A stretch of 64,000 bases of DNA, taken from the NCBI GenBank assembly GCA_027592785.1, contig JAQCLD010000004.1, positions 1 through 64,000 on the forward strand, given 5' to 3'. This DNA comes from Acidobacteriota bacterium. GTDB taxonomy: Bacteria; Acidobacteriota; Terriglobia; Bryobacterales; UBA6623. Under the pieces are notes generated by a model. That model made no database searches. It saw only the letters and a program-made list of their open reading frames with translations, and was not told where the DNA came from. The translations under genes were made by a program, and so were the position numbers. Below are positions 1 through 64,000 of this stretch, piece by piece. Position 1 is the first letter of the stretch; each line of letters starts with the position of its first letter.

Positions 1-945
1 GGAGTCCCTGGTCGTGTCTCGACTAGCCAGGGACCTTCTGATTCAGTTGTAGCATGGGGGTCCTAATTTCCTTGGGGAGGGGGAGTAGTTAATGGGATGG
101 TCCGCCGCCTTCACGCCCCAACGACTCGGGCGAAGAAGATAGAACGAAGGAGACGTCCCATGAATCTACACACGATCGGAATCGATTTAGGCAAGACGAG
201 TTTTCATCTGGTTGCTCTGAGCGAGCGCGGGGAGGTGGTTGTTCGGAAACGCTTCACTCGCAAGCAGTTGCTGCGCTTCACGGCAAACCGGAGCGTTCAG
301 CGGATCGGCATGGAAGCCTGCGGAGGTTCGCATTTTTTAGGCCGGGCGCTCGAGCAGCAAGGGCACGACGTGCGGCTGATTCCGGCTCAGTACGTGAAGC
401 CGTACGTGAAGACAAACAAGAGCGACTACATCGATGCGGAGGCGATCGCCGAGGCCGTGGGCCGGCCCACGATGCGCTTCGTGCCGATCAAGAGCGATGA
501 TCAGCTGGATCTGCAGTCACTGCATCGCGTGCGGGAGAGGTGGGTCATGCGGCGCACCGCAGTGGTCAACCAGATGCGCGGCTTGCTGCTCGAACGCGGG
601 ATCACCATCCGCAAGGGGCGGTGTCACCTCGAGGCGGCGTTGCCCGGGATTCTCGAAGACGCCGAGGCGAACCTATCGGGCGCCTTGCGTTTCCTGCTGG
701 CGCAGCTGAAGGTGGAGCTGGAGCAGACGGCCCAACGCATCACAGAGGCGGATGCCGGCATCGAGAGAGCGGTTCGAGAGAACGAAGCCTGCCAACGGCT
801 GGTGACGATCCCCGGCATCGGACCAGTGACCGCCACCGCCGTCATTGCGGCGATCGGCAACGGAGCAGCGTTTCACAAGGGGCGCGAGTTCGCGGCCTGG
901 GTGGGACTCGTTCCCCGGCAACGTTCCACCGGCGGCCAGCAGCGC
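1..945 (+). mobile_element. IS110-family insertion sequence, 3'-truncated; left non-coding end (1-159) plus most of the transposase
   Basis: ORF from ATG 160 (MNLHTIGIDLGKTSFHLVAL...) has the IS110 DEDD-type N-terminus and the start of the Transposase_20 region (LVTIPGIGPVTATAVIAAIGN...FAAWVGLVPRQRSTGG). Homology stops near 945, where the opposite strand becomes exosortase. Left boundary may lie outside the window. Confidence 0.8.
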
Positions 946-2013
946 CATTACAGGAAGCAGGTAGGGCGGCGTGTCGCTTGCCTTTGGCCCGACTGCACTC
1001 GGCGGCGCTGCTTTGAGGAAGAAGGGAATACGTCCGGCGAGGGCCACAATGCCGAGCGAGACGACGGTGAATCCGATCCAACCTGCCTGAGAGTGGAAAC
1101 CTTGTACGGCGATCGCAGGCGAAAACTCAGCTCCGACAACGACCAATCCGGAGATCCGAAACGCGTTGACGATCCAAATGATCACGGCACCTATAGGAAA
1201 TAAGAGCAGCGAATGCGGGAAGCGGTGCCGGTCACGAAAGAACCACAAATAGGCCGCAAGAAATACGGTGACGAGCCCAATGCCTTCGAGTCCGGAGCAA
1301 TCTGGCGCGATTTGTACGCCGAACCCCTCGACGCGGATAGTTCTGGTTGCGGCTGTCGCCGTGACTTCGTCGTAGAAGAGGCCGAGAAGATACCGCGAGA
1401 ACTCGAAGGTTGCGGTTGCGAACGTCTCCCAGTACCTCTCAGTAAACCGCCCCGCGAGCACCGCGCTAGCGGCGACTGCCGCTCCGACCGACAATACGAC
1501 TCGACCGGATGCCAACTGCGCGGTCCAGAATCTAGGCGCAGCGATAGCACCCAGCCAAAACATCAACGTCAAAGCTACGGCCACCGCCCAGCTAATTGCC
1601 CATGGCGGATCAGCGCGAGCGTCACCGAAGACGATACGGCTGAGTGCGAAGAGGGCTCCGAAGGCTGCCAAATGACCGAGGACATAGAACCACCGCCGCG
1701 GATGCGCGTGGAAGGCGGCAACAAGACGCCGCTCGAATGAGGGGAGTCTCGAGGCGTAGACCGCGAGCAGGGCTCCGACGCCGGCGGTCAGCAGTTGGGG
1801 CAAAAGGCGAGCACGAATGAGACCTTGGGCGGGCCACCCTTCCGCGTTAGCGAGGGCCGCCCCGTCGAAGCTGAGGGTCAACAGCAGAAGTTCTGCGGGA
1901 AGGAGCCCCGCGAGGGCAACTAGCCCGAGGACGCGGGAACCGGCGTGGCCCTTTCGGGTCTCTCCGGCGGTCAACGAATCCTCCTGTTCCCCTGTTTCTT
2001 GGAGAGTCGGCAC
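945..2013 (-). pseudogene. Exosortase E-like (exosortase/CPBP-protease type), 3'-truncated at the IS110 junction
   Basis: ORF 673..2013: multiple TM segments and exosortase motifs APDCSGLEGIGL, NAFRI, HSQAGWIGF. The last ~90 aa of the ORF are antisense IS110 sequence; the expected C-terminal CPBP protease domain is missing. Confidence 0.72.
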
Positions 2014-2268
2014 GAGGCGATTGTACCCTGTCGTCTCGCGCGAACCCCGGAGCGTTGATGTGCCCGGCCGAGCAGCTTAACGACCTTGAGGTGGCTGATG
2101 GTGGAGCCGATGATCGAGGCGAGACGGGTGTTCAGACCCGCCGCTTACGCGGCTGGGCTCGGGTCGCGAAGGGTTTTGCGGAGTGGCGAGAGATGTGGGT
2201 TGGCGGGTTGCGGCGGTGATCTCTTGCGGCGGGTTCGGGGCGGGGCTATCCTACGGCAGGCCTCATTG

Positions 2269-2829
2269 ATGCAATCTGAAACGGCGATCACGGGTCTGAT
2301 TGCGAGATCGAGCGCTGGGGACCCGGAAGCGGCGTCGAGCCTTTTTATGTTGGCTTACGATGAGCTGCGTGGTTTAGCGCGAGGGTATTTGAGGCGGGAA
2401 AGAAACGCGCAAAGCATCGAGGCGACTGGCCTGGTGCACGAGGCTTATATGCGCCTGGTCCCGAACGCCAGGGCGGACTGGAGGGATCGAGGTCACTTCA
2501 TCGCGATAGCGGCGCGGGCAATGCGTCAGGTGTTAGTTGAGCATGCGCGGGCGCGGACAGCGCAGAAGCGCGGCGGCGGGCTGGCGACGATTACGCTGAC
2601 GGACTGTCCGCTGAACATGCCGGTGAGTTTGGTTGATCTGCTGGCGCTGGACGGTGCGTTGAAGGCTCTGGCTGAACACGATTCGCGAATGGCTGAATTG
2701 GTTGAGCTGCGGTTCTTTGGCGGATTGACGTTGGAAGAAGCCGCCGAGGTTTTGGGGATTTCCATGGCCAGCGCAAAGCGTTGGTGGAAATTCTCGAAGG
2801 CTTGGCTGCAACATGAATTGGAGCCGTGA
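2269..2829 (+). CDS. ECF-type RNA polymerase sigma factor (TIGR02999-like)
   Basis: MQSETAITGLIARSSAGDPEAASSLFMLAYDELRGLARGYLRRER...; C-terminal HTH LTLEEAAEVLGISMASAKRWW. Annotated ORF begins at 2086 but 2269 fits better. Confidence 0.85.
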   Translation: MQSETAITGLIARSSAGDPEAASSLFMLAYDELRGLARGYLRRERNAQSIEATGLVHEAYMRLVPNARADWRDRGHFIAIAARAMRQVLVEHARARTAQKRGGGLATITLTDCPLNMPVSLVDLLALDGALKALAEHDSRMAELVELRFFGGLTLEEAAEVLGISMASAKRWWKFSKAWLQHELEP

Positions 2830-4301
2830 GCACGAATCGATTCCATCGGCTGCGGGAGTTGTTCGAGGCTGCCTCGGAACTGGCCCCGTCGGCGAGACCG
2901 GCCTTCCTAGCGGAGGCCTGCGGCGACAGCGAAGATTTGCTGCTTGAGGTGCAGTCGTTGTTGTCACTGGACCGGACGGGCAATCCTTTCCTTGAAGGGG
3001 ATTGGCCTGAACTGTTGGCGGAGGGAGCGCTGGTGGGTCCCTACCGCGTGGTGCGCGAGATTGGCCGCGGCGGTATGGGGATCGTCTATTTGGCGCAAGA
3101 CACGCGGCTTGATCGAAGGGTTGCGCTGAAGGCGTTGCGGCCGGGTTTGCAAGCGGTGGAAAAGCAGCGAGAACGGTTTCGTCGAGAAGCCGGTATGGCC
3201 GCGGGATTATCTCATCCGGGAATCGCGACGATTTACGCGCTGGAAGAGTGGGAGTCGGGACAGTACATCGTCTCCGAGTACATCGAGGGCGTCACGTTGG
3301 CGGATGAATTGGAGCGAGGCGCGGTTTCGCTTGAGGCTGTCTTGGATATCGGGATGCAAGTCTCGGCTGCCGTGGCTGCGGCGCATGAGAAGGGAGTCGT
3401 CCACCGCGACCTGAAACCGCAGAACATCATCCGCGGCACGGATGGCCGGTTGAAGATACTCGATTTTGGGTTAGCGATTGTCTGCGAGCCAGATGGCGGA
3501 GCCCACAGCCGGCTGACGGAAGCCGGAGCGTTGCTCGGTACGCCGGGCTATATGGCCCCGGAACAATTACGGGGAGAAGCGGCAGACTATCGCAGCGATT
3601 TGTTCGCTTTGGGCATTGTGCTGGCGACGGCTGCAAGCGGGCGGCATCCGTTTGCCGGAAGCACGGCGGCGGTCACGTTGGCCGCCATTTTTGCTAGCGA
3701 GCCGCTGGGCTTGGATCATTTGCAGAAGGCCTCTCCGCGATTGGAGGCGGTGATCCGCAGATGCCTGAACAAGGACTCGGCCCAACGGTTCCAGTCGGCG
3801 GTGGAGTTGCATCAGGCATTGGAGCAGGTCCAAGCGGCAGGGCTTGACGCGCCGCCGGAAGCCTTGCCTGCATCGGCCGTCGGCCAGTTAGGGATGCGTT
3901 GGTGGGTCGGCCACCAGATTGGCATCGTCGCGGCTTGCGTCTTGCTGACCGCGGCATTGTGGCAGGTCAGCGTATGGGTGCCAGATCGAGTTACGCTGTT
4001 TACTTTTATCGGGGGATTGGCGGTGGCGAGCGTGATTGTGACGCTGCGACTGCACCTGATCTTCACCTACCGACGTAACCGTTCGGCGATTTTTCGCGAG
4101 CTTACCGGCGTGACGCCGTGGGCCCGAAGGGAGGACTGGAGCTTCAGTTTATTGTTGGCTGTTGCGGGCGTGGACATCGCCGGGGAACGTCGACTGGTTG
4201 CTGCCCTGCTGCTCGGATTCGCTGCGGCTTACGCGATCGTGTTCCTGTTTGCCGAGCCGTCGACACGCTCCTCCGCGTTTGACGATGACAGTAGCGGCTG
4301 A
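2826..4301 (+). CDS. Serine/threonine protein kinase with C-terminal transmembrane segments
   Basis: Motifs GRGGMGIVYLAQD, VALKAL, HRDLKPQNI, DFGLA, GTPGYMAPEQL; GTG start overlaps the upstream sigma stop (GTGA). Confidence 0.93.
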   Translation: MSTNRFHRLRELFEAASELAPSARPAFLAEACGDSEDLLLEVQSLLSLDRTGNPFLEGDWPELLAEGALVGPYRVVREIGRGGMGIVYLAQDTRLDRRVALKALRPGLQAVEKQRERFRREAGMAAGLSHPGIATIYALEEWESGQYIVSEYIEGVTLADELERGAVSLEAVLDIGMQVSAAVAAAHEKGVVHRDLKPQNIIRGTDGRLKILDFGLAIVCEPDGGAHSRLTEAGALLGTPGYMAPEQLRGEAADYRSDLFALGIVLATAASGRHPFAGSTAAVTLAAIFASEPLGLDHLQKASPRLEAVIRRCLNKDSAQRFQSAVELHQALEQVQAAGLDAPPEALPASAVGQLGMRWWVGHQIGIVAACVLLTAALWQVSVWVPDRVTLFTFIGGLAVASVIVTLRLHLIFTYRRNRSAIFRELTGVTPWARREDWSFSLLLAVAGVDIAGERRLVAALLLGFAAAYAIVFLFAEPSTRSSAFDDDSSG

Positions 4302-4310
4302 CAGGCAACG

Positions 4311-6224
4311 TTATTCGACGTAATCAGCGATGTAGCGGCGGTGGGCCTCGGATAACGTTACGCCTTGGATGTCGACCAGCCGATCCAGGGCGGCGGGGAC
4401 TTCTTGCTGATTTCCGGTGCGAATGAGAAAGGCTAGGTATTCGCCCACGGCATAGGGTTCGGGCGCGGTGGGACGACGTTCGATGAGCTCCAGCGGGGAC
4501 CCGGCGCGGTAGGCGAGCAAGTAGGCGGCGGGACGCAGATCGGGCAGCGCTTGGCAGATCATGCTCAGGGTTTCTACGCCGCCATCGAGATCGCCGGTCG
4601 AGAGTTAGAGGTCGTCAAGGGGCCACTCGACTCGATAGGTGAAGGGCTCGACGGAGCGGGCGGCGCGGACGTATCGCAGAGCTTCGAGGGTATCCCCCTG
4701 CACCCGTGCGATTTCTGCAAGGGCAAGCCAGGCGGGAGCGGTGCGCGGATTTGCGCGGAGCACGGCCACGAAGCCTTGGCGAGCGCCGGACGCATCTCCA
4801 TCGAGTTGGCTTTGACGGGCGGCAGGGAAGAGTGCCGCTAGGCTGAGGGGAGCGAGTACGCCTCCGAGCAGTACGGTGGCTGAGCAGAGTCCGGCGGCGA
4901 GCAGGGCTGTCCCCAGCGGTTGGCGGTTGGTTGAGATGGGCTTGGTCAGTCCGAGGGCGAGCCCAAGCAGACAGGCCAGAAGCAACAGCAGAGCAGGGAA
5001 GTGAAGCACGGAGTCGGTCAGGGCGTGCAGCGCCAGGGCCCCGGCCCCGAAGACGGCTCCGAGGGCCAGGGCGCGGTGTTCGCGGTCGGCGGTGCGCTGT
5101 GCTTGGAGCAGCAGGCGAGCCAACGCAACCACCAGAGATATCGCAAATAGGGCAGCGAACCAAGGTCCGAATTCGACCGCCCACTCGATGTAGTCGCTGT
5201 GTGCCGTGTCGACGCTTTTGCGCAGGAAGTAGGGCGTCGTTCGCGCAAAGGCCCAGGGGAACGACCCGGCGCCGGAGCCGAGTGACGTGAGTGCGGCAAG
5301 GGAATCGCGCCAGATGAGCAGGCGTCCCGGGTCGCCGCCGAGGTCGTACAGTTGGCGGAAGCGCTCGAACAAAGGGCTAGCGATGGGAGTAGACAGGAAG
5401 AGGCCGCCGCAGACGAAAGCTGACAGGGCCAGCACGGCGCGTTTGTAGCGGCTCACCCGGAGCAAACTGATGGCCGCGCAGAGCAACAGGGTGTCCACGA
5501 GCAGTGCACTGCGGGACTGCGAGGCGACGATGGCGGCGAAGGAAAGCAGCGCCGTGAAGATCGACCCGATCACCAAAGCCACGCGGACTGGCGAGATGAT
5601 CGATCGCGCGGTTTGGCTGTAGGTAACGCCGATCGCTAGCCAAAGACCTGCGTTGAGAAACGCAGCGTAGTAGCCGCGGTTCAGGAAGCGTCCGTGGGCG
5701 ACCTCACCGTCGTCGAGTAGCCAGAGCCCGGCGAAGTGTTGACCAAGTCCTTCGAGCGCCTGCCAGGTTGTGATCGCCATGAGCGAGACGAGCAAACTCC
5801 ACAGGGCAATGCGCCGCGCGCTGGCGTGGCGCGCAAGAAGGAAGGCGGCGATAGCGGCGATGGCCACAACGGCGAAGCGCAGCGAGGCTTCTGGTTGGAA
5901 ACTCCAAGTGGAGGGCAGAACGACGCCGAGTTGGGCGACTTCAGATTGCAGACTCAAATTTATGGTGGTGACCCGGCGCCAAATCGATGCCGGCAGCGGC
6001 ATCGTTTGCAGCAATGGAAGCAAGCCGAAGACGACCGCGGGGTAGGCGAGAGAAATGGAGAGCGGCTGGGGGCTCGGCGTTAAACGCCAAATGAGGGCGT
6101 AAGCGATGAGCGCGAGGGAGACGGCAATAGGCGCACGGGAGTCCCCGCCTGCGACGAGGCAGGAGACGATAGCGAGGGGTACGACCACGCCTAGAAGGAT
6201 GTGGCCGAAACGAGCGAAGCCCAC
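4311..6224 (-). pseudogene. O-antigen ligase (Wzy/WaaL-like) family protein with an in-frame TAA at 4605-4607
   Basis: ORF 4605..6224 (539 aa, multi-TM, O-antigen ligase-like) ends ...EWPLDDL*; the same frame continues LSTGDLDGGVETLSMICQALPDLRPAAYLLAYRAG... to 4311 with no frameshift. Confidence 0.7.
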
Positions 6225-6266
6225 TCCCGACAGATCGACTGCGAGGGGCGGTGTCTACACAGTGGG

Positions 6267-7289
6267 CTACTTGGATTGATAGGACTTCGAGAAGCCGTTA
6301 CGCATGTTGGTCAGAGTGAACTTGCCGTCGGGCAGCACCACGGCCTTGAGCAAGTTGCCTTCGCAGTCGGCGCCGTCGCCGAGATTGGCGATCATCTGCT
6401 CAGCGGTGTTGATTTCTTTGGGCGTTCTGGTGGCGAAGTGGCCCTGCCAGATGTCTTCGAGGCGCGGGGTCGCGCGGAGGTTCTCGAAAACGGCAGCGGG
6501 GCCGCCTTTGCGAGCGCCGTTGTTGAAAACGGCGACGACGGGCTCGATGACGGCGAGAATCTGCGGGGAGTTGGAGCGATCCAGGCCGTGGTGGGTGGTC
6601 TGGTAGAGGTCGATTTTGCCGAGCATGTTGGCGGGGCAGACCAGTCCCTTCTCGTAGTTCCAAGTCAGGTCGCCTAGGTCGAGGAACGTAAAATCGCAGA
6701 ACCGCAGGACGAAGCCGACGCTTTGGTCGTTGTCGGGATCGGTGTCCGCGGCGATCGGTTCAAAGCTGGAACACGTGGGATTCGCCGCGCCGCCGCCGGG
6801 CAGGGGACTGGTGATCGACTCGCCGGCGGACTGCACGACGGTGATATCGAGGGCGCCTAGGGGGATCTTGTCTCCGGCTTTGAGCATGGTGCGTTTGCCG
6901 GCGCTGAGGTCTTCGTAGGCCTTGTAGAGGGCGGCGACGCGCGGACGATCGAGTTCAACGGACGGGCCGTGGTCCATGTAGTGCTCGATGGGAATCAGCT
7001 TGGCCAAGGCGGGCATGGCTCCGATGTGATCGCCGTGATAGTGGGTAGTGACCAGGATGTCGATCTTGCTCAGGCCCGCTGCCTTAGTCGCGGCGAGGAT
7101 GCGGTTCGCGTCGCGGTCGTCGTCCCGGCGATTGGCGGTGTCGACCAAGACCGATTCGCCGGTCGGGGCGACGATGAGCGTAGCGGCTCCGCCTTCGGCG
7201 TCAATCCAGTAGATCTCCAGGTTACCCGATGCCGCCGAGAGGACGCTCGCTGTCAGCAGTCCGAGGGTGAGAAGGGATGTCTTGATCAT
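6267..7289 (-). CDS. Secreted metallo-beta-lactamase-fold hydrolase (ComEC-like MBL domain)
   Basis: Signal peptide; HYHGDHIGAMP (HxHxDH-type) motif; IYWIDAEGGAATLIVAPTGESVLVDTA. Confidence 0.85.
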   Translation of the reverse strand: MIKTSLLTLGLLTASVLSAASGNLEIYWIDAEGGAATLIVAPTGESVLVDTANRRDDDRDANRILAATKAAGLSKIDILVTTHYHGDHIGAMPALAKLIPIEHYMDHGPSVELDRPRVAALYKAYEDLSAGKRTMLKAGDKIPLGALDITVVQSAGESITSPLPGGGAANPTCSSFEPIAADTDPDNDQSVGFVLRFCDFTFLDLGDLTWNYEKGLVCPANMLGKIDLYQTTHHGLDRSNSPQILAVIEPVVAVFNNGARKGGPAAVFENLRATPRLEDIWQGHFATRTPKEINTAEQMIANLGDGADCEGNLLKAVVLPDGKFTLTNMRNGFSKSYQSK

Positions 7290-7369
7290 GTGCGGCTACC
7301 TCGCCTCGCGTATGATATCCCAACCTTGGGATGGCTGCGACGGGCGCATGTGCGGCTGCCGACATCGGG

Positions 7370-8185
7370 CTAGAGGGCCCAAACGATGCGAGTGTAGGCG
7401 AAGGCCAGGGCCCCGGTGGCGACCAGACAGCAGACGGTGGCGGCGGTCTTCCAGAGCGACTCGATTTCGCGGTTGACTTGGCTGGATGCTGCGACCCAGC
7501 CGATCAGGAAACCGGCGATCAGGCCGCCGAGGTGAGCGTAGTTATCGATTCCGGGGATGAGCAGGCCGAAGACGGCCAAGATTAGCACCCACCGTAGATA
7601 GAACGACCAGATAATGGACTGGTTAGTGCGTTTGGCGAAGGCCATCATGGCCCCGATCAGCCCGGCAAGGGCGGCGGAGGAGCCGACGGAGGGCGAGTAG
7701 GACATCAGATAGCTAAGGTAGAAGCCTCCGACGCTTGACAGCAGGTAGATCACTAGATACCGGGCCGTGCCGAAGACGCGTTCCGTCTGGGCTCCGAGGT
7801 CGAACAGGACCCAAGAGTTCATCAGGATGTGCAGTACGCTGCCATGCAGAAAGCCGGCGGTGATGAGTCGCCACCATTCCCCGTAAACGACGATCTGGAT
7901 GCGTGATTTCGCGCCGAAGGCCTGCAAAACTTGTCCGCCAATCGTCCAGGAGCCGTCCCCGCCGAGCTTGTTGTTGAGCAGCAGCATGGCGATGAACAGG
8001 CCGAAGTTGATGGCCAAGAGGATGACGGTGGTGAAGTGCGTATCGGGAATGAAGCTGCTCAGCGGACCGGCGACCGCCTCAGCCTTGCGGCGTAAGGGAT
8101 GGAGCTCAGTTTCACAGTAAGGGCAGATGCGCTCGCTGGGCTCGACGAAAGCCCGGCAATTGGGGCACATGCGGTTGGCGGCCAT
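7370..8185 (-). CDS. Rhomboid-family intramembrane protease with N-terminal zinc ribbon
   Basis: CPNCRAF...CPYCE zinc ribbon; multi-TM; GEWWRLITAGFLHGSVLHILMNSWVL; GSSAALAGLIGA; YAHLGGLIAGFLIG. Confidence 0.88.
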   Translation of the reverse strand: MAANRMCPNCRAFVEPSERICPYCETELHPLRRKAEAVAGPLSSFIPDTHFTTVILLAINFGLFIAMLLLNNKLGGDGSWTIGGQVLQAFGAKSRIQIVVYGEWWRLITAGFLHGSVLHILMNSWVLFDLGAQTERVFGTARYLVIYLLSSVGGFYLSYLMSYSPSVGSSAALAGLIGAMMAFAKRTNQSIIWSFYLRWVLILAVFGLLIPGIDNYAHLGGLIAGFLIGWVAASSQVNREIESLWKTAATVCCLVATGALAFAYTRIVWAL

Positions 8186-8250
8186 AAGGTTCGTTCGGAG
8201 ACTCTATCATCGGTATCGGGGTCTGGGTTTTGCAAGGCGATGAAGAGTTG

Positions 8251-9933
8251 ATGGCGCCGTCGATTTGTGTGATTGCGGCCGGAGGGCTGACGCCGGACCT
8301 TGGCGATCAGACGCTGCAGGACTATCAAGTGCTGTGTGCGCGGACGGAGGCGGAGGCGCTGGCTGGCAGCGCGGCGGAGGCATTCCTTTGGCTCACCTCG
8401 GCGGGGAAGCTGGCGCCGCAGGCGCTGGAAGAGTGTCTGTGGGCTTTGCAGTCGGCGGATTGGGCAACTTGGGAGGACACCGGAGCCGCTCCCGCGCCGT
8501 CGATGCGCGATGTCGCTGGGCCGTTGGGAGTATCGCGGCGGGCGCTGGAATGGGCCGAGCCAAAGCCTGGCGGAACGGTAAAGCGTTTGCCGTGGCGCTG
8601 CATCACGGGGCCCGCGGAGCGTCATGCGCAAGAAAGCATTCCGGCTAACGGCCTGTTGCAAACGCATCGCGCGGAGAGAAGCGGTCATTGGCTGGGTCGT
8701 CTGGTCGCCCGTCTGCAGAACGCCGACCTGTTCTGGAAGCAGTACGTCAATCGCAGGATGGGCAGAGTGATGTTCGATTTATCGGGCTATACGAGACTTG
8801 AAGATGGGGCCGCGTACGCGAATGGACTGCTGTTGAGGCCGCTGCGTTACGCGGTCGTCGAGAAGCGGGACAGGCGGCGGGTTGCGGTGGTTGTCGGCAG
8901 CCTCGGCGAAGGAGAAGCGCAGCGGGCGCTGTTGGGTGTGGTCGCGGCGATGGATCGCAATCACACCGAGGTGATCGTGATCGCGGAAACGAGTTTGGAG
9001 AAGCGTTGGAAGCAGCGTTGGTTGGAATGCTCCGACTTCGTGTTTGAGGCAGGAGCGATGACCGAGCGGGAGGAACTGGAACGCTTAATTCTGTCCATGG
9101 TGCTGAACTGGAAGATCGACGCGATGCTTGTGGCCGAGGCCCGCGCAGCTTACCGGGCTCTTCCGGCGATCAAGGAGCTCATGCCTGGTCTGCGCATCGC
9201 GGATGTTGTCGCAGACCTCGATGCACTTGATCTAGCAGACAGCACCATCGACAGTGTGGATTACCGGCTGGCGAGGTCCCAGACTGTAGAAAAGGGATTG
9301 GAAGGCCTGGCCCTGGGCCGGCAGCAAGTACGCCGGGTTCCGTATGGGGTCGATCTTGCTGACGGCAATGGCGATCTGGGAGCGACGATTGCTATCGGTT
9401 TCCGAGGCAGGTTAGATCAAGCGAACGGGGCCCATTTGCTGTCGGCTTTTGCGGGCGAGTTAGAGCGGCTGAGGCCAGCTGCGCAGACGACCTGGGTGAT
9501 CGCCGGCAGCGGTCCCTTGGAGTCGCGGCTGCGCCGGGCATTCGCCGGCCGGAATGCAACTTTCGTGGGCGACAGGGATCCCGCTGTGGATCTGCTGGTT
9601 GTCCTGTCGGAGGGTTCGGCCGGTGACCGGGCATCATTGGAGGCCCTCCGTAGGGGTACGCCGGTCTTGGCATTCCATACCGATAGCCGCGCGGAAATTG
9701 TTGCCGACGGATGCGGCATTCTGGTCACCGGAGGTCTCGACGGCGAGTTGCGAGCCGCCAGGGCTGCGGCCGATCTACTCCAAGACAGACAAGCGTTTGA
9801 GGCGATGCCCGCAGCGGCGCAGCGGCACGTGGCGCAAGATTATTCGACTGCGAATGAGTCCGCGGCAGGCCGGGCATTTCTTGACGAGTTTTTGGCAGAC
9901 GTTGGCGGCAAGATACAATCAGGAAACTCGTGA
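8251..9933 (+). CDS. Glycosyltransferase family protein
   Basis: C-terminal GT4-like segment TWVIAGSGPLESRLRRAF...FVGDRDP...SLEALRRGTPVLAFHTDSRAEIVADGCGILV. ORF opens at TTG 8230; ATG at 8251. Confidence 0.7.
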   Translation: MAPSICVIAAGGLTPDLGDQTLQDYQVLCARTEAEALAGSAAEAFLWLTSAGKLAPQALEECLWALQSADWATWEDTGAAPAPSMRDVAGPLGVSRRALEWAEPKPGGTVKRLPWRCITGPAERHAQESIPANGLLQTHRAERSGHWLGRLVARLQNADLFWKQYVNRRMGRVMFDLSGYTRLEDGAAYANGLLLRPLRYAVVEKRDRRRVAVVVGSLGEGEAQRALLGVVAAMDRNHTEVIVIAETSLEKRWKQRWLECSDFVFEAGAMTEREELERLILSMVLNWKIDAMLVAEARAAYRALPAIKELMPGLRIADVVADLDALDLADSTIDSVDYRLARSQTVEKGLEGLALGRQQVRRVPYGVDLADGNGDLGATIAIGFRGRLDQANGAHLLSAFAGELERLRPAAQTTWVIAGSGPLESRLRRAFAGRNATFVGDRDPAVDLLVVLSEGSAGDRASLEALRRGTPVLAFHTDSRAEIVADGCGILVTGGLDGELRAARAAADLLQDRQAFEAMPAAAQRHVAQDYSTANESAAGRAFLDEFLADVGGKIQSGNS

Positions 9934-10955
9934 GGATTTGTTGCAGGCTCCTGCTCTTCGCGCTCATCGCGCTGAGTTCCATCGGCTTTGGACAGACGCC
10001 TCCAGGTCTGGCGAACCTCGCCGACGATTCGGTGGGGATGTCGCCCGCGCGCGATTGGACCAAGCTGGGCATTCGCACCTGGGAGATTCGCAACCTGGAG
10101 CGCACCGAGCGCGGCGGCGGCGTTGAGGCCTACAACATCGCCTATAAGTCGGGAGATTACAGCATCACGGGATTTCTGGCGCGGCCGATCGTTCGCTACA
10201 ACCCGGACGGTCAACCGGCAGCTCTATACCCGGCCGTCATTCTGAATCATGACGGCCGGCAGGGCGTCACGCGGGCGTGGCGCGAGACGGCCTTAGAATT
10301 TGCGAGGCGAGGTTACGTGGTTGCGGCATCGTCATTCCGCGGACAACAAGGACTGGAGGGTGGTTCCCAGGGTCGCTTTGAATTCGCTAAGGGCGAGGTC
10401 GTCGACTTTCTGCAATTGACCCAGTTAGTAAGGAAGTTGGACTATGTGGATCCGCAGCGAATGGTTGTGATCGGCGAGGGGCATGGAGCTTCGGTGACAG
10501 CGGCGGGAATCGGGCGTTCCAATATCTTTCGCGCTGCGGTGGTCATTTCGCCGACACTGTTTTCCGCCTCGCCGGAATACGGTTACGCGGGACTCCAAAG
10601 GCTCAGGCAAGTCTCCAGCGATATGCTGGGCGGAAGCATCTCGGAAAGCGCTCTGGTGCGAGAGCTGAAGGCGCGCGAAGCGTTCACCAACATCGGCAAT
10701 CTGCGAACTCCGGTATTGGTGATTGCCACAGGATCAGACCCGGACTTGGCGACAACGTTGCGCTGGGTGGATACGTTGCGCACGAAAGGCGTCGAGCAGC
10801 AGTTGTTGCGTTATCCATCGATGTTTTCCGGCTTCGTTACCGCAACGGACAACGGAATACGTCCGCCGGATTGGCGCGAGAATCGAGACAACGCCTGGGA
10901 GAATATTTTCCAGTGGGTCGAGCATTACGCGCCTAAATCTCCGTTGCTTAAGTAG
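9930..10955 (+). CDS. Secreted alpha/beta hydrolase (dienelactone hydrolase / S9-peptidase-like)
   Basis: Signal peptide; YPAVILNHDGRQG...RRGYVVAASSFRGQQG...RMVVIGEGHGASVTAAG. Confidence 0.75.
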   Translation: MRICCRLLLFALIALSSIGFGQTPPGLANLADDSVGMSPARDWTKLGIRTWEIRNLERTERGGGVEAYNIAYKSGDYSITGFLARPIVRYNPDGQPAALYPAVILNHDGRQGVTRAWRETALEFARRGYVVAASSFRGQQGLEGGSQGRFEFAKGEVVDFLQLTQLVRKLDYVDPQRMVVIGEGHGASVTAAGIGRSNIFRAAVVISPTLFSASPEYGYAGLQRLRQVSSDMLGGSISESALVRELKAREAFTNIGNLRTPVLVIATGSDPDLATTLRWVDTLRTKGVEQQLLRYPSMFSGFVTATDNGIRPPDWRENRDNAWENIFQWVEHYAPKSPLLK

Positions 10956-10958
10956 CAC

Positions 10959-12026
10959 GTGGGCGATTCCTCCAATTTTGCGGATCAGCTGAAAGCGGAG
11001 CCTCTTCGATGGGCGCTGATCGCAGATGACTTGACCGGAGCGGCTGACGCTGCCGTCGAATTCTGCGAGGCCGGGTTCAGTGTGAGTGTTAGCCTGACGG
11101 AAGATTCCGTTCGAGGGTCCGACGCGGAGATTTGCGCGATCACCAGCGAGTCGCGCGAACTGGATGAAGGCGCGGCTAGAGAATCAATAAGACGATGGGC
11201 GACGATTCTGCGCCGAGCTGGAAGGCGGGTCGTCTTCATGAAAGTCGACTCGATGCTGCGCGGCAATGGCGCGGCGGAGACGGTGGAACTGGTTCACAGT
11301 TTCGATTTTGCGCGCGCCGTGCTGTGCCCGGCGCTGCCTCGGCTGGGCCGTATTTGCCGGGACGGATATCTACGAACCCAAGACGATAGGGATGTACTCT
11401 TGCCGACGGATCAGGCCCTGGTGACCCCTGATGCGGAAACTGATGAGGACCTAGCGCGGATCGCGGCCGGGATTTTGGCGGCGGAAGAAGCTCTATTGCC
11501 TGCCGGCTCCTCCGGCTTGGCCAGGCCTTGGGCCAGGGAGTTGGCTCGCTTACGGGGGCGGAGCGCGCGCAAGCCGCAGCCGCCGGTCGCTGATCGTCCC
11601 ACCCTCTGTGTAATCGGTTCGGTGCATGCAAGATCGTTGGAGCAGATGGCGCATGCGGTCTCCATCGGAGCGCTAGAACAGGTCGACGCGAATCGGCTAG
11701 GCAGCGGGACTGCCGAGCGCTCCCAACTGTTGAGAGCGACGATCGGCGCGATCCCAGACGGTTGGGCGGAGCAACTTTGCAACGCCATCGCCTCCGGCAG
11801 ATTCGGTTCGCTGGTGTTGAGCGGCGGATCGACGGCTGGCTTGGTCTTCGATGCATTGGGAGTCCAAGCGTTCGATATCGGCGGCTCGACGACGGCGGGG
11901 GCGCCTTGGGGAACGATACGAGGGAGAATAGGAGATGGCCTCACGGTCGTCACCAAGTCGGGAGCTTTTGGAGATCCTGACGAACTGGCGCGAATCGTGC
12001 AGTCCTTGAATCGAGAGGGCGCTTAG
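10959..12026 (+). CDS. Four-carbon acid sugar kinase family protein (DUF1537)
   Basis: N-term LRWALIADDLTGAADAAVEFCEAGFSVSV; C-term SLVLSGGSTAGLVFDALG...TVVTKSGAFGDPDEL. Confidence 0.88.
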   Translation: MGDSSNFADQLKAEPLRWALIADDLTGAADAAVEFCEAGFSVSVSLTEDSVRGSDAEICAITSESRELDEGAARESIRRWATILRRAGRRVVFMKVDSMLRGNGAAETVELVHSFDFARAVLCPALPRLGRICRDGYLRTQDDRDVLLPTDQALVTPDAETDEDLARIAAGILAAEEALLPAGSSGLARPWARELARLRGRSARKPQPPVADRPTLCVIGSVHARSLEQMAHAVSIGALEQVDANRLGSGTAERSQLLRATIGAIPDGWAEQLCNAIASGRFGSLVLSGGSTAGLVFDALGVQAFDIGGSTTAGAPWGTIRGRIGDGLTVVTKSGAFGDPDELARIVQSLNREGA

Positions 12027-12030
12027 AGTT

Positions 12031-12981
12031 ATGAAGCCGAATATTGTGGTCACGATTGGAGATCCAGCAGGAGTTGGACCGGAGGTCACCCTGAAGGCAC
12101 TCGAGGATCAAGAGATTCGCGAGTTGGCCAACTGGCGAATCATCGGCGACGCAGGAGTGTTGCACTCCACCGCGCTGGCGCTGGGTCTAGGGGCCGTTAG
12201 CGTTCCGATCATCGACCTGGGCTTGCTGAACGGACACGAAGTGCGCATCGGCGAACTGTCGGCGGATTGCGGCCGGGCGGCAGTTGGCTACGTTAAACAC
12301 GCGGCCGAACTATGCGTTTCCGGAGAAGCGGACGCGATGGTGACGGCGCCTCTGAACAAGGAGTCCGTCTCGCTGGGCGGCATGAAGTTTTCGGGCCACA
12401 CGGAATACATCGCCGAGGTGACTCAGGCCAAGGAATCACGAATGCTGCTGGTGAGTAAGCGGCTGCGGGTCGTTCACGTCACCACTCATGTGCCGCTGCG
12501 CAAAGCCTGTGATTCCACGCAGGAACGCATACTGCGGACGATCGAACTGGGCGAAGAAGCGCTGCAGTGGATGGGAACTCCGCAGCGGCGCATAGCAGTT
12601 TGCGGATTGAACCCGCACGCGGGCGAACACGGACTATTCGGGACTGAGGATGAAACGACGATCGCCCCGGCCATCGCTCAGGCGCGCGCCAAGGGCATTG
12701 ACTGCTACGGCCCGATGCCGGCGGATACAGTCTTCCTCAAGGCTTTTCGGGGAGAGTTCGAATTGGTCGTGGCGATGTATCACGACCAGGGACACATCCC
12801 CATCAAGCTGGTCGACTTCGAGGCGACGGTCAACGTCTCAATCGGCCTGCCAATTATCCGCACTTCGGTTGACCACGGAACGGCGTTCGATATTGCCGGG
12901 AAGGGAGTCGCGGACGAGACGAACATGAAGGCGGCGATGCGGCTCGCCTCGGTCATGGCGGCCAATCGCGTGGCTGCCTAG
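12031..12981 (+). CDS. pdxA: 4-hydroxythreonine-4-phosphate dehydrogenase family (PdxA/PdxA2)
   Basis: VVTIGDPAGVGPEV, VTAPLNKES, GHTEYIAE, GLNPHAGEHGLFG, AMYHDQGHIPIK, GTAFDIAGKG. Confidence 0.93.
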   Translation: MKPNIVVTIGDPAGVGPEVTLKALEDQEIRELANWRIIGDAGVLHSTALALGLGAVSVPIIDLGLLNGHEVRIGELSADCGRAAVGYVKHAAELCVSGEADAMVTAPLNKESVSLGGMKFSGHTEYIAEVTQAKESRMLLVSKRLRVVHVTTHVPLRKACDSTQERILRTIELGEEALQWMGTPQRRIAVCGLNPHAGEHGLFGTEDETTIAPAIAQARAKGIDCYGPMPADTVFLKAFRGEFELVVAMYHDQGHIPIKLVDFEATVNVSIGLPIIRTSVDHGTAFDIAGKGVADETNMKAAMRLASVMAANRVAA

Positions 12982-13154
12982 TCCGACTCGGGAGTGCGCG
13001 CGGCAATTTCGAGACGATCGCGGATCGCTTGCTCCTGACGGGTCAGTTTGCGCTTGTCCTTCATCGGACCCGCGGACGAACGAGCGCCGGCGCGGGCGAC
13101 AAGGTTACGCTTGGCCAGCGTGGTGGGCTTGCGCTGCTTCTTCTTGCCAGGCAC
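12978..13154 (-). CDS. Small basic protein (58 aa), hypothetical
   Basis: Below the 60-aa cutoff of the supplied track. GTG start: VPGKKKQRKPTTLAKRNLVARAGARSSAGPMKDKRKLTRQEQAIRDRLEIAARTPESD*. Convergent with pdxA, sharing 4 bp; lysine/arginine-rich protein-like composition. Confidence 0.5.
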   Translation of the reverse strand: MPGKKKQRKPTTLAKRNLVARAGARSSAGPMKDKRKLTRQEQAIRDRLEIAARTPESD

Positions 13155-13229
13155 CTACTTATTATTGTGCGGCTTGAAGTAGGCTTTTGCCAGGGCGATG
13201 CCGCGTTACGATTAGACAGGCGCCCCTGC

Positions 13230-13964
13230 ATGCGAATCCAAGTACTATTTTTCGGTCAGTTGAAGGACGCCGTAGGACGCTCGACGGACGAGATCGATCT
13301 GCCTGCTGGATCTTCGGTGGGAACCGTTTTCGAATATTACGCGTCCCAGTACCCGAAGCTACGAGAGATGGCTGCTTCGATCGCTATCGCCAGAAATCAT
13401 GAGTTCGCCGGCCGCGGCGTCGCTTTGGCTGACGGTGACGAGGTGGCCTTAATGCCCCCGGTGAGCGGAGGATCGGATGCTGACGTGGAGTGGATCGTGT
13501 GCACGACTGACGACGTAGGGTTCTATGCGGTAACCGACAACCCGATCGATTCGCGCGCCCTGGTTCAAATACTGCAAGCGGACGACGACGGAGCGGTGAT
13601 CATCTTTGAAGGCGTCGTGCGCAATCACACCGGCAGCCGCAAGACACTGTACCTGGACTATGAAGGGTACCCGCCGTTGGCTGTGAAGACGATGCAGCAG
13701 ATCGGGCGAGAACTCCGCGGGAAGCACGATATCCATCGGGTCGGGATTATCCACCGCATCGGACGCCTGGAACTGCAGGAGGCGAGCGTGTCGATCGTGG
13801 TCACTTCGGCTCATCGCCAGGCTGCGTATGACGCCAGCCTGGAGGCGATCAACCGCTTGAAGAAACTGGCGCCGATTTGGAAGAAGGAACACTTTGAAGA
13901 CGGGGAAGTTTGGGTTGAGGGCTCCTGGGACGAAGGAGTTCCGATGCCTGGAGCGCCCGAGTGA
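13230..13964 (+). CDS. MoaD-MoaE fusion molybdopterin synthase
   Basis: N-terminal MoaD (MRIQVLFFGQLKDAVGRSTDEIDLP...ALMPPVSGG) followed by MoaE (GAVIIFEGVVRNHTGSR...HRIGRLELQEASVSIVVTSAHR...PIWKKEHFEDGEVWVEG). Confidence 0.92.
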   Translation: MRIQVLFFGQLKDAVGRSTDEIDLPAGSSVGTVFEYYASQYPKLREMAASIAIARNHEFAGRGVALADGDEVALMPPVSGGSDADVEWIVCTTDDVGFYAVTDNPIDSRALVQILQADDDGAVIIFEGVVRNHTGSRKTLYLDYEGYPPLAVKTMQQIGRELRGKHDIHRVGIIHRIGRLELQEASVSIVVTSAHRQAAYDASLEAINRLKKLAPIWKKEHFEDGEVWVEGSWDEGVPMPGAPE

Positions 13965-14968
13965 TTGCACTGCGCCGCAGCTGTTTGTTGTTCGTCTGCC
14001 TGGCATCCACGCTCGGGGCACAGGGTGGGACCGTGTTCCGTTCGGAAGTCAGTCTGGTTAACGTGACGGCAACCGTGCGCGACGCTAACGGCGGGGTGAT
14101 CGGCGGTTTGGATGTGGAAAACTTCCGCATTGTCGACGGCAGCGAGGAGCAGAAGATTGTCGTTTTCGAACGCCAAACGGATCGTCCCTTGTCGGTGATG
14201 TTGCTGGTGGACGCGAGTCTGTCGGCGGCGGTGGAGTTGGAGTTCGAGCGCGTATCGGCCAAGCGATTTTTGGCGAATCTATTTGGAGCCGGTTCGCACG
14301 AAGGCGATCGCTTGGGAGTGATGAAGTTTTCAGAGGGCGTCGACCTGCTGGCTCCGCTCACGCGCCGTGCCAAAGTGATTGAGCGCGCCTTGGATCGCAT
14401 CCGCCCCGAGAGCGGCACATCGCTTTACGACGGTGTTTTGCTGGCTTCTGAGCAGTTACAGAAGAGAAGAGGGCGGCGGGTCCTCATCATTCTGACCGAC
14501 GGCGGCGACACGACCAGTTATTCCACTTTCCGGCAAGCGATTGAAGCGGCCCAGAGCGCGGACGTGGTGATCTACAGCGTGATCGTGCAACCGGTAAAGG
14601 CCGATGCGGGAAGGAACACCGGCGGTGAGCACACTCTTTATCTGTTTGCGCAGGGTACGGGCGGCAAGGCCTTCGTCGAGTACGGTGAGGCAGGCTTGAA
14701 CCGAGTATTTAGCGAGATTCTAGAGAATCTGCGGACGCAATACCTGCTCGGCTATTACCAACCGGCGCATGACGATACGCGAACCCGATATCGTGACATA
14801 CAGGTGACGGTCGATCTGCCTGACGCGACGGTATTGGCGAGATCGGGATATTACGTCCCCGAAGAGCGCAAGCTGTTGCCGGAGTCGGTCCCGCCGCAAC
14901 GTATCGACTCGGAGCGACGGCCGAATGGCCGCTGGCGCCAAGCAACACCGGCCGAAGCGGCCAAGTAA
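13961..14968 (+). CDS. VWFA-related (Acidobacterial-type) domain protein
   Basis: MIDAS-like VDASLS; RRVLIILTDGGDTTS; C-term RTQYLLGYYQP...YRDIQVTVDLPDATVLARSGYYVP, typical of the VWFA-related Acidobacterial domain. Confidence 0.85.
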   Translation: MIALRRSCLLFVCLASTLGAQGGTVFRSEVSLVNVTATVRDANGGVIGGLDVENFRIVDGSEEQKIVVFERQTDRPLSVMLLVDASLSAAVELEFERVSAKRFLANLFGAGSHEGDRLGVMKFSEGVDLLAPLTRRAKVIERALDRIRPESGTSLYDGVLLASEQLQKRRGRRVLIILTDGGDTTSYSTFRQAIEAAQSADVVIYSVIVQPVKADAGRNTGGEHTLYLFAQGTGGKAFVEYGEAGLNRVFSEILENLRTQYLLGYYQPAHDDTRTRYRDIQVTVDLPDATVLARSGYYVPEERKLLPESVPPQRIDSERRPNGRWRQATPAEAAK

Positions 14969-14996
14969 CCAGTACGAGAAAGGTATACAACTTTAC

Positions 14997-15830
14997 ATGA
15001 CGAACGTGGACTATTTGTCGGCGGCGACGGAAATCGCCCGCGAGGCAGGGCAGATTCTCAGGAATTTCTCGGACCGCAGCGTTGCTGTGGAATACAAGGG
15101 GGCATTCGACTTGGTGACGGTTGCGGACCGGACCTCAGAAGAGCTGGTCATTCGCCGTCTCCGGGAGCGTTTCCCGAGCCATTCGATCATCGGCGAGGAA
15201 GGCGGCCGCGTCGATAACGGTTCCGAATACGTTTGGCATATCGATCCATTGGACGGGACCACCAATTTCGCGCATGGTTATCCATGGTTTGCGGTGAGTA
15301 TTGGGCTCGAGCGCAATGGAGAAGGAATCGCCGGGGTCGTCTACAACCCAATTACCGAGGAATTTTACGCCGCAGAGAAGGGAGCAGGCGCTTACCTCAA
15401 TAACCGGCGGATCTCTGTGTCGCCGATTGACACGCTGGAGAACGGACTTTTCGCCACTGGCTTTCCGGCTTCAAAACGCAAGGAAAACGTGAACGTCTAC
15501 TATTTCCACCAGTTCTCGGTGTTGACTCACGGCTGTCGCCGGGCCGGCTCCGCGGCTTTGGACCTCTGCTCGGTCGCCAGCGGGCGATTTGAGGGATTTT
15601 GGGAGTTCGGGCTCAAGTCCTGGGACGTATCTGCCGGATTGGTGATCGTGACCGAGGCCGGCGGCAAGTTTAGCGATATGCGCGGCGGGGCATATCGCTC
15701 CGGGGATGCGGATATGTTCGCCTCAAACGGCAAGGTTCACGAAGAGGCGCTCAACCTTTTTGCGCGCATCCGGCGCGGCGACATGGCGGCCGCTATCCCA
15801 GCAGTCCCTTCAACTGAGCCCCGCGCCTAA
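14997..15830 (+). CDS. Inositol monophosphatase family protein
   Basis: IIGEEGG, WHIDPLDGTTNFAHGYPWFAVSIGL, SWDVSAGLVIVTEAGG. Confidence 0.93.
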   Translation: MTNVDYLSAATEIAREAGQILRNFSDRSVAVEYKGAFDLVTVADRTSEELVIRRLRERFPSHSIIGEEGGRVDNGSEYVWHIDPLDGTTNFAHGYPWFAVSIGLERNGEGIAGVVYNPITEEFYAAEKGAGAYLNNRRISVSPIDTLENGLFATGFPASKRKENVNVYYFHQFSVLTHGCRRAGSAALDLCSVASGRFEGFWEFGLKSWDVSAGLVIVTEAGGKFSDMRGGAYRSGDADMFASNGKVHEEALNLFARIRRGDMAAAIPAVPSTEPRA

Positions 15831-15934
15831 GCCGCTTCCTTGCGGCGCACTAGGCACGGTGCTAGGCTGTGAGATCTGGGCGATTTTCGCCTCCCGTCTT
15901 CTTCAGAGAAAAGGCCGAGGGAGTTTGTACGTTT

Positions 15935-17242
15935 ATGGACCGAATTGTTGACCTCGTCCGCAAGAAGCGAGACGCCGAGGAACTTACGCTTGAAGAGATC
16001 GAGCGTTTGATCAACGGCTACGCTCGGGGAGAGATCCAGGACTATCAGATGGCGGCCTTCCTCATGGCCGGCGCCTGCAACGACTTCTCCGAGGCGGAAG
16101 CCGCTTCGCTGACCACGGCCATGCTGCGTTGCGGGCAGCCCTTGGACCTCAGTGGAATCAATAAACCGAAGGTCGACACCCACTCCACCGGCGGTGTCGG
16201 TGACAAGGTCGGCATTATCGCCGCGCCCATCGCGGCTGCGGCTGGTTTGGCCGTGCCGGTTATCGCCGAGCCCGGATTCGGACATGTGGGCGGTACGCTC
16301 GACAAATTGCAGTCGATCCCGTCGTTCCGCACGGATCTGACCCGTGACGAGTTCATGGAAATCGTCGCAGCTCACGGTTTGGCCTTCGCGTCGCAATCGA
16401 ACGAGCTGGCCCCGGCGGACAAGAAGCTTTACTCATTGAGAGACGCGACAGCCACGGTGGATTCGCCGGCGCTGATTGCGGCCTCGGTGATGTCGAAGAA
16501 GATGGCCGAGGGGCTCGACGCGCTAGTGCTGGACGTCAAGGTCGGCCGCGGTTCGTTGCTCAAGAGCAAAACGGAATCTCGCCGCTTGGCGCAGCTAATG
16601 ATCACCATCGGTCGCCGTATGAATCTGCGGATTCAGGCGTTGCTGACGGACATGGATCAGCCGCTGGGCTACACGGTAGGAAACGCGCTCGAGATCATGG
16701 AAGCCTCGCAGACCCTGCAGGGTCAAGGTCCACAGGACTTAGCCGGCCTGGCCGTAGAAGTTGCGGCGAGGATGATTTATCTGGCCAAGAACGACGTCTC
16801 TTTGGAGACGGCGCGATCGACTGCGCAAGGCCTGCTGGACGACGGTTCGGCGTTTGCGGTGTTGCAGAACGTGATCCGCGCGCAGGGCGGTAACGCCGAC
16901 GCACTGACCCAGTTCGAATTGCTGCCGAATGCGACGGGCGAGCACATCATTACTTCGCCCCGCGAGGGCTACATCAGCCGCATCAACGCCGACGACATTG
17001 GTCGCGCCGCAGTCTTGCTGGGCTCCGGAAGAGAACGCATGGGCGACAACATTGACCCTGCGGTCGGCATCATTTTACAGGCGAAGGTAGGCGACGCTGT
17101 GGCCGCCGGCGCTGGACTTTGCGCCTTGTATTACACCGACGAAGCGCAGCTCACTGAAGCGGTTCAATTGGTTGAAGACGCCTTCCGGCTGTCTTCTAAT
17201 CAGCCCGAACCGCGAGACCTGGTTGTGGATCTAGTTCAATAG
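15935..17242 (+). CDS. Pyrimidine-nucleoside / thymidine phosphorylase
   Basis: VDTHSTGGVGDKVG, GFGHVGGTLDKLQSIPSF, KMAEGLDALVLDVKVG. Confidence 0.93.
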   Translation: MDRIVDLVRKKRDAEELTLEEIERLINGYARGEIQDYQMAAFLMAGACNDFSEAEAASLTTAMLRCGQPLDLSGINKPKVDTHSTGGVGDKVGIIAAPIAAAAGLAVPVIAEPGFGHVGGTLDKLQSIPSFRTDLTRDEFMEIVAAHGLAFASQSNELAPADKKLYSLRDATATVDSPALIAASVMSKKMAEGLDALVLDVKVGRGSLLKSKTESRRLAQLMITIGRRMNLRIQALLTDMDQPLGYTVGNALEIMEASQTLQGQGPQDLAGLAVEVAARMIYLAKNDVSLETARSTAQGLLDDGSAFAVLQNVIRAQGGNADALTQFELLPNATGEHIITSPREGYISRINADDIGRAAVLLGSGRERMGDNIDPAVGIILQAKVGDAVAAGAGLCALYYTDEAQLTEAVQLVEDAFRLSSNQPEPRDLVVDLVQ

Positions 17243-17248
17243 GTCGGC

Positions 17249-17266
17249 GGAGCCCGCGAGGGCTCC
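17249..17266 (+). other. Perfect 7-bp stem-loop GGAGCCC-GCGA-GGGCTCC between thymidine phosphorylase and the nucleoside transporter
   Basis: Direct inverted repeat with GNRA-type loop; no following T-run, so not called a terminator. Confidence 0.6.
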
Positions 17267-17314
17267 CGCTTACCGCTGTGCCCTTCCGGGTTGGCGGGCC
17301 TCCTGGAGAGCCAT

Positions 17315-18529
17315 ATGGGCCTGCTGGGTATTCTTCTCATCTTGTTGGCGGCTTACGGCCTGTCGAAAGACCGGGCAGCTATCCAGTGGCGAATTGTCTA
17401 CTGGGGCCTGGGGCTGCAATGCGCGCTGGCGGTCTTGCTGCTCAAGACTCCGGCGCGAGTCGTCTTCGAAGTCATTGGCGCGGGCTTTAACTCGTTGATG
17501 GGATTCGCCGAAGAGGGCTCGAAGTTTGTATTTGGCGCGGAACTGGGTTCCGGGACGGGCGCGCAGGGCGTGATCATCGCCTTTCAGGTGCTGCCGCTGA
17601 TCATTTTCGTGGCCTCGTTTTTCGCCGTGCTGTACTACCTGGGCGTCATGCAGCGAGTGGTGCGGGTGATGGCCTTGGCAATGCAGAAGACGCTCGGCGT
17701 AAGCGGAGCGGAGGCCTTGAATGTGGCGGCGAACGTCTTCATGGGACAAAGCGAGGCGCCGCTGACGATTCGCCCATATCTCGACCGGCTAACGCGGTCG
17801 GAACTGATGAGCGTGATGACCGGCGGCATGGCCACAATCTCCGGCGCGTTGATGGTGGCCTATACGCAGATCTCCGGCGTCCCCGTGGAGCATCTACTCA
17901 CGGCGGTGGTCATTAGCGCACCGGGGTGCATCATGCTGGCCAAGATCATGGTTCCCGAGACGGGCGAACCGGAGACGCGCGGCAGCGTCCCCACCCAAGC
18001 GGGCGACCAAGACAGCAACATCATCGACGCGGCCGCACGCGGCGCTGGAGAGGGCCTGTATCTGTCGCTGCAAGTCGGCGCTATGCTCGTTGCGTTCGTC
18101 GGCCTGGTCGCGCTGCTTAACGGAATCATGGGCGGCGTCCGCGATGCCAGCGGATTGATGTGGCTGCCGCCGAATCTGCAGACGATCTTGGGATTCCTAT
18201 TTGCTCCGGTCGCTTTTGTGATTGGCGTCCCCTGGGCCGACGCTCTGGCCGTCGGCAACTTGTTGGGTTTGCGAATGGTGCTGAACGAGTTTCTGGCGTA
18301 TGTGGACTTAGCGGCCTTACGAGAAAATTTGGATCCCAGGTCCTTCCTGATCGCCGGATATGCGCTGTGCGGATTCGCTAACTTCGGCTCCATCGGCGTA
18401 CAGGTGGGAGGCCTCGGCTCGCTGATACCCAAACGACGCAGCGAATTGGCCGAACTGGGACTGCTGGCGATGGCCGCCGGTATGATGGCAAACTTCCTGA
18501 CGGCATCCATGGCGGGACTGCTGACGTGA
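17315..18529 (+). CDS. Concentrative nucleoside transporter (CNT/NupC family)
   Basis: MGLLGILLILLAAYGLSKDR...NVFMGQSEAPLTIRPYL...MTGGMATISGALMVAY...GNLLGLRMVLNEFLAY...CGFANFGSIGVQVGG. Confidence 0.93.
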   Translation: MGLLGILLILLAAYGLSKDRAAIQWRIVYWGLGLQCALAVLLLKTPARVVFEVIGAGFNSLMGFAEEGSKFVFGAELGSGTGAQGVIIAFQVLPLIIFVASFFAVLYYLGVMQRVVRVMALAMQKTLGVSGAEALNVAANVFMGQSEAPLTIRPYLDRLTRSELMSVMTGGMATISGALMVAYTQISGVPVEHLLTAVVISAPGCIMLAKIMVPETGEPETRGSVPTQAGDQDSNIIDAAARGAGEGLYLSLQVGAMLVAFVGLVALLNGIMGGVRDASGLMWLPPNLQTILGFLFAPVAFVIGVPWADALAVGNLLGLRMVLNEFLAYVDLAALRENLDPRSFLIAGYALCGFANFGSIGVQVGGLGSLIPKRRSELAELGLLAMAAGMMANFLTASMAGLLT

Positions 18530-19107
18530 TCGAAACCAGACTCATCATCGAGGCCCTAGTGGCCTTTCTGATCGGATCGATCCCGTTCGCCGTGCTGGCG
18601 ATGATGGGTTCGGGCATCGACATTCGTAAGGTTGGTTCGGGCAATCCCGGCTTCAACAACGTGTTGCGGGTCAACAAGCCACGTGCCCTGTTGACCTTGG
18701 CGGGAGACATGCTCAAGGGTTATGCCCCAGCGGCGATCTTCTATCAACCAGGTGTTGACCCCTACTTTCATGGTTGGCTGCTGGGTTTCGCGGCGGTGTT
18801 TGGTCACTGTTACTCGCCGTTTTTGAAGTTCAACGGAGGGAAGGGAATTGCCACTTCGGCGGGAGTCATGTTGCGGCTGTATCCCTTGCTGGCTGCCGCG
18901 GGGCTGGCCTTCTTCGTGTTGGTTCGTGTGACCGGATCGCGCTTTCGTGTGCCAGAGTCGGGGGCTATCGCGTCGGTCGCGACTTGGCTGTTTTTCGCTC
19001 TGCTGACGTACCTCTACGTTGATTCCTTCGCCGTACGCATGGCGCTGCTGATGTCCGTGTTCTTAACCTGGCGCCACAAGTCGAACATACGGAATCTGTT
19101 TGACTAG
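18526..19107 (+). CDS. plsY: PlsY-like glycerol-3-phosphate acyltransferase
   Basis: GSGNPGFNNVLR, GDMLKGYAP, FGHCYSPFLKFNGGKGIATSAGV; multi-TM; overlaps nupC stop (GTGA). Confidence 0.83.
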   Translation: MIETRLIIEALVAFLIGSIPFAVLAMMGSGIDIRKVGSGNPGFNNVLRVNKPRALLTLAGDMLKGYAPAAIFYQPGVDPYFHGWLLGFAAVFGHCYSPFLKFNGGKGIATSAGVMLRLYPLLAAAGLAFFVLVRVTGSRFRVPESGAIASVATWLFFALLTYLYVDSFAVRMALLMSVFLTWRHKSNIRNLFD

Positions 19108-19119
19108 AAGTCCAAGACT

Positions 19120-19785
19120 TTGAAGGCCGCTTTCTACGACTTTGACGGAACGTTGGCGTCGAGCAACGTCGTGACGAGGTACCTGTACTTCGCCCGCCGC
19201 TGCCCGTCGCCGTTGGAGAGTTTCTATCGGACGGCGGTGGCCGTGGGCGGCGTCCCTTTTTGGCTGTTGATCGACGCTTGGTCACGTGCGGCCTTCAATC
19301 GGCAGTTTTTCGGGCTCTACGCCGGGCTGTCCGAGTCGTGGTTGAGGGTAGAAGCCGCAGGGCTCTTTGAGCAGGAGACGCGGGGCAAGATCTACGCCGG
19401 GAGCAGGGAACTGTTGGAACGCGACCGGCAAGCAGGTTACACGTTGATTCTGGTCACCGGCGGCCTGGATTTTGCGGTTGAGCGGGCCTCGACAGAGCTG
19501 GGGTTCGATCATTTGCTGGCGAACAAAATGGTATTCTCTGACGGAGTCGCCACGGGCCATTTGCACGAACCACTTTTGGCTGAACAAGGAAAAACCGACG
19601 CCATGCGGCACTTCTGCTACGAGCATGGCGTAGATCCAAGTAGCTTGAAAGCTTACTCAGACAGTTACTCGGACCTGGCCATGCTGGAAATGGCCGCACA
19701 ACCCACCGCCGTCAATCCGGATCGGAAGCTGAGTCGCATCGCGGCCGAACGGGGATGGCCTACGGTCGTCACCAAGGGCAAGTAA
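19120..19785 (+). CDS. HAD-IB family hydrolase (SerB-like phosphatase)
   Basis: FYDFDGTLASSNV, LILVTGGLDFAVE, KAYSDSYSDLAMLEM. Confidence 0.85.
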   Translation: MKAAFYDFDGTLASSNVVTRYLYFARRCPSPLESFYRTAVAVGGVPFWLLIDAWSRAAFNRQFFGLYAGLSESWLRVEAAGLFEQETRGKIYAGSRELLERDRQAGYTLILVTGGLDFAVERASTELGFDHLLANKMVFSDGVATGHLHEPLLAEQGKTDAMRHFCYEHGVDPSSLKAYSDSYSDLAMLEMAAQPTAVNPDRKLSRIAAERGWPTVVTKGK

Positions 19786-19787
19786 GA

Positions 19788-21497
19788 ATGGCCGCTGACA
19801 CCATCCATCCTGTTGCGCCTTCCGAAGCGTTTGAGTTCGGCGACCCGACTCCGAATGCGGTAGGCCGCGCAGCGCTCGTTTCGTATGAGCACTGCGTCGT
19901 TCACTTGGAAGAGGATTCGCGGCCGCGGCTGTTGTGGTCCGGCGAAGACTTAGTTAGCGCCAAACTGCCGAAAGATACGCGCGTCATTTATCCCAAGCCG
20001 ACAATCGCACCGTTGAAAGACCGCGACGCGGCGATCCGCTATGCGCTAGAACACCCGGAAGACGCCAAGCCGCTCCCGGCGCAGCTGCGTCCGGGGATGA
20101 AGGTCACAGTGGCTATCGACGACATCTCCCTGCCGCTGCCGCCGATGCGCCGGCCGGATCTGCGCCAGACGGTGTTGGAAATCGTCCTCGAGATGCTCGC
20201 CGAGCACGGCGTCACCGATGTGGAGTTGATCATCGCCACCTCGTTCCACCGGCGGATGGAGGCTTTTGAGATTCGTCACGCGGTAGGCGAAAAGGTCTTC
20301 AAGGCGTACTTCCCGACGAAGCTGTATTGTCATGACGGCGAAGCGATTGACGGCATGGTCGAGTTGGGCCGCACCGAACTGGGCGAAGCCGTGAGGATGA
20401 ATCGCCGCGCGGCGGAATCGGACCTGCTCATCTACGTCAACATCAACTTGGTGCCGATGGACGGTGGGGCCAAGAGCATCGCCATCGGATTGTGCGATTA
20501 CGCAGCGCTTCAAGCCCACCACAACCCGAAGACCATACGCGACTCGAATTCGTACTTCGATCCTGGCAAGTCGGAACTAGCGTCGTCGGCCGAAAGACAG
20601 GCCGCTGTCATCAAACAGCACCTCAACTGCTTTCACATCGAGACGGTCGTCAACAATCAGATGTTCGACCCGCTGATGCCCTTCTTCACCAAGAACGAAG
20701 ACGACTGGAATTTGCTGGATCGCACGGCGTTCGGCGTCTCGAAATGGGCTTTGAGCAAGATGCCGCGGCAGACCAAACGCGACTTGTTGTTCAAGATTCT
20801 TTCGCCTTACGGCTTAATCGCCGTTCACGCCGGCGAGACGAACGCGACGCACGCCAAGACGCTGGCTTACTGCAACCAGCAGTACTGCATCCCCGTCGAA
20901 GGCCAGTCGGACGTGGCGGTGATGGGCGTTCCGTTTGTGTCGCCGTACAACGTTCATTCGGCGTTGAACCCGATCTTGGTGCAGGTGATGGTGTTGGGCT
21001 ATTTGTTCAACATGTACCGGGGCATGCCCATCGTCAAACAAGGCGGCGTGCTGATCGTTACGCATCCGCTGTACAACGAGTTCGACCGCAAGCACCACCC
21101 TTCGTATCACGAGTTTTTCCATCGCGTGCTGCCCGAGACCACCGACGCCTTTCAATTGGCGCGCAAGTACGAGGCGGAGTTCGCCGCTAACCCGGAATAC
21201 ATTGAGCAGTACCGCACCGGCTACGCCTATCACGGCGTCCATCCGTTCTACATGTGGTACTGGGGCGAGAATGGCCGGGCGCACGTTGGCAAGGTAATCT
21301 GCGTCGGCGCCGAAGACAAGCGTACAGCCGAGGTCATGGGTTGGGAAACGGCCAAGAGCATGGCTGAGGCGCTGGAAATGGCGCAGTCCTTCGTTGGCCG
21401 CAAGCCCAGTGTGACCCACGTGCACATCCCTCCGATCAGCATGGTCGACGTCATGGGCGTGCCGCAGCATGTCTCGGGAGAGGATGCGTCGCGGTGA
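19788..21497 (+). CDS. LarA-like (DUF2088, lactate racemase-type) protein, extended ~569 aa
   Basis: IIATSFHRRMEAFEIRHAVG (LarA HRxM region), GGAKSIAIGLCDYAALQAHHNP (LarA GGxKS...H region). Confidence 0.8.
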   Translation: MAADTIHPVAPSEAFEFGDPTPNAVGRAALVSYEHCVVHLEEDSRPRLLWSGEDLVSAKLPKDTRVIYPKPTIAPLKDRDAAIRYALEHPEDAKPLPAQLRPGMKVTVAIDDISLPLPPMRRPDLRQTVLEIVLEMLAEHGVTDVELIIATSFHRRMEAFEIRHAVGEKVFKAYFPTKLYCHDGEAIDGMVELGRTELGEAVRMNRRAAESDLLIYVNINLVPMDGGAKSIAIGLCDYAALQAHHNPKTIRDSNSYFDPGKSELASSAERQAAVIKQHLNCFHIETVVNNQMFDPLMPFFTKNEDDWNLLDRTAFGVSKWALSKMPRQTKRDLLFKILSPYGLIAVHAGETNATHAKTLAYCNQQYCIPVEGQSDVAVMGVPFVSPYNVHSALNPILVQVMVLGYLFNMYRGMPIVKQGGVLIVTHPLYNEFDRKHHPSYHEFFHRVLPETTDAFQLARKYEAEFAANPEYIEQYRTGYAYHGVHPFYMWYWGENGRAHVGKVICVGAEDKRTAEVMGWETAKSMAEALEMAQSFVGRKPSVTHVHIPPISMVDVMGVPQHVSGEDASR

Positions 21498-22471
21498 AGA
21501 CGATTCTGATCACCGGCGCGACGGGCTTTCTGGGGACGCACCTGATCTCCAAGCTTCGCAGCGAAGAACCTGAGGCACGGCTGCGCGTCATGGTCAGGGG
21601 GACAGGACCAACCACGCAGATGGACGGCGTCGAAGTCGTTCGCGGCGATATCACCAAAAGCGCCGAAGTGATTGCTGCTGCTGTGGGCGTTGATGAGATC
21701 TACCACGCGGCAGGCTTCGTGGAACGTCAGTCCTTGCGGCCTTGGCGGCTCTACGGCGCCCACGTGGAAGGCACGCGCAACGTCTGCGAAGCCATGCTGG
21801 CGCACGGAGTAAAGAAAGCGGTCTTCGTCTCCAGTTCAGGTACCTGCGCTGTCGGCGCCGATCCGGTTGACCGCGATGAGACGGCGCCGTTTTCGCAGCA
21901 GGTCGTTTGGAACTGGCCCTATTACCTGAGCAAGATCTACGCCGAGAAGTTGTCGGAGTGGTACGTGCAGCATCGCGACTTGGACATTGTCCAGGTCAAC
22001 CCGACGCTGCTGTTGGGACCCGGTGACGAAAGAAGGTCCTCGACCGGCGATGTGGAGCTATTCCTCAAAGGCGGCATCATGGTACTGCCCTCGGGCGGCC
22101 TCAACATCGTCGATGTTCGCGACGCCGCCATGGGTTTGATCTTGGCTATGCGCAAGGGCCGCAAGGGCGAACGGTATCTGCTGGGAGGAGCGAACATGAC
22201 CTTCCACGAGTGGATTCAACGGACCGCCAAGATTGCCGGCATTTCCGCACCCAAACTCATGTTGCCCTTGCCGCTGCAACTCTGGGGCGCACGCATCATG
22301 CGCCGGCTGTTGCCGCTCGTAGGCAAACGCTGGGAACTCGACGACGCTTCAATCCAGATGTCCGCGGTGTATTGGTATTGCAGTTCCAAGAAGGCGCGCG
22401 ACGAGCTGGGCTTTGAAACTCGCGACCCGCAAGAAACGTTGACCGAGACAGTGGCCTACCTACGCACGTAA
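21494..22471 (+). CDS. NAD-dependent epimerase/dehydratase (extended SDR)
   Basis: ILITGATGFLGTHLISKL (Rossmann GxxGxxG), SSSGTCAVG, YYLSKIYAE (YxxxK). Confidence 0.9.
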   Translation: MKTILITGATGFLGTHLISKLRSEEPEARLRVMVRGTGPTTQMDGVEVVRGDITKSAEVIAAAVGVDEIYHAAGFVERQSLRPWRLYGAHVEGTRNVCEAMLAHGVKKAVFVSSSGTCAVGADPVDRDETAPFSQQVVWNWPYYLSKIYAEKLSEWYVQHRDLDIVQVNPTLLLGPGDERRSSTGDVELFLKGGIMVLPSGGLNIVDVRDAAMGLILAMRKGRKGERYLLGGANMTFHEWIQRTAKIAGISAPKLMLPLPLQLWGARIMRRLLPLVGKRWELDDASIQMSAVYWYCSSKKARDELGFETRDPQETLTETVAYLRT

Positions 22472-22476
22472 AGCTG

Positions 22477-23427
22477 ATGGCTGAAGCGGTCGCGATTCTG
22501 AATCCCCAAGCAGCAGGCGGCAGCGTTCGGGGCCGCTGGCCCCAGTACGAGGCGGCGCTTCGACAACGTATCCCCCAACTGCAGGTTCTTTGGAGCGAGC
22601 GGCCTTGGCATGCGGCGGAGTTGACCCAGCAGGCCTTGGAACGCGGCGCCGAACTGATCATTGCCGTTGGCGGCGACGGTACGCTGCATGAAGTGGTCAA
22701 TGGATTTCTCTCACACGACGCGCCGCTGAACCCACTAGCGCGTTTGGGGTACGTGCCGATGGGTACAGGGGGAGATTTCCAACGGACGCTTCAGGCCCCC
22801 GTCGAGCCCGAACTGGCGGCGGCGTATCTTGCCAACGGGCGAGTAACCGCGATCGATGTCGGCAAGGTGCGCTTTGTTGGGCCCGGGGACGAAACCGTCT
22901 TACAGCGGTACTTCATCAACCTGTTGAGTTTCGGCATGGGGGGAGATGTCTCGGTAGCGGCCAAGAAGAACATCTTCTCTAAAATCAATGGCAAAGCCGC
23001 ATTCCTTTGGGCGACGCTTCAAGTCTTCTTCCGTTATCGAGGAAAGTCCGTGGATCTGCTGTTCGACGACGGGGAGACGCTGCACGATGTCGATATCACC
23101 AACGTTGCTGTAGGCAATGGCCAGTACCACGGCGGCGGTATGCATCCCTGTCCTGAGGCTTCGCTGACCAGTGGCTTGCTCGACGTGACCATCATCGACC
23201 ATCTCTCATGGTTTGAACTCCTGCGGGATTTGCCGGTGCTCTACTCCGACGCCATCTACAAACATCCCAAGGTTCATCGGCGGCAGGTTCGTAAGTTGGT
23301 CGCCCGTTCAGCGGACCTTACCCGCGCGGAAGTCGACGGTGAGGCGGCAGGTGCGTTGCCGCTTGAGATTACTGTTCTGCCCGGTGTCCTGCCTATGCTC
23401 TGGCCCGCCGGTCGGGAACTGCGCTAG
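22477..23427 (+). CDS. Diacylglycerol kinase-family lipid kinase
   Basis: VAILNPQAAGGSVRGRW, IIAVGGDGTLHEVVNGF, GYVPMGTGGDFQRTL. Confidence 0.92.
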   Translation: MAEAVAILNPQAAGGSVRGRWPQYEAALRQRIPQLQVLWSERPWHAAELTQQALERGAELIIAVGGDGTLHEVVNGFLSHDAPLNPLARLGYVPMGTGGDFQRTLQAPVEPELAAAYLANGRVTAIDVGKVRFVGPGDETVLQRYFINLLSFGMGGDVSVAAKKNIFSKINGKAAFLWATLQVFFRYRGKSVDLLFDDGETLHDVDITNVAVGNGQYHGGGMHPCPEASLTSGLLDVTIIDHLSWFELLRDLPVLYSDAIYKHPKVHRRQVRKLVARSADLTRAEVDGEAAGALPLEITVLPGVLPMLWPAGRELR

Positions 23428-23675
23428 CGGAACCGCTATCTGTTCCAGAACGGTACACGATACGCGCTTCTAGGCGCCGGCGAGCTGTTCCGTTTTGGAA
23501 ATGCGTGCTCCGTAACGGGATTTGCTGTGCTGTAGCCAGGCCTAAGTGCTTGATAATCGTCTTTTGCGCTCCATCGCGCGACCATGTCGGCGTCCCTTTC
23601 ACAGGGTCGTATCCTATTTATTCTGAAAGGGTTATGCCATCTGCTCGTTTGGACGATCAGGTGCATACATATGCT

Positions 23676-23722
23676 CATCCCGGTATCGGTAACAGATCGA
23701 TACCGTAAGCCCGTAACTCTAC
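23676..23722 (+). promoter_or_regulatory. Two adjacent hairpins in the leader of the FliA/WhiG-type sigma gene
   Basis: GGTATCG-gtaacagat-CGATACC followed by CCGTA-actc-TACGG, then AAGGAG SD and ATG at 23750. Confidence 0.5.
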
Positions 23723-23749
23723 GGACCGGAAGTAAGGAGCGGGTCATCG

Positions 23750-24526
23750 ATGGCAGCCCAATCGGCAGCGGCAGTAGCGCACGTAGCACTGAGTGCGCAG
23801 GAGCGTGAGGATAGGATCATCCAACATCTCCCATTGGTTAGAGTGATCGCCCACCGCGTCAGGGAACGGCTGCCGGTACAAGTCGAGCTGGACGACCTGG
23901 TTCACGCCGGCGTCATTGGGCTCTTCGATGCGGTGGACCGCTTCCAACCTGACAAGAACGTCGTTTTTCACCTCTATGCGAAGCACCGCATACGCGGAGC
24001 GATTCTCGACAGTCTGCGCCAGCTGGACTGGGCCTCGCGAGACCAACGCAAACGGTTCAAGTCGATCGACAGCGCGGTCCACGAGCAGGGACAGAAGCTG
24101 GGGCTAGCTCCCGACGACGCGGAAGTCGCAAGTGGTCTGGGCATCACTGAGGCGGAGCTGATTCGCCAGAAGCGGGACCTGCAAGCCGCGGGACTCGTTG
24201 CCGTTCAGCCTCACAAGGTCGAGCAGTACGAGTATTCGATGACCTTGGACAACGCCCAGTCCAAAGATGAATTGCCGGATGGTCATATGGCTAGACAAGA
24301 GATGCGCGAGGCGTTGAATGCCGCGATCACCACCTTGCCGACCCGCTATCAAAAGGTCATCTCGATGTATTACCGCGAAGACTGGACGATGAAAGAAATC
24401 GGGCGGGAGCTGGGAGTTAATGAGAGCCGGGTCTCCCAGATCCACAAAGCGGCATTGCACAAGCTGAGTGGAGCGCTGCGGTCCGCCGGCTATTCCGAGG
24501 AATCGGGAATGCTTGCTGACATTTAG
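23750..24526 (+). CDS. FliA/WhiG-family RNA polymerase sigma factor
   Basis: HLPLVRVIAHRV, LDDLVHAGVIGLFDAVDRFQPDKNV, RIRGAILDSLRQLDWASR, LGVNESRVSQIHKAAL. Confidence 0.93.
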   Translation: MAAQSAAAVAHVALSAQEREDRIIQHLPLVRVIAHRVRERLPVQVELDDLVHAGVIGLFDAVDRFQPDKNVVFHLYAKHRIRGAILDSLRQLDWASRDQRKRFKSIDSAVHEQGQKLGLAPDDAEVASGLGITEAELIRQKRDLQAAGLVAVQPHKVEQYEYSMTLDNAQSKDELPDGHMARQEMREALNAAITTLPTRYQKVISMYYREDWTMKEIGRELGVNESRVSQIHKAALHKLSGALRSAGYSEESGMLADI

Positions 24527-24600
24527 GGGCTCATTGAACCCCTTCTTTGTTGCGGATCTCGATCCTTGACGCCACGACCGGTTATCCTGGGAATGGCTTC

Positions 24601-25830
24601 ATGGCCCCACGCTATTTTTGTCTGATTTGCCGCCATGCGACGTCTGGCCCGGGGGAGCCTTGTCCTCATTGCCAGAGTCGTCAGGTGGCCATGGTCGGAG
24701 CCACTCCCCAGCTGCTGGTCATCGTGTTTGTGGCCATGTTCGCGCTGTTCGTCGGCACCGGTTATTACAACCGGGCTTTCAACCTTGAGCGCGAGGCCCG
24801 TGCAGAGGAGCACTACCGTTTAGGGCGGACCTTCGCTGACTACGGATACTTCGACGGAGCAATCGAGCATTTTGGCGACGCGCTGCTTTACGACCGCGGC
24901 AAGTTTGACTATCGCCTCGGACTGACCCTCGCACTCTATGAATCGGGCCGCTACCAAGAGGCCGAGCTTCAGCTGCGGCAACTCAGGACCGTGGACCCGA
25001 CCCGGGCCGTCGTCAATCGACTGCTGGCGCGGCTTGCCAGCGGGAATGGCCGCGGCGAGGAAGCGATTCAGTATTACCGAACAGCAATTTACGGCCGTTG
25101 GGATCAGAATCCGGAACAGAATCGCTTAGATACGCGCCTGGAGTTCGTCGACTTTTTGGAAGCGCAAGGCGAATCACTGCAACTCGTGGGCGAACTCGTG
25201 AGTTTGCTGCGTGACGAGCCTGCCGATGATGTTCTCGCCAAGCGCGTGGGCCTGATGTTCTTGGATGCCGGTTCTCCCGCCGAGGCGCTGCGCACGCTGC
25301 GGCCTTTGGCGGCGGCCAGTCCGAGAGATGCCAGCCTTCGAGGCGCATTGGGTAAGGCCTATTTTCAGACCGGGGAGTACGGCTTAGCGGTCCTGGAGCT
25401 GCAGGCGGCGATCACGCTGAGTTCCGACGTCCAGGTGCAAGAGCTTTTAGCGGAGGCCAACGAAATTGTTTCCTTGGATCCGAACTATCTCAGAGTCAGC
25501 CGCAGAGAGCCGCTGTTGAGTCCGCGGCAGCGTTTTACTCGGAGCAGGGAAGTACTGCGTCGAACGACTGCGTATCTCGATTACTGCTACAACCCGCTTG
25601 GCGACGAACGCATCGGCCCGTTGCCGCCTCTCTCGCCCGAGGCTACGGCCGTTTTTGGGGCGGCGCGCGCCGCGCTAGCGGAAACCGGACGGCCCGCGGA
25701 CTATGGCGAAGCCACCGAGCGCAACCTGAGCGTTGCGGCTGATCTGTGGGCGACACGTTCGACGATCTGCACCAACGTGTGGAATGAGGACGACGCCCTG
25801 GGGCGCGTCTTGCAGGGAGTGGCGCGTTGA
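24601..25830 (+). CDS. TPR protein with N-terminal zinc ribbon and one TM helix
   Basis: CLICRHATSGPGEPCPHC; TM LLVIVFVAMFALFVGTGYY; TPR repeats. Confidence 0.8.
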   Translation: MAPRYFCLICRHATSGPGEPCPHCQSRQVAMVGATPQLLVIVFVAMFALFVGTGYYNRAFNLEREARAEEHYRLGRTFADYGYFDGAIEHFGDALLYDRGKFDYRLGLTLALYESGRYQEAELQLRQLRTVDPTRAVVNRLLARLASGNGRGEEAIQYYRTAIYGRWDQNPEQNRLDTRLEFVDFLEAQGESLQLVGELVSLLRDEPADDVLAKRVGLMFLDAGSPAEALRTLRPLAAASPRDASLRGALGKAYFQTGEYGLAVLELQAAITLSSDVQVQELLAEANEIVSLDPNYLRVSRREPLLSPRQRFTRSREVLRRTTAYLDYCYNPLGDERIGPLPPLSPEATAVFGAARAALAETGRPADYGEATERNLSVAADLWATRSTICTNVWNEDDALGRVLQGVAR

Positions 25831-27572
25831 ACTGGCAACCGCTCGCAGCCGTCGCGCGAAGGCAAGGTCAACGTCTGGTGCAGCTTGGCAACCGTGCGCC
25901 GGTGATGGGCGAGACCCAGCGCTTCTTGTTGCTCTCGATCATTATTGGAATCTTTGCCGGCCTCACGGTGGTCTGTTTCCACATCTCCATTGAATTCTTC
26001 AGCTGGGCCACGGTCGAAGGGCTTGGCAACCGAAGCTGGTGGGCCTTGGTGCTTTGGCCGGCCGTCGGCGGCGGAGTGGCTTACTTCTTGACGGACCGCT
26101 ACTTTCCGGCGGCACGCGGCAGCGGAGTGAACTCCACCAAGGCTGCGCTCTATATCTCGGACGGCTACGTGCCGTTCAGCAGCGTCTTGGGCAAGTATGT
26201 GTCGAGCACGATCTCGATCGGCACCGGTAATCCCATGGGCCCGGAAGACCCGGCATTGCTGATGGGCTCCGGAATCGCGAGCTTCTTGGGGCGCACCTTC
26301 CGCTTGACCAGAGACAACATGCGCATGATCGCGCCGATCGGCGCGGCGGCAGGGATCGGCGCTGCGTTTAATACTCCTATCACGGCCGTACTGTTCGTCA
26401 TGGAAGAAGTCGTGGCGTCGTGGAATGCGGGAGTGCTCGGCTCCATCGTGCTGTCAGCCGTCTCGGCCGTTGTCGTTAGCCGCTGGTATTTGGGCGACGA
26501 TCCGCTCTATGCTGTACCGCAGTTTGCGCTGACGAACTATACGGAGCTGATTGTTTATGCCCTGATGGGTATCATCAGCGGCTACCTTTCGGCCTGGTTC
26601 ACCCAGTTCGCGGCCTCCGTGCGCGAACTGGTCCGCACCACCAAGCGCATCCATGTCTACCTCTTGCCGGTGCTGGCCGGCCTGTTGGTGGGCGTTATTG
26701 GAGTTCGCGTGCCGGAGGTCTTTGGCGCAGGCTACGGAGCCATCGACAGTGCTTTGCACGATCGTTACCTGTGGCAGTTCTTACTTTTGTTGGCGGCGCT
26801 GAAGATGGTGACCACCTCGCTCTGTTTCGCCGTTGGCACGCCCGGAGGCATGTTTGCACCAACGCTATTCATTGGCGCGATGATCGGCGGCGGCGTTGGC
26901 GGCCTGGCCCACGAGTACTGGCCGTTCCCCACAAGCACGGCCGGCGCCTACGTTTTGGTCGGCATCGGAACGTTCTTTGCCGGATTGTTTCGTGCTCCGA
27001 TGACTTCGATCTTCATGGTGTTCGAGATCAGCCGCAGCTACGTCATCATCCTGCCGGTGATGGTCGCCAATGTCATCGCCTTATTGATTTCGCGAACGCT
27101 TCAGCACGATTCGCTGCTGCAGATTGCAGCACGACAAGACGGGCTCGACCTGCCGTCGGTGGAGGAGCAAAGAGAATCGTCTCCGCTCAGCGTTGAGGAT
27201 GCCATGCAGGTGGGCTCCGGCCGAGTCTTTCCGTCGAGCACCACTGTCGAGACGGCCTTCAACCGGATGAGCGAGCAGGAGTTGACTACGGCCTTGATCG
27301 GCGTACACGGCAAGGGTTGGTCGTGGGTCGAGTTGGAAGATATATCGAAGGCGATCGAGAAAGGTCAGAGTGCGGATTCCGTCTGGAAGGCTCTGAGCGT
27401 GCGCGCTGTCGTGCGGCTTTATCCGGATCTATCTCTCGATTCCGCGATGCGCGTCCTCGCGACCTATCCGATCTTGCCCGTGTCGAGTCGCGCCAATCCC
27501 AACCTATTGCTCGGTACGCTCACGCTAGAGGACGTACACAAAGCCTACGGGATCCCCGAGGACACTCTCTAG
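25827..27572 (+). CDS. ClC-type chloride channel with C-terminal CBS-like region
   Basis: GSGVNSTKAAL, GTGNPMGPEDPALLMGSGIASFLGR, AAAGIGAAFNTPITAVLFVMEEV, GTPGGMFAPTLFIGAMIGG. Confidence 0.92.
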   Translation: MNWQPLAAVARRQGQRLVQLGNRAPVMGETQRFLLLSIIIGIFAGLTVVCFHISIEFFSWATVEGLGNRSWWALVLWPAVGGGVAYFLTDRYFPAARGSGVNSTKAALYISDGYVPFSSVLGKYVSSTISIGTGNPMGPEDPALLMGSGIASFLGRTFRLTRDNMRMIAPIGAAAGIGAAFNTPITAVLFVMEEVVASWNAGVLGSIVLSAVSAVVVSRWYLGDDPLYAVPQFALTNYTELIVYALMGIISGYLSAWFTQFAASVRELVRTTKRIHVYLLPVLAGLLVGVIGVRVPEVFGAGYGAIDSALHDRYLWQFLLLLAALKMVTTSLCFAVGTPGGMFAPTLFIGAMIGGGVGGLAHEYWPFPTSTAGAYVLVGIGTFFAGLFRAPMTSIFMVFEISRSYVIILPVMVANVIALLISRTLQHDSLLQIAARQDGLDLPSVEEQRESSPLSVEDAMQVGSGRVFPSSTTVETAFNRMSEQELTTALIGVHGKGWSWVELEDISKAIEKGQSADSVWKALSVRAVVRLYPDLSLDSAMRVLATYPILPVSSRANPNLLLGTLTLEDVHKAYGIPEDTL

Positions 27573-30500
27573 GAGCATTTGGCGGCGTCAACGGCGCTGC
27601 TAATAGCTGTGAGCAGCGCTTCGTCTTGGAATGGTTTGATCAGATAATCATCCACGCCGATTTCTTGCGCGCGGTCGCGGTGCTTCTTGCCTGCTCGCGA
27701 GGTGAGCATCAGGATCGGAATCTGAGCGAATACGCCGGACTTCAAATTTGCGGCAAGCTCGTAGCCGTCCATGCGAGGCATCTCGACGTCGCATAGGATG
27801 GCGTCGGGAGGCGTCGGCATTTCTTTAAGAGCCTCAAGCGCTTCGATGCCGTCCCTGGCAGCCACGGTGATCCAGTCGGCGGACTCCAACAGTCTGGTTA
27901 CCACTCTGCGCACGCTGAGCGAGTCATCCACGATTAAGACCTTGAGCTGTTGGTCGTTGATCTCGTCCCGCGCCTCCATTTGGTCCCGTCGGAATTCGAC
28001 CGGAGGAGTATCCACAAGCTGACCTGGATTGAGGATGAGCACGACCGAACCGTCTCCGGCGATGGTCGCGGCGCTGATGCCGTGAACCCGCCGCAGCAGG
28101 CCGCCCATGTTCTTCACCACAACCTCAGCAGCCTCTTGGATGCGGTCGGCGAGCAGCACGAACGATCTCTTGCCGGCATCGATGACCATTGCCGCCACGC
28201 GATCCGGTTCGGGATCCGCTTCGCCCGGCAAGTTGAGTGCATCCGCCAGGCGCACCGCCTTGTAGCGCTTGCCTTCGAAGTCGACGTACTCGCCTTGAGG
28301 CGTGTTGCCGACATCCTTGGGATGCAGCTTGATGACCTGACGCACGGTGTGCATCGGAGCGGCAAACACCTGAGAGTTGGCCTGTACCATGAGCACCCGC
28401 GCTACCGCGAGACTCGTGGGCAAACCGATGGAGAAGCTGCTGCCGATCCCTCTCTCGGAATGAATACCGATCGAACCATTGAGCGATTCGATTGCCGAGC
28501 GGACGACGTCCATGCCCACGCCCCGTCCGGAAACTTCACTGACCTTGGCGGCCGTACTGAATCCGCTGTGGAAGATTAGTTCGAACGTTTCGTCTTGGGT
28601 CAGCAGTCCGGCTGCTCGTTGAGAGTGGATACCGCGTTCGACGGCCTTGCTGCGCAGAGCCTCCACGTCGAGCCCGCCGCCGTCGTCGCGGATTTCGATA
28701 GCGGCCCGGGCGCCTTCAAGATAAGCGCGTAGCGTGACAACGCCCTCTTCGGGCTTGCCTGCAGCAGTGCGCTTCTCGGAAGATTCAATGCCATGGTCGA
28801 CCGCATTGCGCAGCAAATGCTCCAACGGTCCGGTGATCTCTTCGAGGACGCTCTTGTCCAGTTCGACCTCGCTGCCGACCACTTCCAGGCGAACCTTCTT
28901 GTTGCAGGCCTGGGCGGCGACTCGCACGGTGCGGTGCAATCGATTTTCGAGAGACGAGATTGGCGCCATGCGCAGGCGCATTAGTCCGTCCTGCACCTCC
29001 CCGGTGAGCCGGCTGAGTCGAACCAGCGAGTTCTGAAACTCTCCGGCAACTCCATGCAACTGCGTGCCGGCGGCCGAGATGTCGGCGGCAGCCTCGTTGA
29101 GGTCGCGAGACAACAAGTGGAACTCGCTGTAGCGATCGAACTCCAGCGAGTCGAACGAGCCCGCGGAGGAGCCCCCGGCGTAGGTCAACGGAGATCCGAC
29201 AGAATCTCCGCCTTCCGCCATCGCCTTGACTGCGTAGTCAGTTTCCAGTTTTCCGGTAAGTTGCGTAATCCGTTCGCCGCTCAGTTTCAGTTCGCCGCTT
29301 TCACGTGTGAAGCGGCGGCAATGTTGCTCGAAGTTAGAACGGCTGACAATGAGTTCGCTGACTAAGCGAACAAGCTCTTCCACACGTTCTAGCGGAACGC
29401 GGGCGTACTGTCCGCTCGGCGACTTGCCGGCAGCGAATGACGCCGACGGCTGCGGCGACGCGGCTGGGGCAGGCACGGACGCTGCGGCCTCGACAGCAGC
29501 AGCGGGCTCCTCGTCGAAAATCGGCGCATCAAAGGTCGGCTCTTCGGGGACCAGATCGTCCGTCTGTAGAGCCTGTAGAAAACCGTCGTAACGAGCGGAC
29601 AATTCCAGAGCGCGTTTGCGGCCCGCCGCGTCGGCGCCCTTAGCCTCGGTGACCGTTTGGATCAGATCGGCGCTTTCTTGGATCAGATCGAGGACCGCGC
29701 TCTCTAGCGGCGCTCCGCTCTCGTACAACACATCGAGCAAATCCTCGGAGCGATGCGCCACGCGTTGTGCCGAGCGCAATCCGACCATTCCGGCCGCGCC
29801 CTTGATCGTATGCATCGAACGCCGAACTTCCTGCAATACTTCAGGCGCGACCGGCGTATCCCGCAGCGCTCGTAGGTTCTTGGCGATGAGACCAAGATGC
29901 TCGTCCGCCTCCTCCTGGAAGACTTCAAGCAGCTCGCCGTCGGTGGCCTGATCCTGCTCCAGATCGTCCGTCGCTTCCGCGGCAGTCTCATCGACGAGCG
30001 CCGGCTCCTCGTCTGCGAACAGATCCATCTCGCCAGGGTCGGGCAGCGCGACATCGACATGCAGCGCGCCGTTGAGCAGCGTCGCGTACTCGGCATCCAG
30101 AGTGAGTACTGCGGCTCGAGTCTCGTCGTTTGCGCGGCCCGCTTCCGAAATATCCTGAATGACGTCAGCCGTCCGCTGGATCAAGTGGAGAATGTCTGCC
30201 GTCGGATTTGTCTCGGACTCATACAACCGGTCCAGCAGATCCTCGGACCCGTGCGCCACACGTTGCGCCGAACGCAGCCCGACCATTCCGGCGGCGCCCT
30301 TGATCGTGTGCATCGAACGCCGAATTTCTTGTAGAACCTCGCGGTCGCCCGGCTCGGTCTGAAGCGTGCGGAGGTTCGCCGCCAGCATTCCTAGATGCTC
30401 GGCAGCCTCCTCTTGGAAGACTTCCAACAACTCGCCGTCAACCGGAGCGTCTTCCTCCAGGGTGGCGCTAGCCGCCGGTGCAGGGGTAGATTCGCTCGCC

Positions 30501-31426
30501 TCGCTATCCGGATACTCCTCCGGTTCTGCGGCGATCGTGCCGGCAGCCAGCAGGTCGTAATGTGCGCAAAGCTCAATAACGCATTCGCGCACCGTGTCAT
30601 CCGCGCCTTGCGAACTCGTGATGTCCTGAATCATGTCCGCAGTCGCTTGCAACAGCGGGATTATCGCCGGATCGGGTTTGGTGTTGCTTTCCGATAGGCG
30701 ATCGAGAAGATCTTCGGAGCGATGAGCAATTCGTTGAGCGGTTCGCAGGCCGACCATTCCGGCGGCGCCTTTGATCGTGTGCATCGAACGCCGCACATTC
30801 TGCAGCGCCTCGGCGTCGTTTTGGTCCACACCGAGAGCACGCAGGCTCGTGGCGATCACGTCCAGGTGTTCTTCGGCCTCTTCCTGAAATACTTCCATCA
30901 ACTCGGCGTCGGCCGGTTCATCGAGCGGCAGGTCTTCCGCTGCAGCCGTATCGGCGGATAGGGCCTGCAGAGCTTCTGGCTCATCGATATCGAACAGCTC
31001 GAAGCGGCACTCGTCGTCTGCTTCGTCCATCATGTCGGGCGGCGGCGCATCGAGCGATAGCTCGCCTTCCATGTCTTCGAGTTCAAAGCGCGGAGGCTCC
31101 GGCCCTTCCGGCGCCGCCAGCTCCGCTTCGAGTAGTTCCAGCGTGGATTGCAGCTCTTGAGCCGCCTCGGCAGTCATCGATTGCGAGCCGGAGACCACCT
31201 CGTCGAGGAAGTGCCCGACCGCTGAACCCGTTTCGCTCCAGTTGGCCAACCCCAACAGGGAGGCTGCGCCGGACAGACCTTGGACCAAGCGGTGCGCCTT
31301 CCGCAGCGCATCCCGACGCGTTGGATTCTCGGCCAGGCGCCCGAGGTGCTCCTTCAGTTCGGGCAAGGCTGCGCGCACTTCCTGGTGGAAGGTACGGAGC
31401 ACTTGTTGATCAGTATTCTGGGGCAT
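27569..31426 (-). CDS. CheA-type hybrid histidine kinase: degenerate Hpt + 3 Hpt + kinase + CheW + REC (ChpA-like)
   Basis: Three RRSMHTIKGAAGMVGLR blocks; dimerisation/HATPase (LLRNAVDHGIE, GRGVGMDVV); CheW-like; C-terminal REC (VLIVDDSLSVRRVV...LCDVEMPRMDGYELA...KPF). Confidence 0.95.
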   Translation of the reverse strand: MPQNTDQQVLRTFHQEVRAALPELKEHLGRLAENPTRRDALRKAHRLVQGLSGAASLLGLANWSETGSAVGHFLDEVVSGSQSMTAEAAQELQSTLELLEAELAAPEGPEPPRFELEDMEGELSLDAPPPDMMDEADDECRFELFDIDEPEALQALSADTAAAEDLPLDEPADAELMEVFQEEAEEHLDVIATSLRALGVDQNDAEALQNVRRSMHTIKGAAGMVGLRTAQRIAHRSEDLLDRLSESNTKPDPAIIPLLQATADMIQDITSSQGADDTVRECVIELCAHYDLLAAGTIAAEPEEYPDSEASESTPAPAASATLEEDAPVDGELLEVFQEEAAEHLGMLAANLRTLQTEPGDREVLQEIRRSMHTIKGAAGMVGLRSAQRVAHGSEDLLDRLYESETNPTADILHLIQRTADVIQDISEAGRANDETRAAVLTLDAEYATLLNGALHVDVALPDPGEMDLFADEEPALVDETAAEATDDLEQDQATDGELLEVFQEEADEHLGLIAKNLRALRDTPVAPEVLQEVRRSMHTIKGAAGMVGLRSAQRVAHRSEDLLDVLYESGAPLESAVLDLIQESADLIQTVTEAKGADAAGRKRALELSARYDGFLQALQTDDLVPEEPTFDAPIFDEEPAAAVEAAASVPAPAASPQPSASFAAGKSPSGQYARVPLERVEELVRLVSELIVSRSNFEQHCRRFTRESGELKLSGERITQLTGKLETDYAVKAMAEGGDSVGSPLTYAGGSSAGSFDSLEFDRYSEFHLLSRDLNEAAADISAAGTQLHGVAGEFQNSLVRLSRLTGEVQDGLMRLRMAPISSLENRLHRTVRVAAQACNKKVRLEVVGSEVELDKSVLEEITGPLEHLLRNAVDHGIESSEKRTAAGKPEEGVVTLRAYLEGARAAIEIRDDGGGLDVEALRSKAVERGIHSQRAAGLLTQDETFELIFHSGFSTAAKVSEVSGRGVGMDVVRSAIESLNGSIGIHSERGIGSSFSIGLPTSLAVARVLMVQANSQVFAAPMHTVRQVIKLHPKDVGNTPQGEYVDFEGKRYKAVRLADALNLPGEADPEPDRVAAMVIDAGKRSFVLLADRIQEAAEVVVKNMGGLLRRVHGISAATIAGDGSVVLILNPGQLVDTPPVEFRRDQMEARDEINDQQLKVLIVDDSLSVRRVVTRLLESADWITVAARDGIEALEALKEMPTPPDAILCDVEMPRMDGYELAANLKSGVFAQIPILMLTSRAGKKHRDRAQEIGVDDYLIKPFQDEALLTAISSAVDAAKCS

Positions 31427-31454
31427 CGAACTGCGCCTGGAAGGTCATACCCAG

Positions 31455-33710
31455 CTAGTGCTGCTGGTGATGGTGCACCCTCGTCGGAATCTTGAATCGC
31501 GAGACCGAATTACGCAGCTCATCCGCAAGGGTAGTGAGATTACGGATAGCCATGGCTCCCTCCCTGGCGCCTTGCGCGGTATCCCGTTGAACAGACGAAA
31601 TGCCGCTCATGGCCTGGGCCACTGACTCCGAGCTGCGTGCTTGGCGCTCAGAAGCATCGGCAATCGATTCGATTAACTCGGATAGGTTTCGCGATACAGA
31701 CTCGATCTGCACCAAGCTCTTGCCGGCTTCGTTCGTCAGCGCAGATCCGTCCACTACTTCCTTGGTGGTGTCTTCCATAGACGCCACTGCCGCCGTTGTA
31801 TCTTCTTGAATTGCCTGAATCAACGCGCTGATGCGGTTGGTCGCTTCGGTGGCTTGCTCCGCCAATCCCTCGACTTCGGTTGCGACAACTGCAAAACCGC
31901 GTCCCGCTTCACCGGCCATCGACGCTTGGATCGAGGCGTTCATGGCTAACATGCTGGTGCGGTCCGCCAACTCGCCGATGACCTGTGAGATCTCGCCGAT
32001 CTCGTGGGAACTCTCGCCAAGCCGTTTGATGCGCTTCGAAGTTTCTTGTACTTGATTGCGGATCGATTCCATGCCGGCGATACTCTTCGCGACAACCTCT
32101 GCTCCGCGTTGCGAGTTCTCAAGAGCCGCCGCGGATACGCGGGCGGCCTTCTCGGCGCTTTCTGATACTTGCTGGATGGCCGAGGCCATCGACTCGACCG
32201 CCATGCTCGCCGAGATCACGTCGCTCGATTGCTTCTCGGAGCCTTCAGCCAAGGTGTCGGTTGTCTGTGAAATATGGTTCGCGGCGGCAGACACTTGCAA
32301 CGTCGTGTTCTGTACTTGGGCGATAAGCGTGCGCAGTTCGCCAATCATGTAGTTGAATGAATCCGCGATCGCTCCGGTGATCTCCGCGGTCACTTCAGCT
32401 TCCAGCGTGAGGTCTCCTTCAGCCACGCCGGCAATCTCATCGAGCAGTTTGTGGATACTCTGCTGGATCCGGTCTCGTTCCTCTGAGGACTGCACCAGAT
32501 TCAACGTGTTGTCGAGAACGCTATTGAGCGCCTCGGTCATCTGACCCAGTTCGTCTCCACTGCGCACGGTTGCCCGCGCAGTCAAGTCGCCCACGCCGAT
32601 GCGTCCGAACAGAGCATTGATTTCGTCGATTTGCGAGGTGATGGTCCTATTTAGGAAGAGAATCAGTACGACCGTGAAGGCAAGGATGAAGATCGCTGCC
32701 GAGAGCTGCAAATACTTCTCCCCAGTCAGCCGCGTGATGCGCTGGTCCATGAGGATGTCCAACTCTTTCAGCGAGGCGTCGTACGACGTGATAAGCGCAG
32801 CGATAGCGGTCTCCGCCGATTCGTTGAGGTCCGTCGTTTGTTCACCGGCGCGTATCCGCTCACGCAGCAAGATCCTGGTGGCGGCTTGGACGTAGTCACG
32901 CGCCGCGTCAATTGATTCCGTCAATCTCGGCGCCGCTTCATCCGCCATGTATGGATTCACTTCGACTGCGGCCTTCATCCCGCGTTCGATCTCGCTGATG
33001 TCCGTCTCGATCTGTCCGATTAGCCGGTTGAGCGTCTGGCGGGCGTCCAAGTCGACGTTCACGGAAGTCTCTTCGTTATCGGTCGTCTGCATCGCGCGCG
33101 CCAAACTGGTGCGCCGGGCCAGCACGTCCTGTCCGACGATGCGCACCACGTCAACCGTATCGATTGCCTGGGGCAGGCGTGACAGCACGGTATCCATCAA
33201 AAAGTGCGTGTCCAGTTCGGGGTCCAGTACCAGGCCGGCTTGGTCCCCAATCGTTCGAATCAAAGTCATGAGTTCGCCAATCAGGCGGCTGTGACGTTGG
33301 AAGCTTTCGATCGGTGTCAAGGCGTCGACAGTCGCCTCGAGATCGCGCCAGTCTCCTTTGAAACGCTCCCAGTGGGCGGATGTGCCGAACTCGTCGCCAT
33401 AAGCCCGTTCAACTGACTCCACCCTAGGCATCACCGAGTCGATTTCAGGCTGCAACAGGAGCATCTCAGCCTGTGCTTCGGACTCGCCGGACAAATAGGC
33501 ATTGGCGGCGGCACGGTGCTTCGGAAGTAGCTCTACGAGCGTGCGTAACGGTTTGAGGTATTCGATGCCCTGGATCTCACGTTGCGTCGCTTCAATTTGT
33601 ACGTTGCGCGCATCGATGAAAAGCCAGACCAGGCAGGCCACGGGCAGGGCCATGACCAAGACGACCAGCGCTAGCTTCTGGCCAATCTTTAGGTCTCGCA
33701 GAAAACTCAT
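31455..33710 (-). CDS. Methyl-accepting chemotaxis protein (PilJ-like)
   Basis: Two TM segments, HAMP, signalling tip IGELADRTSMLAMNASIQASMAGEAGRGFAVVATEVEGLAEQ. Confidence 0.93.
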   Translation of the reverse strand: MSFLRDLKIGQKLALVVLVMALPVACLVWLFIDARNVQIEATQREIQGIEYLKPLRTLVELLPKHRAAANAYLSGESEAQAEMLLLQPEIDSVMPRVESVERAYGDEFGTSAHWERFKGDWRDLEATVDALTPIESFQRHSRLIGELMTLIRTIGDQAGLVLDPELDTHFLMDTVLSRLPQAIDTVDVVRIVGQDVLARRTSLARAMQTTDNEETSVNVDLDARQTLNRLIGQIETDISEIERGMKAAVEVNPYMADEAAPRLTESIDAARDYVQAATRILLRERIRAGEQTTDLNESAETAIAALITSYDASLKELDILMDQRITRLTGEKYLQLSAAIFILAFTVVLILFLNRTITSQIDEINALFGRIGVGDLTARATVRSGDELGQMTEALNSVLDNTLNLVQSSEERDRIQQSIHKLLDEIAGVAEGDLTLEAEVTAEITGAIADSFNYMIGELRTLIAQVQNTTLQVSAAANHISQTTDTLAEGSEKQSSDVISASMAVESMASAIQQVSESAEKAARVSAAALENSQRGAEVVAKSIAGMESIRNQVQETSKRIKRLGESSHEIGEISQVIGELADRTSMLAMNASIQASMAGEAGRGFAVVATEVEGLAEQATEATNRISALIQAIQEDTTAAVASMEDTTKEVVDGSALTNEAGKSLVQIESVSRNLSELIESIADASERQARSSESVAQAMSGISSVQRDTAQGAREGAMAIRNLTTLADELRNSVSRFKIPTRVHHHQQH

Positions 33711-33759
33711 TGATAGTGCTCCTGTGGGCCGATCATTCTCGGTCCCTCTCCACGACTGT

Positions 33760-34260
33760 TCATCTGCCGCTTAGCCTCTTGATCTCTGGACAGTCGAAAA
33801 AGCGATCCACATCGAATACCCGAACCTCGCCGTCTCTATCGTCGAACGCCTGCAGAGCCACGGAAGTGTCCACATCGCCCTGGTTCTGAATCGAACGCAG
33901 AGCTGCGGGCGTTACGGAACGCATCCCTTGCAGCGAATCAACAATCAAACCTGTTCTCATTTCTCCATCCGCACTGCGCACGGTAAGCAGTCGCACCGCT
34001 TCGGTTCGTACGACTCGCGGAATTCCCAATAGCGCCCTCAAGTCGACCACCGACAAAATGTCTCCGCGAACGTTAGTGACGCCCAACACGAAGTTCGGCG
34101 TGTTCGGTACGACGGCACATGCCGGCGGCTTGTCCAGCTCAACCACTTTGCCGACCGGTACTGCATAACGTTGCTCGCCTAACCGAAAGACGATGTGGTC
34201 GAGCGCCTCTGTAGAAGCCCTTTGCGGTGGCGTGGCTTTCGTCTTGGTTGAACCGCTCAC
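33760..34260 (-). CDS. CheW-like adaptor protein
   Basis: YAVPVGKVVELDKPP...NFVLGVTNVRGDILSVVDLRALLG. Confidence 0.92.
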   Translation of the reverse strand: MSGSTKTKATPPQRASTEALDHIVFRLGEQRYAVPVGKVVELDKPPACAVVPNTPNFVLGVTNVRGDILSVVDLRALLGIPRVVRTEAVRLLTVRSADGEMRTGLIVDSLQGMRSVTPAALRSIQNQGDVDTSVALQAFDDRDGEVRVFDVDRFFDCPEIKRLSGR

Positions 34261-34625
34261 AGTAGGTGCTCCTCAACAACACGAAGCAAATCTTGGGTGT
34301 CGAATGGCTTCGTCAGATAGGCGTCTGCGCCCTGCCGGATGCCCCAATAGCGGTCGGCGTCCTGCGTCTTCGACGTCACGAGAAATATCTTGATGTCCTT
34401 GGTAGCCGGCGAACTCTTCAGTAGACGGCAAACTTGAAAGCCGTTTCGCTTGGGTAGCACGACATCTAGCAGAACCAGATCTGGCGACGTTTCGAGGGCC
34501 TTCAACAAGGCCTCCTCACCGTCCGCGGCGGTGATCACCTTGTAGCCGACTCCGGTCAAAGCGTTCGTCATCGATAGCAGCGCCGTTGGGCTGTCGTCGA
34601 CGCAAAGAATGGTTTTGTCCGCCAT
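34257..34625 (-). CDS. Single-domain response regulator (CheY/PilH-like)
   Basis: MADKTILCVDDSPTALLSMTNAL...LVLLDVVLPKRNGFQVCR...LVTSK...YLTKPFD. Confidence 0.95.
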   Translation of the reverse strand: MADKTILCVDDSPTALLSMTNALTGVGYKVITAADGEEALLKALETSPDLVLLDVVLPKRNGFQVCRLLKSSPATKDIKIFLVTSKTQDADRYWGIRQGADAYLTKPFDTQDLLRVVEEHLL

Positions 34626-34638
34626 ACAAAGGCTCGCA

Positions 34639-34656
34639 GCCCGCCGCAAGGCGGGC
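34639..34656 (-). promoter_or_regulatory. Perfect 7-bp hairpin in the leader of the chemosensory operon
   Basis: + strand GCCCGCC-GCAA-GGCGGGC, ~14 nt upstream of the minus-strand ATG (34625); alternative outer pairing AAAGGC/GCCTTT. Confidence 0.5.
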
Positions 34657-34993
34657 CTTTCGCAAGCGCGTATACAATTTGTACGGCGAGCGGTCTATGA
34701 CCGGCTATATCCCATTGATCTAAGGCAGCTCGGGAATTCTTCGTAGACAGGTCTAAGTAATAGCCGGGGAGGGCAGGTAGAAAGACCGCAGCCTTGAGTC
34801 GGGGGCCGGGCGGGACAGACGTCAGCCACGGGAAACGTCGCTGCTAACCAGCCGATGGAAGGCGCGCTGGCCGGGAATTATACCGGGAATCTAGTGTCCA
34901 GGCGGGTGAGGGCGAATTCCAGCCTGTCGGCACTGGTAGACTGGGCGTTTGATTCTGGGGCCGGTGTTCGACAAAAGTGGGGATAGCTAGAGC

Positions 34994-36472
34994 ATGCACG
35001 CACCGCGCGTGATCATCATGGGCGCAGGTCCGGCTGGCCTCACTGCGGCCTATCTGCTTTCCAAGGCCCAGATAGCAACCGAGGTGTTGGAGCGCGATGA
35101 CGTGGTCGGCGGCATCTCGCGAACGGCTACCCACGGCGGCTATCGATTCGACATCGGCGGTCATCGGTTCTTCACCAAGGTTTCGATCGTAGAAGATCTG
35201 TGGAACGAGATCCTCGGTGACGACCTGATCCTGCGCCGAAGGTTGTCTCGAATCTACTATCGCGGCAAGTTCTTCTCCTACCCGCTCAAACCGTTCAATG
35301 CTCTCTCCGGGCTGGGCCTGTGGGAAACGTCACGGTGTGTGGGCAGCTACGTCCAAGCGCGCCTTAGGCCCATCACCCCGGAGGATAATTTCGAAGCCTG
35401 GATCTGCAATCGATTCGGCCGCCGTCTGTTTGAAATTTTCTTTCGCACCTACACCGAGAAAGTCTGGGGCATGCCTTGTTCTGAGATCGAAGCGGAATGG
35501 GCCGCACAACGCATCAAGGGGCTCTCATTGGGGTCAGCAATCAAGAACGCGTTGTTCGGCGAAACGGCCTCGAGCAAACAGGGGGTCGTCAAAACCCTGA
35601 TCGATCAGTTTCAATATCCGCGGCTGGGGCCCGGCATGATGTGGGAGCGGGCTCGCGAATTGTCGGAAGCGCGGGGCGCCAAAGTCCATTTGCATACCCC
35701 CGTGCGCCGGATTCACTGGGACGCGGACGGAGTCACTTCGATCGAATCCGACTCGGCGGTCTTTCAGGGCACGCACTCAATCAGCAGCATCGCGATGGAC
35801 GAACTTGTCGAGGCGCTCACTCCGGCCCCACCGGCCGAGGTGCTCGCCGCCGCTAAGCGTTTGCGCTATCGCGATTTTCTGACCGTGGCGCTGGTCATCG
35901 ACAGGCCCGATCTGTTTCCCGACAACTGGGTGTACGTCCACGATCCGACCGTGAAGCTGGGACGAATTCAGAACTTCGGCAACTGGAGCCCCGAGATGGT
36001 CCCCGACGCGACCAAGAGTTGCCTCGGCCTGGAATACTTCTGCCACGAAGGCGATGACCTGTGGTCCATGCCCGACGAAGACCTACTCGCCCTCGGCGCC
36101 AAGGAGATCGTCTCTCTGGGCCTCCTCGGCGGCGCCAAGGTCGTGGACGGCGCCGTCGTGCGCATGCCCAAGGCATATCCGGTGTACGATTCTGGTTACT
36201 CGACAGCGGTCGATACCATTCGCGAGTTCATCACCCGGCGGCTGCCCAACCTACAGCTGGTAGGCCGCAATGGTATGCATCGATACAACAATCAAGATCA
36301 CTCGATGCTCACGGCTATGCTAGCGGTGAAGAATATCACCGGGAGCCGCTACGATCTATGGCGAGTCAATGTCGACGAGGAGTATCAGGAAGAGGGTCCC
36401 AACATCACGGAAGAGGATCTGTTGCACCTGGAACTAGGACAGCCGCTGGTTCCCCGGGGCAAAGGAAAATAG
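34994..36472 (+). CDS. NAD(P)/FAD-dependent oxidoreductase (UDP-galactopyranose mutase / amine oxidase-like)
   Basis: VIIMGAGPAGLTAAYLLSKAQIATEVLERDDVVGGISRT, GYRFDIGGHRFFTK. Confidence 0.88.
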   Translation: MHAPRVIIMGAGPAGLTAAYLLSKAQIATEVLERDDVVGGISRTATHGGYRFDIGGHRFFTKVSIVEDLWNEILGDDLILRRRLSRIYYRGKFFSYPLKPFNALSGLGLWETSRCVGSYVQARLRPITPEDNFEAWICNRFGRRLFEIFFRTYTEKVWGMPCSEIEAEWAAQRIKGLSLGSAIKNALFGETASSKQGVVKTLIDQFQYPRLGPGMMWERARELSEARGAKVHLHTPVRRIHWDADGVTSIESDSAVFQGTHSISSIAMDELVEALTPAPPAEVLAAAKRLRYRDFLTVALVIDRPDLFPDNWVYVHDPTVKLGRIQNFGNWSPEMVPDATKSCLGLEYFCHEGDDLWSMPDEDLLALGAKEIVSLGLLGGAKVVDGAVVRMPKAYPVYDSGYSTAVDTIREFITRRLPNLQLVGRNGMHRYNNQDHSMLTAMLAVKNITGSRYDLWRVNVDEEYQEEGPNITEEDLLHLELGQPLVPRGKGK

Positions 36473-36484
36473 AGCGCATCAGCC

Positions 36485-36973
36485 ATGAACCTGGAGTTTC
36501 GACCAATCGAGAGCGCCGACTGGAACAAAGTTAGGCGAATCTACCTGGAGGGCCTGATCACCGGTCAAGCCTCATTTGAAAGCGAAGCGTCGACCTGGAG
36601 TCGCTGGGACGCGGCGCATAACGCCGACTGCCGTATCGCCGCCGTCGACCATGGCGTGATCGTGGCCTGGGGCGCTTTGTCGCCATTCTCCAGCAGGGCT
36701 GTCTACAAGGGTGTTGCCGAGGCCTCCGTTTACGTGATGGCCAAGTGGCGCGGCTGCGGCGTTGGTTCAGCCGCGCTGCAAGAACTTATCCGCCAAAGCG
36801 AAGTGGCCGGCTATTGGACTCTGCTAGCCAAAATCTTTCCTGAAAACAAACCAAGCCTGGCCCTGGCGGCGAAGAACGGTTTCCGCGAAGTAGGCGTCTT
36901 GCGCAACATCGGTCGCCACGGAGACCGTTGGCGCGATGTCGTCTTATTGGAGCGCCGCGCGGCCCTGCTCTAG
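36485..36973 (+). CDS. GNAT N-acetyltransferase (phosphinothricin acetyltransferase-like)
   Basis: IYLEGLITGQASFE; EASVYVMAKWRGCGVGSAALQELI. Confidence 0.85.
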   Translation: MNLEFRPIESADWNKVRRIYLEGLITGQASFESEASTWSRWDAAHNADCRIAAVDHGVIVAWGALSPFSSRAVYKGVAEASVYVMAKWRGCGVGSAALQELIRQSEVAGYWTLLAKIFPENKPSLALAAKNGFREVGVLRNIGRHGDRWRDVVLLERRAALL

Positions 36974-37954
36974 CGGACGTTTCTGATAGTCCGTGGACAG
37001 CGAAGCAAGATAGCGATTCGGAGCTGGGGCGGCCACCCAGGGCAGTCCCTGTTGCTGCTGCCAACCTCGTATCCAAGTGCCGGATGCTGACGGCATCTGC
37101 TGATAGACGGGGTCCAGCAGAGCGGCCTCCAAAGAGATGAACTCGAAGTCCTGCCGGCGGAAGCGTTCGATCACTTCCTTGATGTGGTCATAGTTCAGCG
37201 CATTTGCGTGCAACAGAGCCACGTGCGGCGTTTGGCGGCCTGTAACCACCGCCGACAACAACGCGTAGTGCTTGATACTCGCTTCCAGATACTCCAAGTA
37301 CCCCTTTACGACCGCTTCCTTGCCGACCTGATCGTTATTCGCGTCCGCCCAGATGTAAATCTCCGCGAATACCCAATCCTGCAAATCGATCGTGACTGGC
37401 GCAATCCTGTACGAATGTTCGTTGAGATACTGCTCCAACTGCTCGCGCGTCGACTGGCTCGCCCCACGATGCAGATACGGCGCACGAAAGTATTTCTGGC
37501 CCACAGGCGGTTTCCCCAACGCCGACTCCAAGAACTGCTGCCCGCTTAGGATGTCCGCGAAGTAAGCCGCCGGCGTCATCTCGTGGTAATCGCGATGCGA
37601 GGTCGTGTGATTGCCCAACGCCGCGCCGGCCTTGTCCCAGACCTCTAGCAAGGCGTGGACATCCTGCATATCCCACGAACTCGGTTTGAACGAACTGCTC
37701 ACGAAGCCAGCCACCGGGACCTTCATCCGGCGCAGTTCGCGGAGCACCTTCTCGTTCTGCCGGATGAATACTTTGGGGTCGTTGAGCAAGTCCCTACGAA
37801 ACGAGCTATTCGCTGCTGGAAGGTCGTCGAACGTGATTGCCACACTACGTTTCGCCCGCGCCGCGGATAGCTTGAACGGTTCCGCCGCGGAGCCTGTCCA
37901 AGCTAACACGCTTCCCACGGCAAGCAATACACCCAAGCGTGCAACACCGCCCAT
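36944..37954 (-). CDS. Polysaccharide deacetylase
   Basis: Signal peptide from ATG 37954; VAITFDDLP, LGNHTTSHRDYHEMTP, FRAPYLHRG. 1-bp TAATG overlap with the upstream TPR/barrel gene. Confidence 0.88.
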   Translation of the reverse strand: MGGVARLGVLLAVGSVLAWTGSAAEPFKLSAARAKRSVAITFDDLPAANSSFRRDLLNDPKVFIRQNEKVLRELRRMKVPVAGFVSSSFKPSSWDMQDVHALLEVWDKAGAALGNHTTSHRDYHEMTPAAYFADILSGQQFLESALGKPPVGQKYFRAPYLHRGASQSTREQLEQYLNEHSYRIAPVTIDLQDWVFAEIYIWADANNDQVGKEAVVKGYLEYLEASIKHYALLSAVVTGRQTPHVALLHANALNYDHIKEVIERFRRQDFEFISLEAALLDPVYQQMPSASGTWIRGWQQQQGLPWVAAPAPNRYLASLSTDYQKRPLEQGRAALQ

Positions 37955-40449
37955 TAGTACTCCCGTTTCAGGCGGTAGTCCAACTGAATGCTGGCGTACG
38001 ACATGCGGTAAGCCGACAGGCCCACATTCGTCCGATCCAGCGCCGAGTTGGAATGTCCGCCCTGTAAGCGCAGCCAGATGTTTTGGCGTAGCTTTTTCGC
38101 GAATTCGACCGTGGAACTGAAAGGAATCGTCCTTGGTCCGCCCGCTTCCCTCTGCACGCCTGCTCCAAATTCCGCGACATAGTCGATAGAGCCCGGGAAG
38201 CGTCCCTCTAGGTGCAATGCTCCTAGATGCGTGCGTACAAAGGAGGGGCTGTAGACATCGTCGCTCGGCCGATCGTGCGCGACCCAACCGTTGCGCATCC
38301 CCAACCGGACACGTATCGGACGCGTGTCCACAATTCGCCGAAACGCTGAAAAATCGACGCTCTGTCTCGTCGTCGACGAGCCAAACGCGATCGTCGAATA
38401 CCTCATGCCTAGCTGCGTTTTGAGCGTGGGGCGAAGATCCGTTTCGGCGTATGCATATTGCGTTTGAACCTGCCGCTCGATCGCCCGAAACGCCGTCGTC
38501 GGCTCGCGTCCCAGCCCACCGCGTAGACGCACCCGGTCCGAGACCAGGTAGCTCGCCGAAGCGTCCAGATTCAGACGGCTTTCCTTGACGCCATTCCCAT
38601 AGAGCACCTGACCGGCCCGCGCGTGGGCCGTCAGCCTGCGCGCCACTTGCCCAGTCCAGCCCACTCCGTAGGTCGTCCAGCTTGCGCTCTCGCTGCGCTG
38701 CGTAAACAGTTGACGGTTTACCCCAAACTCCAGCCGATGGTTGACTGATAGAGGCGCTTCGAACTGCTGCCTGATACCTTGCGAGACGAAGTCGTCCGTA
38801 TCTGCGAAATAGTCGGCCCTGGTCTGAAACGCATAGCCGTATTCATACTGTAGTTCGTCCCGCAGCCTGTACGACTCACGGTCTCCCGGGTAGCGTTGCG
38901 CAAACGTGCGCGCGTAGTCCGTGGCGGCCCGTGCGTTGTTGGACCAGCGCGCCGCCAGGGCTCTATGGTGCAGGGCATCACCTTGCTGCGCGCGCTCCTC
39001 TGGCAACGCCGCCAAGGTTTTCTCGGCTTGCAGATGCCGTCCCGCCCAATTGAGTACCTGCGCGCGCGATTTGACCAAATCCCAGTGGTTCGGCAGCCGC
39101 GTTAGGCTCTCGTTCGCTGCCTTGATCGCCGAACCCAAGCGATTCTGATCCGCCAAGGAGTGGATCAAACCGTCCGGGCCTGCGCTGGACTCTGGATAGA
39201 GCGCCGCAATCTGCTTGTACAGCCGCTCGGCCTCTTTCGGCTGTCCGCTCCAACGCAACGCCAAACCCTTGCGTAGCAGGTTGCGCTCGTCCACATAGCC
39301 TTCGGCCAACAGTTCGTTAAGCATCACCAGCGCCGCCTGCGGCTGGTCGCCGAACAGTTCCGCCTGGACGCGATCCGATCGCGCCCAAACCGGTTGCTTG
39401 GGCTCATGTTCGAACACGTAGTCGAACTCCCGTTGTGCTTCCACATAACGTTCGTTCCAGGTCAGAACAACCGCGTAGTCCCGCCGAACCGCGAGATGCA
39501 GCGGCGCCACAGCGACCGCGCGCCGCAAGTATGCGATTCCCAACTCGACCGAACCCTCGCGGGCCAGCGCGACGCCTTCCGCAGCTAACGCGACGGATTG
39601 AACTGTCAGCGAGCGCCCGGTTTCCGCCCCGGGCAACGATGTCCGCAGCGTGTTAGGCTCCGGTGCAAGGGCCATGACGGGGACTTCGCTAATGAATAGC
39701 GGCTCCTTGCGCAAGCGCTCCGCCAGCGAGCGCCCAACCATGCCGGCCTGGCTTGCGAACTCCGCCTCCGGAATCATGGCCACTAGTTCACCGGCTTCAT
39801 CGAATCGGCCCAGCCGCGCAAGCAGCCACCCGCGCCAAGCCAATATTTGCGATGTGCGCTTCTCTCCCTGGGACCAAGTCGCCAAGAACGCATGCGCCTC
39901 ACCGAGCTGCCTCCTGTCCAGGAAGCACTCCACAATCCCAATCGCCGCCGTCTCCGAGTCCGGATAGTAGCCAAGAGTCTCGCGGTAGCCTCGTTCGGCC
40001 TCTTCGCGGAGTCCCGACCGCCTCAGCGCCAGAGCGCGGCGCGTCAAAATCGCCTCTCGCTTGTCGCCTTCGTCAATAAGACTTCGGTAGAGGTCATCTG
40101 CGTTATGTGCTTCTCCTCCAAAGAGTTCTGCATTAGCCATTTCATGGCGAGCCCAGGCCGGCTGATCCGGATGAGCCAGTCGTATACGGCGCAGCACCTC
40201 AGCTGCCCGACGCCAATCGCCGGACCATCCCAAGGCGACGCCGTAGTCTCTTTCAATCGTCCACTCTTCGGGCGCCAGTCTCAGCGCCTCCTCATACAGC
40301 GCCAACGAGTCTTGTGGCTGCGGCGAACGCGCCAACTCGCGCGCGCGGTCTGTTAGGCTCCACGCTTGCTGCAACGACGCTGGCTGCGCAGCCAGCAGTG
40401 CAGGCACGGTCAGAATCAACAGCCACAGCGTGATCCTCCTAATCCGCAC
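37954..40449 (-). CDS. TPR / outer-membrane beta-barrel protein (PgaA-like)
   Basis: Signal peptide, long TPR region, C-terminal alternating amphipathic strands ending SYASIQLDYRLKREY; sits between the synthase and the deacetylase. Confidence 0.75.
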   Translation of the reverse strand: MRIRRITLWLLILTVPALLAAQPASLQQAWSLTDRARELARSPQPQDSLALYEEALRLAPEEWTIERDYGVALGWSGDWRRAAEVLRRIRLAHPDQPAWARHEMANAELFGGEAHNADDLYRSLIDEGDKREAILTRRALALRRSGLREEAERGYRETLGYYPDSETAAIGIVECFLDRRQLGEAHAFLATWSQGEKRTSQILAWRGWLLARLGRFDEAGELVAMIPEAEFASQAGMVGRSLAERLRKEPLFISEVPVMALAPEPNTLRTSLPGAETGRSLTVQSVALAAEGVALAREGSVELGIAYLRRAVAVAPLHLAVRRDYAVVLTWNERYVEAQREFDYVFEHEPKQPVWARSDRVQAELFGDQPQAALVMLNELLAEGYVDERNLLRKGLALRWSGQPKEAERLYKQIAALYPESSAGPDGLIHSLADQNRLGSAIKAANESLTRLPNHWDLVKSRAQVLNWAGRHLQAEKTLAALPEERAQQGDALHHRALAARWSNNARAATDYARTFAQRYPGDRESYRLRDELQYEYGYAFQTRADYFADTDDFVSQGIRQQFEAPLSVNHRLEFGVNRQLFTQRSESASWTTYGVGWTGQVARRLTAHARAGQVLYGNGVKESRLNLDASASYLVSDRVRLRGGLGREPTTAFRAIERQVQTQYAYAETDLRPTLKTQLGMRYSTIAFGSSTTRQSVDFSAFRRIVDTRPIRVRLGMRNGWVAHDRPSDDVYSPSFVRTHLGALHLEGRFPGSIDYVAEFGAGVQREAGGPRTIPFSSTVEFAKKLRQNIWLRLQGGHSNSALDRTNVGLSAYRMSYASIQLDYRLKREY

Positions 40450-41695
40450 CTTGACGCTCCAATCTCCAAGTCACCGGAGCCGACAGATTCAGCCGCTTCA
40501 CAAAGCCCTTGCTCGAGTGGATGGCGCTCGACAACGACATCATCATCCAGTAGAAACAGGGGTAGAAAATGGCAAACGGGAACTCGTAAATGATGTCCCG
40601 TTCGTACTTTGCGTCGATCAGCACGCCAACCAACAGTTGCGCCAGGCAGCAGCCGAAGATGATCACGCCCCAATAGTTAGGCAGTGGCGAGCCGCCGTAG
40701 GGACTGTGTCCGAACAGCATTCCGATCGCCCAGAAGCTGGTGATAGCCACAAACACCCAGGCCCACAAAACCGATAGGAAGCTCTCGACATACACCGGGT
40801 ACAGGCGGTAGTGTTTCGGCGTCCAGAGGATCGACACATGGCGTTTTAGCGCCTGGCCGAGGCCCACCGCCCAACGGCAACGCTGTTTCCACAGCACCTT
40901 GATGTCCTCGGGAACTTCCATCCACACCAGCGCCCGCGGCTCGTAGCGGATCTCGAAGTTGTTCATCTGCAGCTTGAACGTCAGATCGATGTCTTCGGTC
41001 GACATCCCCGGTGAATACAGGCCCGCTTGACGCAACGCGTCTTTGCGGAACATGCCGCATACCCCAGAAACGCACATCACTCGGCCCCAAACGCGTTGCG
41101 CTCTGCGCAGCAAGCCGATCACCGAGCTGAACTCCACGGCCTGCAACTGCGAAAGCCAATTGTTGCGGTTGCGAACCCGTGCATTGCCGGCCACCGCGCC
41201 CACATTCGGGCTGCGAAAATGCTGCACCATCACCTTCAGGACTTGTGGTTCGGGAATTGTATCCGCGTCCATTACCAGGATCAGATCGCCCTTGGCGCAA
41301 GGGATGGCGTCGTTCAGCGCCATCGCTTTGCCCTCGTTAAACTTTTTATCCAGTAGTCGTACGCGAGGATCTGAAAGGAAAGGCGTTATGCGCTCGACAG
41401 TTCGGTCCTTCGAGCCGTCGTTAATGACGATAACCTCGTAGTTGGGATAGTCGATATTCGTCAGGCCGCGCAGCGCCGAGGCGATGCTGGCCTCCTCGTA
41501 GTAGGCCGGAGTGAGGATGCTGACGAATGGCGTGAATGAATCATCGTCACGCTGTTCTCCCAGGTCGTGCCGGAAGAAAAACGTCAGCGCCGTCGTGATC
41601 CAGATCAGACTGGTGACGATGGGGTAAGTGCCGTAAAACTGTACCGCCAGCCAGTAAAGGTGGCTTTCCTCGATTGCCTGAATCAGCCAGAGCAT
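40439..41695 (-). CDS. pgaC: Processive family-2 glycosyltransferase (poly-beta-1,6-GlcNAc synthase, PgaC-like)
   Basis: YPIVTSLIWITTALTFFFR; VSILTPAYYEE, NDGSKDRT, VMDADTIPEP, MSTEDIDLTFKL, WKQRCRWAVG; multiple TM. Confidence 0.85.
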   Translation of the reverse strand: MLWLIQAIEESHLYWLAVQFYGTYPIVTSLIWITTALTFFFRHDLGEQRDDDSFTPFVSILTPAYYEEASIASALRGLTNIDYPNYEVIVINDGSKDRTVERITPFLSDPRVRLLDKKFNEGKAMALNDAIPCAKGDLILVMDADTIPEPQVLKVMVQHFRSPNVGAVAGNARVRNRNNWLSQLQAVEFSSVIGLLRRAQRVWGRVMCVSGVCGMFRKDALRQAGLYSPGMSTEDIDLTFKLQMNNFEIRYEPRALVWMEVPEDIKVLWKQRCRWAVGLGQALKRHVSILWTPKHYRLYPVYVESFLSVLWAWVFVAITSFWAIGMLFGHSPYGGSPLPNYWGVIIFGCCLAQLLVGVLIDAKYERDIIYEFPFAIFYPCFYWMMMSLSSAIHSSKGFVKRLNLSAPVTWRLERQGAD

Positions 41696-41698
41696 TTG

Positions 41699-42220
41699 CT
41701 ACGCACCCACAGCTTCTTTCCGCTCTTCGGTGACGTTGTCGGCTTCCGAACCGACAAGAATCGGACGTCCTTGCGGCGGTTCCGGCACCGGCGCCAGCGG
41801 CTCCTCGTGCCCGTAAACCTTCGCGCCATCCTTCATCTGCACGATGAGATGGCTATCTCGCAATGTTGCCTCCGGCGCCAGCTTGATGCGTCGCCCGAAG
41901 TAGTCTTGCGAAAAGACCGTCGTCGCCTGGGCGTTCGGCCTCGCCGGGCCGCGCCACTGGTAAAGAGCGATATTGAAACCGACCCAAAGCGCCAGCGCCG
42001 CGAGATAAAGCCACGTCGCCTGGGCAAGCCAGATCAGCGAGTCAACCACCTCATCTATCGGGCTGTCGCGAAATATTCTCGCGCCAAACCAGAAGAAGCC
42101 GAGCCACAGTGCAGCCATCAACAGCTGTGTAAACAGCCAATTGACGCGCTCCGTAACGCTCCAGGAAGGGTGCGGTTCAACTCTCGATGCTGTTGCTGTC
42201 ATCGTGAGGTCGCACTTCAC
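41699..42220 (-). CDS. PgaD-like small inner-membrane protein
   Basis: Two TM segments (LLMAALWLGFFWFGARIF; WLYLAALALWVGFNIALYQWRG) directly upstream of pgaC-like gene. Confidence 0.65.
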   Translation of the reverse strand: MKCDLTMTATASRVEPHPSWSVTERVNWLFTQLLMAALWLGFFWFGARIFRDSPIDEVVDSLIWLAQATWLYLAALALWVGFNIALYQWRGPARPNAQATTVFSQDYFGRRIKLAPEATLRDSHLIVQMKDGAKVYGHEEPLAPVPEPPQGRPILVGSEADNVTEERKEAVGA

Positions 42221-42394
42221 TTCCCAGGCAAAGCCCGGAAGGCGTCTCCTCTCTTGACAGATCTTCCGTCAGCCGTCCAATCTGGACAACTAACGGATTG
42301 CGGCGATTTCGGCCTGGGGATGTACCTAGCCTTATCAGATATGACCTTAACTACAGGGGGACTATAGTCCTCCGCCTCATGAGAGAATCTATCC

Positions 42395-43033
42395 TTGCCG
42401 ACAACGCTCGCTGTATTTGCAAAGCGGCCGATCCCCGGCCAGGTCAAGACTCGGCTCACGCCGGCCCTGTCGCCTGAGGCGGCCGCCAGTCTGTATTGGG
42501 CCATGGTCGAAGACACCTGGGCCAGCGCATCAAAACTGCCGAATGTCGATCTCCGTCTGTTCGTCGATCAGCCCTGGGAAGGCTTCAACACGCTCGCCGG
42601 TGGGCGTCCGGTTCAGCTCCAAACCGAAAGCAATTTGGGATCTCGTATGTTGTCTTGTTTACAGATACTTACGTCAACTAACTTCAATCGCTCTGTAATC
42701 ATTGGAACCGACAGTCCGACGCTTCCTCCCGGTCATATACAGGCCGCTTTCGCTCTGCTGCAAAACGACAACGACGCCGTCCTCGGGCCTGCCGAAGACG
42801 GCGGCTATTACCTGGTTGGCTGCCGCCGCCCGCATCCTGATATGTTTCGAGGGGTCGCTTGGTCCAGCGACGAAACACTCGCCCAGACGCGATCCGCCTT
42901 CGACGCCCAGGGCTACCAAACCCATCTGACGCCGCTGTGGCACGACGTGGACGTCATCGAAGACGTCTGGCGACTCGCCAAAGGGCCCGTCGGACCGTCC
43001 GTCAAGGCCTGGCTCCGCCAACATCGGCTCTAA
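42395..43033 (+). CDS. TIGR04282-like glycosyltransferase (DUF2064)
   Basis: LAVFAKRPIPGQVKTRLTPALSPEAAASLY...VIIGTDSPTLPPGHI...VLGPAEDGGYYLVG. Confidence 0.92.
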   Translation: MPTTLAVFAKRPIPGQVKTRLTPALSPEAAASLYWAMVEDTWASASKLPNVDLRLFVDQPWEGFNTLAGGRPVQLQTESNLGSRMLSCLQILTSTNFNRSVIIGTDSPTLPPGHIQAAFALLQNDNDAVLGPAEDGGYYLVGCRRPHPDMFRGVAWSSDETLAQTRSAFDAQGYQTHLTPLWHDVDVIEDVWRLAKGPVGPSVKAWLRQHRL

Positions 43034-43083
43034 ATTCCGGGCAGGGAAGTGCCCCGCCTCCAAAGTGCTTGATAATATGGTCT

Positions 43084-43725
43084 TTGCGCAAGTTACCCCA
43101 GGCCATCCTTTTCGATTTCGACGGCACCCTCGTCGATAGCGAGCCATTGCATTACGAAGCCTGGCTGCACGCCGTCAAGCCCTACGGCGCCCATACCGAC
43201 TGGGACGATTACGTTCTGCGTTTCGTCGGTCAAACCGGTCGATGGGCCGCAGAGACGTTCTTCGAAGAGGCTGGGGTCGACTACACCCCAGAGCTCGTTA
43301 TTCAAGCGACTCGGGCCAAAGAGGCCTACTTCCGGCTCTATGCCGACGAGCGCCTGGTGATCACCGCGGAGACTATCGCTGCTGTCAAGCAACTTCCATT
43401 GCATCTGCCAATTGGAGTCATTACTTCAAGCGTCATCACAGAGGTAGAACCGGCCCTTATCGTCGCCGGTCTACGCGATCGGCTTAGCGTCCTGGTCTGT
43501 GCCGCGGACGTCTCCCAGCACAAGCCGCATCCGGAGCCATACCTGACTGGCTTCGAACGCCTGCGCGTCGATCACGGCCACTCTGAACTCGTACCCGCGT
43601 CCGTCACCGTCTACGAAGACTCCCGCAGCGGCATCGCGTCGGCCACAGCCGCCGGCATGACCGTCCGGCCCGTCCCGGACCCCCGCGAGCTGCCAACACT
43701 GCTCTCACTCGATGGCTGGCTCTAG
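43084..43725 (+). CDS. HAD-IA family hydrolase (beta-phosphoglucomutase-like)
   Basis: AILFDFDGTLVDSEPLHYEAW; IGVITSS; KPHPEPYL; YEDSRSGIASA. TTG start (43084). Confidence 0.9.
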   Translation: MRKLPQAILFDFDGTLVDSEPLHYEAWLHAVKPYGAHTDWDDYVLRFVGQTGRWAAETFFEEAGVDYTPELVIQATRAKEAYFRLYADERLVITAETIAAVKQLPLHLPIGVITSSVITEVEPALIVAGLRDRLSVLVCAADVSQHKPHPEPYLTGFERLRVDHGHSELVPASVTVYEDSRSGIASATAAGMTVRPVPDPRELPTLLSLDGWL

Positions 43726-43855
43726 TTGTCTGATAAGATATATTATGTCAACTCACATGCCAACGATTGATTGACGCATCGGCCTGGATAGCCTTGGGAA
43801 TGCCCTCCCTCGATCAGGAACTAGACGAGTTCCAGTCGCGGCCTGTTCCGGGATG

Positions 43856-45721
43856 TTATTCCAGCGTTAGCCCATTCACCGTCTTTTCGAATGTGGGGTA
43901 CAGCGCGTCGTACTCGCTCTCCGGTGCGATCATCACCGTGTAGAACAAGCCCCCATCCAGCTTCGCGGTCACCAGCCAAACGTACTCGGTCTGGTTGGCC
44001 AACTTCGACGGTCCTTCCAGAAAGAGGCTCTCTCCGGGCCTCTCGTCGACGCTGATCGGCCTGCGTTGCCCGCGCACCAAGTTCAACCCTGGGTTGCTCG
44101 ACTGGAACCCGCTCAGTAAGCTCGTCGTTGCGGCATCCAACGACTCGGCAGTCTCGAAAGAGCCGGCGATCAGGCCACGTACGATCGACTCCGTGCCGTC
44201 GCTTTGACGCACGATGCCGTTATCCGGAGTGATCCGCACGCCGACTCCTTGTTCAGCCGTTACAGCCGTCCAATCCGGGGGATAAGGCATCACAAACCCC
44301 TGCCCTGTATAGACGCCCGCGGCAGGCGGCTGGACGACCGGGACGGCGGTCATCGTTTCTGTAGAAAACCGAACCGAGTCGATGGCTGCTTGAAACCCGG
44401 GATAAAGAGAGCCGTACTCGTCTTTAGGCGAGATCATCGCCAGATAAAAGAGGCCTTGCGGCCGTTGAGTTGTGACCAGCCACACATTCTCGCGAAGGCC
44501 TCGAATCGTCGTCGAGGGGCCTTCGAGAAAGTTGCTCTGACTCGGCTCTCCGCCCATATGAAAGGACTTCTGATCGCCTGGTATGGCTCGTAGACCGGAG
44601 TTGGTGTTCCTCAAGTCGTCGATGAAAGCCTGTGTCGCAGCGGAGAGCGATGTGCTTCCTCTGGCGTCGAAATAGCCTGTGAGCATGCCCCGAACGATCT
44701 CGGTTTGTCCTCGAACTGTGCGGTTCACGCCGTTCTGCGGCACGATCGTTGCGCTGCCGTCCGCGGTGTCGCTAAATGTCTGCCAGCCGGCGGGAACTAG
44801 AAACTCAAACCAGGGGCCACTCATTCTCCCTGCAACTACCGCCGCAGTCTGGGCGGCCGTGCCCTGTGCGGCGACGTTCGTGCTCGTCGGGACCTCAGCC
44901 TTCTTTTCAGTGGGTTTGATTCCCGCGGCAAGAGACTTCATGCCTGGGAAGGCCCTCGAGTTGGTCGTGTAGTGGCCGTTCTGATAGGACTGAATCTCTT
45001 CGGTGACGTACTGCACGCGGTTCCCTGGGTTGGGGTGGTCGGAAAGGAACTGCGGGCCGCTTCCCCCTCCCGATTCCCCCAGCTTTTGGAAGAACCTGGC
45101 CATCTCGACCGGGCTATAGCCCGCCGCCGCCATCATCCGTGCACCGACGATATCCGCGTCGTGTTCGGCGCTCCGCGAGTACTTCATGAAAACCGAGTTC
45201 AGGCCGAATCCGAGGCCGATGTTACTCAGGGATCCTAGCAGGCCGCCGCTGTCTCCCAGTGCTCCAGCCGCCAAAGCTGCCGGCAACTGAAAGATCGAGC
45301 GCTTTGACGCCTGATTCGTCGAGTGGCGCAGGACGACATGTCCAACCTCGTGCGCGATGACGCCCGCCACTTGCGCTTCGTTGTCCGCCACGGCGATCAG
45401 TCCCGAATTGACGTAAATCGGTCCTCCCGGCAAGGCAAACGCATTGATGCTTGGGTCAGCGACTACCTTGAAAGTAAACGGTTAGGATGGATCCTGCGAG
45501 ACCTTGGCAAGCCGTTGCCCAATGCTGTCGACATAGTCGGTCAAGCGGCGGTCGTTCACCACCTGGACTTCCTTCTCGATTTCCCCCGCCGCTTCCTTGC
45601 CCAGCTGGACGTCCTGATCTTTGGAGAACAAGTTCCAACCCGGTTTGATGGGTTTTGGCTGGGCCCAAAGGCCCTGAGTTGACAGCAGTAAAATTATCGA
45701 CAGGGTGAGCGTTCTGAGCAT
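43856..45721 (-). pseudogene. M48-family metalloprotease interrupted by in-frame TAA at 45482-45484
   Basis: N-terminal part from ATG 45721 (MLRTLTLSIILLL...LADYVDSIGQRLAKVSQDPS-type segment), TAA, then same-frame PFTFKVVADPSINAFALPGGPIYVNSGLI...IAHEVGHVVLRH. Confidence 0.85.
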
Positions 45722-45866
45722 GAGTTTTTCAGTTCCTGGCCTCATGCTACACGACCTGCCCTGCTGATTGAAGTTCAGCCGTCCTTGCCGAAAGTACATC
45801 TTCAAGTCGAACTGTTCCTGAGTCCATGACATAATCGAAAGCAAGCCTCCTGGCGGTTAACAAGGG

Positions 45867-46787
45867 ATGATTACACCCACAGAAAAAATTTGGCGCAACG
45901 GTGAACTGATAAACTGGAACGACGCAAACGTCCATGTTCTGACGCACGCGCTGCACTACGGTTCCAGCGTTTTCGAAGGCATCCGCTGTTATGAGACTGC
46001 TACGGGTCCCGCAGTGTTTCGCCTCAATGAACATATGCGTCGTATGTTCGATTCGGCGAAGATCTACCGCATGGACATTCCACGGTTCACGCAGGCCGAA
46101 TTGGCCGACGCCTGCCGCGAGATTGTGCGCGTCAACGGGCTCAAGAGTTGCTACATCCGTCCCGTGGTCTTTCGCGGCTACGGCGAGATGGGCGTCTTCC
46201 CGCTGCAGAACCCGATTGAGATCTATATCTGCTGCTGGGAATGGGGCAAGTATCTCGGAGCCGAGGCGATCGACAAAGGCGTGGACGTTTGCGTTTCGTC
46301 GTGGACGCGCATCGCTCCCAATACCCTGCCCGCGATGGCCAAGGTCGCCGCGAACTACATGAACTCGCAGCTGATCAAAATGGAAGCGGTGCTGAACGGC
46401 TACTCCGAAGGTATTGCACTGGACGCCTCTGGCTACGCCTCGGAAGGCAGCGGCGAGAACATCTTCTTGATCCGCGACGGCGTCATCTACACGCCGACGT
46501 TGGGGACCTCTGCGCTGCCCGGCATCACCCGCGACACGGTGATGACCTTGGCGCGTGAGGCCGGCATAGAAGTGAAGGAACAGGCGATTCCGCGCGAATG
46601 GTTGTACATCGCCGATGAGCTGTTTTTCACCGGTACCGCCGCTGAAGTCACCCCGATCCGTTCGGTCGACAAGATCGCCATCGGTTCGGGCACAAGAGGC
46701 CCGATCACCGCGAAGCTGCAGACAGCTTTCATGGATATCCTCACAGGCAAAGCGGCAGACCGCTTCGGCTGGCTGACCCACGTCTAG
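45867..46787 (+). CDS. ilvE: Branched-chain amino acid aminotransferase
   Basis: [35 protein letters not shown]...RPVVFRGYG...[11 protein letters not shown]...[17 protein letters not shown]. Confidence 0.96.
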
Positions 46788-46790
46788 GCT

Positions 46791-47117
46791 TTATTTGGCT
46801 GCGGGCGGCGGAGCCATGATGGCCATTACGATCAGGCGCTCCGAGCCCGGATTGCGCAGAGCATGAGGTTCGTCGGCTTTGGCCAGGACGAGGTCTCCGG
46901 GGCCGATCGATGTTTCGACATCGCCAACACGAACAATTCCCTGCCCTTGGACCACGTAGTACAGCTTGTCTTGGCCGGAGTGGGTGTGGAGCGCGTGCTC
47001 TTGCCCAGGTTCAAAGCAATTCAAGCCCGTGAAGATGCGCTCGGTCCGCAGTAGATCTGCCTTGCCCATCTTGTCTGGGCGAAACGCGGCCTGCGACGCG
47101 ACGTTCTTGACGATCAT
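46791..47117 (-). CDS. Cupin-domain protein
   Basis: EPGQEHALHTHSGQDKLYYVVQGQGIVRVGD...ADEPHALRNPG. Confidence 0.88.
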   Translation of the reverse strand: MIVKNVASQAAFRPDKMGKADLLRTERIFTGLNCFEPGQEHALHTHSGQDKLYYVVQGQGIVRVGDVETSIGPGDLVLAKADEPHALRNPGSERLIVMAIMAPPPAAK

Positions 47118-47134
47118 GAGGGGTTAGGAACGCG

Positions 47135-47494
47135 CTAGTTCGTAGCCGCGCGGCTGAAGAGCGTTTCAAAGTCCGTGCGCTGCTCCGGCTCAAGAACTTC
47201 GAGAATGCGGCCTCGCCCGGTCTGCTGGATCTGCTTGACGCGCATCAGCAGCTCGGCCTCTTCCATGATGCACTCGTCCAAGATGGTCTGGACGCGCTCG
47301 CGCTGCGAGTCATTTAACCGAAGCTGCTTAGCCATCTCGTCCAGCGCCGCATGCGAATCCTCTTGGTAGTCGATGCTGATCACCGGCGGAGTATGCATCT
47401 TCAGTTCATAGACGTGCATTCCCATCGCGCCCGAGGCCACGCCGATTGCGAAGACCGCGGCGATGAATCCAAATGCTCGTCCGTGGGTATTCAT
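47135..47494 (-). CDS. Periplasmic, Spy/heavy-metal-sensor-like protein
   Basis: N-terminal TM/signal; helical LRLNDSQRERVQTILDECIMEEAELLMRVKQI...LEPEQRTDFETLF. Confidence 0.55.
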   Translation of the reverse strand: MNTHGRAFGFIAAVFAIGVASGAMGMHVYELKMHTPPVISIDYQEDSHAALDEMAKQLRLNDSQRERVQTILDECIMEEAELLMRVKQIQQTGRGRILEVLEPEQRTDFETLFSRAATN

Positions 47495-47509
47495 TCAATA
47501 AATACCTCT

Positions 47510-47989
47510 TTACTGTGCGGAAGCCAACAGCGTCAGCATCGAATCACGATTGGCTTCAAGGTTGTAGCCCATGCGGACGTCATACTGCTGAGGCGGCTGC
47601 TGTTTCAAAATGCTGTCGGCTAGTTCCACGCTCTGCGCCGTCGTATCGTCGTGGAAGACCGCTACCGAGCCCAACATCACCATCCACATCATGGCGGCGA
47701 AGGCGAAGCGGCGAACCATGACCGGCTGCAGCAGGAACGCCCAAAACGATTCGCCTCGCTCGGCGTCAATCCGCTGTTTGACACGGTAATAGAAACCTGG
47801 CGCCGGCTCAACATCCTCGCTGGGGTCAACGCGGAACGTGTTGAACAAGTCCGACGTCTCTTGCAGCAGAGCCAGTTGGGCCACAGCTTCTGAATCCGCG
47901 GCCAAGCGCCTCTCGAACTCGACAAGGTCTTGCTCGTTGAGGCGGCCGTCCAAGTAGTCTTCTAGGTGCTCTCGTAGAAATGAATCCAT
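47510..47989 (-). CDS. Anti-sigma-factor-like protein
   Basis: EDYLDGRLNEQDLVEFERRLAADSEAVAQLALLQE N-terminal module, one TM; follows an ECF sigma gene. Confidence 0.65.
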   Translation of the reverse strand: MDSFLREHLEDYLDGRLNEQDLVEFERRLAADSEAVAQLALLQETSDLFNTFRVDPSEDVEPAPGFYYRVKQRIDAERGESFWAFLLQPVMVRRFAFAAMMWMVMLGSVAVFHDDTTAQSVELADSILKQQPPQQYDVRMGYNLEANRDSMLTLLASAQ

Positions 47990-47994
47990 GGTGA

Positions 47995-48645
47995 TCACGC
48001 CGGCGCTCGGTCTAGCTTCTGCGCAGCCAGTACCAGTTTCTGGCGGGCCCGAAATAATTTTACCTTGATCGTATTGGCATTGATGCCGGTCAATTCAGAA
48101 AGCTCTTCTACGGTCAATCCTTCGACCTCTTTCTGGATCAACAACATCCGTTCTTCTTCACTGACGCGCTCCAACAGCTTCATCAAGTACTGCCGCTTCT
48201 CGGTGGCCGTGTCGATGGCCATGCCGCGATCGGTAGACAGGTGAGTATTCTCGATCGACCGTTGGTCATCTTCACCGAGGTCCGCCTCGTAGACCAGCTT
48301 GCGAAACTTCTTCTTGCGCAAGTAATCGTAGCATTCGTTCACCGTAATCTTGTAGACCCAGGTGAGCAAAGAGGATCGAAAATCGAAGCCCTTCAACGAG
48401 GTGAAGATCTTGGCGAAAACTTGTTGCGAAATGTCTTCGGCGTCGTTGCGTCGACGAAGGATGCCGAAGATGATCGAAAATACCTTGGATTGGTAGCGCT
48501 CGACGAGCTGCTGGAAAGCAAACTCGTCGCCTTTTTGCGCACGGCGAATAATCGCCGCCTCAGCGCTGTCCTGGTAAGCCACCTTCCCTCTCGTTGGAGT
48601 GCCGGTCGCGGCCGAAGCCGGCATGATTGCGGTCATTGTTGCCAT
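47995..48645 (-). CDS. ECF RNA polymerase sigma factor (RpoE-like)
   Basis: QKGDEFAFQQLVERYQSKVFSIIFGILRRRNDAEDISQQVFAKIF...LTWVYKITVNECYDYLRKKK...LTGINANTIKVKLFRARQKL. Confidence 0.93.
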   Translation of the reverse strand: MATMTAIMPASAATGTPTRGKVAYQDSAEAAIIRRAQKGDEFAFQQLVERYQSKVFSIIFGILRRRNDAEDISQQVFAKIFTSLKGFDFRSSLLTWVYKITVNECYDYLRKKKFRKLVYEADLGEDDQRSIENTHLSTDRGMAIDTATEKRQYLMKLLERVSEEERMLLIQKEVEGLTVEELSELTGINANTIKVKLFRARQKLVLAAQKLDRAPA

Positions 48646-48899
48646 CGCAATCAGTGAGACGGACGCCAGCGTCCCGTGGTTCCAAAATTCTCATCTCACT
48701 TAACTTATTGAAACCGAACGCTTTCCGTCGATCCAACCGTGGAGGCCGCGATACGCCATCCGCCGCTTCGGAACGTGATTACAGCAACGCTCTAGTTTAC
48801 ACGCTAGCCGGCTTGGGGACCGCAAACGACCGTACCTGTCCGTGCGCTAAAGATTTGCGGCCCAACTCCGCCGTGGGGTAGCATGCGACGTACGTCTAC

Positions 48900-50264
48900 A
48901 TGGCCGAACCAACCTACCTCGATCCTTATAAGCGAACTCACGAGCACATTGAAGAACCTCCGATAGCGTTCGGCGAGATCCTAAAGCGCATCGGGCCGGG
49001 CATGATCCTGGCGGCGTCGATCGTCGGCTCGGGCGAACTTATTGCCACCACAGTATTGGGCGCCGAAGTCGGCTACACGCTGCTCTGGTTGATCATCGTC
49101 AGCTGCCTGATCAAGATCGTCGTCCAAAACGAACTAGGCCGTTATTCGATCGCCACCGGCGAGACCACGCTCGAAGCGTTCGACCGGCTGCCCGGCCCAC
49201 GCTGGAAAGTTTCGTGGATGGTCTGGTGTTGGTTTGTGATGGTCGTGGCAACGTTGATGCAGATCGGGGCCATGATGGGCGGCATTGGCGAAGTCCTCAA
49301 CCGGCAATTCGCCGAGATCCCGATCAATGCCTGGGTATGGATCCTCAACTTCTTAACGGTGGGGCTGCTCATCGGCGGAAGGTATGCGGTGGTCGAGCGC
49401 GTCGCTACGGTTCTTGTGGTGTTTTTCACTGTGATGACGGTGGGCTGCACAGCGATCTTGTTCATGCTGCCTGAGTACTTCGCCATCGCCGACGTAGTCG
49501 GTGGATTATCGTTCCATCTTCCGGACAGCGGCATTGCCACGGCGGTCGCCGCGTTCGGCATTACCGGCGTGGGCGGCACCGAGTTGGTGATGTATCCCTA
49601 TTGGTGCATCGAGAAGGGCTACGCCCGTTATACGGGGCCCCGTGACGAATCGCCGGAATGGAAACGGCGCGCTCACGGCTGGGTGCGGGTGATGGGCGTC
49701 GACGTGATCTCGTCGATGATCGTCTACACCTTCGCGACGATCGCCTTCTACTTGCTCGGCGCTGGCGTGTTGAATGGCATGGGACTGGTGCCGGCCGGTT
49801 CACAGATGGTCGATACGTTGTCGAACCTCTACACACAGACGCTGGGAATGTGGTCGCTGCCGATCTTCTTGGTCGGAGCTGTTGCCGTTTTATACTCCAC
49901 CGTCTTTTCATCAACGGCGGCACACTGCCGCGTGTTCGCGGACTTCGTGGGTATGGTGGGCATCTACGACCGGCGCAACTATGCGCTGCGGCTGAAGATG
50001 ATTCGGATCTTCGTTGTTATTTTGCTATTCGTGCCTTCGGTCTATTTCATGGTCGTGGGCGATCCCGTGCGTATGGTGAGGATCGGCGGCATCGCGCAGG
50101 CCTTCATGCTGCCTGTCATCGGCTTTGCCGCAGTGTACTTGCGTTACAAACACATGCCCTCATCGATCCTGCCGAAGGGCTGGGTGACGCTAGCACTGTG
50201 GATCAGCGCCAGCGTGATGGCCGTGATGCTGGGCTATTCGATCATCCAGCGGCTGTTCGGCTAA
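48900..50264 (+). CDS. Nramp-family transporter, divergent (no DPGN/MPHN)
   Basis: GPGMILAASIVGSGELIATTVLGAEVGYTLLWLIIVS; GITGVGGTELVMYPYWCIEKG; multi-TM. Confidence 0.82.
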   Translation: MAEPTYLDPYKRTHEHIEEPPIAFGEILKRIGPGMILAASIVGSGELIATTVLGAEVGYTLLWLIIVSCLIKIVVQNELGRYSIATGETTLEAFDRLPGPRWKVSWMVWCWFVMVVATLMQIGAMMGGIGEVLNRQFAEIPINAWVWILNFLTVGLLIGGRYAVVERVATVLVVFFTVMTVGCTAILFMLPEYFAIADVVGGLSFHLPDSGIATAVAAFGITGVGGTELVMYPYWCIEKGYARYTGPRDESPEWKRRAHGWVRVMGVDVISSMIVYTFATIAFYLLGAGVLNGMGLVPAGSQMVDTLSNLYTQTLGMWSLPIFLVGAVAVLYSTVFSSTAAHCRVFADFVGMVGIYDRRNYALRLKMIRIFVVILLFVPSVYFMVVGDPVRMVRIGGIAQAFMLPVIGFAAVYLRYKHMPSSILPKGWVTLALWISASVMAVMLGYSIIQRLFG

Positions 50265-51655
50265 GCAACGAGCCGCCAGACGGCGGCAACGACAAAGCAG
50301 ACCACGAAGGCTATGGCGAGCGGCAGCAATGCCCCGATCGTCGTCCAACGGGCGCTGCGCGTCTCTTTCCAAATCGTCAGGATCGTTGTCGCGCAAGGGT
50401 TGTGCAGCAACGAGAACAGCATGAGCGACACGGCGGTCAGCAACGTCCAGCCATGCTCATCGACGAGGATCCTGCGAATGTCGTCGTAGGAGGTCGGCTC
50501 GGTCATCATACCCACGCCGAGGTAGGCCATCATCATCGTGGGTACGACAATTTCATTCGCTGGAATGGCAATGATGTAGGCCAGGATGATGACACCGTCG
50601 AGGCCCAAGGCCCAGCCAAAGGGCTCCAAGAAGTCCACCGAGTGCTGAGCCAAACTGGCGTCGCCCCAAGTGACGTTTGCCAAGATCCAAATTACCGCGC
50701 CGGCAGGAGCCGCCGTTAGGATGGCCCGCCACAACACGAAAAGGGTGCGGTCTATCAACGACGTGTACAGAATGCGCAGGATGCTCGGTCGCCGGTAGGG
50801 CGGCAGTTCCAAGGTGAACGCGGAAGCCTCGCCCTGTAGCACGGTCTTGGAGAGCACCCAGGAGACGATCAAGGTCATGATCACACCCAAGAGCACCACG
50901 CCGACAACGGCGCCCGCTGCCGCCACCGCGGCGAAGGCCGGAGGGAAGGCGGCCCCAACGAAAATGACGGCCAGCATGATCAGTGTTGGATAGCGCCCAT
51001 TGCAGGGGACAAAGTTATTGGTGAGAATGGCAATCAACCGTTCGCGCGGAGAGTCGATCACTCGTGTGGCGATGACTCCGGCGGCGTTGCAGCCAAAACC
51101 CATGGCCATGGTCAGAGCCTGCTTGCCGTGGGCCCCGGCCTTGCGGAACAGCCAGTCCATGTTGAAGGCGACGCGCGGCAGATAGCCGAGGTCTTCGAGG
51201 ATGGTGAAAACCGGGAAGAAGATCGCCATGGGCGGCAGCATGACGCTGATGACCCAGGCGAGCCCGCGATAAACGCCGTGCCAGATAAAGCCCGTCAGCC
51301 ACCAGGGCGCGCCCAGTGCGTCAAACCAGCCGGCTGCGAGGTCCTCAAAGGAGAACAGCAAGCTGGCCAACATCGCCGAGGGCACGTTCGCGCCAAGGAT
51401 CGTCAGATAGAAAATGCAGGACAGAATCAGCAGCATGATCGGCAGACCGAAGATCTGCGACGTCACTACCCTGTCGATTCGTTGGTCCAGGTCCCAGTTC
51501 TGCGAGCCGCGGCCTTTGACGGCGCGGTCAACGATAATGCTGGACTGTTCGTAAAGCGCCGCGACCATGTCGTCGCGAACGGTTGCGCCGAGCTGTCGCC
51601 GCAAACCGTCGGCACGATCGAGAACGGATTGCGGCGTGGTCGCAGAGGCGCTCAC
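50261..51655 (-). CDS. feoB: FeoB membrane (nucleoside-recognition/Gate) subunit, split
   Basis: FPVFTILEDLGYLPRVAFNMDWLFRKAGAHGKQALTMAMGFGCNAAGVIATRVIDSPRERLIAILTNNFVPCNGR; starts GTG in GTGA overlap with the GTPase ORF. Confidence 0.9.
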   Translation of the reverse strand: MSASATTPQSVLDRADGLRRQLGATVRDDMVAALYEQSSIIVDRAVKGRGSQNWDLDQRIDRVVTSQIFGLPIMLLILSCIFYLTILGANVPSAMLASLLFSFEDLAAGWFDALGAPWWLTGFIWHGVYRGLAWVISVMLPPMAIFFPVFTILEDLGYLPRVAFNMDWLFRKAGAHGKQALTMAMGFGCNAAGVIATRVIDSPRERLIAILTNNFVPCNGRYPTLIMLAVIFVGAAFPPAFAAVAAAGAVVGVVLLGVIMTLIVSWVLSKTVLQGEASAFTLELPPYRRPSILRILYTSLIDRTLFVLWRAILTAAPAGAVIWILANVTWGDASLAQHSVDFLEPFGWALGLDGVIILAYIIAIPANEIVVPTMMMAYLGVGMMTEPTSYDDIRRILVDEHGWTLLTAVSLMLFSLLHNPCATTILTIWKETRSARWTTIGALLPLAIAFVVCFVVAAVWRLVA

Positions 51656-52476
51656 TGCGAACCCTGCAAAGCCACCAAGCGGCTGTGCCCCTCTGCCGAT
51701 GCGGACTGGGAAGCTTGCATCCCGTTGAGTTCGCCCGCAATGAGCGCTTGGCGGACCCGATGATCGCCGTCCAACAGACGCATTGCGACCCAACGGGCGT
51801 TGGGCAGGCCGGGCGCGAGTTCCTCGATCATCGGGACTAACTCTTCGACGGCGACACGCACCTTGTCGGGAGGAGCGGGGCGAAACGGCTGGGTGACGAT
51901 CGCGCCGCTGACGACGTCGGCAACGGTTTGTACAAGATGAGGTAAGCCTTCTTTGGTGCGGGCTACGGTGGGAACCGCCGGCACGCCGAGGTCGCGCGAG
52001 AGACTGCGCACGTCGACAGTTAAGCCCTTACGCTTGGCTTCGTCCATGAGGTTGACGCAGATGACGACCTTGTCGGTGATCTCTAGTACCTGCATGGCTA
52101 AGTTGAGATTGCGCTCCAAGGCGGTTGCGTCGACGACGACGATGGTGCAGTCAGGCTGCCCGAACAGCAGAAAGTTGCGGGCGACCTCTTCGTCCTGCGA
52201 CGCCGACAGCAGTGAGTACGTCCCGGGCAGGTCGACGAGCTTGTAGCGCTTGCCGCCGAAACCGTAGGCTCCCTCGGCGCGGGTAACCGTCTTGCCGGTC
52301 CAGTTGCCGACGTGTTGGTTGAGGCCGGTGAGCGCGTTGAAGACCGAGGATTTGCCGGTGTTCGGATTGCCGGCAAGAGCAATTAGGTAATCGGTATTGG
52401 CAAGCGAAACGCCCATCTGCGCTAGTTGCGCGTGTGCTGGGCAGGCCTCGCAATCGTGTCCTGTGGGGTTACTCAC
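51652..52476 (-). CDS. feoB: FeoB GTPase subunit, split
   Basis: CEACPAH...IALAGNPNTGKSSVFNALTGLNQHVGNWTGKTV...LVDLPGTYSL...VNLMDEAK. GTG start in GTGA overlap with the DtxR-FeoA gene. Confidence 0.92.
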   Translation of the reverse strand: MSNPTGHDCEACPAHAQLAQMGVSLANTDYLIALAGNPNTGKSSVFNALTGLNQHVGNWTGKTVTRAEGAYGFGGKRYKLVDLPGTYSLLSASQDEEVARNFLLFGQPDCTIVVVDATALERNLNLAMQVLEITDKVVICVNLMDEAKRKGLTVDVRSLSRDLGVPAVPTVARTKEGLPHLVQTVADVVSGAIVTQPFRPAPPDKVRVAVEELVPMIEELAPGLPNARWVAMRLLDGDHRVRQALIAGELNGMQASQSASAEGHSRLVALQGSQ

Positions 52477-53525
52477 GCTGCCACTCCTTCTCGGTCGGCG
52501 GCGGGGGCCAACGGTCTTACCCAGATCAAACGCGCCTGCTCGGCGCGCAACGCAATTGTCGTGTCGCGGATGCGAAAGGCTCGCGGATCGCCGAACGTAT
52601 TGTCGAGTACCACAGACACTTTGGCGCCAGGTGTGAGTCCGAGGTCCATGAGTCGTCTGCGGCTGAAGCCGCGACAGGCGTCGTCGATCTCCACGACTTC
52701 GGCGACAACGCCCTTGTTGAGGTCGGCCAAGGACGTCGCTACGCGTGGAAGACTCTGCCCGACTTCGGTCGGATGAACGTGAATATTCGCGGCCACGGCT
52801 GGAGCGAGGCGATGTTCGTTGACGCCGTCGCTGATCACCAAGCGTTCCTCGTCCTGATCGAGGATGCGGACGATCATGCCGGGCCGCAGTCCGGCGGCTA
52901 GAATTTGCTGAAACACCACGGTGGGTTCGTCTTCCATGTGGACGATGCGAGCCGACTTGTCCGAAGGCCACTCGGCGAGCGACACGGCGTGCAACTGTTC
53001 GAGATGCCCATCCCGGGTGGGGATGGGATCGCCGTGCGGATCGCTCTGCGGATGTCCCAGATGGGCATCGAGCTCGTCCAAGTAGTCAGCTGACAGACCA
53101 TGCTCGGCCTTCTCGGCAGCCTGGTGCAGTTTGTCGAGCGGCAAGCCGGCATCGTCGGCGAGATAGCGTTCCCAAAGGCGATGGGCGCGAACGACGTGCA
53201 GGGCGAGCTGTTCTCCTTTGGCGGTAAGCCCAAAGCCGCCCGGAGCCACATGCAGGAGTCCACGCTTTTGCATGTCGGTGCACAGTTGCAACACGGTCGT
53301 CGGTGAGGCGTGCATGGCGCCGGAAAGAGATTCCAACGTGGCCGCTTTGCCGCGCTGCTCCCAGGAGAGGACGTGTTTGAGGGCGTCCTCGACAAGCTCG
53401 CGCCGCAAGCGGTCGCGGCGTGACGACAAAAGCGCTGCAAGGCCGACTCGCGGCCAATAAACCAGAGCCACCACGGTCGCCAGGACGAGCCAAGGCATGG
53501 GTGAATCAATCATCAGCGCTGCCAT
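52473..53525 (-). CDS. Membrane-anchored DtxR-like regulator fused to a C-terminal FeoA domain
   Basis: N-terminal TM MPWLVLATVVALVYWPRVGLAALL; DtxR-like wHTH and dimerisation (VRAHRLWERYLADDAGL...EHGLSADYLDELDAHLGHPQSDPHGDPIP); FeoA (VVEIDDACRGFSRRRLMDLGLTPGAKVSVVLDNTFGDPRAFRIRDTTIALRAEQA). Confidence 0.87.
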   Translation of the reverse strand: MAALMIDSPMPWLVLATVVALVYWPRVGLAALLSSRRDRLRRELVEDALKHVLSWEQRGKAATLESLSGAMHASPTTVLQLCTDMQKRGLLHVAPGGFGLTAKGEQLALHVVRAHRLWERYLADDAGLPLDKLHQAAEKAEHGLSADYLDELDAHLGHPQSDPHGDPIPTRDGHLEQLHAVSLAEWPSDKSARIVHMEDEPTVVFQQILAAGLRPGMIVRILDQDEERLVISDGVNEHRLAPAVAANIHVHPTEVGQSLPRVATSLADLNKGVVAEVVEIDDACRGFSRRRLMDLGLTPGAKVSVVLDNTFGDPRAFRIRDTTIALRAEQARLIWVRPLAPAADREGVAA

Positions 53526-54192
53526 CCTTGGTGGACATCGTCACTTGAATCTCGGCGCATACTTTGACGCCCAACGCGTGCACCTTCTCATCGCTGCCGA
53601 CTTGCAGCATGAGCGGACCGTCAAATGGACCTTTCTCCACCAGGCGCAAGCCCACGCCGGGGCGGATGCCTAAGGACGACAGGTAGCGAAGGATCTCGGG
53701 ATCACGGTCGGAGACGCACAGTACCAGCGCGGAGTAGCCGACAGGCAGCTCGAGCAACCCTTGTTGGGAGCGCTCGGGTATCGTGCCGTCCTTTCGCGGA
53801 ATGAGGTGTCCGTGAGGATCTTCAATGGGATCGCCCAGTTGCTCGGCAATACGGTCTTCAAAGCGTTCGGAGATGGCGTGCTCGAGCTTCTCGGCCTCGT
53901 CGTGGACTTCGTCCCAGCGGTATCCCAGCGAGTCGTGGAGAAATTTCTCAAGGAGACGATGGTGTCGAATGATCTCGAGCGCGCGCTTGCGGCCGCGGCC
54001 GGTTAGCTTGGCGCCTTGATGCTTTTCGTAGGCGATCCACGGCTGGTCTTTCTCTGAAAGCTTCTTGAGCATCCCCGTGACCGAGGCGGGGGCGATCTCG
54101 AGATGTTTGGCGATGGAGGCCGTACTGGCGCGGCCACCGTCTTCTTCCAACTCGTAGATTGTTTTGAGATAGTCGTCGATTGCCTCAGTCAC
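53506..54192 (-). CDS. DtxR/MntR-family metal-dependent transcriptional regulator
   Basis: AIDDYLKTIYELEEDGGRASTASIAKHLEIAPASVTGMLKKLSEK...HHRLLEKFLHDSLGYRWDEVHDEAEKLEHAIS; C-terminal SH3-like region. Confidence 0.93.
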   Translation of the reverse strand: MTEAIDDYLKTIYELEEDGGRASTASIAKHLEIAPASVTGMLKKLSEKDQPWIAYEKHQGAKLTGRGRKRALEIIRHHRLLEKFLHDSLGYRWDEVHDEAEKLEHAISERFEDRIAEQLGDPIEDPHGHLIPRKDGTIPERSQQGLLELPVGYSALVLCVSDRDPEILRYLSSLGIRPGVGLRLVEKGPFDGPLMLQVGSDEKVHALGVKVCAEIQVTMSTKDGSADD

Positions 54193-54216
54193 GACCGGGT
54201 CCCCCGCTGCTGATAA

Positions 54217-54230
54217 TTAGGCATACCTAA
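54217..54230. promoter_or_regulatory. Palindromic metal-regulator operator TTAGGCATACCTAA upstream of dtxR/feo operon
   Basis: TTAGG-CATA-CCTAA perfect inverted repeat, about 25 bp upstream of the DtxR start codon; resembles DtxR/MntR/SirR boxes. Confidence 0.8.
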
Positions 54231-54279
54231 ATTACAGTCTAGGACGTGCTGGAGGGCCGGTCAAGAGAATTCAACGACT

Positions 54280-56910
54280 CTACCGGATCTCGATCGTCAC
54301 CGAATTGGTGCGAATTCCGTCCACGACGAGATAGACCTCGACGACGCCGGCGCCGGAGAGAGAGTCGGGGATCTGGACGTTCACTTGGTCGAGACCGACG
54401 AACTGGGATTGGGCTGCAAAGCCGACGACCGAGGCCGGCAGGCCGTTGATGAATGCTTGAACCGATGAGGAGCCGCGGATTCCCGAGCCAAACAGCAGGA
54501 CGACGACAGGGTCCTGGCCATTGCCGACCGATACAGGGACCGTGCGGTGTTGACCGTCGCTGAATGCCGTCACGGTGACCGGTGTTTGGGTTGAGTTGGG
54601 AGCGACGCGCACGGCCACTGCGGCTGCTGGGCCTTCGCCGGCGCCTGCACTGGCGAACAGGCCGGGATTGACTGCGACGATTTGTATCTCCACGGTAGCT
54701 TCGGAGCCGTCGCTGAAGTGAACGATGAGCGTAGCGGCGCCAGGCGAGGAAGCGCCCGGCACCTCGAAGTTGATTTGACCGGGGCTGACGAAGAAAAGCG
54801 CGGCGGTCCGTTCGACTCCGAGGCCGTCTTTGACGCGGATAGATGCGCCCGCCAAGTCTAACGGGAGCGGAATCGCTTGGGCTACCTCAACACTTTCAGC
54901 AAAGGCGCTGCCGAAGACGGAAGTGATCTGTCCAGGGGCGAGTCCCCCGCCCCGGAAGTTGGCGCCATGAACGATCGCCGTGGGGTCCAACTTAAGGCGC
55001 GAACTGGGGCTCCAGGTGAGGCCATGGTCGGTGCTCTTGTAGAGTCCAGCACCCCGTGTCGCGGCGTAAGCGACGCCGTTGGCGGCAAAGACTTGGCGCA
55101 CGCTTTGTGCGGGGAATCCTTGGGTTGAAGCCTGCCAGTTATCGCCGTAATCGCTGCTGCGGTAGACGCCGAATTCGGTAGCGACCAGCAGGTTCGCGGG
55201 AGCGTCAGGGGCGATCGCCAGGGAGCCGACGGTCACAGCGCCGTCGTTGGGTAAGCCGGAGTTGGCGGTTAAGAACAGGAACGCATCGGGTGTCGTTCGC
55301 AACAAGCCGAGCCCCTGAGTTCCGATATAGATTCGTTGCGAGTCGGTAGGGTCGACTTCAATCCAGCGCAGCGGGAACTCGTAGAAGTCGAATAGGTCAA
55401 AGTTTACGCCGCCATCGAGGCTAACCCAAAGGGACCAAGTTCCATTCAGGAATCCGATGGCCCAAACCGCGTTCGGCTGAGACCGATCCCAGGTGAAGTC
55501 CAAGATACTTCGTTGTGAGATTGGCGCGAACTGTTCGCCCCCAAACGTCTGCGCACCATCGACGGACCACAGATAACTCACGCGGTTCTGGAATGGCCCG
55601 GTGCTCCCGCCGATCAGCAGGCTCTGGCCGTTCGATGGGTCGATGGCTATAGTCCTCACGTCGCGGCTCATTGGCGAAACGGTCCAGTTGGCGCCGCCAT
55701 CGATGGATCGCGAAAACAAACCAAACAGCGTATCTGACGGTTCCACCGATCCGGCATAAAGTTTGCTGGCGTCCTGCGGATCGACGGCCAGCACGGTGTC
55801 GCTGGCGTGGAAGTAGCCGGCGCCTGAGTCGTTCCAGGTTAGGCCTCCGTCTGACGACTTGAACAGACCACCGCTGCCCAACGCGGCCCACACGGTCTGG
55901 CTATCGCTGGGGCTGATGGCTAGAGCGCGAACCGTCGATGCGTTGAGCCCCGTCGAACTGAGCGCCCAGGTCGCGCCTTGATCGGAGGTGGCGAACACGC
56001 CCGTGCCGTCGAATCCAGCAAGGAAACGGCCGGGCTCGGAGGGAATGGCGGCGAGTGTAGAACCAGGACCGACAGGCAGGCCCTGCTCTCCTGACCAAGA
56101 CTGACCGCGATTCTCGCTCCGAAGTAAACCAAAATCTTGAGTAAACGCCAGCAAATGATTGGAATCACTCGGGTCTACACCGATTGCCGCAATGGATGCT
56201 TCAGCAAGGCCTGTGACCAAGGTGATGGTGGAGCCCTGGGGGCTCAGAAATAGGAGGCCTCGATTCGACGCGAAGTAAATGCGCTCGGCGTCGCTTGGGT
56301 CAAATGCAATTCGCGAGAAAAAGACGTTGGCGGCCGCGTTGGTCGTCCAGGACGCTCCGCCGTCGGAACTCCGCAGAACCACTTCTACACCCGCTGCAGC
56401 AACGAACTGCGGATCGGCAGGTGAAAACTCAATCGCTACAACAAAGGAGCTCGGAAGTGGCCCCCCTGGCGACGCCCAGGTCGTACCGCCATCGGTCGAG
56501 CGGTAGATGCCGGCGCTCGTTGAGGCCAGAACCGTCAGCGGATCATCAGGCTTAACCGCCACGGACAGGACCGTGGCGCCTTCGAAGACATCGGTCGTTT
56601 GGCTCCAAACTCCGCCATTCACTGAGAGCCAGACGCCCTGAGCGCCCACTGCCGCGTAGAGTCTCCAACTCGGTCCATCCACTGAATTCACCGAGGTCGC
56701 CGGTAACCCGGCGCTGCGGTTGGCCCAAGTCCGGCCGCCGTCGGTGCTGCGGTAAACGCCGCCTACCGTGGCCGCGAAGACGACATTCGGCTGGGTGCGA
56801 ACAACCAGCAGATCGTTCACCTGGGCGCCGGGAGGGCCGCTCTGGGCTTGGAGCAAAAGGCTAAAGAGTAATAACGCGCAGATCGGCGCGGGGAGACGAC
56901 GGATTGACAT
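54280..56910 (-). CDS. Secreted BNR/YCF48-type repeat protein with C-terminal TIGR03437-like domain
   Basis: Repeated xxSxDGGxTW motifs; C-term ANFRGGGLAPGQITSVFGSAFA...FFVSPGQINFEVPG...VNPGLFAS...VNVQIPDSLSGAGVVEVYLVVDG. Confidence 0.85.
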   Translation of the reverse strand: MSIRRLPAPICALLLFSLLLQAQSGPPGAQVNDLLVVRTQPNVVFAATVGGVYRSTDGGRTWANRSAGLPATSVNSVDGPSWRLYAAVGAQGVWLSVNGGVWSQTTDVFEGATVLSVAVKPDDPLTVLASTSAGIYRSTDGGTTWASPGGPLPSSFVVAIEFSPADPQFVAAAGVEVVLRSSDGGASWTTNAAANVFFSRIAFDPSDAERIYFASNRGLLFLSPQGSTITLVTGLAEASIAAIGVDPSDSNHLLAFTQDFGLLRSENRGQSWSGEQGLPVGPGSTLAAIPSEPGRFLAGFDGTGVFATSDQGATWALSSTGLNASTVRALAISPSDSQTVWAALGSGGLFKSSDGGLTWNDSGAGYFHASDTVLAVDPQDASKLYAGSVEPSDTLFGLFSRSIDGGANWTVSPMSRDVRTIAIDPSNGQSLLIGGSTGPFQNRVSYLWSVDGAQTFGGEQFAPISQRSILDFTWDRSQPNAVWAIGFLNGTWSLWVSLDGGVNFDLFDFYEFPLRWIEVDPTDSQRIYIGTQGLGLLRTTPDAFLFLTANSGLPNDGAVTVGSLAIAPDAPANLLVATEFGVYRSSDYGDNWQASTQGFPAQSVRQVFAANGVAYAATRGAGLYKSTDHGLTWSPSSRLKLDPTAIVHGANFRGGGLAPGQITSVFGSAFAESVEVAQAIPLPLDLAGASIRVKDGLGVERTAALFFVSPGQINFEVPGASSPGAATLIVHFSDGSEATVEIQIVAVNPGLFASAGAGEGPAAAVAVRVAPNSTQTPVTVTAFSDGQHRTVPVSVGNGQDPVVVLLFGSGIRGSSSVQAFINGLPASVVGFAAQSQFVGLDQVNVQIPDSLSGAGVVEVYLVVDGIRTNSVTIEIR

Positions 56911-57092
56911 GTTGATTGAACGGCTAATCGAAGCTTGGCGGCCAAGTGTTAGACGGCGCGGGACGTGAAAGAATTACACGGTTGTGCGGCTCATGAGTAA
57001 AATCTTCCACACCGTATCGTGGCTCACAATGCCGTAAGTCACAGAAAACAAATATTATTGGAAACGGAGAAAGGATTGCTTACGCGTAAAGC

Positions 57093-57290
57093 ATGAAACT
57101 GTTCGGGTTGACCAACCACGGCCTAGCAGCCATCGGTCTTCTCACCCTAGCTCTCTGGGGAGTCTTGTGGGCGGAGCATTCGCTCAATCAACGCACCCAA
57201 GAGAACTACCAAGATCTAATGCGCGAGTGGCCTTCTTCGCCGGCTCATAACTCTACACCGGACGCTCTTGACGCCGGCTCAGTCGGCTAA
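57093..57290 (+). CDS. Small single-TM protein (65 aa), hypothetical
   Basis: MKLFGLTNHGLAAIGLLTLALWGVLWAEHSLNQRTQENYQDLM...; protein-like TM helix; purine-rich leader (GGAGAAAGGA) upstream. Confidence 0.5.
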   Translation: MKLFGLTNHGLAAIGLLTLALWGVLWAEHSLNQRTQENYQDLMREWPSSPAHNSTPDALDAGSVG

Positions 57291-58241
57291 GACCAACTTC
57301 CCGAAATCCGTCGCAGAGAGGTTGCCGCCACTCAGGACCAATACGAGTGATCCGTCGCCGGTAGCCTGACCTTCTAAAGACGCAGCAACGCCCACAGAAC
57401 CGCCCGGTTCGCCAACCAGTTTCTCGACTCCCCATAAATAGTTCACAGCCCGGGCAATCGACTCTTCTGACACCAGCAGGACGCCCTCCACGGTCGCTTT
57501 GATTAGACGAAAAGTTAGAGCGCCGGGCTTGGCCACCGTTAAGGCGTCCGCGAGCGAGGGGCCAGGGACGATCTCCGTCGGCTCGCCCGCCTGCAAGGAG
57601 CGCTGCATCGAAGGATTCTTTTCGGGTTGCACGCCGTAGACGCGGCAGTTTGGTCTTTCGGTCTTGACCACCGAAGCGATCCCCGAAATCAAACCGCCTC
57701 CGCTGACAGGGCACAGGATTGTGAAGTCGCCTGGCAACTGCTCGAGCAGTTCCAAACCGATTGTGCCGTCTCCGGCGATCGTGTTCACAGCATCATAGGG
57801 ATGCAGCAGGAGTCGTCCCGTTTCACGCTCGATGCGCTGGGTCGTCTCCCAGCGAGAAGCGTAGGAGTCGTCGCAAAGGACGACTTCCGCTCCCAACTCC
57901 TCGGTGCGCTGCCGCTTATATGCCGACGCGGAGCGCATCATCACAATTTGCGCGCTCAGGCCGTATTCCCGCGCCGCCCAAGCCACTGCCTGAGCGAAGT
58001 TGCCTGACGACGATGTGACGATGCCTTTTGCCTTGGCCTGCGCGAAGTCGGCCAGCACGGCATTGAGCGCCGGACGAACCTTGAAAGACCCAGTCGGATT
58101 ACGCGACTCCAGCTTGATGTAGACTGGACGCCGCAACCGCTCACTCAGCTCATGGCTGTGCAGCAGCGGCGTCGGCTGCAGCTTCGGCGCTATGCGTTCG
58201 CGGGCTGTACGGGCCTCAACAAGTATCTCCGGCGGCGTCAG
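57279..58241 (-). CDS. Threonine/serine dehydratase (PLP, fold type II), apparently CTG-initiated
   Basis: IKLESRNPTGSFKVR, SSGNFAQAVAWAA, PVSGGGLISGIA, LVLSGGN. In-frame upstream extension LTPPEILVEARTARERIAPKLQPTPLLHSHELSERL precedes the TTG start of the supplied ORF. Confidence 0.87.
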   Translation of the reverse strand: MTPPEILVEARTARERIAPKLQPTPLLHSHELSERLRRPVYIKLESRNPTGSFKVRPALNAVLADFAQAKAKGIVTSSSGNFAQAVAWAAREYGLSAQIVMMRSASAYKRQRTEELGAEVVLCDDSYASRWETTQRIERETGRLLLHPYDAVNTIAGDGTIGLELLEQLPGDFTILCPVSGGGLISGIASVVKTERPNCRVYGVQPEKNPSMQRSLQAGEPTEIVPGPSLADALTVAKPGALTFRLIKATVEGVLLVSEESIARAVNYLWGVEKLVGEPGGSVGVAASLEGQATGDGSLVLVLSGGNLSATDFGKLVLAD

Positions 58242-58242
58242 G

Positions 58243-59178
58243 CTAGAACTCCCTACCGCTATACATCGATCGCACGAACTCTTCGTAGCCGTTGTACATC
58301 AACGTCGGACGCAGCTCGCCGTTGGGGATGATGCGGTCTTGCGCCTGTGACCAACGGGGATGAGGCCGCTTGGGATTCACGTTGGAATACCAGCCGTATT
58401 CGGCGCCGCCGATGTCGTTCCACAGCGTTCGCGGACGTTTGGATGTGAACTCGATTTCGACGATCGACTTGATGCTCTTGAGGCCGTACTTCCAAGGCGT
58501 GATCAGACGAATCGGAGCGCCGTTTTGCGGCGGTAGGGGTTTGCCGTAAATGCCGGTTACGAAGAGGGCCATCTCGTTCATGGCCTCTTTGATTTCCAAT
58601 GCCTCGAAGTAGGGCCAAGGGTAGTGAGGCTGGCTCTCGATGCCGGGCATCTCAGCGGGACGATTGACCGTCACCATACGCATGAATTTCGCTTCTGGTT
58701 TGGGGTCGACTTCCTTGATCAAATGCGAAATCGGGAAGCCCGTCCAAGGCACGGCCATCGCCCAGGTCTCGACGCAACGGAAACGATATAGACGTTCTTC
58801 GAGCGGAAATTTGCGGACTAAGTCGTCGATGTCGTAGGTCTTGGGATTGTTGACCAAGCCTTTGACTTGCACCTTCCAAGGCTCGGAGTTGAAGCCGCGG
58901 GCCACGTCTTTGACGCGAGCTTTGTCTAGGGTGAACTCGTAATAGTTGTTGTAGCCGGTAGCGTCCGCCTCGGGCGTGAGCGGTCTATCGAGCGTGTATT
59001 TGGGGTTGCGCTCGGCCGGATAGAGATCGGGAGCCACGGCCGCAAGAGCCTGACTCGCCAGAGCCTCCATGCCGAGGAAGCCCAGGCCTTGGATGATCTG
59101 CCGGCGCCGGAGATAAACGGACTCGTCGGTCGCCTCACGTTCGGGAATCTCCCAACCTTGCGGCTTCTTGATCAACAT
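58243..59178 (-). CDS. msrP: Methionine-sulfoxide reductase catalytic subunit (YedY-type molybdoenzyme)
   Basis: TAT-like RRRQIIQGLGFLG; YRFRCVETWAMAVPWTGFPISHLI; GAPIRLITPWKYGLKSIKSIVEIEF. Confidence 0.94.
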   Translation of the reverse strand: MLIKKPQGWEIPEREATDESVYLRRRQIIQGLGFLGMEALASQALAAVAPDLYPAERNPKYTLDRPLTPEADATGYNNYYEFTLDKARVKDVARGFNSEPWKVQVKGLVNNPKTYDIDDLVRKFPLEERLYRFRCVETWAMAVPWTGFPISHLIKEVDPKPEAKFMRMVTVNRPAEMPGIESQPHYPWPYFEALEIKEAMNEMALFVTGIYGKPLPPQNGAPIRLITPWKYGLKSIKSIVEIEFTSKRPRTLWNDIGGAEYGWYSNVNPKRPHPRWSQAQDRIIPNGELRPTLMYNGYEEFVRSMYSGREF

Positions 59179-59244
59179 CGGCTAATCTCCTACAGTCCAG
59201 ATTATAAGACACCTCCCGCAGGCTACCGAGGTACAACAGAAGTC

Positions 59245-59472
59245 GTGAAGTTCTCCGAATTGCTGAAAGAGGCCATCCTGAGCGCCGAGGCGGTGCTCAC
59301 TGATAAACAGGCGGCAGCCGTGCAAGACTCCATTCTGGAGTTTTTGGATGCCTGGATCGCCATCCACGAGCCTGATCAGCCCGACGACGGCAAAGTCGAT
59401 CCGCAACGGGCACTGGTGTTGATGCTCATGGAAGAACTCGCCGACCGGGTGGAGATCCCCATCGTTAGCTAG
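59245..59472 (+). CDS. Small hypothetical protein (75 aa)
   Basis: GTG start; VKFSELLKEAILSAEAVLTDKQAAAVQDSILEFLDAWIAIHEPDQPDDGKVDPQRALVLMLMEELADRVEIPIVS. Confidence 0.5.
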   Translation: MKFSELLKEAILSAEAVLTDKQAAAVQDSILEFLDAWIAIHEPDQPDDGKVDPQRALVLMLMEELADRVEIPIVS

Positions 59473-59474
59473 CT

Positions 59475-60887
59475 ATGCCTGTATCGTTCGACACTCTCGA
59501 ATACACCGCTTCCGGCGCGCTCGAACCCGTGCAACTTGGCTATGACGGCGACGAAAATCGCGGCTGGACGATCACCCGCAACGGATCTCGCTGGCTAGAG
59601 CTCGGTGCCGGTTACCGGCTCATGCGAAGCGCTGCCTGCGGCGTGTGTTCGACGGATTTGGCCAGACGTTTCCTGCCCTTCCCGCTGCCGCAGGTCACTG
59701 GACACGAGGTCATCGCGCTCGACGACAACGGGGATCGCTTCGCCATCGACATCAACGCCTCGCACCGCGCTCGTCAGATCGAGACAGACTGCCCATTCTG
59801 CCGCAGCGGACTAGCGAACCACTGCCCGGACCGGCTCGTCCTAGGCATCCACGATCTTCCCGGCGGCTTCGCGCCGTGGTTCTTGTCCCCGGTTGGCGCG
59901 CTACGGCGGATTCCATCCTCTGTTCCAACCGACAATGCCGTGCTGATCGAGCCGTTGGCGGCGGCGTTGAACGCGGTGCAGTCGATTGAGATCCGCGAAG
60001 GGGACCGCGTTGCCGTGCTGGGCCCGCGCAAACTTGGAATGTTGGTTGTGGCCACACTGGCCGAGCACCGGCGCCGCACGAACCTAGATTTCTCGATTGC
60101 CGCGCTGGCTCGCCGTCCCGACTTGCTGCAACTGGCACGGAGCCTAGGCGCGGACACGTCGCTGGACGTTAGCGGCGAGCAGCCCGAATCACAATTTGAA
60201 GTGGTTATTGATTGCAGCGGCTCTCCTGCCGGCCTCGAGACTGCCCTGGCCGCGGCTACACGCGAAGTGCATCTGAAGTCTACGAATGGTCAGCCAGCGG
60301 CGGGTGTCGAGCAGCTCACCGAATTCGTCGTGGACGAGCTGGCCTTGGAGATGCTCTCGGTGAATGCGGTCGAGCAACTTAGCCCTGCAGCCGGCAGGGT
60401 TGCCGGCGTGGTGGCTTGGACGGCGCGGTCTGAGCCCCCTTCTTGGGTATCCGAATCCGCCGCCGTGATTCGAACTCGCAGTGTTGCCGAACTTGCCGAA
60501 TCGCTTCGAAATCAACCTCCCAACGGCTTGCCCAAAGCCGATGCCGTGGTGGTCGATTCGCGGGAGGAGTTGGTACAGGCCATACGGCCAAGCGGCTTTG
60601 GGGCGTATTCTCCAGTGCGCCCGACCGGCACCATTTTCTATGCGGGGCGAGCGCCGGAAGGCGTGAGTCTACTGCAACATTTGCAGCAGAAGAAGCTACG
60701 GCTGAGCAGTTCGCGTTGCGGCGACTTCGATGCCGCGATTGATTTGCTGACGTCGGACGACGCTTTGCGCGATCTCGGCGCACAGATGATTACCCACTGC
60801 TTCCCAGCGGAGCGGTTGGCGGACGCCTTCGAAGCGGCGGCTGCCAAGGATTGCGTGAAGGCAGTCGTGACTCACGAGACTCCCTAG
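59475..60887 (+). CDS. Zinc-binding MDR-type alcohol dehydrogenase-like protein, atypical
   Basis: AACGVCSTDLARRF, VTGHEVIAL, CPFCRSGLANHCPDR, VLIEPLAAALNAV, VAVLGPRKLGMLV. Confidence 0.78.
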   Translation: MPVSFDTLEYTASGALEPVQLGYDGDENRGWTITRNGSRWLELGAGYRLMRSAACGVCSTDLARRFLPFPLPQVTGHEVIALDDNGDRFAIDINASHRARQIETDCPFCRSGLANHCPDRLVLGIHDLPGGFAPWFLSPVGALRRIPSSVPTDNAVLIEPLAAALNAVQSIEIREGDRVAVLGPRKLGMLVVATLAEHRRRTNLDFSIAALARRPDLLQLARSLGADTSLDVSGEQPESQFEVVIDCSGSPAGLETALAAATREVHLKSTNGQPAAGVEQLTEFVVDELALEMLSVNAVEQLSPAAGRVAGVVAWTARSEPPSWVSESAAVIRTRSVAELAESLRNQPPNGLPKADAVVVDSREELVQAIRPSGFGAYSPVRPTGTIFYAGRAPEGVSLLQHLQQKKLRLSSSRCGDFDAAIDLLTSDDALRDLGAQMITHCFPAERLADAFEAAAAKDCVKAVVTHETP

Positions 60888-60895
60888 AATAAGAT

Positions 60896-61489
60896 TTGCG
60901 GCCCGCTGTCTTCATCGCTTCGCTTTTGTTGTGTCTGAACGCCTGTCAGCGTCGCGAGCCGCTGCCCAATTTCGCTTCAGTGCCGCCGTTTGCACTCACT
61001 GCGCAAGATGGCCGATACGTGACAGACGAAGACTACCAGGGCCGGGTGTGGATTGCCGATTTCGTGTTCACCAATTGCCCTGGTCCCTGCCCGATGCTGA
61101 CCTCGCACATGCGCGACGTCCAAGACTTGCTTGTTGAACGATCGTTGGATGTTCCGCTGGTGTCTTTCAGCGTGGATCCGGAAACGGATACGCCGGAAGT
61201 GTTGACCGAGTACGGCAAGACGTTCGGTGCTGACTTCACGCGCTGGGCTTTCTTAACCGGCGAGAAGCAGAAGATCTACGATTTGATCCTGCACGGGTTC
61301 CTGCTGGCTGTCAGCGACGGCGCCGTCTCATCGGAATATTCCGCCGGACCGGGCATTATCACCCACAGCACGCGCTTCGCACTGGTCGACCAGAACGGCG
61401 AAGTGCGTGGTTATTATCACGGCGAAGAGCCTACGGTCGCGGCTGAGATTGTGGCCGACGCAGAACGCTTATTGGCCAAGAGCCGTTAG
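60896..61489 (+). CDS. SCO1/SenC family protein (lipoprotein)
   Basis: Lipobox-like LLLCLNAC; DFVFTNCPGPCPMLT (CxxxC); SFSVDPETDTPEVL. Confidence 0.93.
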   Translation: MRPAVFIASLLLCLNACQRREPLPNFASVPPFALTAQDGRYVTDEDYQGRVWIADFVFTNCPGPCPMLTSHMRDVQDLLVERSLDVPLVSFSVDPETDTPEVLTEYGKTFGADFTRWAFLTGEKQKIYDLILHGFLLAVSDGAVSSEYSAGPGIITHSTRFALVDQNGEVRGYYHGEEPTVAAEIVADAERLLAKSR

Positions 61490-61492
61490 CCA

Positions 61493-62254
61493 TTAAATCA
61501 CCGCCTCGTTGAAACTCTCGGGACGTTCTAGGTTTGCCAGGTGACCGGATCCCGGAATCTCAACGTACTGGGCGCCGGCAATCTTCGAAGACCACTAGCG
61601 AGCTTCAGCCGCTGTAGTGATGGCGTCTTCTTCTCCGCAAATCACTAGCGTAGGGACCTTGATCATCGAAAGCAGGTCGGTGCTGTCCCGACGGCTGCCG
61701 AGTGCGCTCAGCAGGTCGGCGACCACTTTCGGCGGGGCGGCTTCAATCATTTGGCGCACGTTGCCGGCGATTCTTTCGTCCGCCAGCTCCGCCGCACCTA
61801 CAAACTTCGGCAGTAGTTGTTTGGCTAACTCCGCTGAGCCGTTTTGCAACACGAAGTCGGCCGACTTTTGCCGCCCCGCTCTTGCATCGGCCGTATCCGC
61901 GGCAGGACGCGTATCGGCCAATAGCAACCCCAACAGGCGTTCAGGGAAGATCCGGGCGAAGGAGAAAGCGGCATAGCCGCCCATGGAGACGCCGCCCACG
62001 ATTGCCTTGTCGATCTTCAGCACGTCAAGCAAGCCCGCCGCGATGCGAGCCTGATCGTCTATACCGACCGGTCCTGGAGCCGATTGCCCCAAACCTGGAA
62101 CGTCAAACAGGATTACCTTTGCGATCCGCGAGAAATCGCGCAACTGTACCTCAAACATCGTTTGGTTCAGGGGGAACGCGTGCATCAACAGCACGGGGGT
62201 TCCCTGGCCCTCGACGAAGTAACTAACTGCGCGGCCGCCGATTGTCGCTTGCAT
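61493..62254 (-). pseudogene. Alpha/beta hydrolase interrupted by in-frame TAG at 61595-61597
   Basis: MQATIGGRAVSYFVEGQGTPVLLMHAFPL...VGGVSMGGYAAFSFA...LVICGEEDAITTAAEAR*; same frame continues WSSKIAGAQYVEIPGSGHLANLERPESFNEAVI*. Confidence 0.85.
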
Positions 62255-63417
62255 TGCTAAGTCAGTCTCCCGAAACTGGAGACTTGGAATCTAGCACGAC
62301 CTACACTGGACTGTCCCCCGAGAGCGGTACGCCGATAGCGGTGACCGTCGCCGATGGCCTCATACGGAAGATAGAGCCGCAACCCGGGGCCTCGGTCGCC
62401 ACTTGGATTTCGCCCGGCTGGATCGACCTGCAAGTCAACGGTTTCGCTGGCGTGGACTACAATTCCACGACAACGACGACGGAACAGATTGGCCGCTCGA
62501 TTCAGGTGCAGCGCAAGACTGGCGTCACGCGCCTTCTACCCACTGTCATTACCGGCGACCTCGGCGAGATGGCGGCGTGCCTGGCGAACCTGGTGCGCGC
62601 CAAGGGTGAACTTGCTGAAGGCGCCTCGATCGCCGGCTTCCACGTGGAAGGCCCCTGGATCTCAGCGGAGGACGGGCCGCGCGGCGCTCACCCGCTGGAG
62701 CATGTGCGTCCCGCATCGGTCGAGGAATTCAAGAGGCTGCAAGACGCGGGGGCAGGCTTGGTACGGCTGTTGACCCTGGCGCCGGAGTCTACGGGAGCGC
62801 TGGCCTTGATCGAGTACGCGGCGGAATCGGGCGTGATTGTTTCGATCGGACATACCGGAGCGACAAACGAGCAGATTGACGACGCGGTGAGCGCGGGCGC
62901 CACGATGACGACGCATTTGGGCAACGGCGCCCATACGGTGTTGCCCAAGGGGAGCAACTACATCTTGCGGCAGATGGCCGACGATCGACTCTTCGCGGGG
63001 CTGATTGTCGACGGCATCCACCTGTCGCCCGAGTTCGTCAAGATCGCCGTACGAGCGAAAGGCCCCCAGCGGGCTTTCCTGGTGACTGACGCCGTCGCCC
63101 CTGCCGGATGCGAGCCGGGCTTGCATCAACTCGGTTCCCAACAGGTGCGCCTGTCGGCAGACGGCAGCGTACGGCTGCCCGATGGGCGCTTGTCGGGCTC
63201 GTCGTTGCGCATGGACGAAGCAGTCGAGAACGTCATGCGATTCGCCGGTATTGGCGTTGAACAAGCTGTGCGCATGGCCTCGGTGAACGCTGCCCAGGCG
63301 ATTGCGCTGGAGGAGCGAAACGGCTTCCTCAATGTTGGAGATCCGGCGGAACTGGTCCTGTTTACACTCTCTGCTGAGGGCCGACTCGCCGTGACCGATG
63401 TGGTCAGCCAAGAGTAA
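62242..63417 (+). CDS. nagA: N-acetylglucosamine-6-phosphate deacetylase
   Basis: ISPGWIDLQVNGFAGVDYN, GFHVEGPWIS, GHTGAT, THLGNGAHTVLPKG, LIVDGIHLSPEF, LVTDAVAPAG. Confidence 0.93.
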   Translation: MSLALLSQSPETGDLESSTTYTGLSPESGTPIAVTVADGLIRKIEPQPGASVATWISPGWIDLQVNGFAGVDYNSTTTTTEQIGRSIQVQRKTGVTRLLPTVITGDLGEMAACLANLVRAKGELAEGASIAGFHVEGPWISAEDGPRGAHPLEHVRPASVEEFKRLQDAGAGLVRLLTLAPESTGALALIEYAAESGVIVSIGHTGATNEQIDDAVSAGATMTTHLGNGAHTVLPKGSNYILRQMADDRLFAGLIVDGIHLSPEFVKIAVRAKGPQRAFLVTDAVAPAGCEPGLHQLGSQQVRLSADGSVRLPDGRLSGSSLRMDEAVENVMRFAGIGVEQAVRMASVNAAQAIALEERNGFLNVGDPAELVLFTLSAEGRLAVTDVVSQE

Positions 63418-63473
63418 TCCGCTCCGAATCTCAGCTATGATGGCCGTTCGCTGCTCAAAGCGACAGCCCCGCG

Positions 63474-64000
63474 ATGCACCCCTTACTTGTTCTACTACTA
63501 GCCACGATCGCGGTGTTCGTGCTGATCATCCGCCTCAAGATCAATGCCTTTGTCGCGCTGATCTTGTCCGCCATATTGATCGGTATCCTGTCGCCTCAGA
63601 TCGCCTTGGCCGATGTGATACCGGAAGTCACTTCGCGATTTGGCAGAGTCGTCGGCAACATTGGCGTGGCCATCGCCATGGCGGCAGTGATCGGCCACTG
63701 CCTGATGGAAAGCGGCGCGGCGGACAAGATCACCAGGCAATTCATACGCTGGCTGGGAGAGAAATACTCTTCGGCATCGATGCTGGTCAGCGGCTTCGTG
63801 CTGAGCATCCCGGTCTTCTCCGACACGGTCTTCTACCTTCTTATTCCGCTGGCGCGCGCCATGACCATCCGCAACGGCGGACGGCGGTATGTGCTCAACG
63901 TTCTATCGATCGGGGCCGGCGCGCTGGCGACACACATCTTCGTCCCGCCGACTCCGGGGCCCCTGGCCATGGCCGCGACGTTGAATATCGATATCGGAAT
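63474..64000 (+). CDS. GntP-family permease, partial (runs off window)
   Basis: MHPLLVLLLATIAVFVLIIRLKINAFVALILSAILIGILSP...VGNIGVAIAMAAVIGHCLMESGAADKITRQFI...SIPVFSDTVFYLLIPLARAM...THIFVPPTPGPLAMA. Absent from the supplied ORF track because no stop is in the window. Confidence 0.88.
   Translation, partial: MHPLLVLLLATIAVFVLIIRLKINAFVALILSAILIGILSPQIALADVIPEVTSRFGRVVGNIGVAIAMAAVIGHCLMESGAADKITRQFIRWLGEKYSSASMLVSGFVLSIPVFSDTVFYLLIPLARAMTIRNGGRRYVLNVLSIGAGALATHIFVPPTPGPLAMAATLNIDIG

Follow-up and report, generated by a model that had tools for sequence, protein, structure and literature searches.

A LarA-fold protein in a probable elb-type operon of Acidobacteriota as a candidate for ether-bond formation

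A LarA-like gene in a compact lipid operon

Why a LarA-like protein should be encoded in the middle of a lipid operon is the question raised by this acidobacterial locus. The window, by which we mean the whole stretch of 64,000 nucleotides that was analysed, was searched for open reading frames and protein profiles. These searches bore out the initial annotation in that the five plus-strand open reading frames at 18526-23427 are real and belong to the families assigned to them, and the coordinates (Table 1) confirmed their tight packing behind genes for a nucleoside transporter and a thymidine phosphorylase. The PlsY and HAD genes are separated by 12 bp, the HAD and LarA-like (LarAH) genes by 2 bp, and the SDR and DAGK genes by 5 bp, while the LarAH and SDR genes overlap by 4 bp. 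NupC is the translationally coupled neighbor of PlsY (4-bp overlap), an arrangement common only to locus L129, and the next gene on the plus strand, encoding a sigma factor, starts 322 bp past DAGK. A promoter scan found none compared to 3.0 expected, a terminator scan found 12 compared to 9.0 expected, and the window contained no tRNA or Rfam matches. PlsY scored 130.5 bits against TIGR00023, slightly below the cut-off of 137.2, and the SDR protein was HpnA-like but below the HpnA cut-off (TIGR03466, 211 vs 367.65 bits). The LarAH gene was read from the ATG at 19788 (569 aa); an additional in-frame ATG lies upstream at 19755.

Table 1 Genes of the operon and its upstream neighbors, with the profile matches on which their families rest.
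Gene product	Position	Strand	Family and profile match
Pyrimidine-nucleoside (thymidine) phosphorylase	15869..17242	+	TIGR02644, 472 bits
NupC-type nucleoside transporter (CNT)	17291..18529	+	TIGR00804, 400 bits
PlsY	18526..19107	+	Acyl-phosphate:glycerol-3-phosphate acyltransferase family; PF02660, 137.7 bits
ElbB-type HAD-IB phosphatase	19120..19785	+	TIGR01490, 101.8 bits, above cut-off
Probable ElbC, predicted LarA fold	19788..21497	+	NCBIfam LarAH14/15/16 family; NF052592, 809 bits, cut-off 740
Probable ElbE, extended SDR	21494..22471	+	NAD-dependent epimerase/dehydratase family; PF01370, 118 bits
YegS/DgkB-type lipid kinase (DAGK)	22477..23427	+	TIGR00147, 125.8 bits, above cut-off

Relation to the elb cluster

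A counterpart was identified in Myxococcus sp. CA023 (L151), in which genes for an SDR, a HAD, a LarAH (849 bits against NF052592), a FAR-ACS-ACP-AT protein of 1474 aa and a second SDR lie on one strand. This set fits elbA-E of the ether lipid biosynthesis (elb) cluster of M. xanthus as described (PMC9131029). Because the HAD and LarAH of CA023 precede ElbD and an SDR, which is the order elbA-B-C-D-E, the HAD in the window corresponds to ElbB, the LarAH to ElbC and the SDR to ElbE; the window proteins are identical to those of CA023 at 40% over 218 aa, 54% over 526 aa and 40% over 320 aa, respectively. These three orthologs follow one another in the conserved order. ElbD, expected between ElbC and ElbE, is not there, as nothing lies between the two overlapping genes, and accordingly we name the locus an elb-type variant and not a canonical elb operon. 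Comparison of sequence and gene order thus makes it very probable that PlsY-ElbB-ElbC-ElbE-DAGK represents an acidobacterial elb operon in rearranged form, and that the LarA-like protein is ElbC. The initial annotation had been right to place this protein in a single lipid pathway, and wrong to regard the combination as undescribed.

The arrangement is shared widely. In Acidobacteriota RI_231 (L129), the order IMPase-TP-NupC-PlsY-HAD-LarAH-SDR-DAGK is that of the window, and the core gene set recurs in dozens of genomes, arguing that the arrangement is not due to chance. A HAD gene lies upstream of LarAH in 57 of the 63 loci with enough flank, and the most frequent order among 80 named loci is HAD-LarAH-ElbD-SDR (26 exact). 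PlsY is linked to HAD-LarAH-SDR-DAGK in L075, L076, L079, L081, L083, L084, L089 and L129, and DAGK comes after the SDR in the non-fused operons of Acidobacteriota (L075-L077, L079, L082, L084-L086, L089 and L129). Across 396 Acidobacteriota genomes, FAR or ElbD was present in 39/40 with ElbC and in 26/356 without it (Fisher p 2.6e-35, not corrected for relatedness). An accidental grouping of housekeeping lipid genes with a LarA homolog gains something from the PlsY in the window, which is the sole copy found in a search of its own genome and must therefore also serve ordinary phospholipid synthesis. However, gene order is conserved in two phyla and ElbC shares its presence profile with FAR, which together largely refute such a grouping already and make it exceedingly improbable. 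Co-occurrence held across Acidobacteriota and Myxococcota, so restriction of the genes to this genome, which the initial annotation had named as grounds for abandoning its reading, was not what we found. On the other side, some genomes (e.g. G104, G156 and G172) contain ElbD-like proteins without ElbC, and in G376 a HAD gene abuts FAR with no ElbC; both observations count against the elb-type reading.

The functions of ElbD appear to be encoded elsewhere in the genome. A FAR gene on contig C74 (E 4.6e-222; 42% identical to the FAR of L041) is followed by an ACP-acyl ligase gene, with matching base composition. Both are on a contig other than that of the window, so they show no operon link in this genome, which counts against the assignment. 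The ligase shares 24% identity with ElbD and has a different domain order, with ACP first, indicating that it is something other than an ElbD fragment. Its acyltransferase histidine is lost, as in 7/8 non-fused ligases including this one, most of which are adjoined by PlsY. In L076, L081, L084 and L089 the genes are ordered FAR-ligase-PlsY-HAD-LarAH-SDR, with DAGK also present in three of the four, and in the ElbC tree the non-fused operons form one supported clade that includes the window sequence. Judged from sequence, the stand-alone FAR and ACP-acyl ligase probably represent a relocated, non-fused substitute for ElbD. Searches that rely on full-length ElbD can consequently miss acidobacterial ether-lipid clusters with non-fused operons.

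M. xanthus elbD and elbE mutants lose ether lipids (PMC9131029), whereas some elbD-bearing bacteria (Pontiella) showed none (PMC11868695), which counts against the elb-type reading. The absence of ether lipids in such bacteria would suit a product other than a glycerol ether, namely a fatty-alcohol-derived or neutral storage lipid such as a wax ester, as would the constancy of FAR as a partner of ElbC and the presence of FAR in a separate ElbC-free cluster of Acidobacteriota. We consider this product improbable in light of the mutant phenotypes and the combination of PlsY and a lipid kinase in non-fused operons, which indicates glycerophospholipid chemistry. For the elb-type reading there is a further point against, in that the genetics covered by the 2022 review concern elbD and elbE; no elbC test is reported there, and ElbC is labelled as of "unknown function" (PMC9131029).

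No AGPS was found in this genome, which is 94% complete. The three full FAD-oxidase_C proteins that it encodes were assigned to the D-lactate dehydrogenase (by PDB search), GlcD and GlpC-fusion types (the latter two by sequence inspection). We also considered whether ElbC has displaced AGPS in Acidobacteriota, in which case ElbC-free FAR genes were expected in AGPS operons. These genes proved to be HAD-FAR fusions beside an SDR, a PF04230 protein and an acyl ligase, and since AGPS was not seen the displacement argument was dropped.

Fold, catalytic residues and cofactor of ElbC

The AlphaFold2 model of ElbC had a pLDDT of 92.9, and the best Foldseek match was 9q3k (E 9e-34, TM-score 0.84 on the target). 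On the basis of this model, ElbC is predicted to adopt the LarA fold. The initial annotation had reported that LarA catalytic positions were kept, and this is true of H108, K184 and H200 and not of H174 and R75. The equivalent of H108 is invariant among 135 homologs, and K240 (equivalent to K184, the covalent anchor) and H256 (equivalent to H200, a nickel ligand; both numbered from the 580-aa ORF) are present in 135/135. At the position of H174 the loop is shortened and has no histidine, so ElbC lacks the two-histidine arrangement of LarA racemases. At the position of R75, DDISLP replaces D-x-x-R-P; the residue is leucine in 117/135 homologs, V, M, I or Q in the remainder and never arginine. 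The lack of H174 and R75 makes ordinary 2-hydroxyacid racemization unlikely.

The same residues bear on whether ElbC racemizes or epimerizes a 2-hydroxyacid (glycerate or a sugar acid, for instance) that is destined to become a lipid headgroup. The NCBIfam name of its family, NPN-dependent hydroxyacid isomerase, LarAH14/15/16, suggests as much, and characterized LarA homologs all act on 2-hydroxyacids (PMC7583248, PMC11770544). However, the second catalytic histidine is absent from the whole family, LarAH14 from Frankia was inactive on hydroxyacids in all seven assays (PMC7583248), and genes for handling hydroxyacids are not a recurrent part of the cluster. We therefore regard this activity, which the initial annotation had proposed, as quite improbable.

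The window encodes no LarB, LarC or LarE, as had been noted, and all three are encoded elsewhere in the genome (G000:C44:30343, C160:36886 and C199:47978). The genome also carries another LarA-type protein (C171), and the presence of LarB, LarC and LarE is thus not specific to ElbC. Among the 40 ElbC genomes, cofactor genes scored above cut-off in most (LarC 36/40, LarB 35/40, LarE 33/40); for LarC the comparison is with 249/356 of the others (p 0.005, uncorrected). Four relatives from one genus (G141, G189, G227 and G283; 97-98% complete) have an ElbC with all invariant residues and lack LarB, LarC and LarE, which is evidence against the nickel-pincer cofactor being strictly required. Co-occurrence as an argument for cofactor dependence is suggestive only and is contradicted by these four genomes. 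They are consistent with a cofactor-independent ElbC of LarA fold, which might act in acid-base catalysis, for instance, or partner FAR or ElbD structurally. The missing R75 and H174 point the same way, as does the omission of LarAH groups 12, 13 and 16 from an earlier study, cofactor residues not being conserved there (PMC7583248). We judge a cofactor-free ElbC possible though doubtful, given the invariance of K240 and H256, the nickel-pincer cofactor loaded in the nearest solved fold, 9q3k, and the presence of cofactor genes in most ElbC genomes; the four exceptions could possibly take up cofactor.

A candidate route to the ether bond and known systems

How the alkyl ether bond forms in the ElbD-dependent pathway of aerobic bacteria is an open question (PMC9131029), with bearing on plasmalogens, myxobacterial development signals and the tetraethers of bacteria that serve as climate proxies. 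As a LarA-fold protein tied to a fatty acyl reductase, ElbC is a concrete candidate enzyme. Our lead hypothesis, which we infer, is that ElbC carries out the ether-bond-forming (acyl-to-alkyl) step through a hidden redox reaction at glycerol C2. From the domains present, the ligase would load a fatty acid onto its own ACP and FAR would reduce it to the fatty aldehyde or alcohol; the published activity of ElbD covers ACS and ACP, not the FAR step. PlsY would then make 1-acyl-glycerol-3-phosphate, replacing the decayed acyltransferase domain of the ligase, as its family and the lost histidine suggest. In the third and most conjectural step, a purely inferential one that we put forward tentatively, the single-histidine ElbC would put the fatty alcohol in place of the sn-1 acyl group. 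Transient oxidation of the C2 hydroxyl, with the hydride passing to the nickel-pincer cofactor, would yield an acyl-dihydroxyacetone-phosphate-like intermediate that permits an AGPS-type substitution before return of the hydride, leaving the center without inversion; alternatively, ElbE may be the agent of C2 reduction. Finally, ElbB would dephosphorylate the product to neutral alkylglycerols, which the lipid kinase would return to the phospholipid pool. Taken whole, the proposal that ElbC is a nickel-pincer-nucleotide enzyme that makes the glycerol ether bond by transient C2 oxidation, acyl/alkyl exchange and hydride return is unlikely, if still credible. If true, Myxococcota and Acidobacteriota would share an organometallic route by which ether lipids are made without AGPS, and the LarA superfamily would gain a new type of reaction. 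ElbC joins the fields of nickel-pincer enzymes and bacterial ether lipids, and we found no such link in the open literature searched.

AGPS-type ether synthesis likewise depends on an acyl-glycerol-phosphate precursor and on fatty alcohol supplied by FAR, and differs in its use of AGPS itself. ElbC is a member of NF052592, scoring above its cut-off; the family name specifies a hydroxyacid isomerase, whereas we found no demonstrated activity for it and its group 14 is that of the inactive Frankia protein. With LarA_Sp and LarA_Bw, which belong to the LarA lactate racemase superfamily and have a single catalytic histidine (PDB 9q3k and 9q3j; PMC12611868), ElbC shares the fold, the H108, K184 and H200 equivalents and the missing second catalytic histidine. 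However, identity is ~22%, the ElbC loop near 174 is shorter and has no Asn replacement, and the gene context is lipid for ElbC and carbohydrate for LarA_Sp and LarA_Bw. The M. xanthus elb operon (Lorenzen et al. 2014, reviewed in PMC9131029) matches the window in the order and shared strand of ElbB, ElbC and ElbE, and its FAR, acyl ligase and ACP functions are all found in this genome. By contrast with M. xanthus, the window has neither ElbD between ElbC and ElbE nor ElbA directly upstream, another contig carries FAR and the ACP-first acyl ligase as separate genes, the acyltransferase domain of the ligase is degenerate, and PlsY and a lipid kinase lie within the operon.

Coordinates of the features discussed
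Feature	Position	Strand	Basis
PlsY, HAD-IB phosphatase, LarA-like protein (ElbC), extended SDR and YegS-type lipid kinase	18526-23427	+	Pfam and NCBIfam for each
ATG taken as start of ElbC	19788		short intergenic spacing
Thymidine phosphorylase	15869-17242		
Second LarA-type protein (L001)	G000:C171:17561-18160		Lar_N, 188 bits

Organization and conservation of the operon

The initial annotation described five same-strand, tightly packed genes, four of lipid/phosphate type around a central LarA-like one. ORF coordinates, in which neighboring genes overlap or lie ≤12 bp apart, and the Pfam and NCBIfam matches bear this out. ElbC, 569 aa from the start chosen, matches NF052592 (NCBIfam LarAH14/15/16) with 809 bits against a cut-off of 740. 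A search of the window's genome found a single copy of PlsY, which must therefore also serve ordinary phospholipid synthesis.

Gene order proved to be conserved in Acidobacteriota and Myxococcota, as the annotation had proposed checking. The NF052592 family exceeded its cut-off in 36 of 396 Acidobacteriota genomes in a profile search, and a scan of named genomes turned up 80 loci, which belong to Acidobacteriota, Myxococcota and a small number of other groups. Of the 63 loci with enough flank, 57 have a HAD gene upstream of LarAH, and Acidobacteriota RI_231 (locus L129) repeats the window's order from inositol-phosphatase, thymidine phosphorylase and NupC through to DAGK. In distant Acidobacteriota (L053, L056, L137, L150, L155 and L156), too, a thymidine phosphorylase gene lies no more than ~8 kb from ElbC. 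A contig labeled Acidimicrobiia (L082, VFZE01000053.1) bears the non-fused operon of Acidobacteriota and groups within their clade, reflecting either misbinning or transfer.

The LarA fold and the nickel-pincer cofactor

The AlphaFold2 model of ElbC (pLDDT 92.9) has as its best structural match the single-histidine LarA_Sp (9q3k; E 9e-34), which sequence profiles also match at 1e-60. The suggestion that LarA catalytic positions are kept held for the equivalents of H108, K184 and H200, invariant across 135 homologs, but not for R75, replaced mostly by Leu, or H174, where the loop is shortened and holds no histidine. LarAH groups 14 and 15 are counted among those lacking H174 (PMC12611868); such proteins have been proposed to shift hydride to an adjacent site, which they "may" do, and a group-14 member was inactive on seven substrates (PMC7583248). 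Because of these losses and this inactivity, the 2-hydroxyacid racemization originally suggested is unlikely.

LarB, LarC and LarE, which the annotation had recommended seeking elsewhere, were all found in the window's genome. A second LarA-type protein (434-aa frame on contig C171) is also there, so the three are not specific to ElbC; if ElbC is not their client, the C171 protein is the likelier one. Among 40 ElbC genomes, LarC, LarB and LarE exceeded cut-off in 36, 35 and 33, respectively, and LarC occurs in all 13 genomes in which nothing but ElbC matches the family model. Genome searches found none of the three in four genomes of one genus (G141, G189, G227 and G283; loci L156, L155, L052 and L053; 97-98% complete), yet their ElbC residues are intact. 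Either these bacteria take up the cofactor or their ElbC does not need it. No other finding speaks as strongly against a nickel mechanism as these four genomes, which favor a cofactor-free role for ElbC, to us a tentative possibility, and offer a natural experiment on whether ElbC depends on the cofactor or its hosts import it. An ether-forming role with the nickel cofactor is improbable.

Association with fatty acyl reductase

ElbC, a conserved protein with the LarA fold, goes together with fatty acyl reductase (FAR). FAR or ElbD is present in 39 of 40 ElbC genomes versus 26 of 356 without ElbC (FAR profile, 396 Acidobacteriota; p = 2.6e-35, inflated by relatedness of the genomes), and the linkage also appears locally in gene order. 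Reverse exceptions, with a divergent ElbD and no ElbC, include G104, G156 and G172. At L160 (G376:C84, genome listed as complete) an ElbB-like HAD gene abuts FAR with no ElbC in between. Eleven Acidobacteriota genomes (L164-L174) share an ElbC-free cluster of a HAD-FAR fusion (~780-830 aa), a protein resembling polysaccharide pyruvyl transferases (PF04230) and an acyl ligase, most with a second FAR/SDR-like protein.

In M. xanthus, elbD and elbE are required for ether lipids and the AGPS homolog's role is minor; which steps lead to the alkyl ether in this pathway is described as not known (PMC9131029). The window's genome has FAR, and a search of it found no AGPS. ElbC may perform or assist an ether-forming exchange via transient C2 oxidation, and ElbB and the lipid kinase would carry alkyl glycerols back and forth between a phosphorylated and a neutral pool.

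Relationship to the elb cluster

Most relatives carry, between the LarAH and SDR genes, an extra gene for a ~1450-1480-aa protein with FAR, acyl-AMP ligase, ACP and PlsC-type acyltransferase domains, which judged by domain content is the architecture of ElbD. Compared with elb of Myxococcus sp. CA023 (L151), the window lacks any gene between ElbC and ElbE. ElbD is non-fused in the window's ElbC clade (100% SH-aLRT): L041, L085 and L086 have only FAR in this position, L076, L081, L084 and L089 encode FAR plus an ACP-first acyl ligase immediately upstream of PlsY-HAD-LarAH-SDR, and the window's genome has this FAR-ligase pair on contig C74, with a base composition similar to that of the window. 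This ligase shares only 24% identity with the ligase part of ElbD and is thus a substitute, not a simple fragment. Because the catalytic His of HxxxxD is gone from the C-terminal acyltransferase domain in 7 of 8 ACP-first ligases and a PlsY gene adjoins most of them, PlsY has probably taken over the acyltransferase step.

M. xanthus elb comprises elbA (SDR), elbB (HAD), elbC ("unknown function"), elbD (multidomain) and elbE (SDR) (PMC9131029), an order matched by the complete SDR-HAD-LarAH-ElbD-SDR set of Myxococcus sp. CA023. Through CA023 and the published gene description, we infer that M. xanthus ElbC and LarAH are the same protein. Identity between window and CA023 is 40% for ElbB, 54% for ElbC and 40% for ElbE. 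The operon, initially put forward as a candidate for an undescribed system, is a variant of the known elb cluster, whose unassigned member ElbC is here identified (prior art: open-access papers, and Lorenzen 2014 through reviews).
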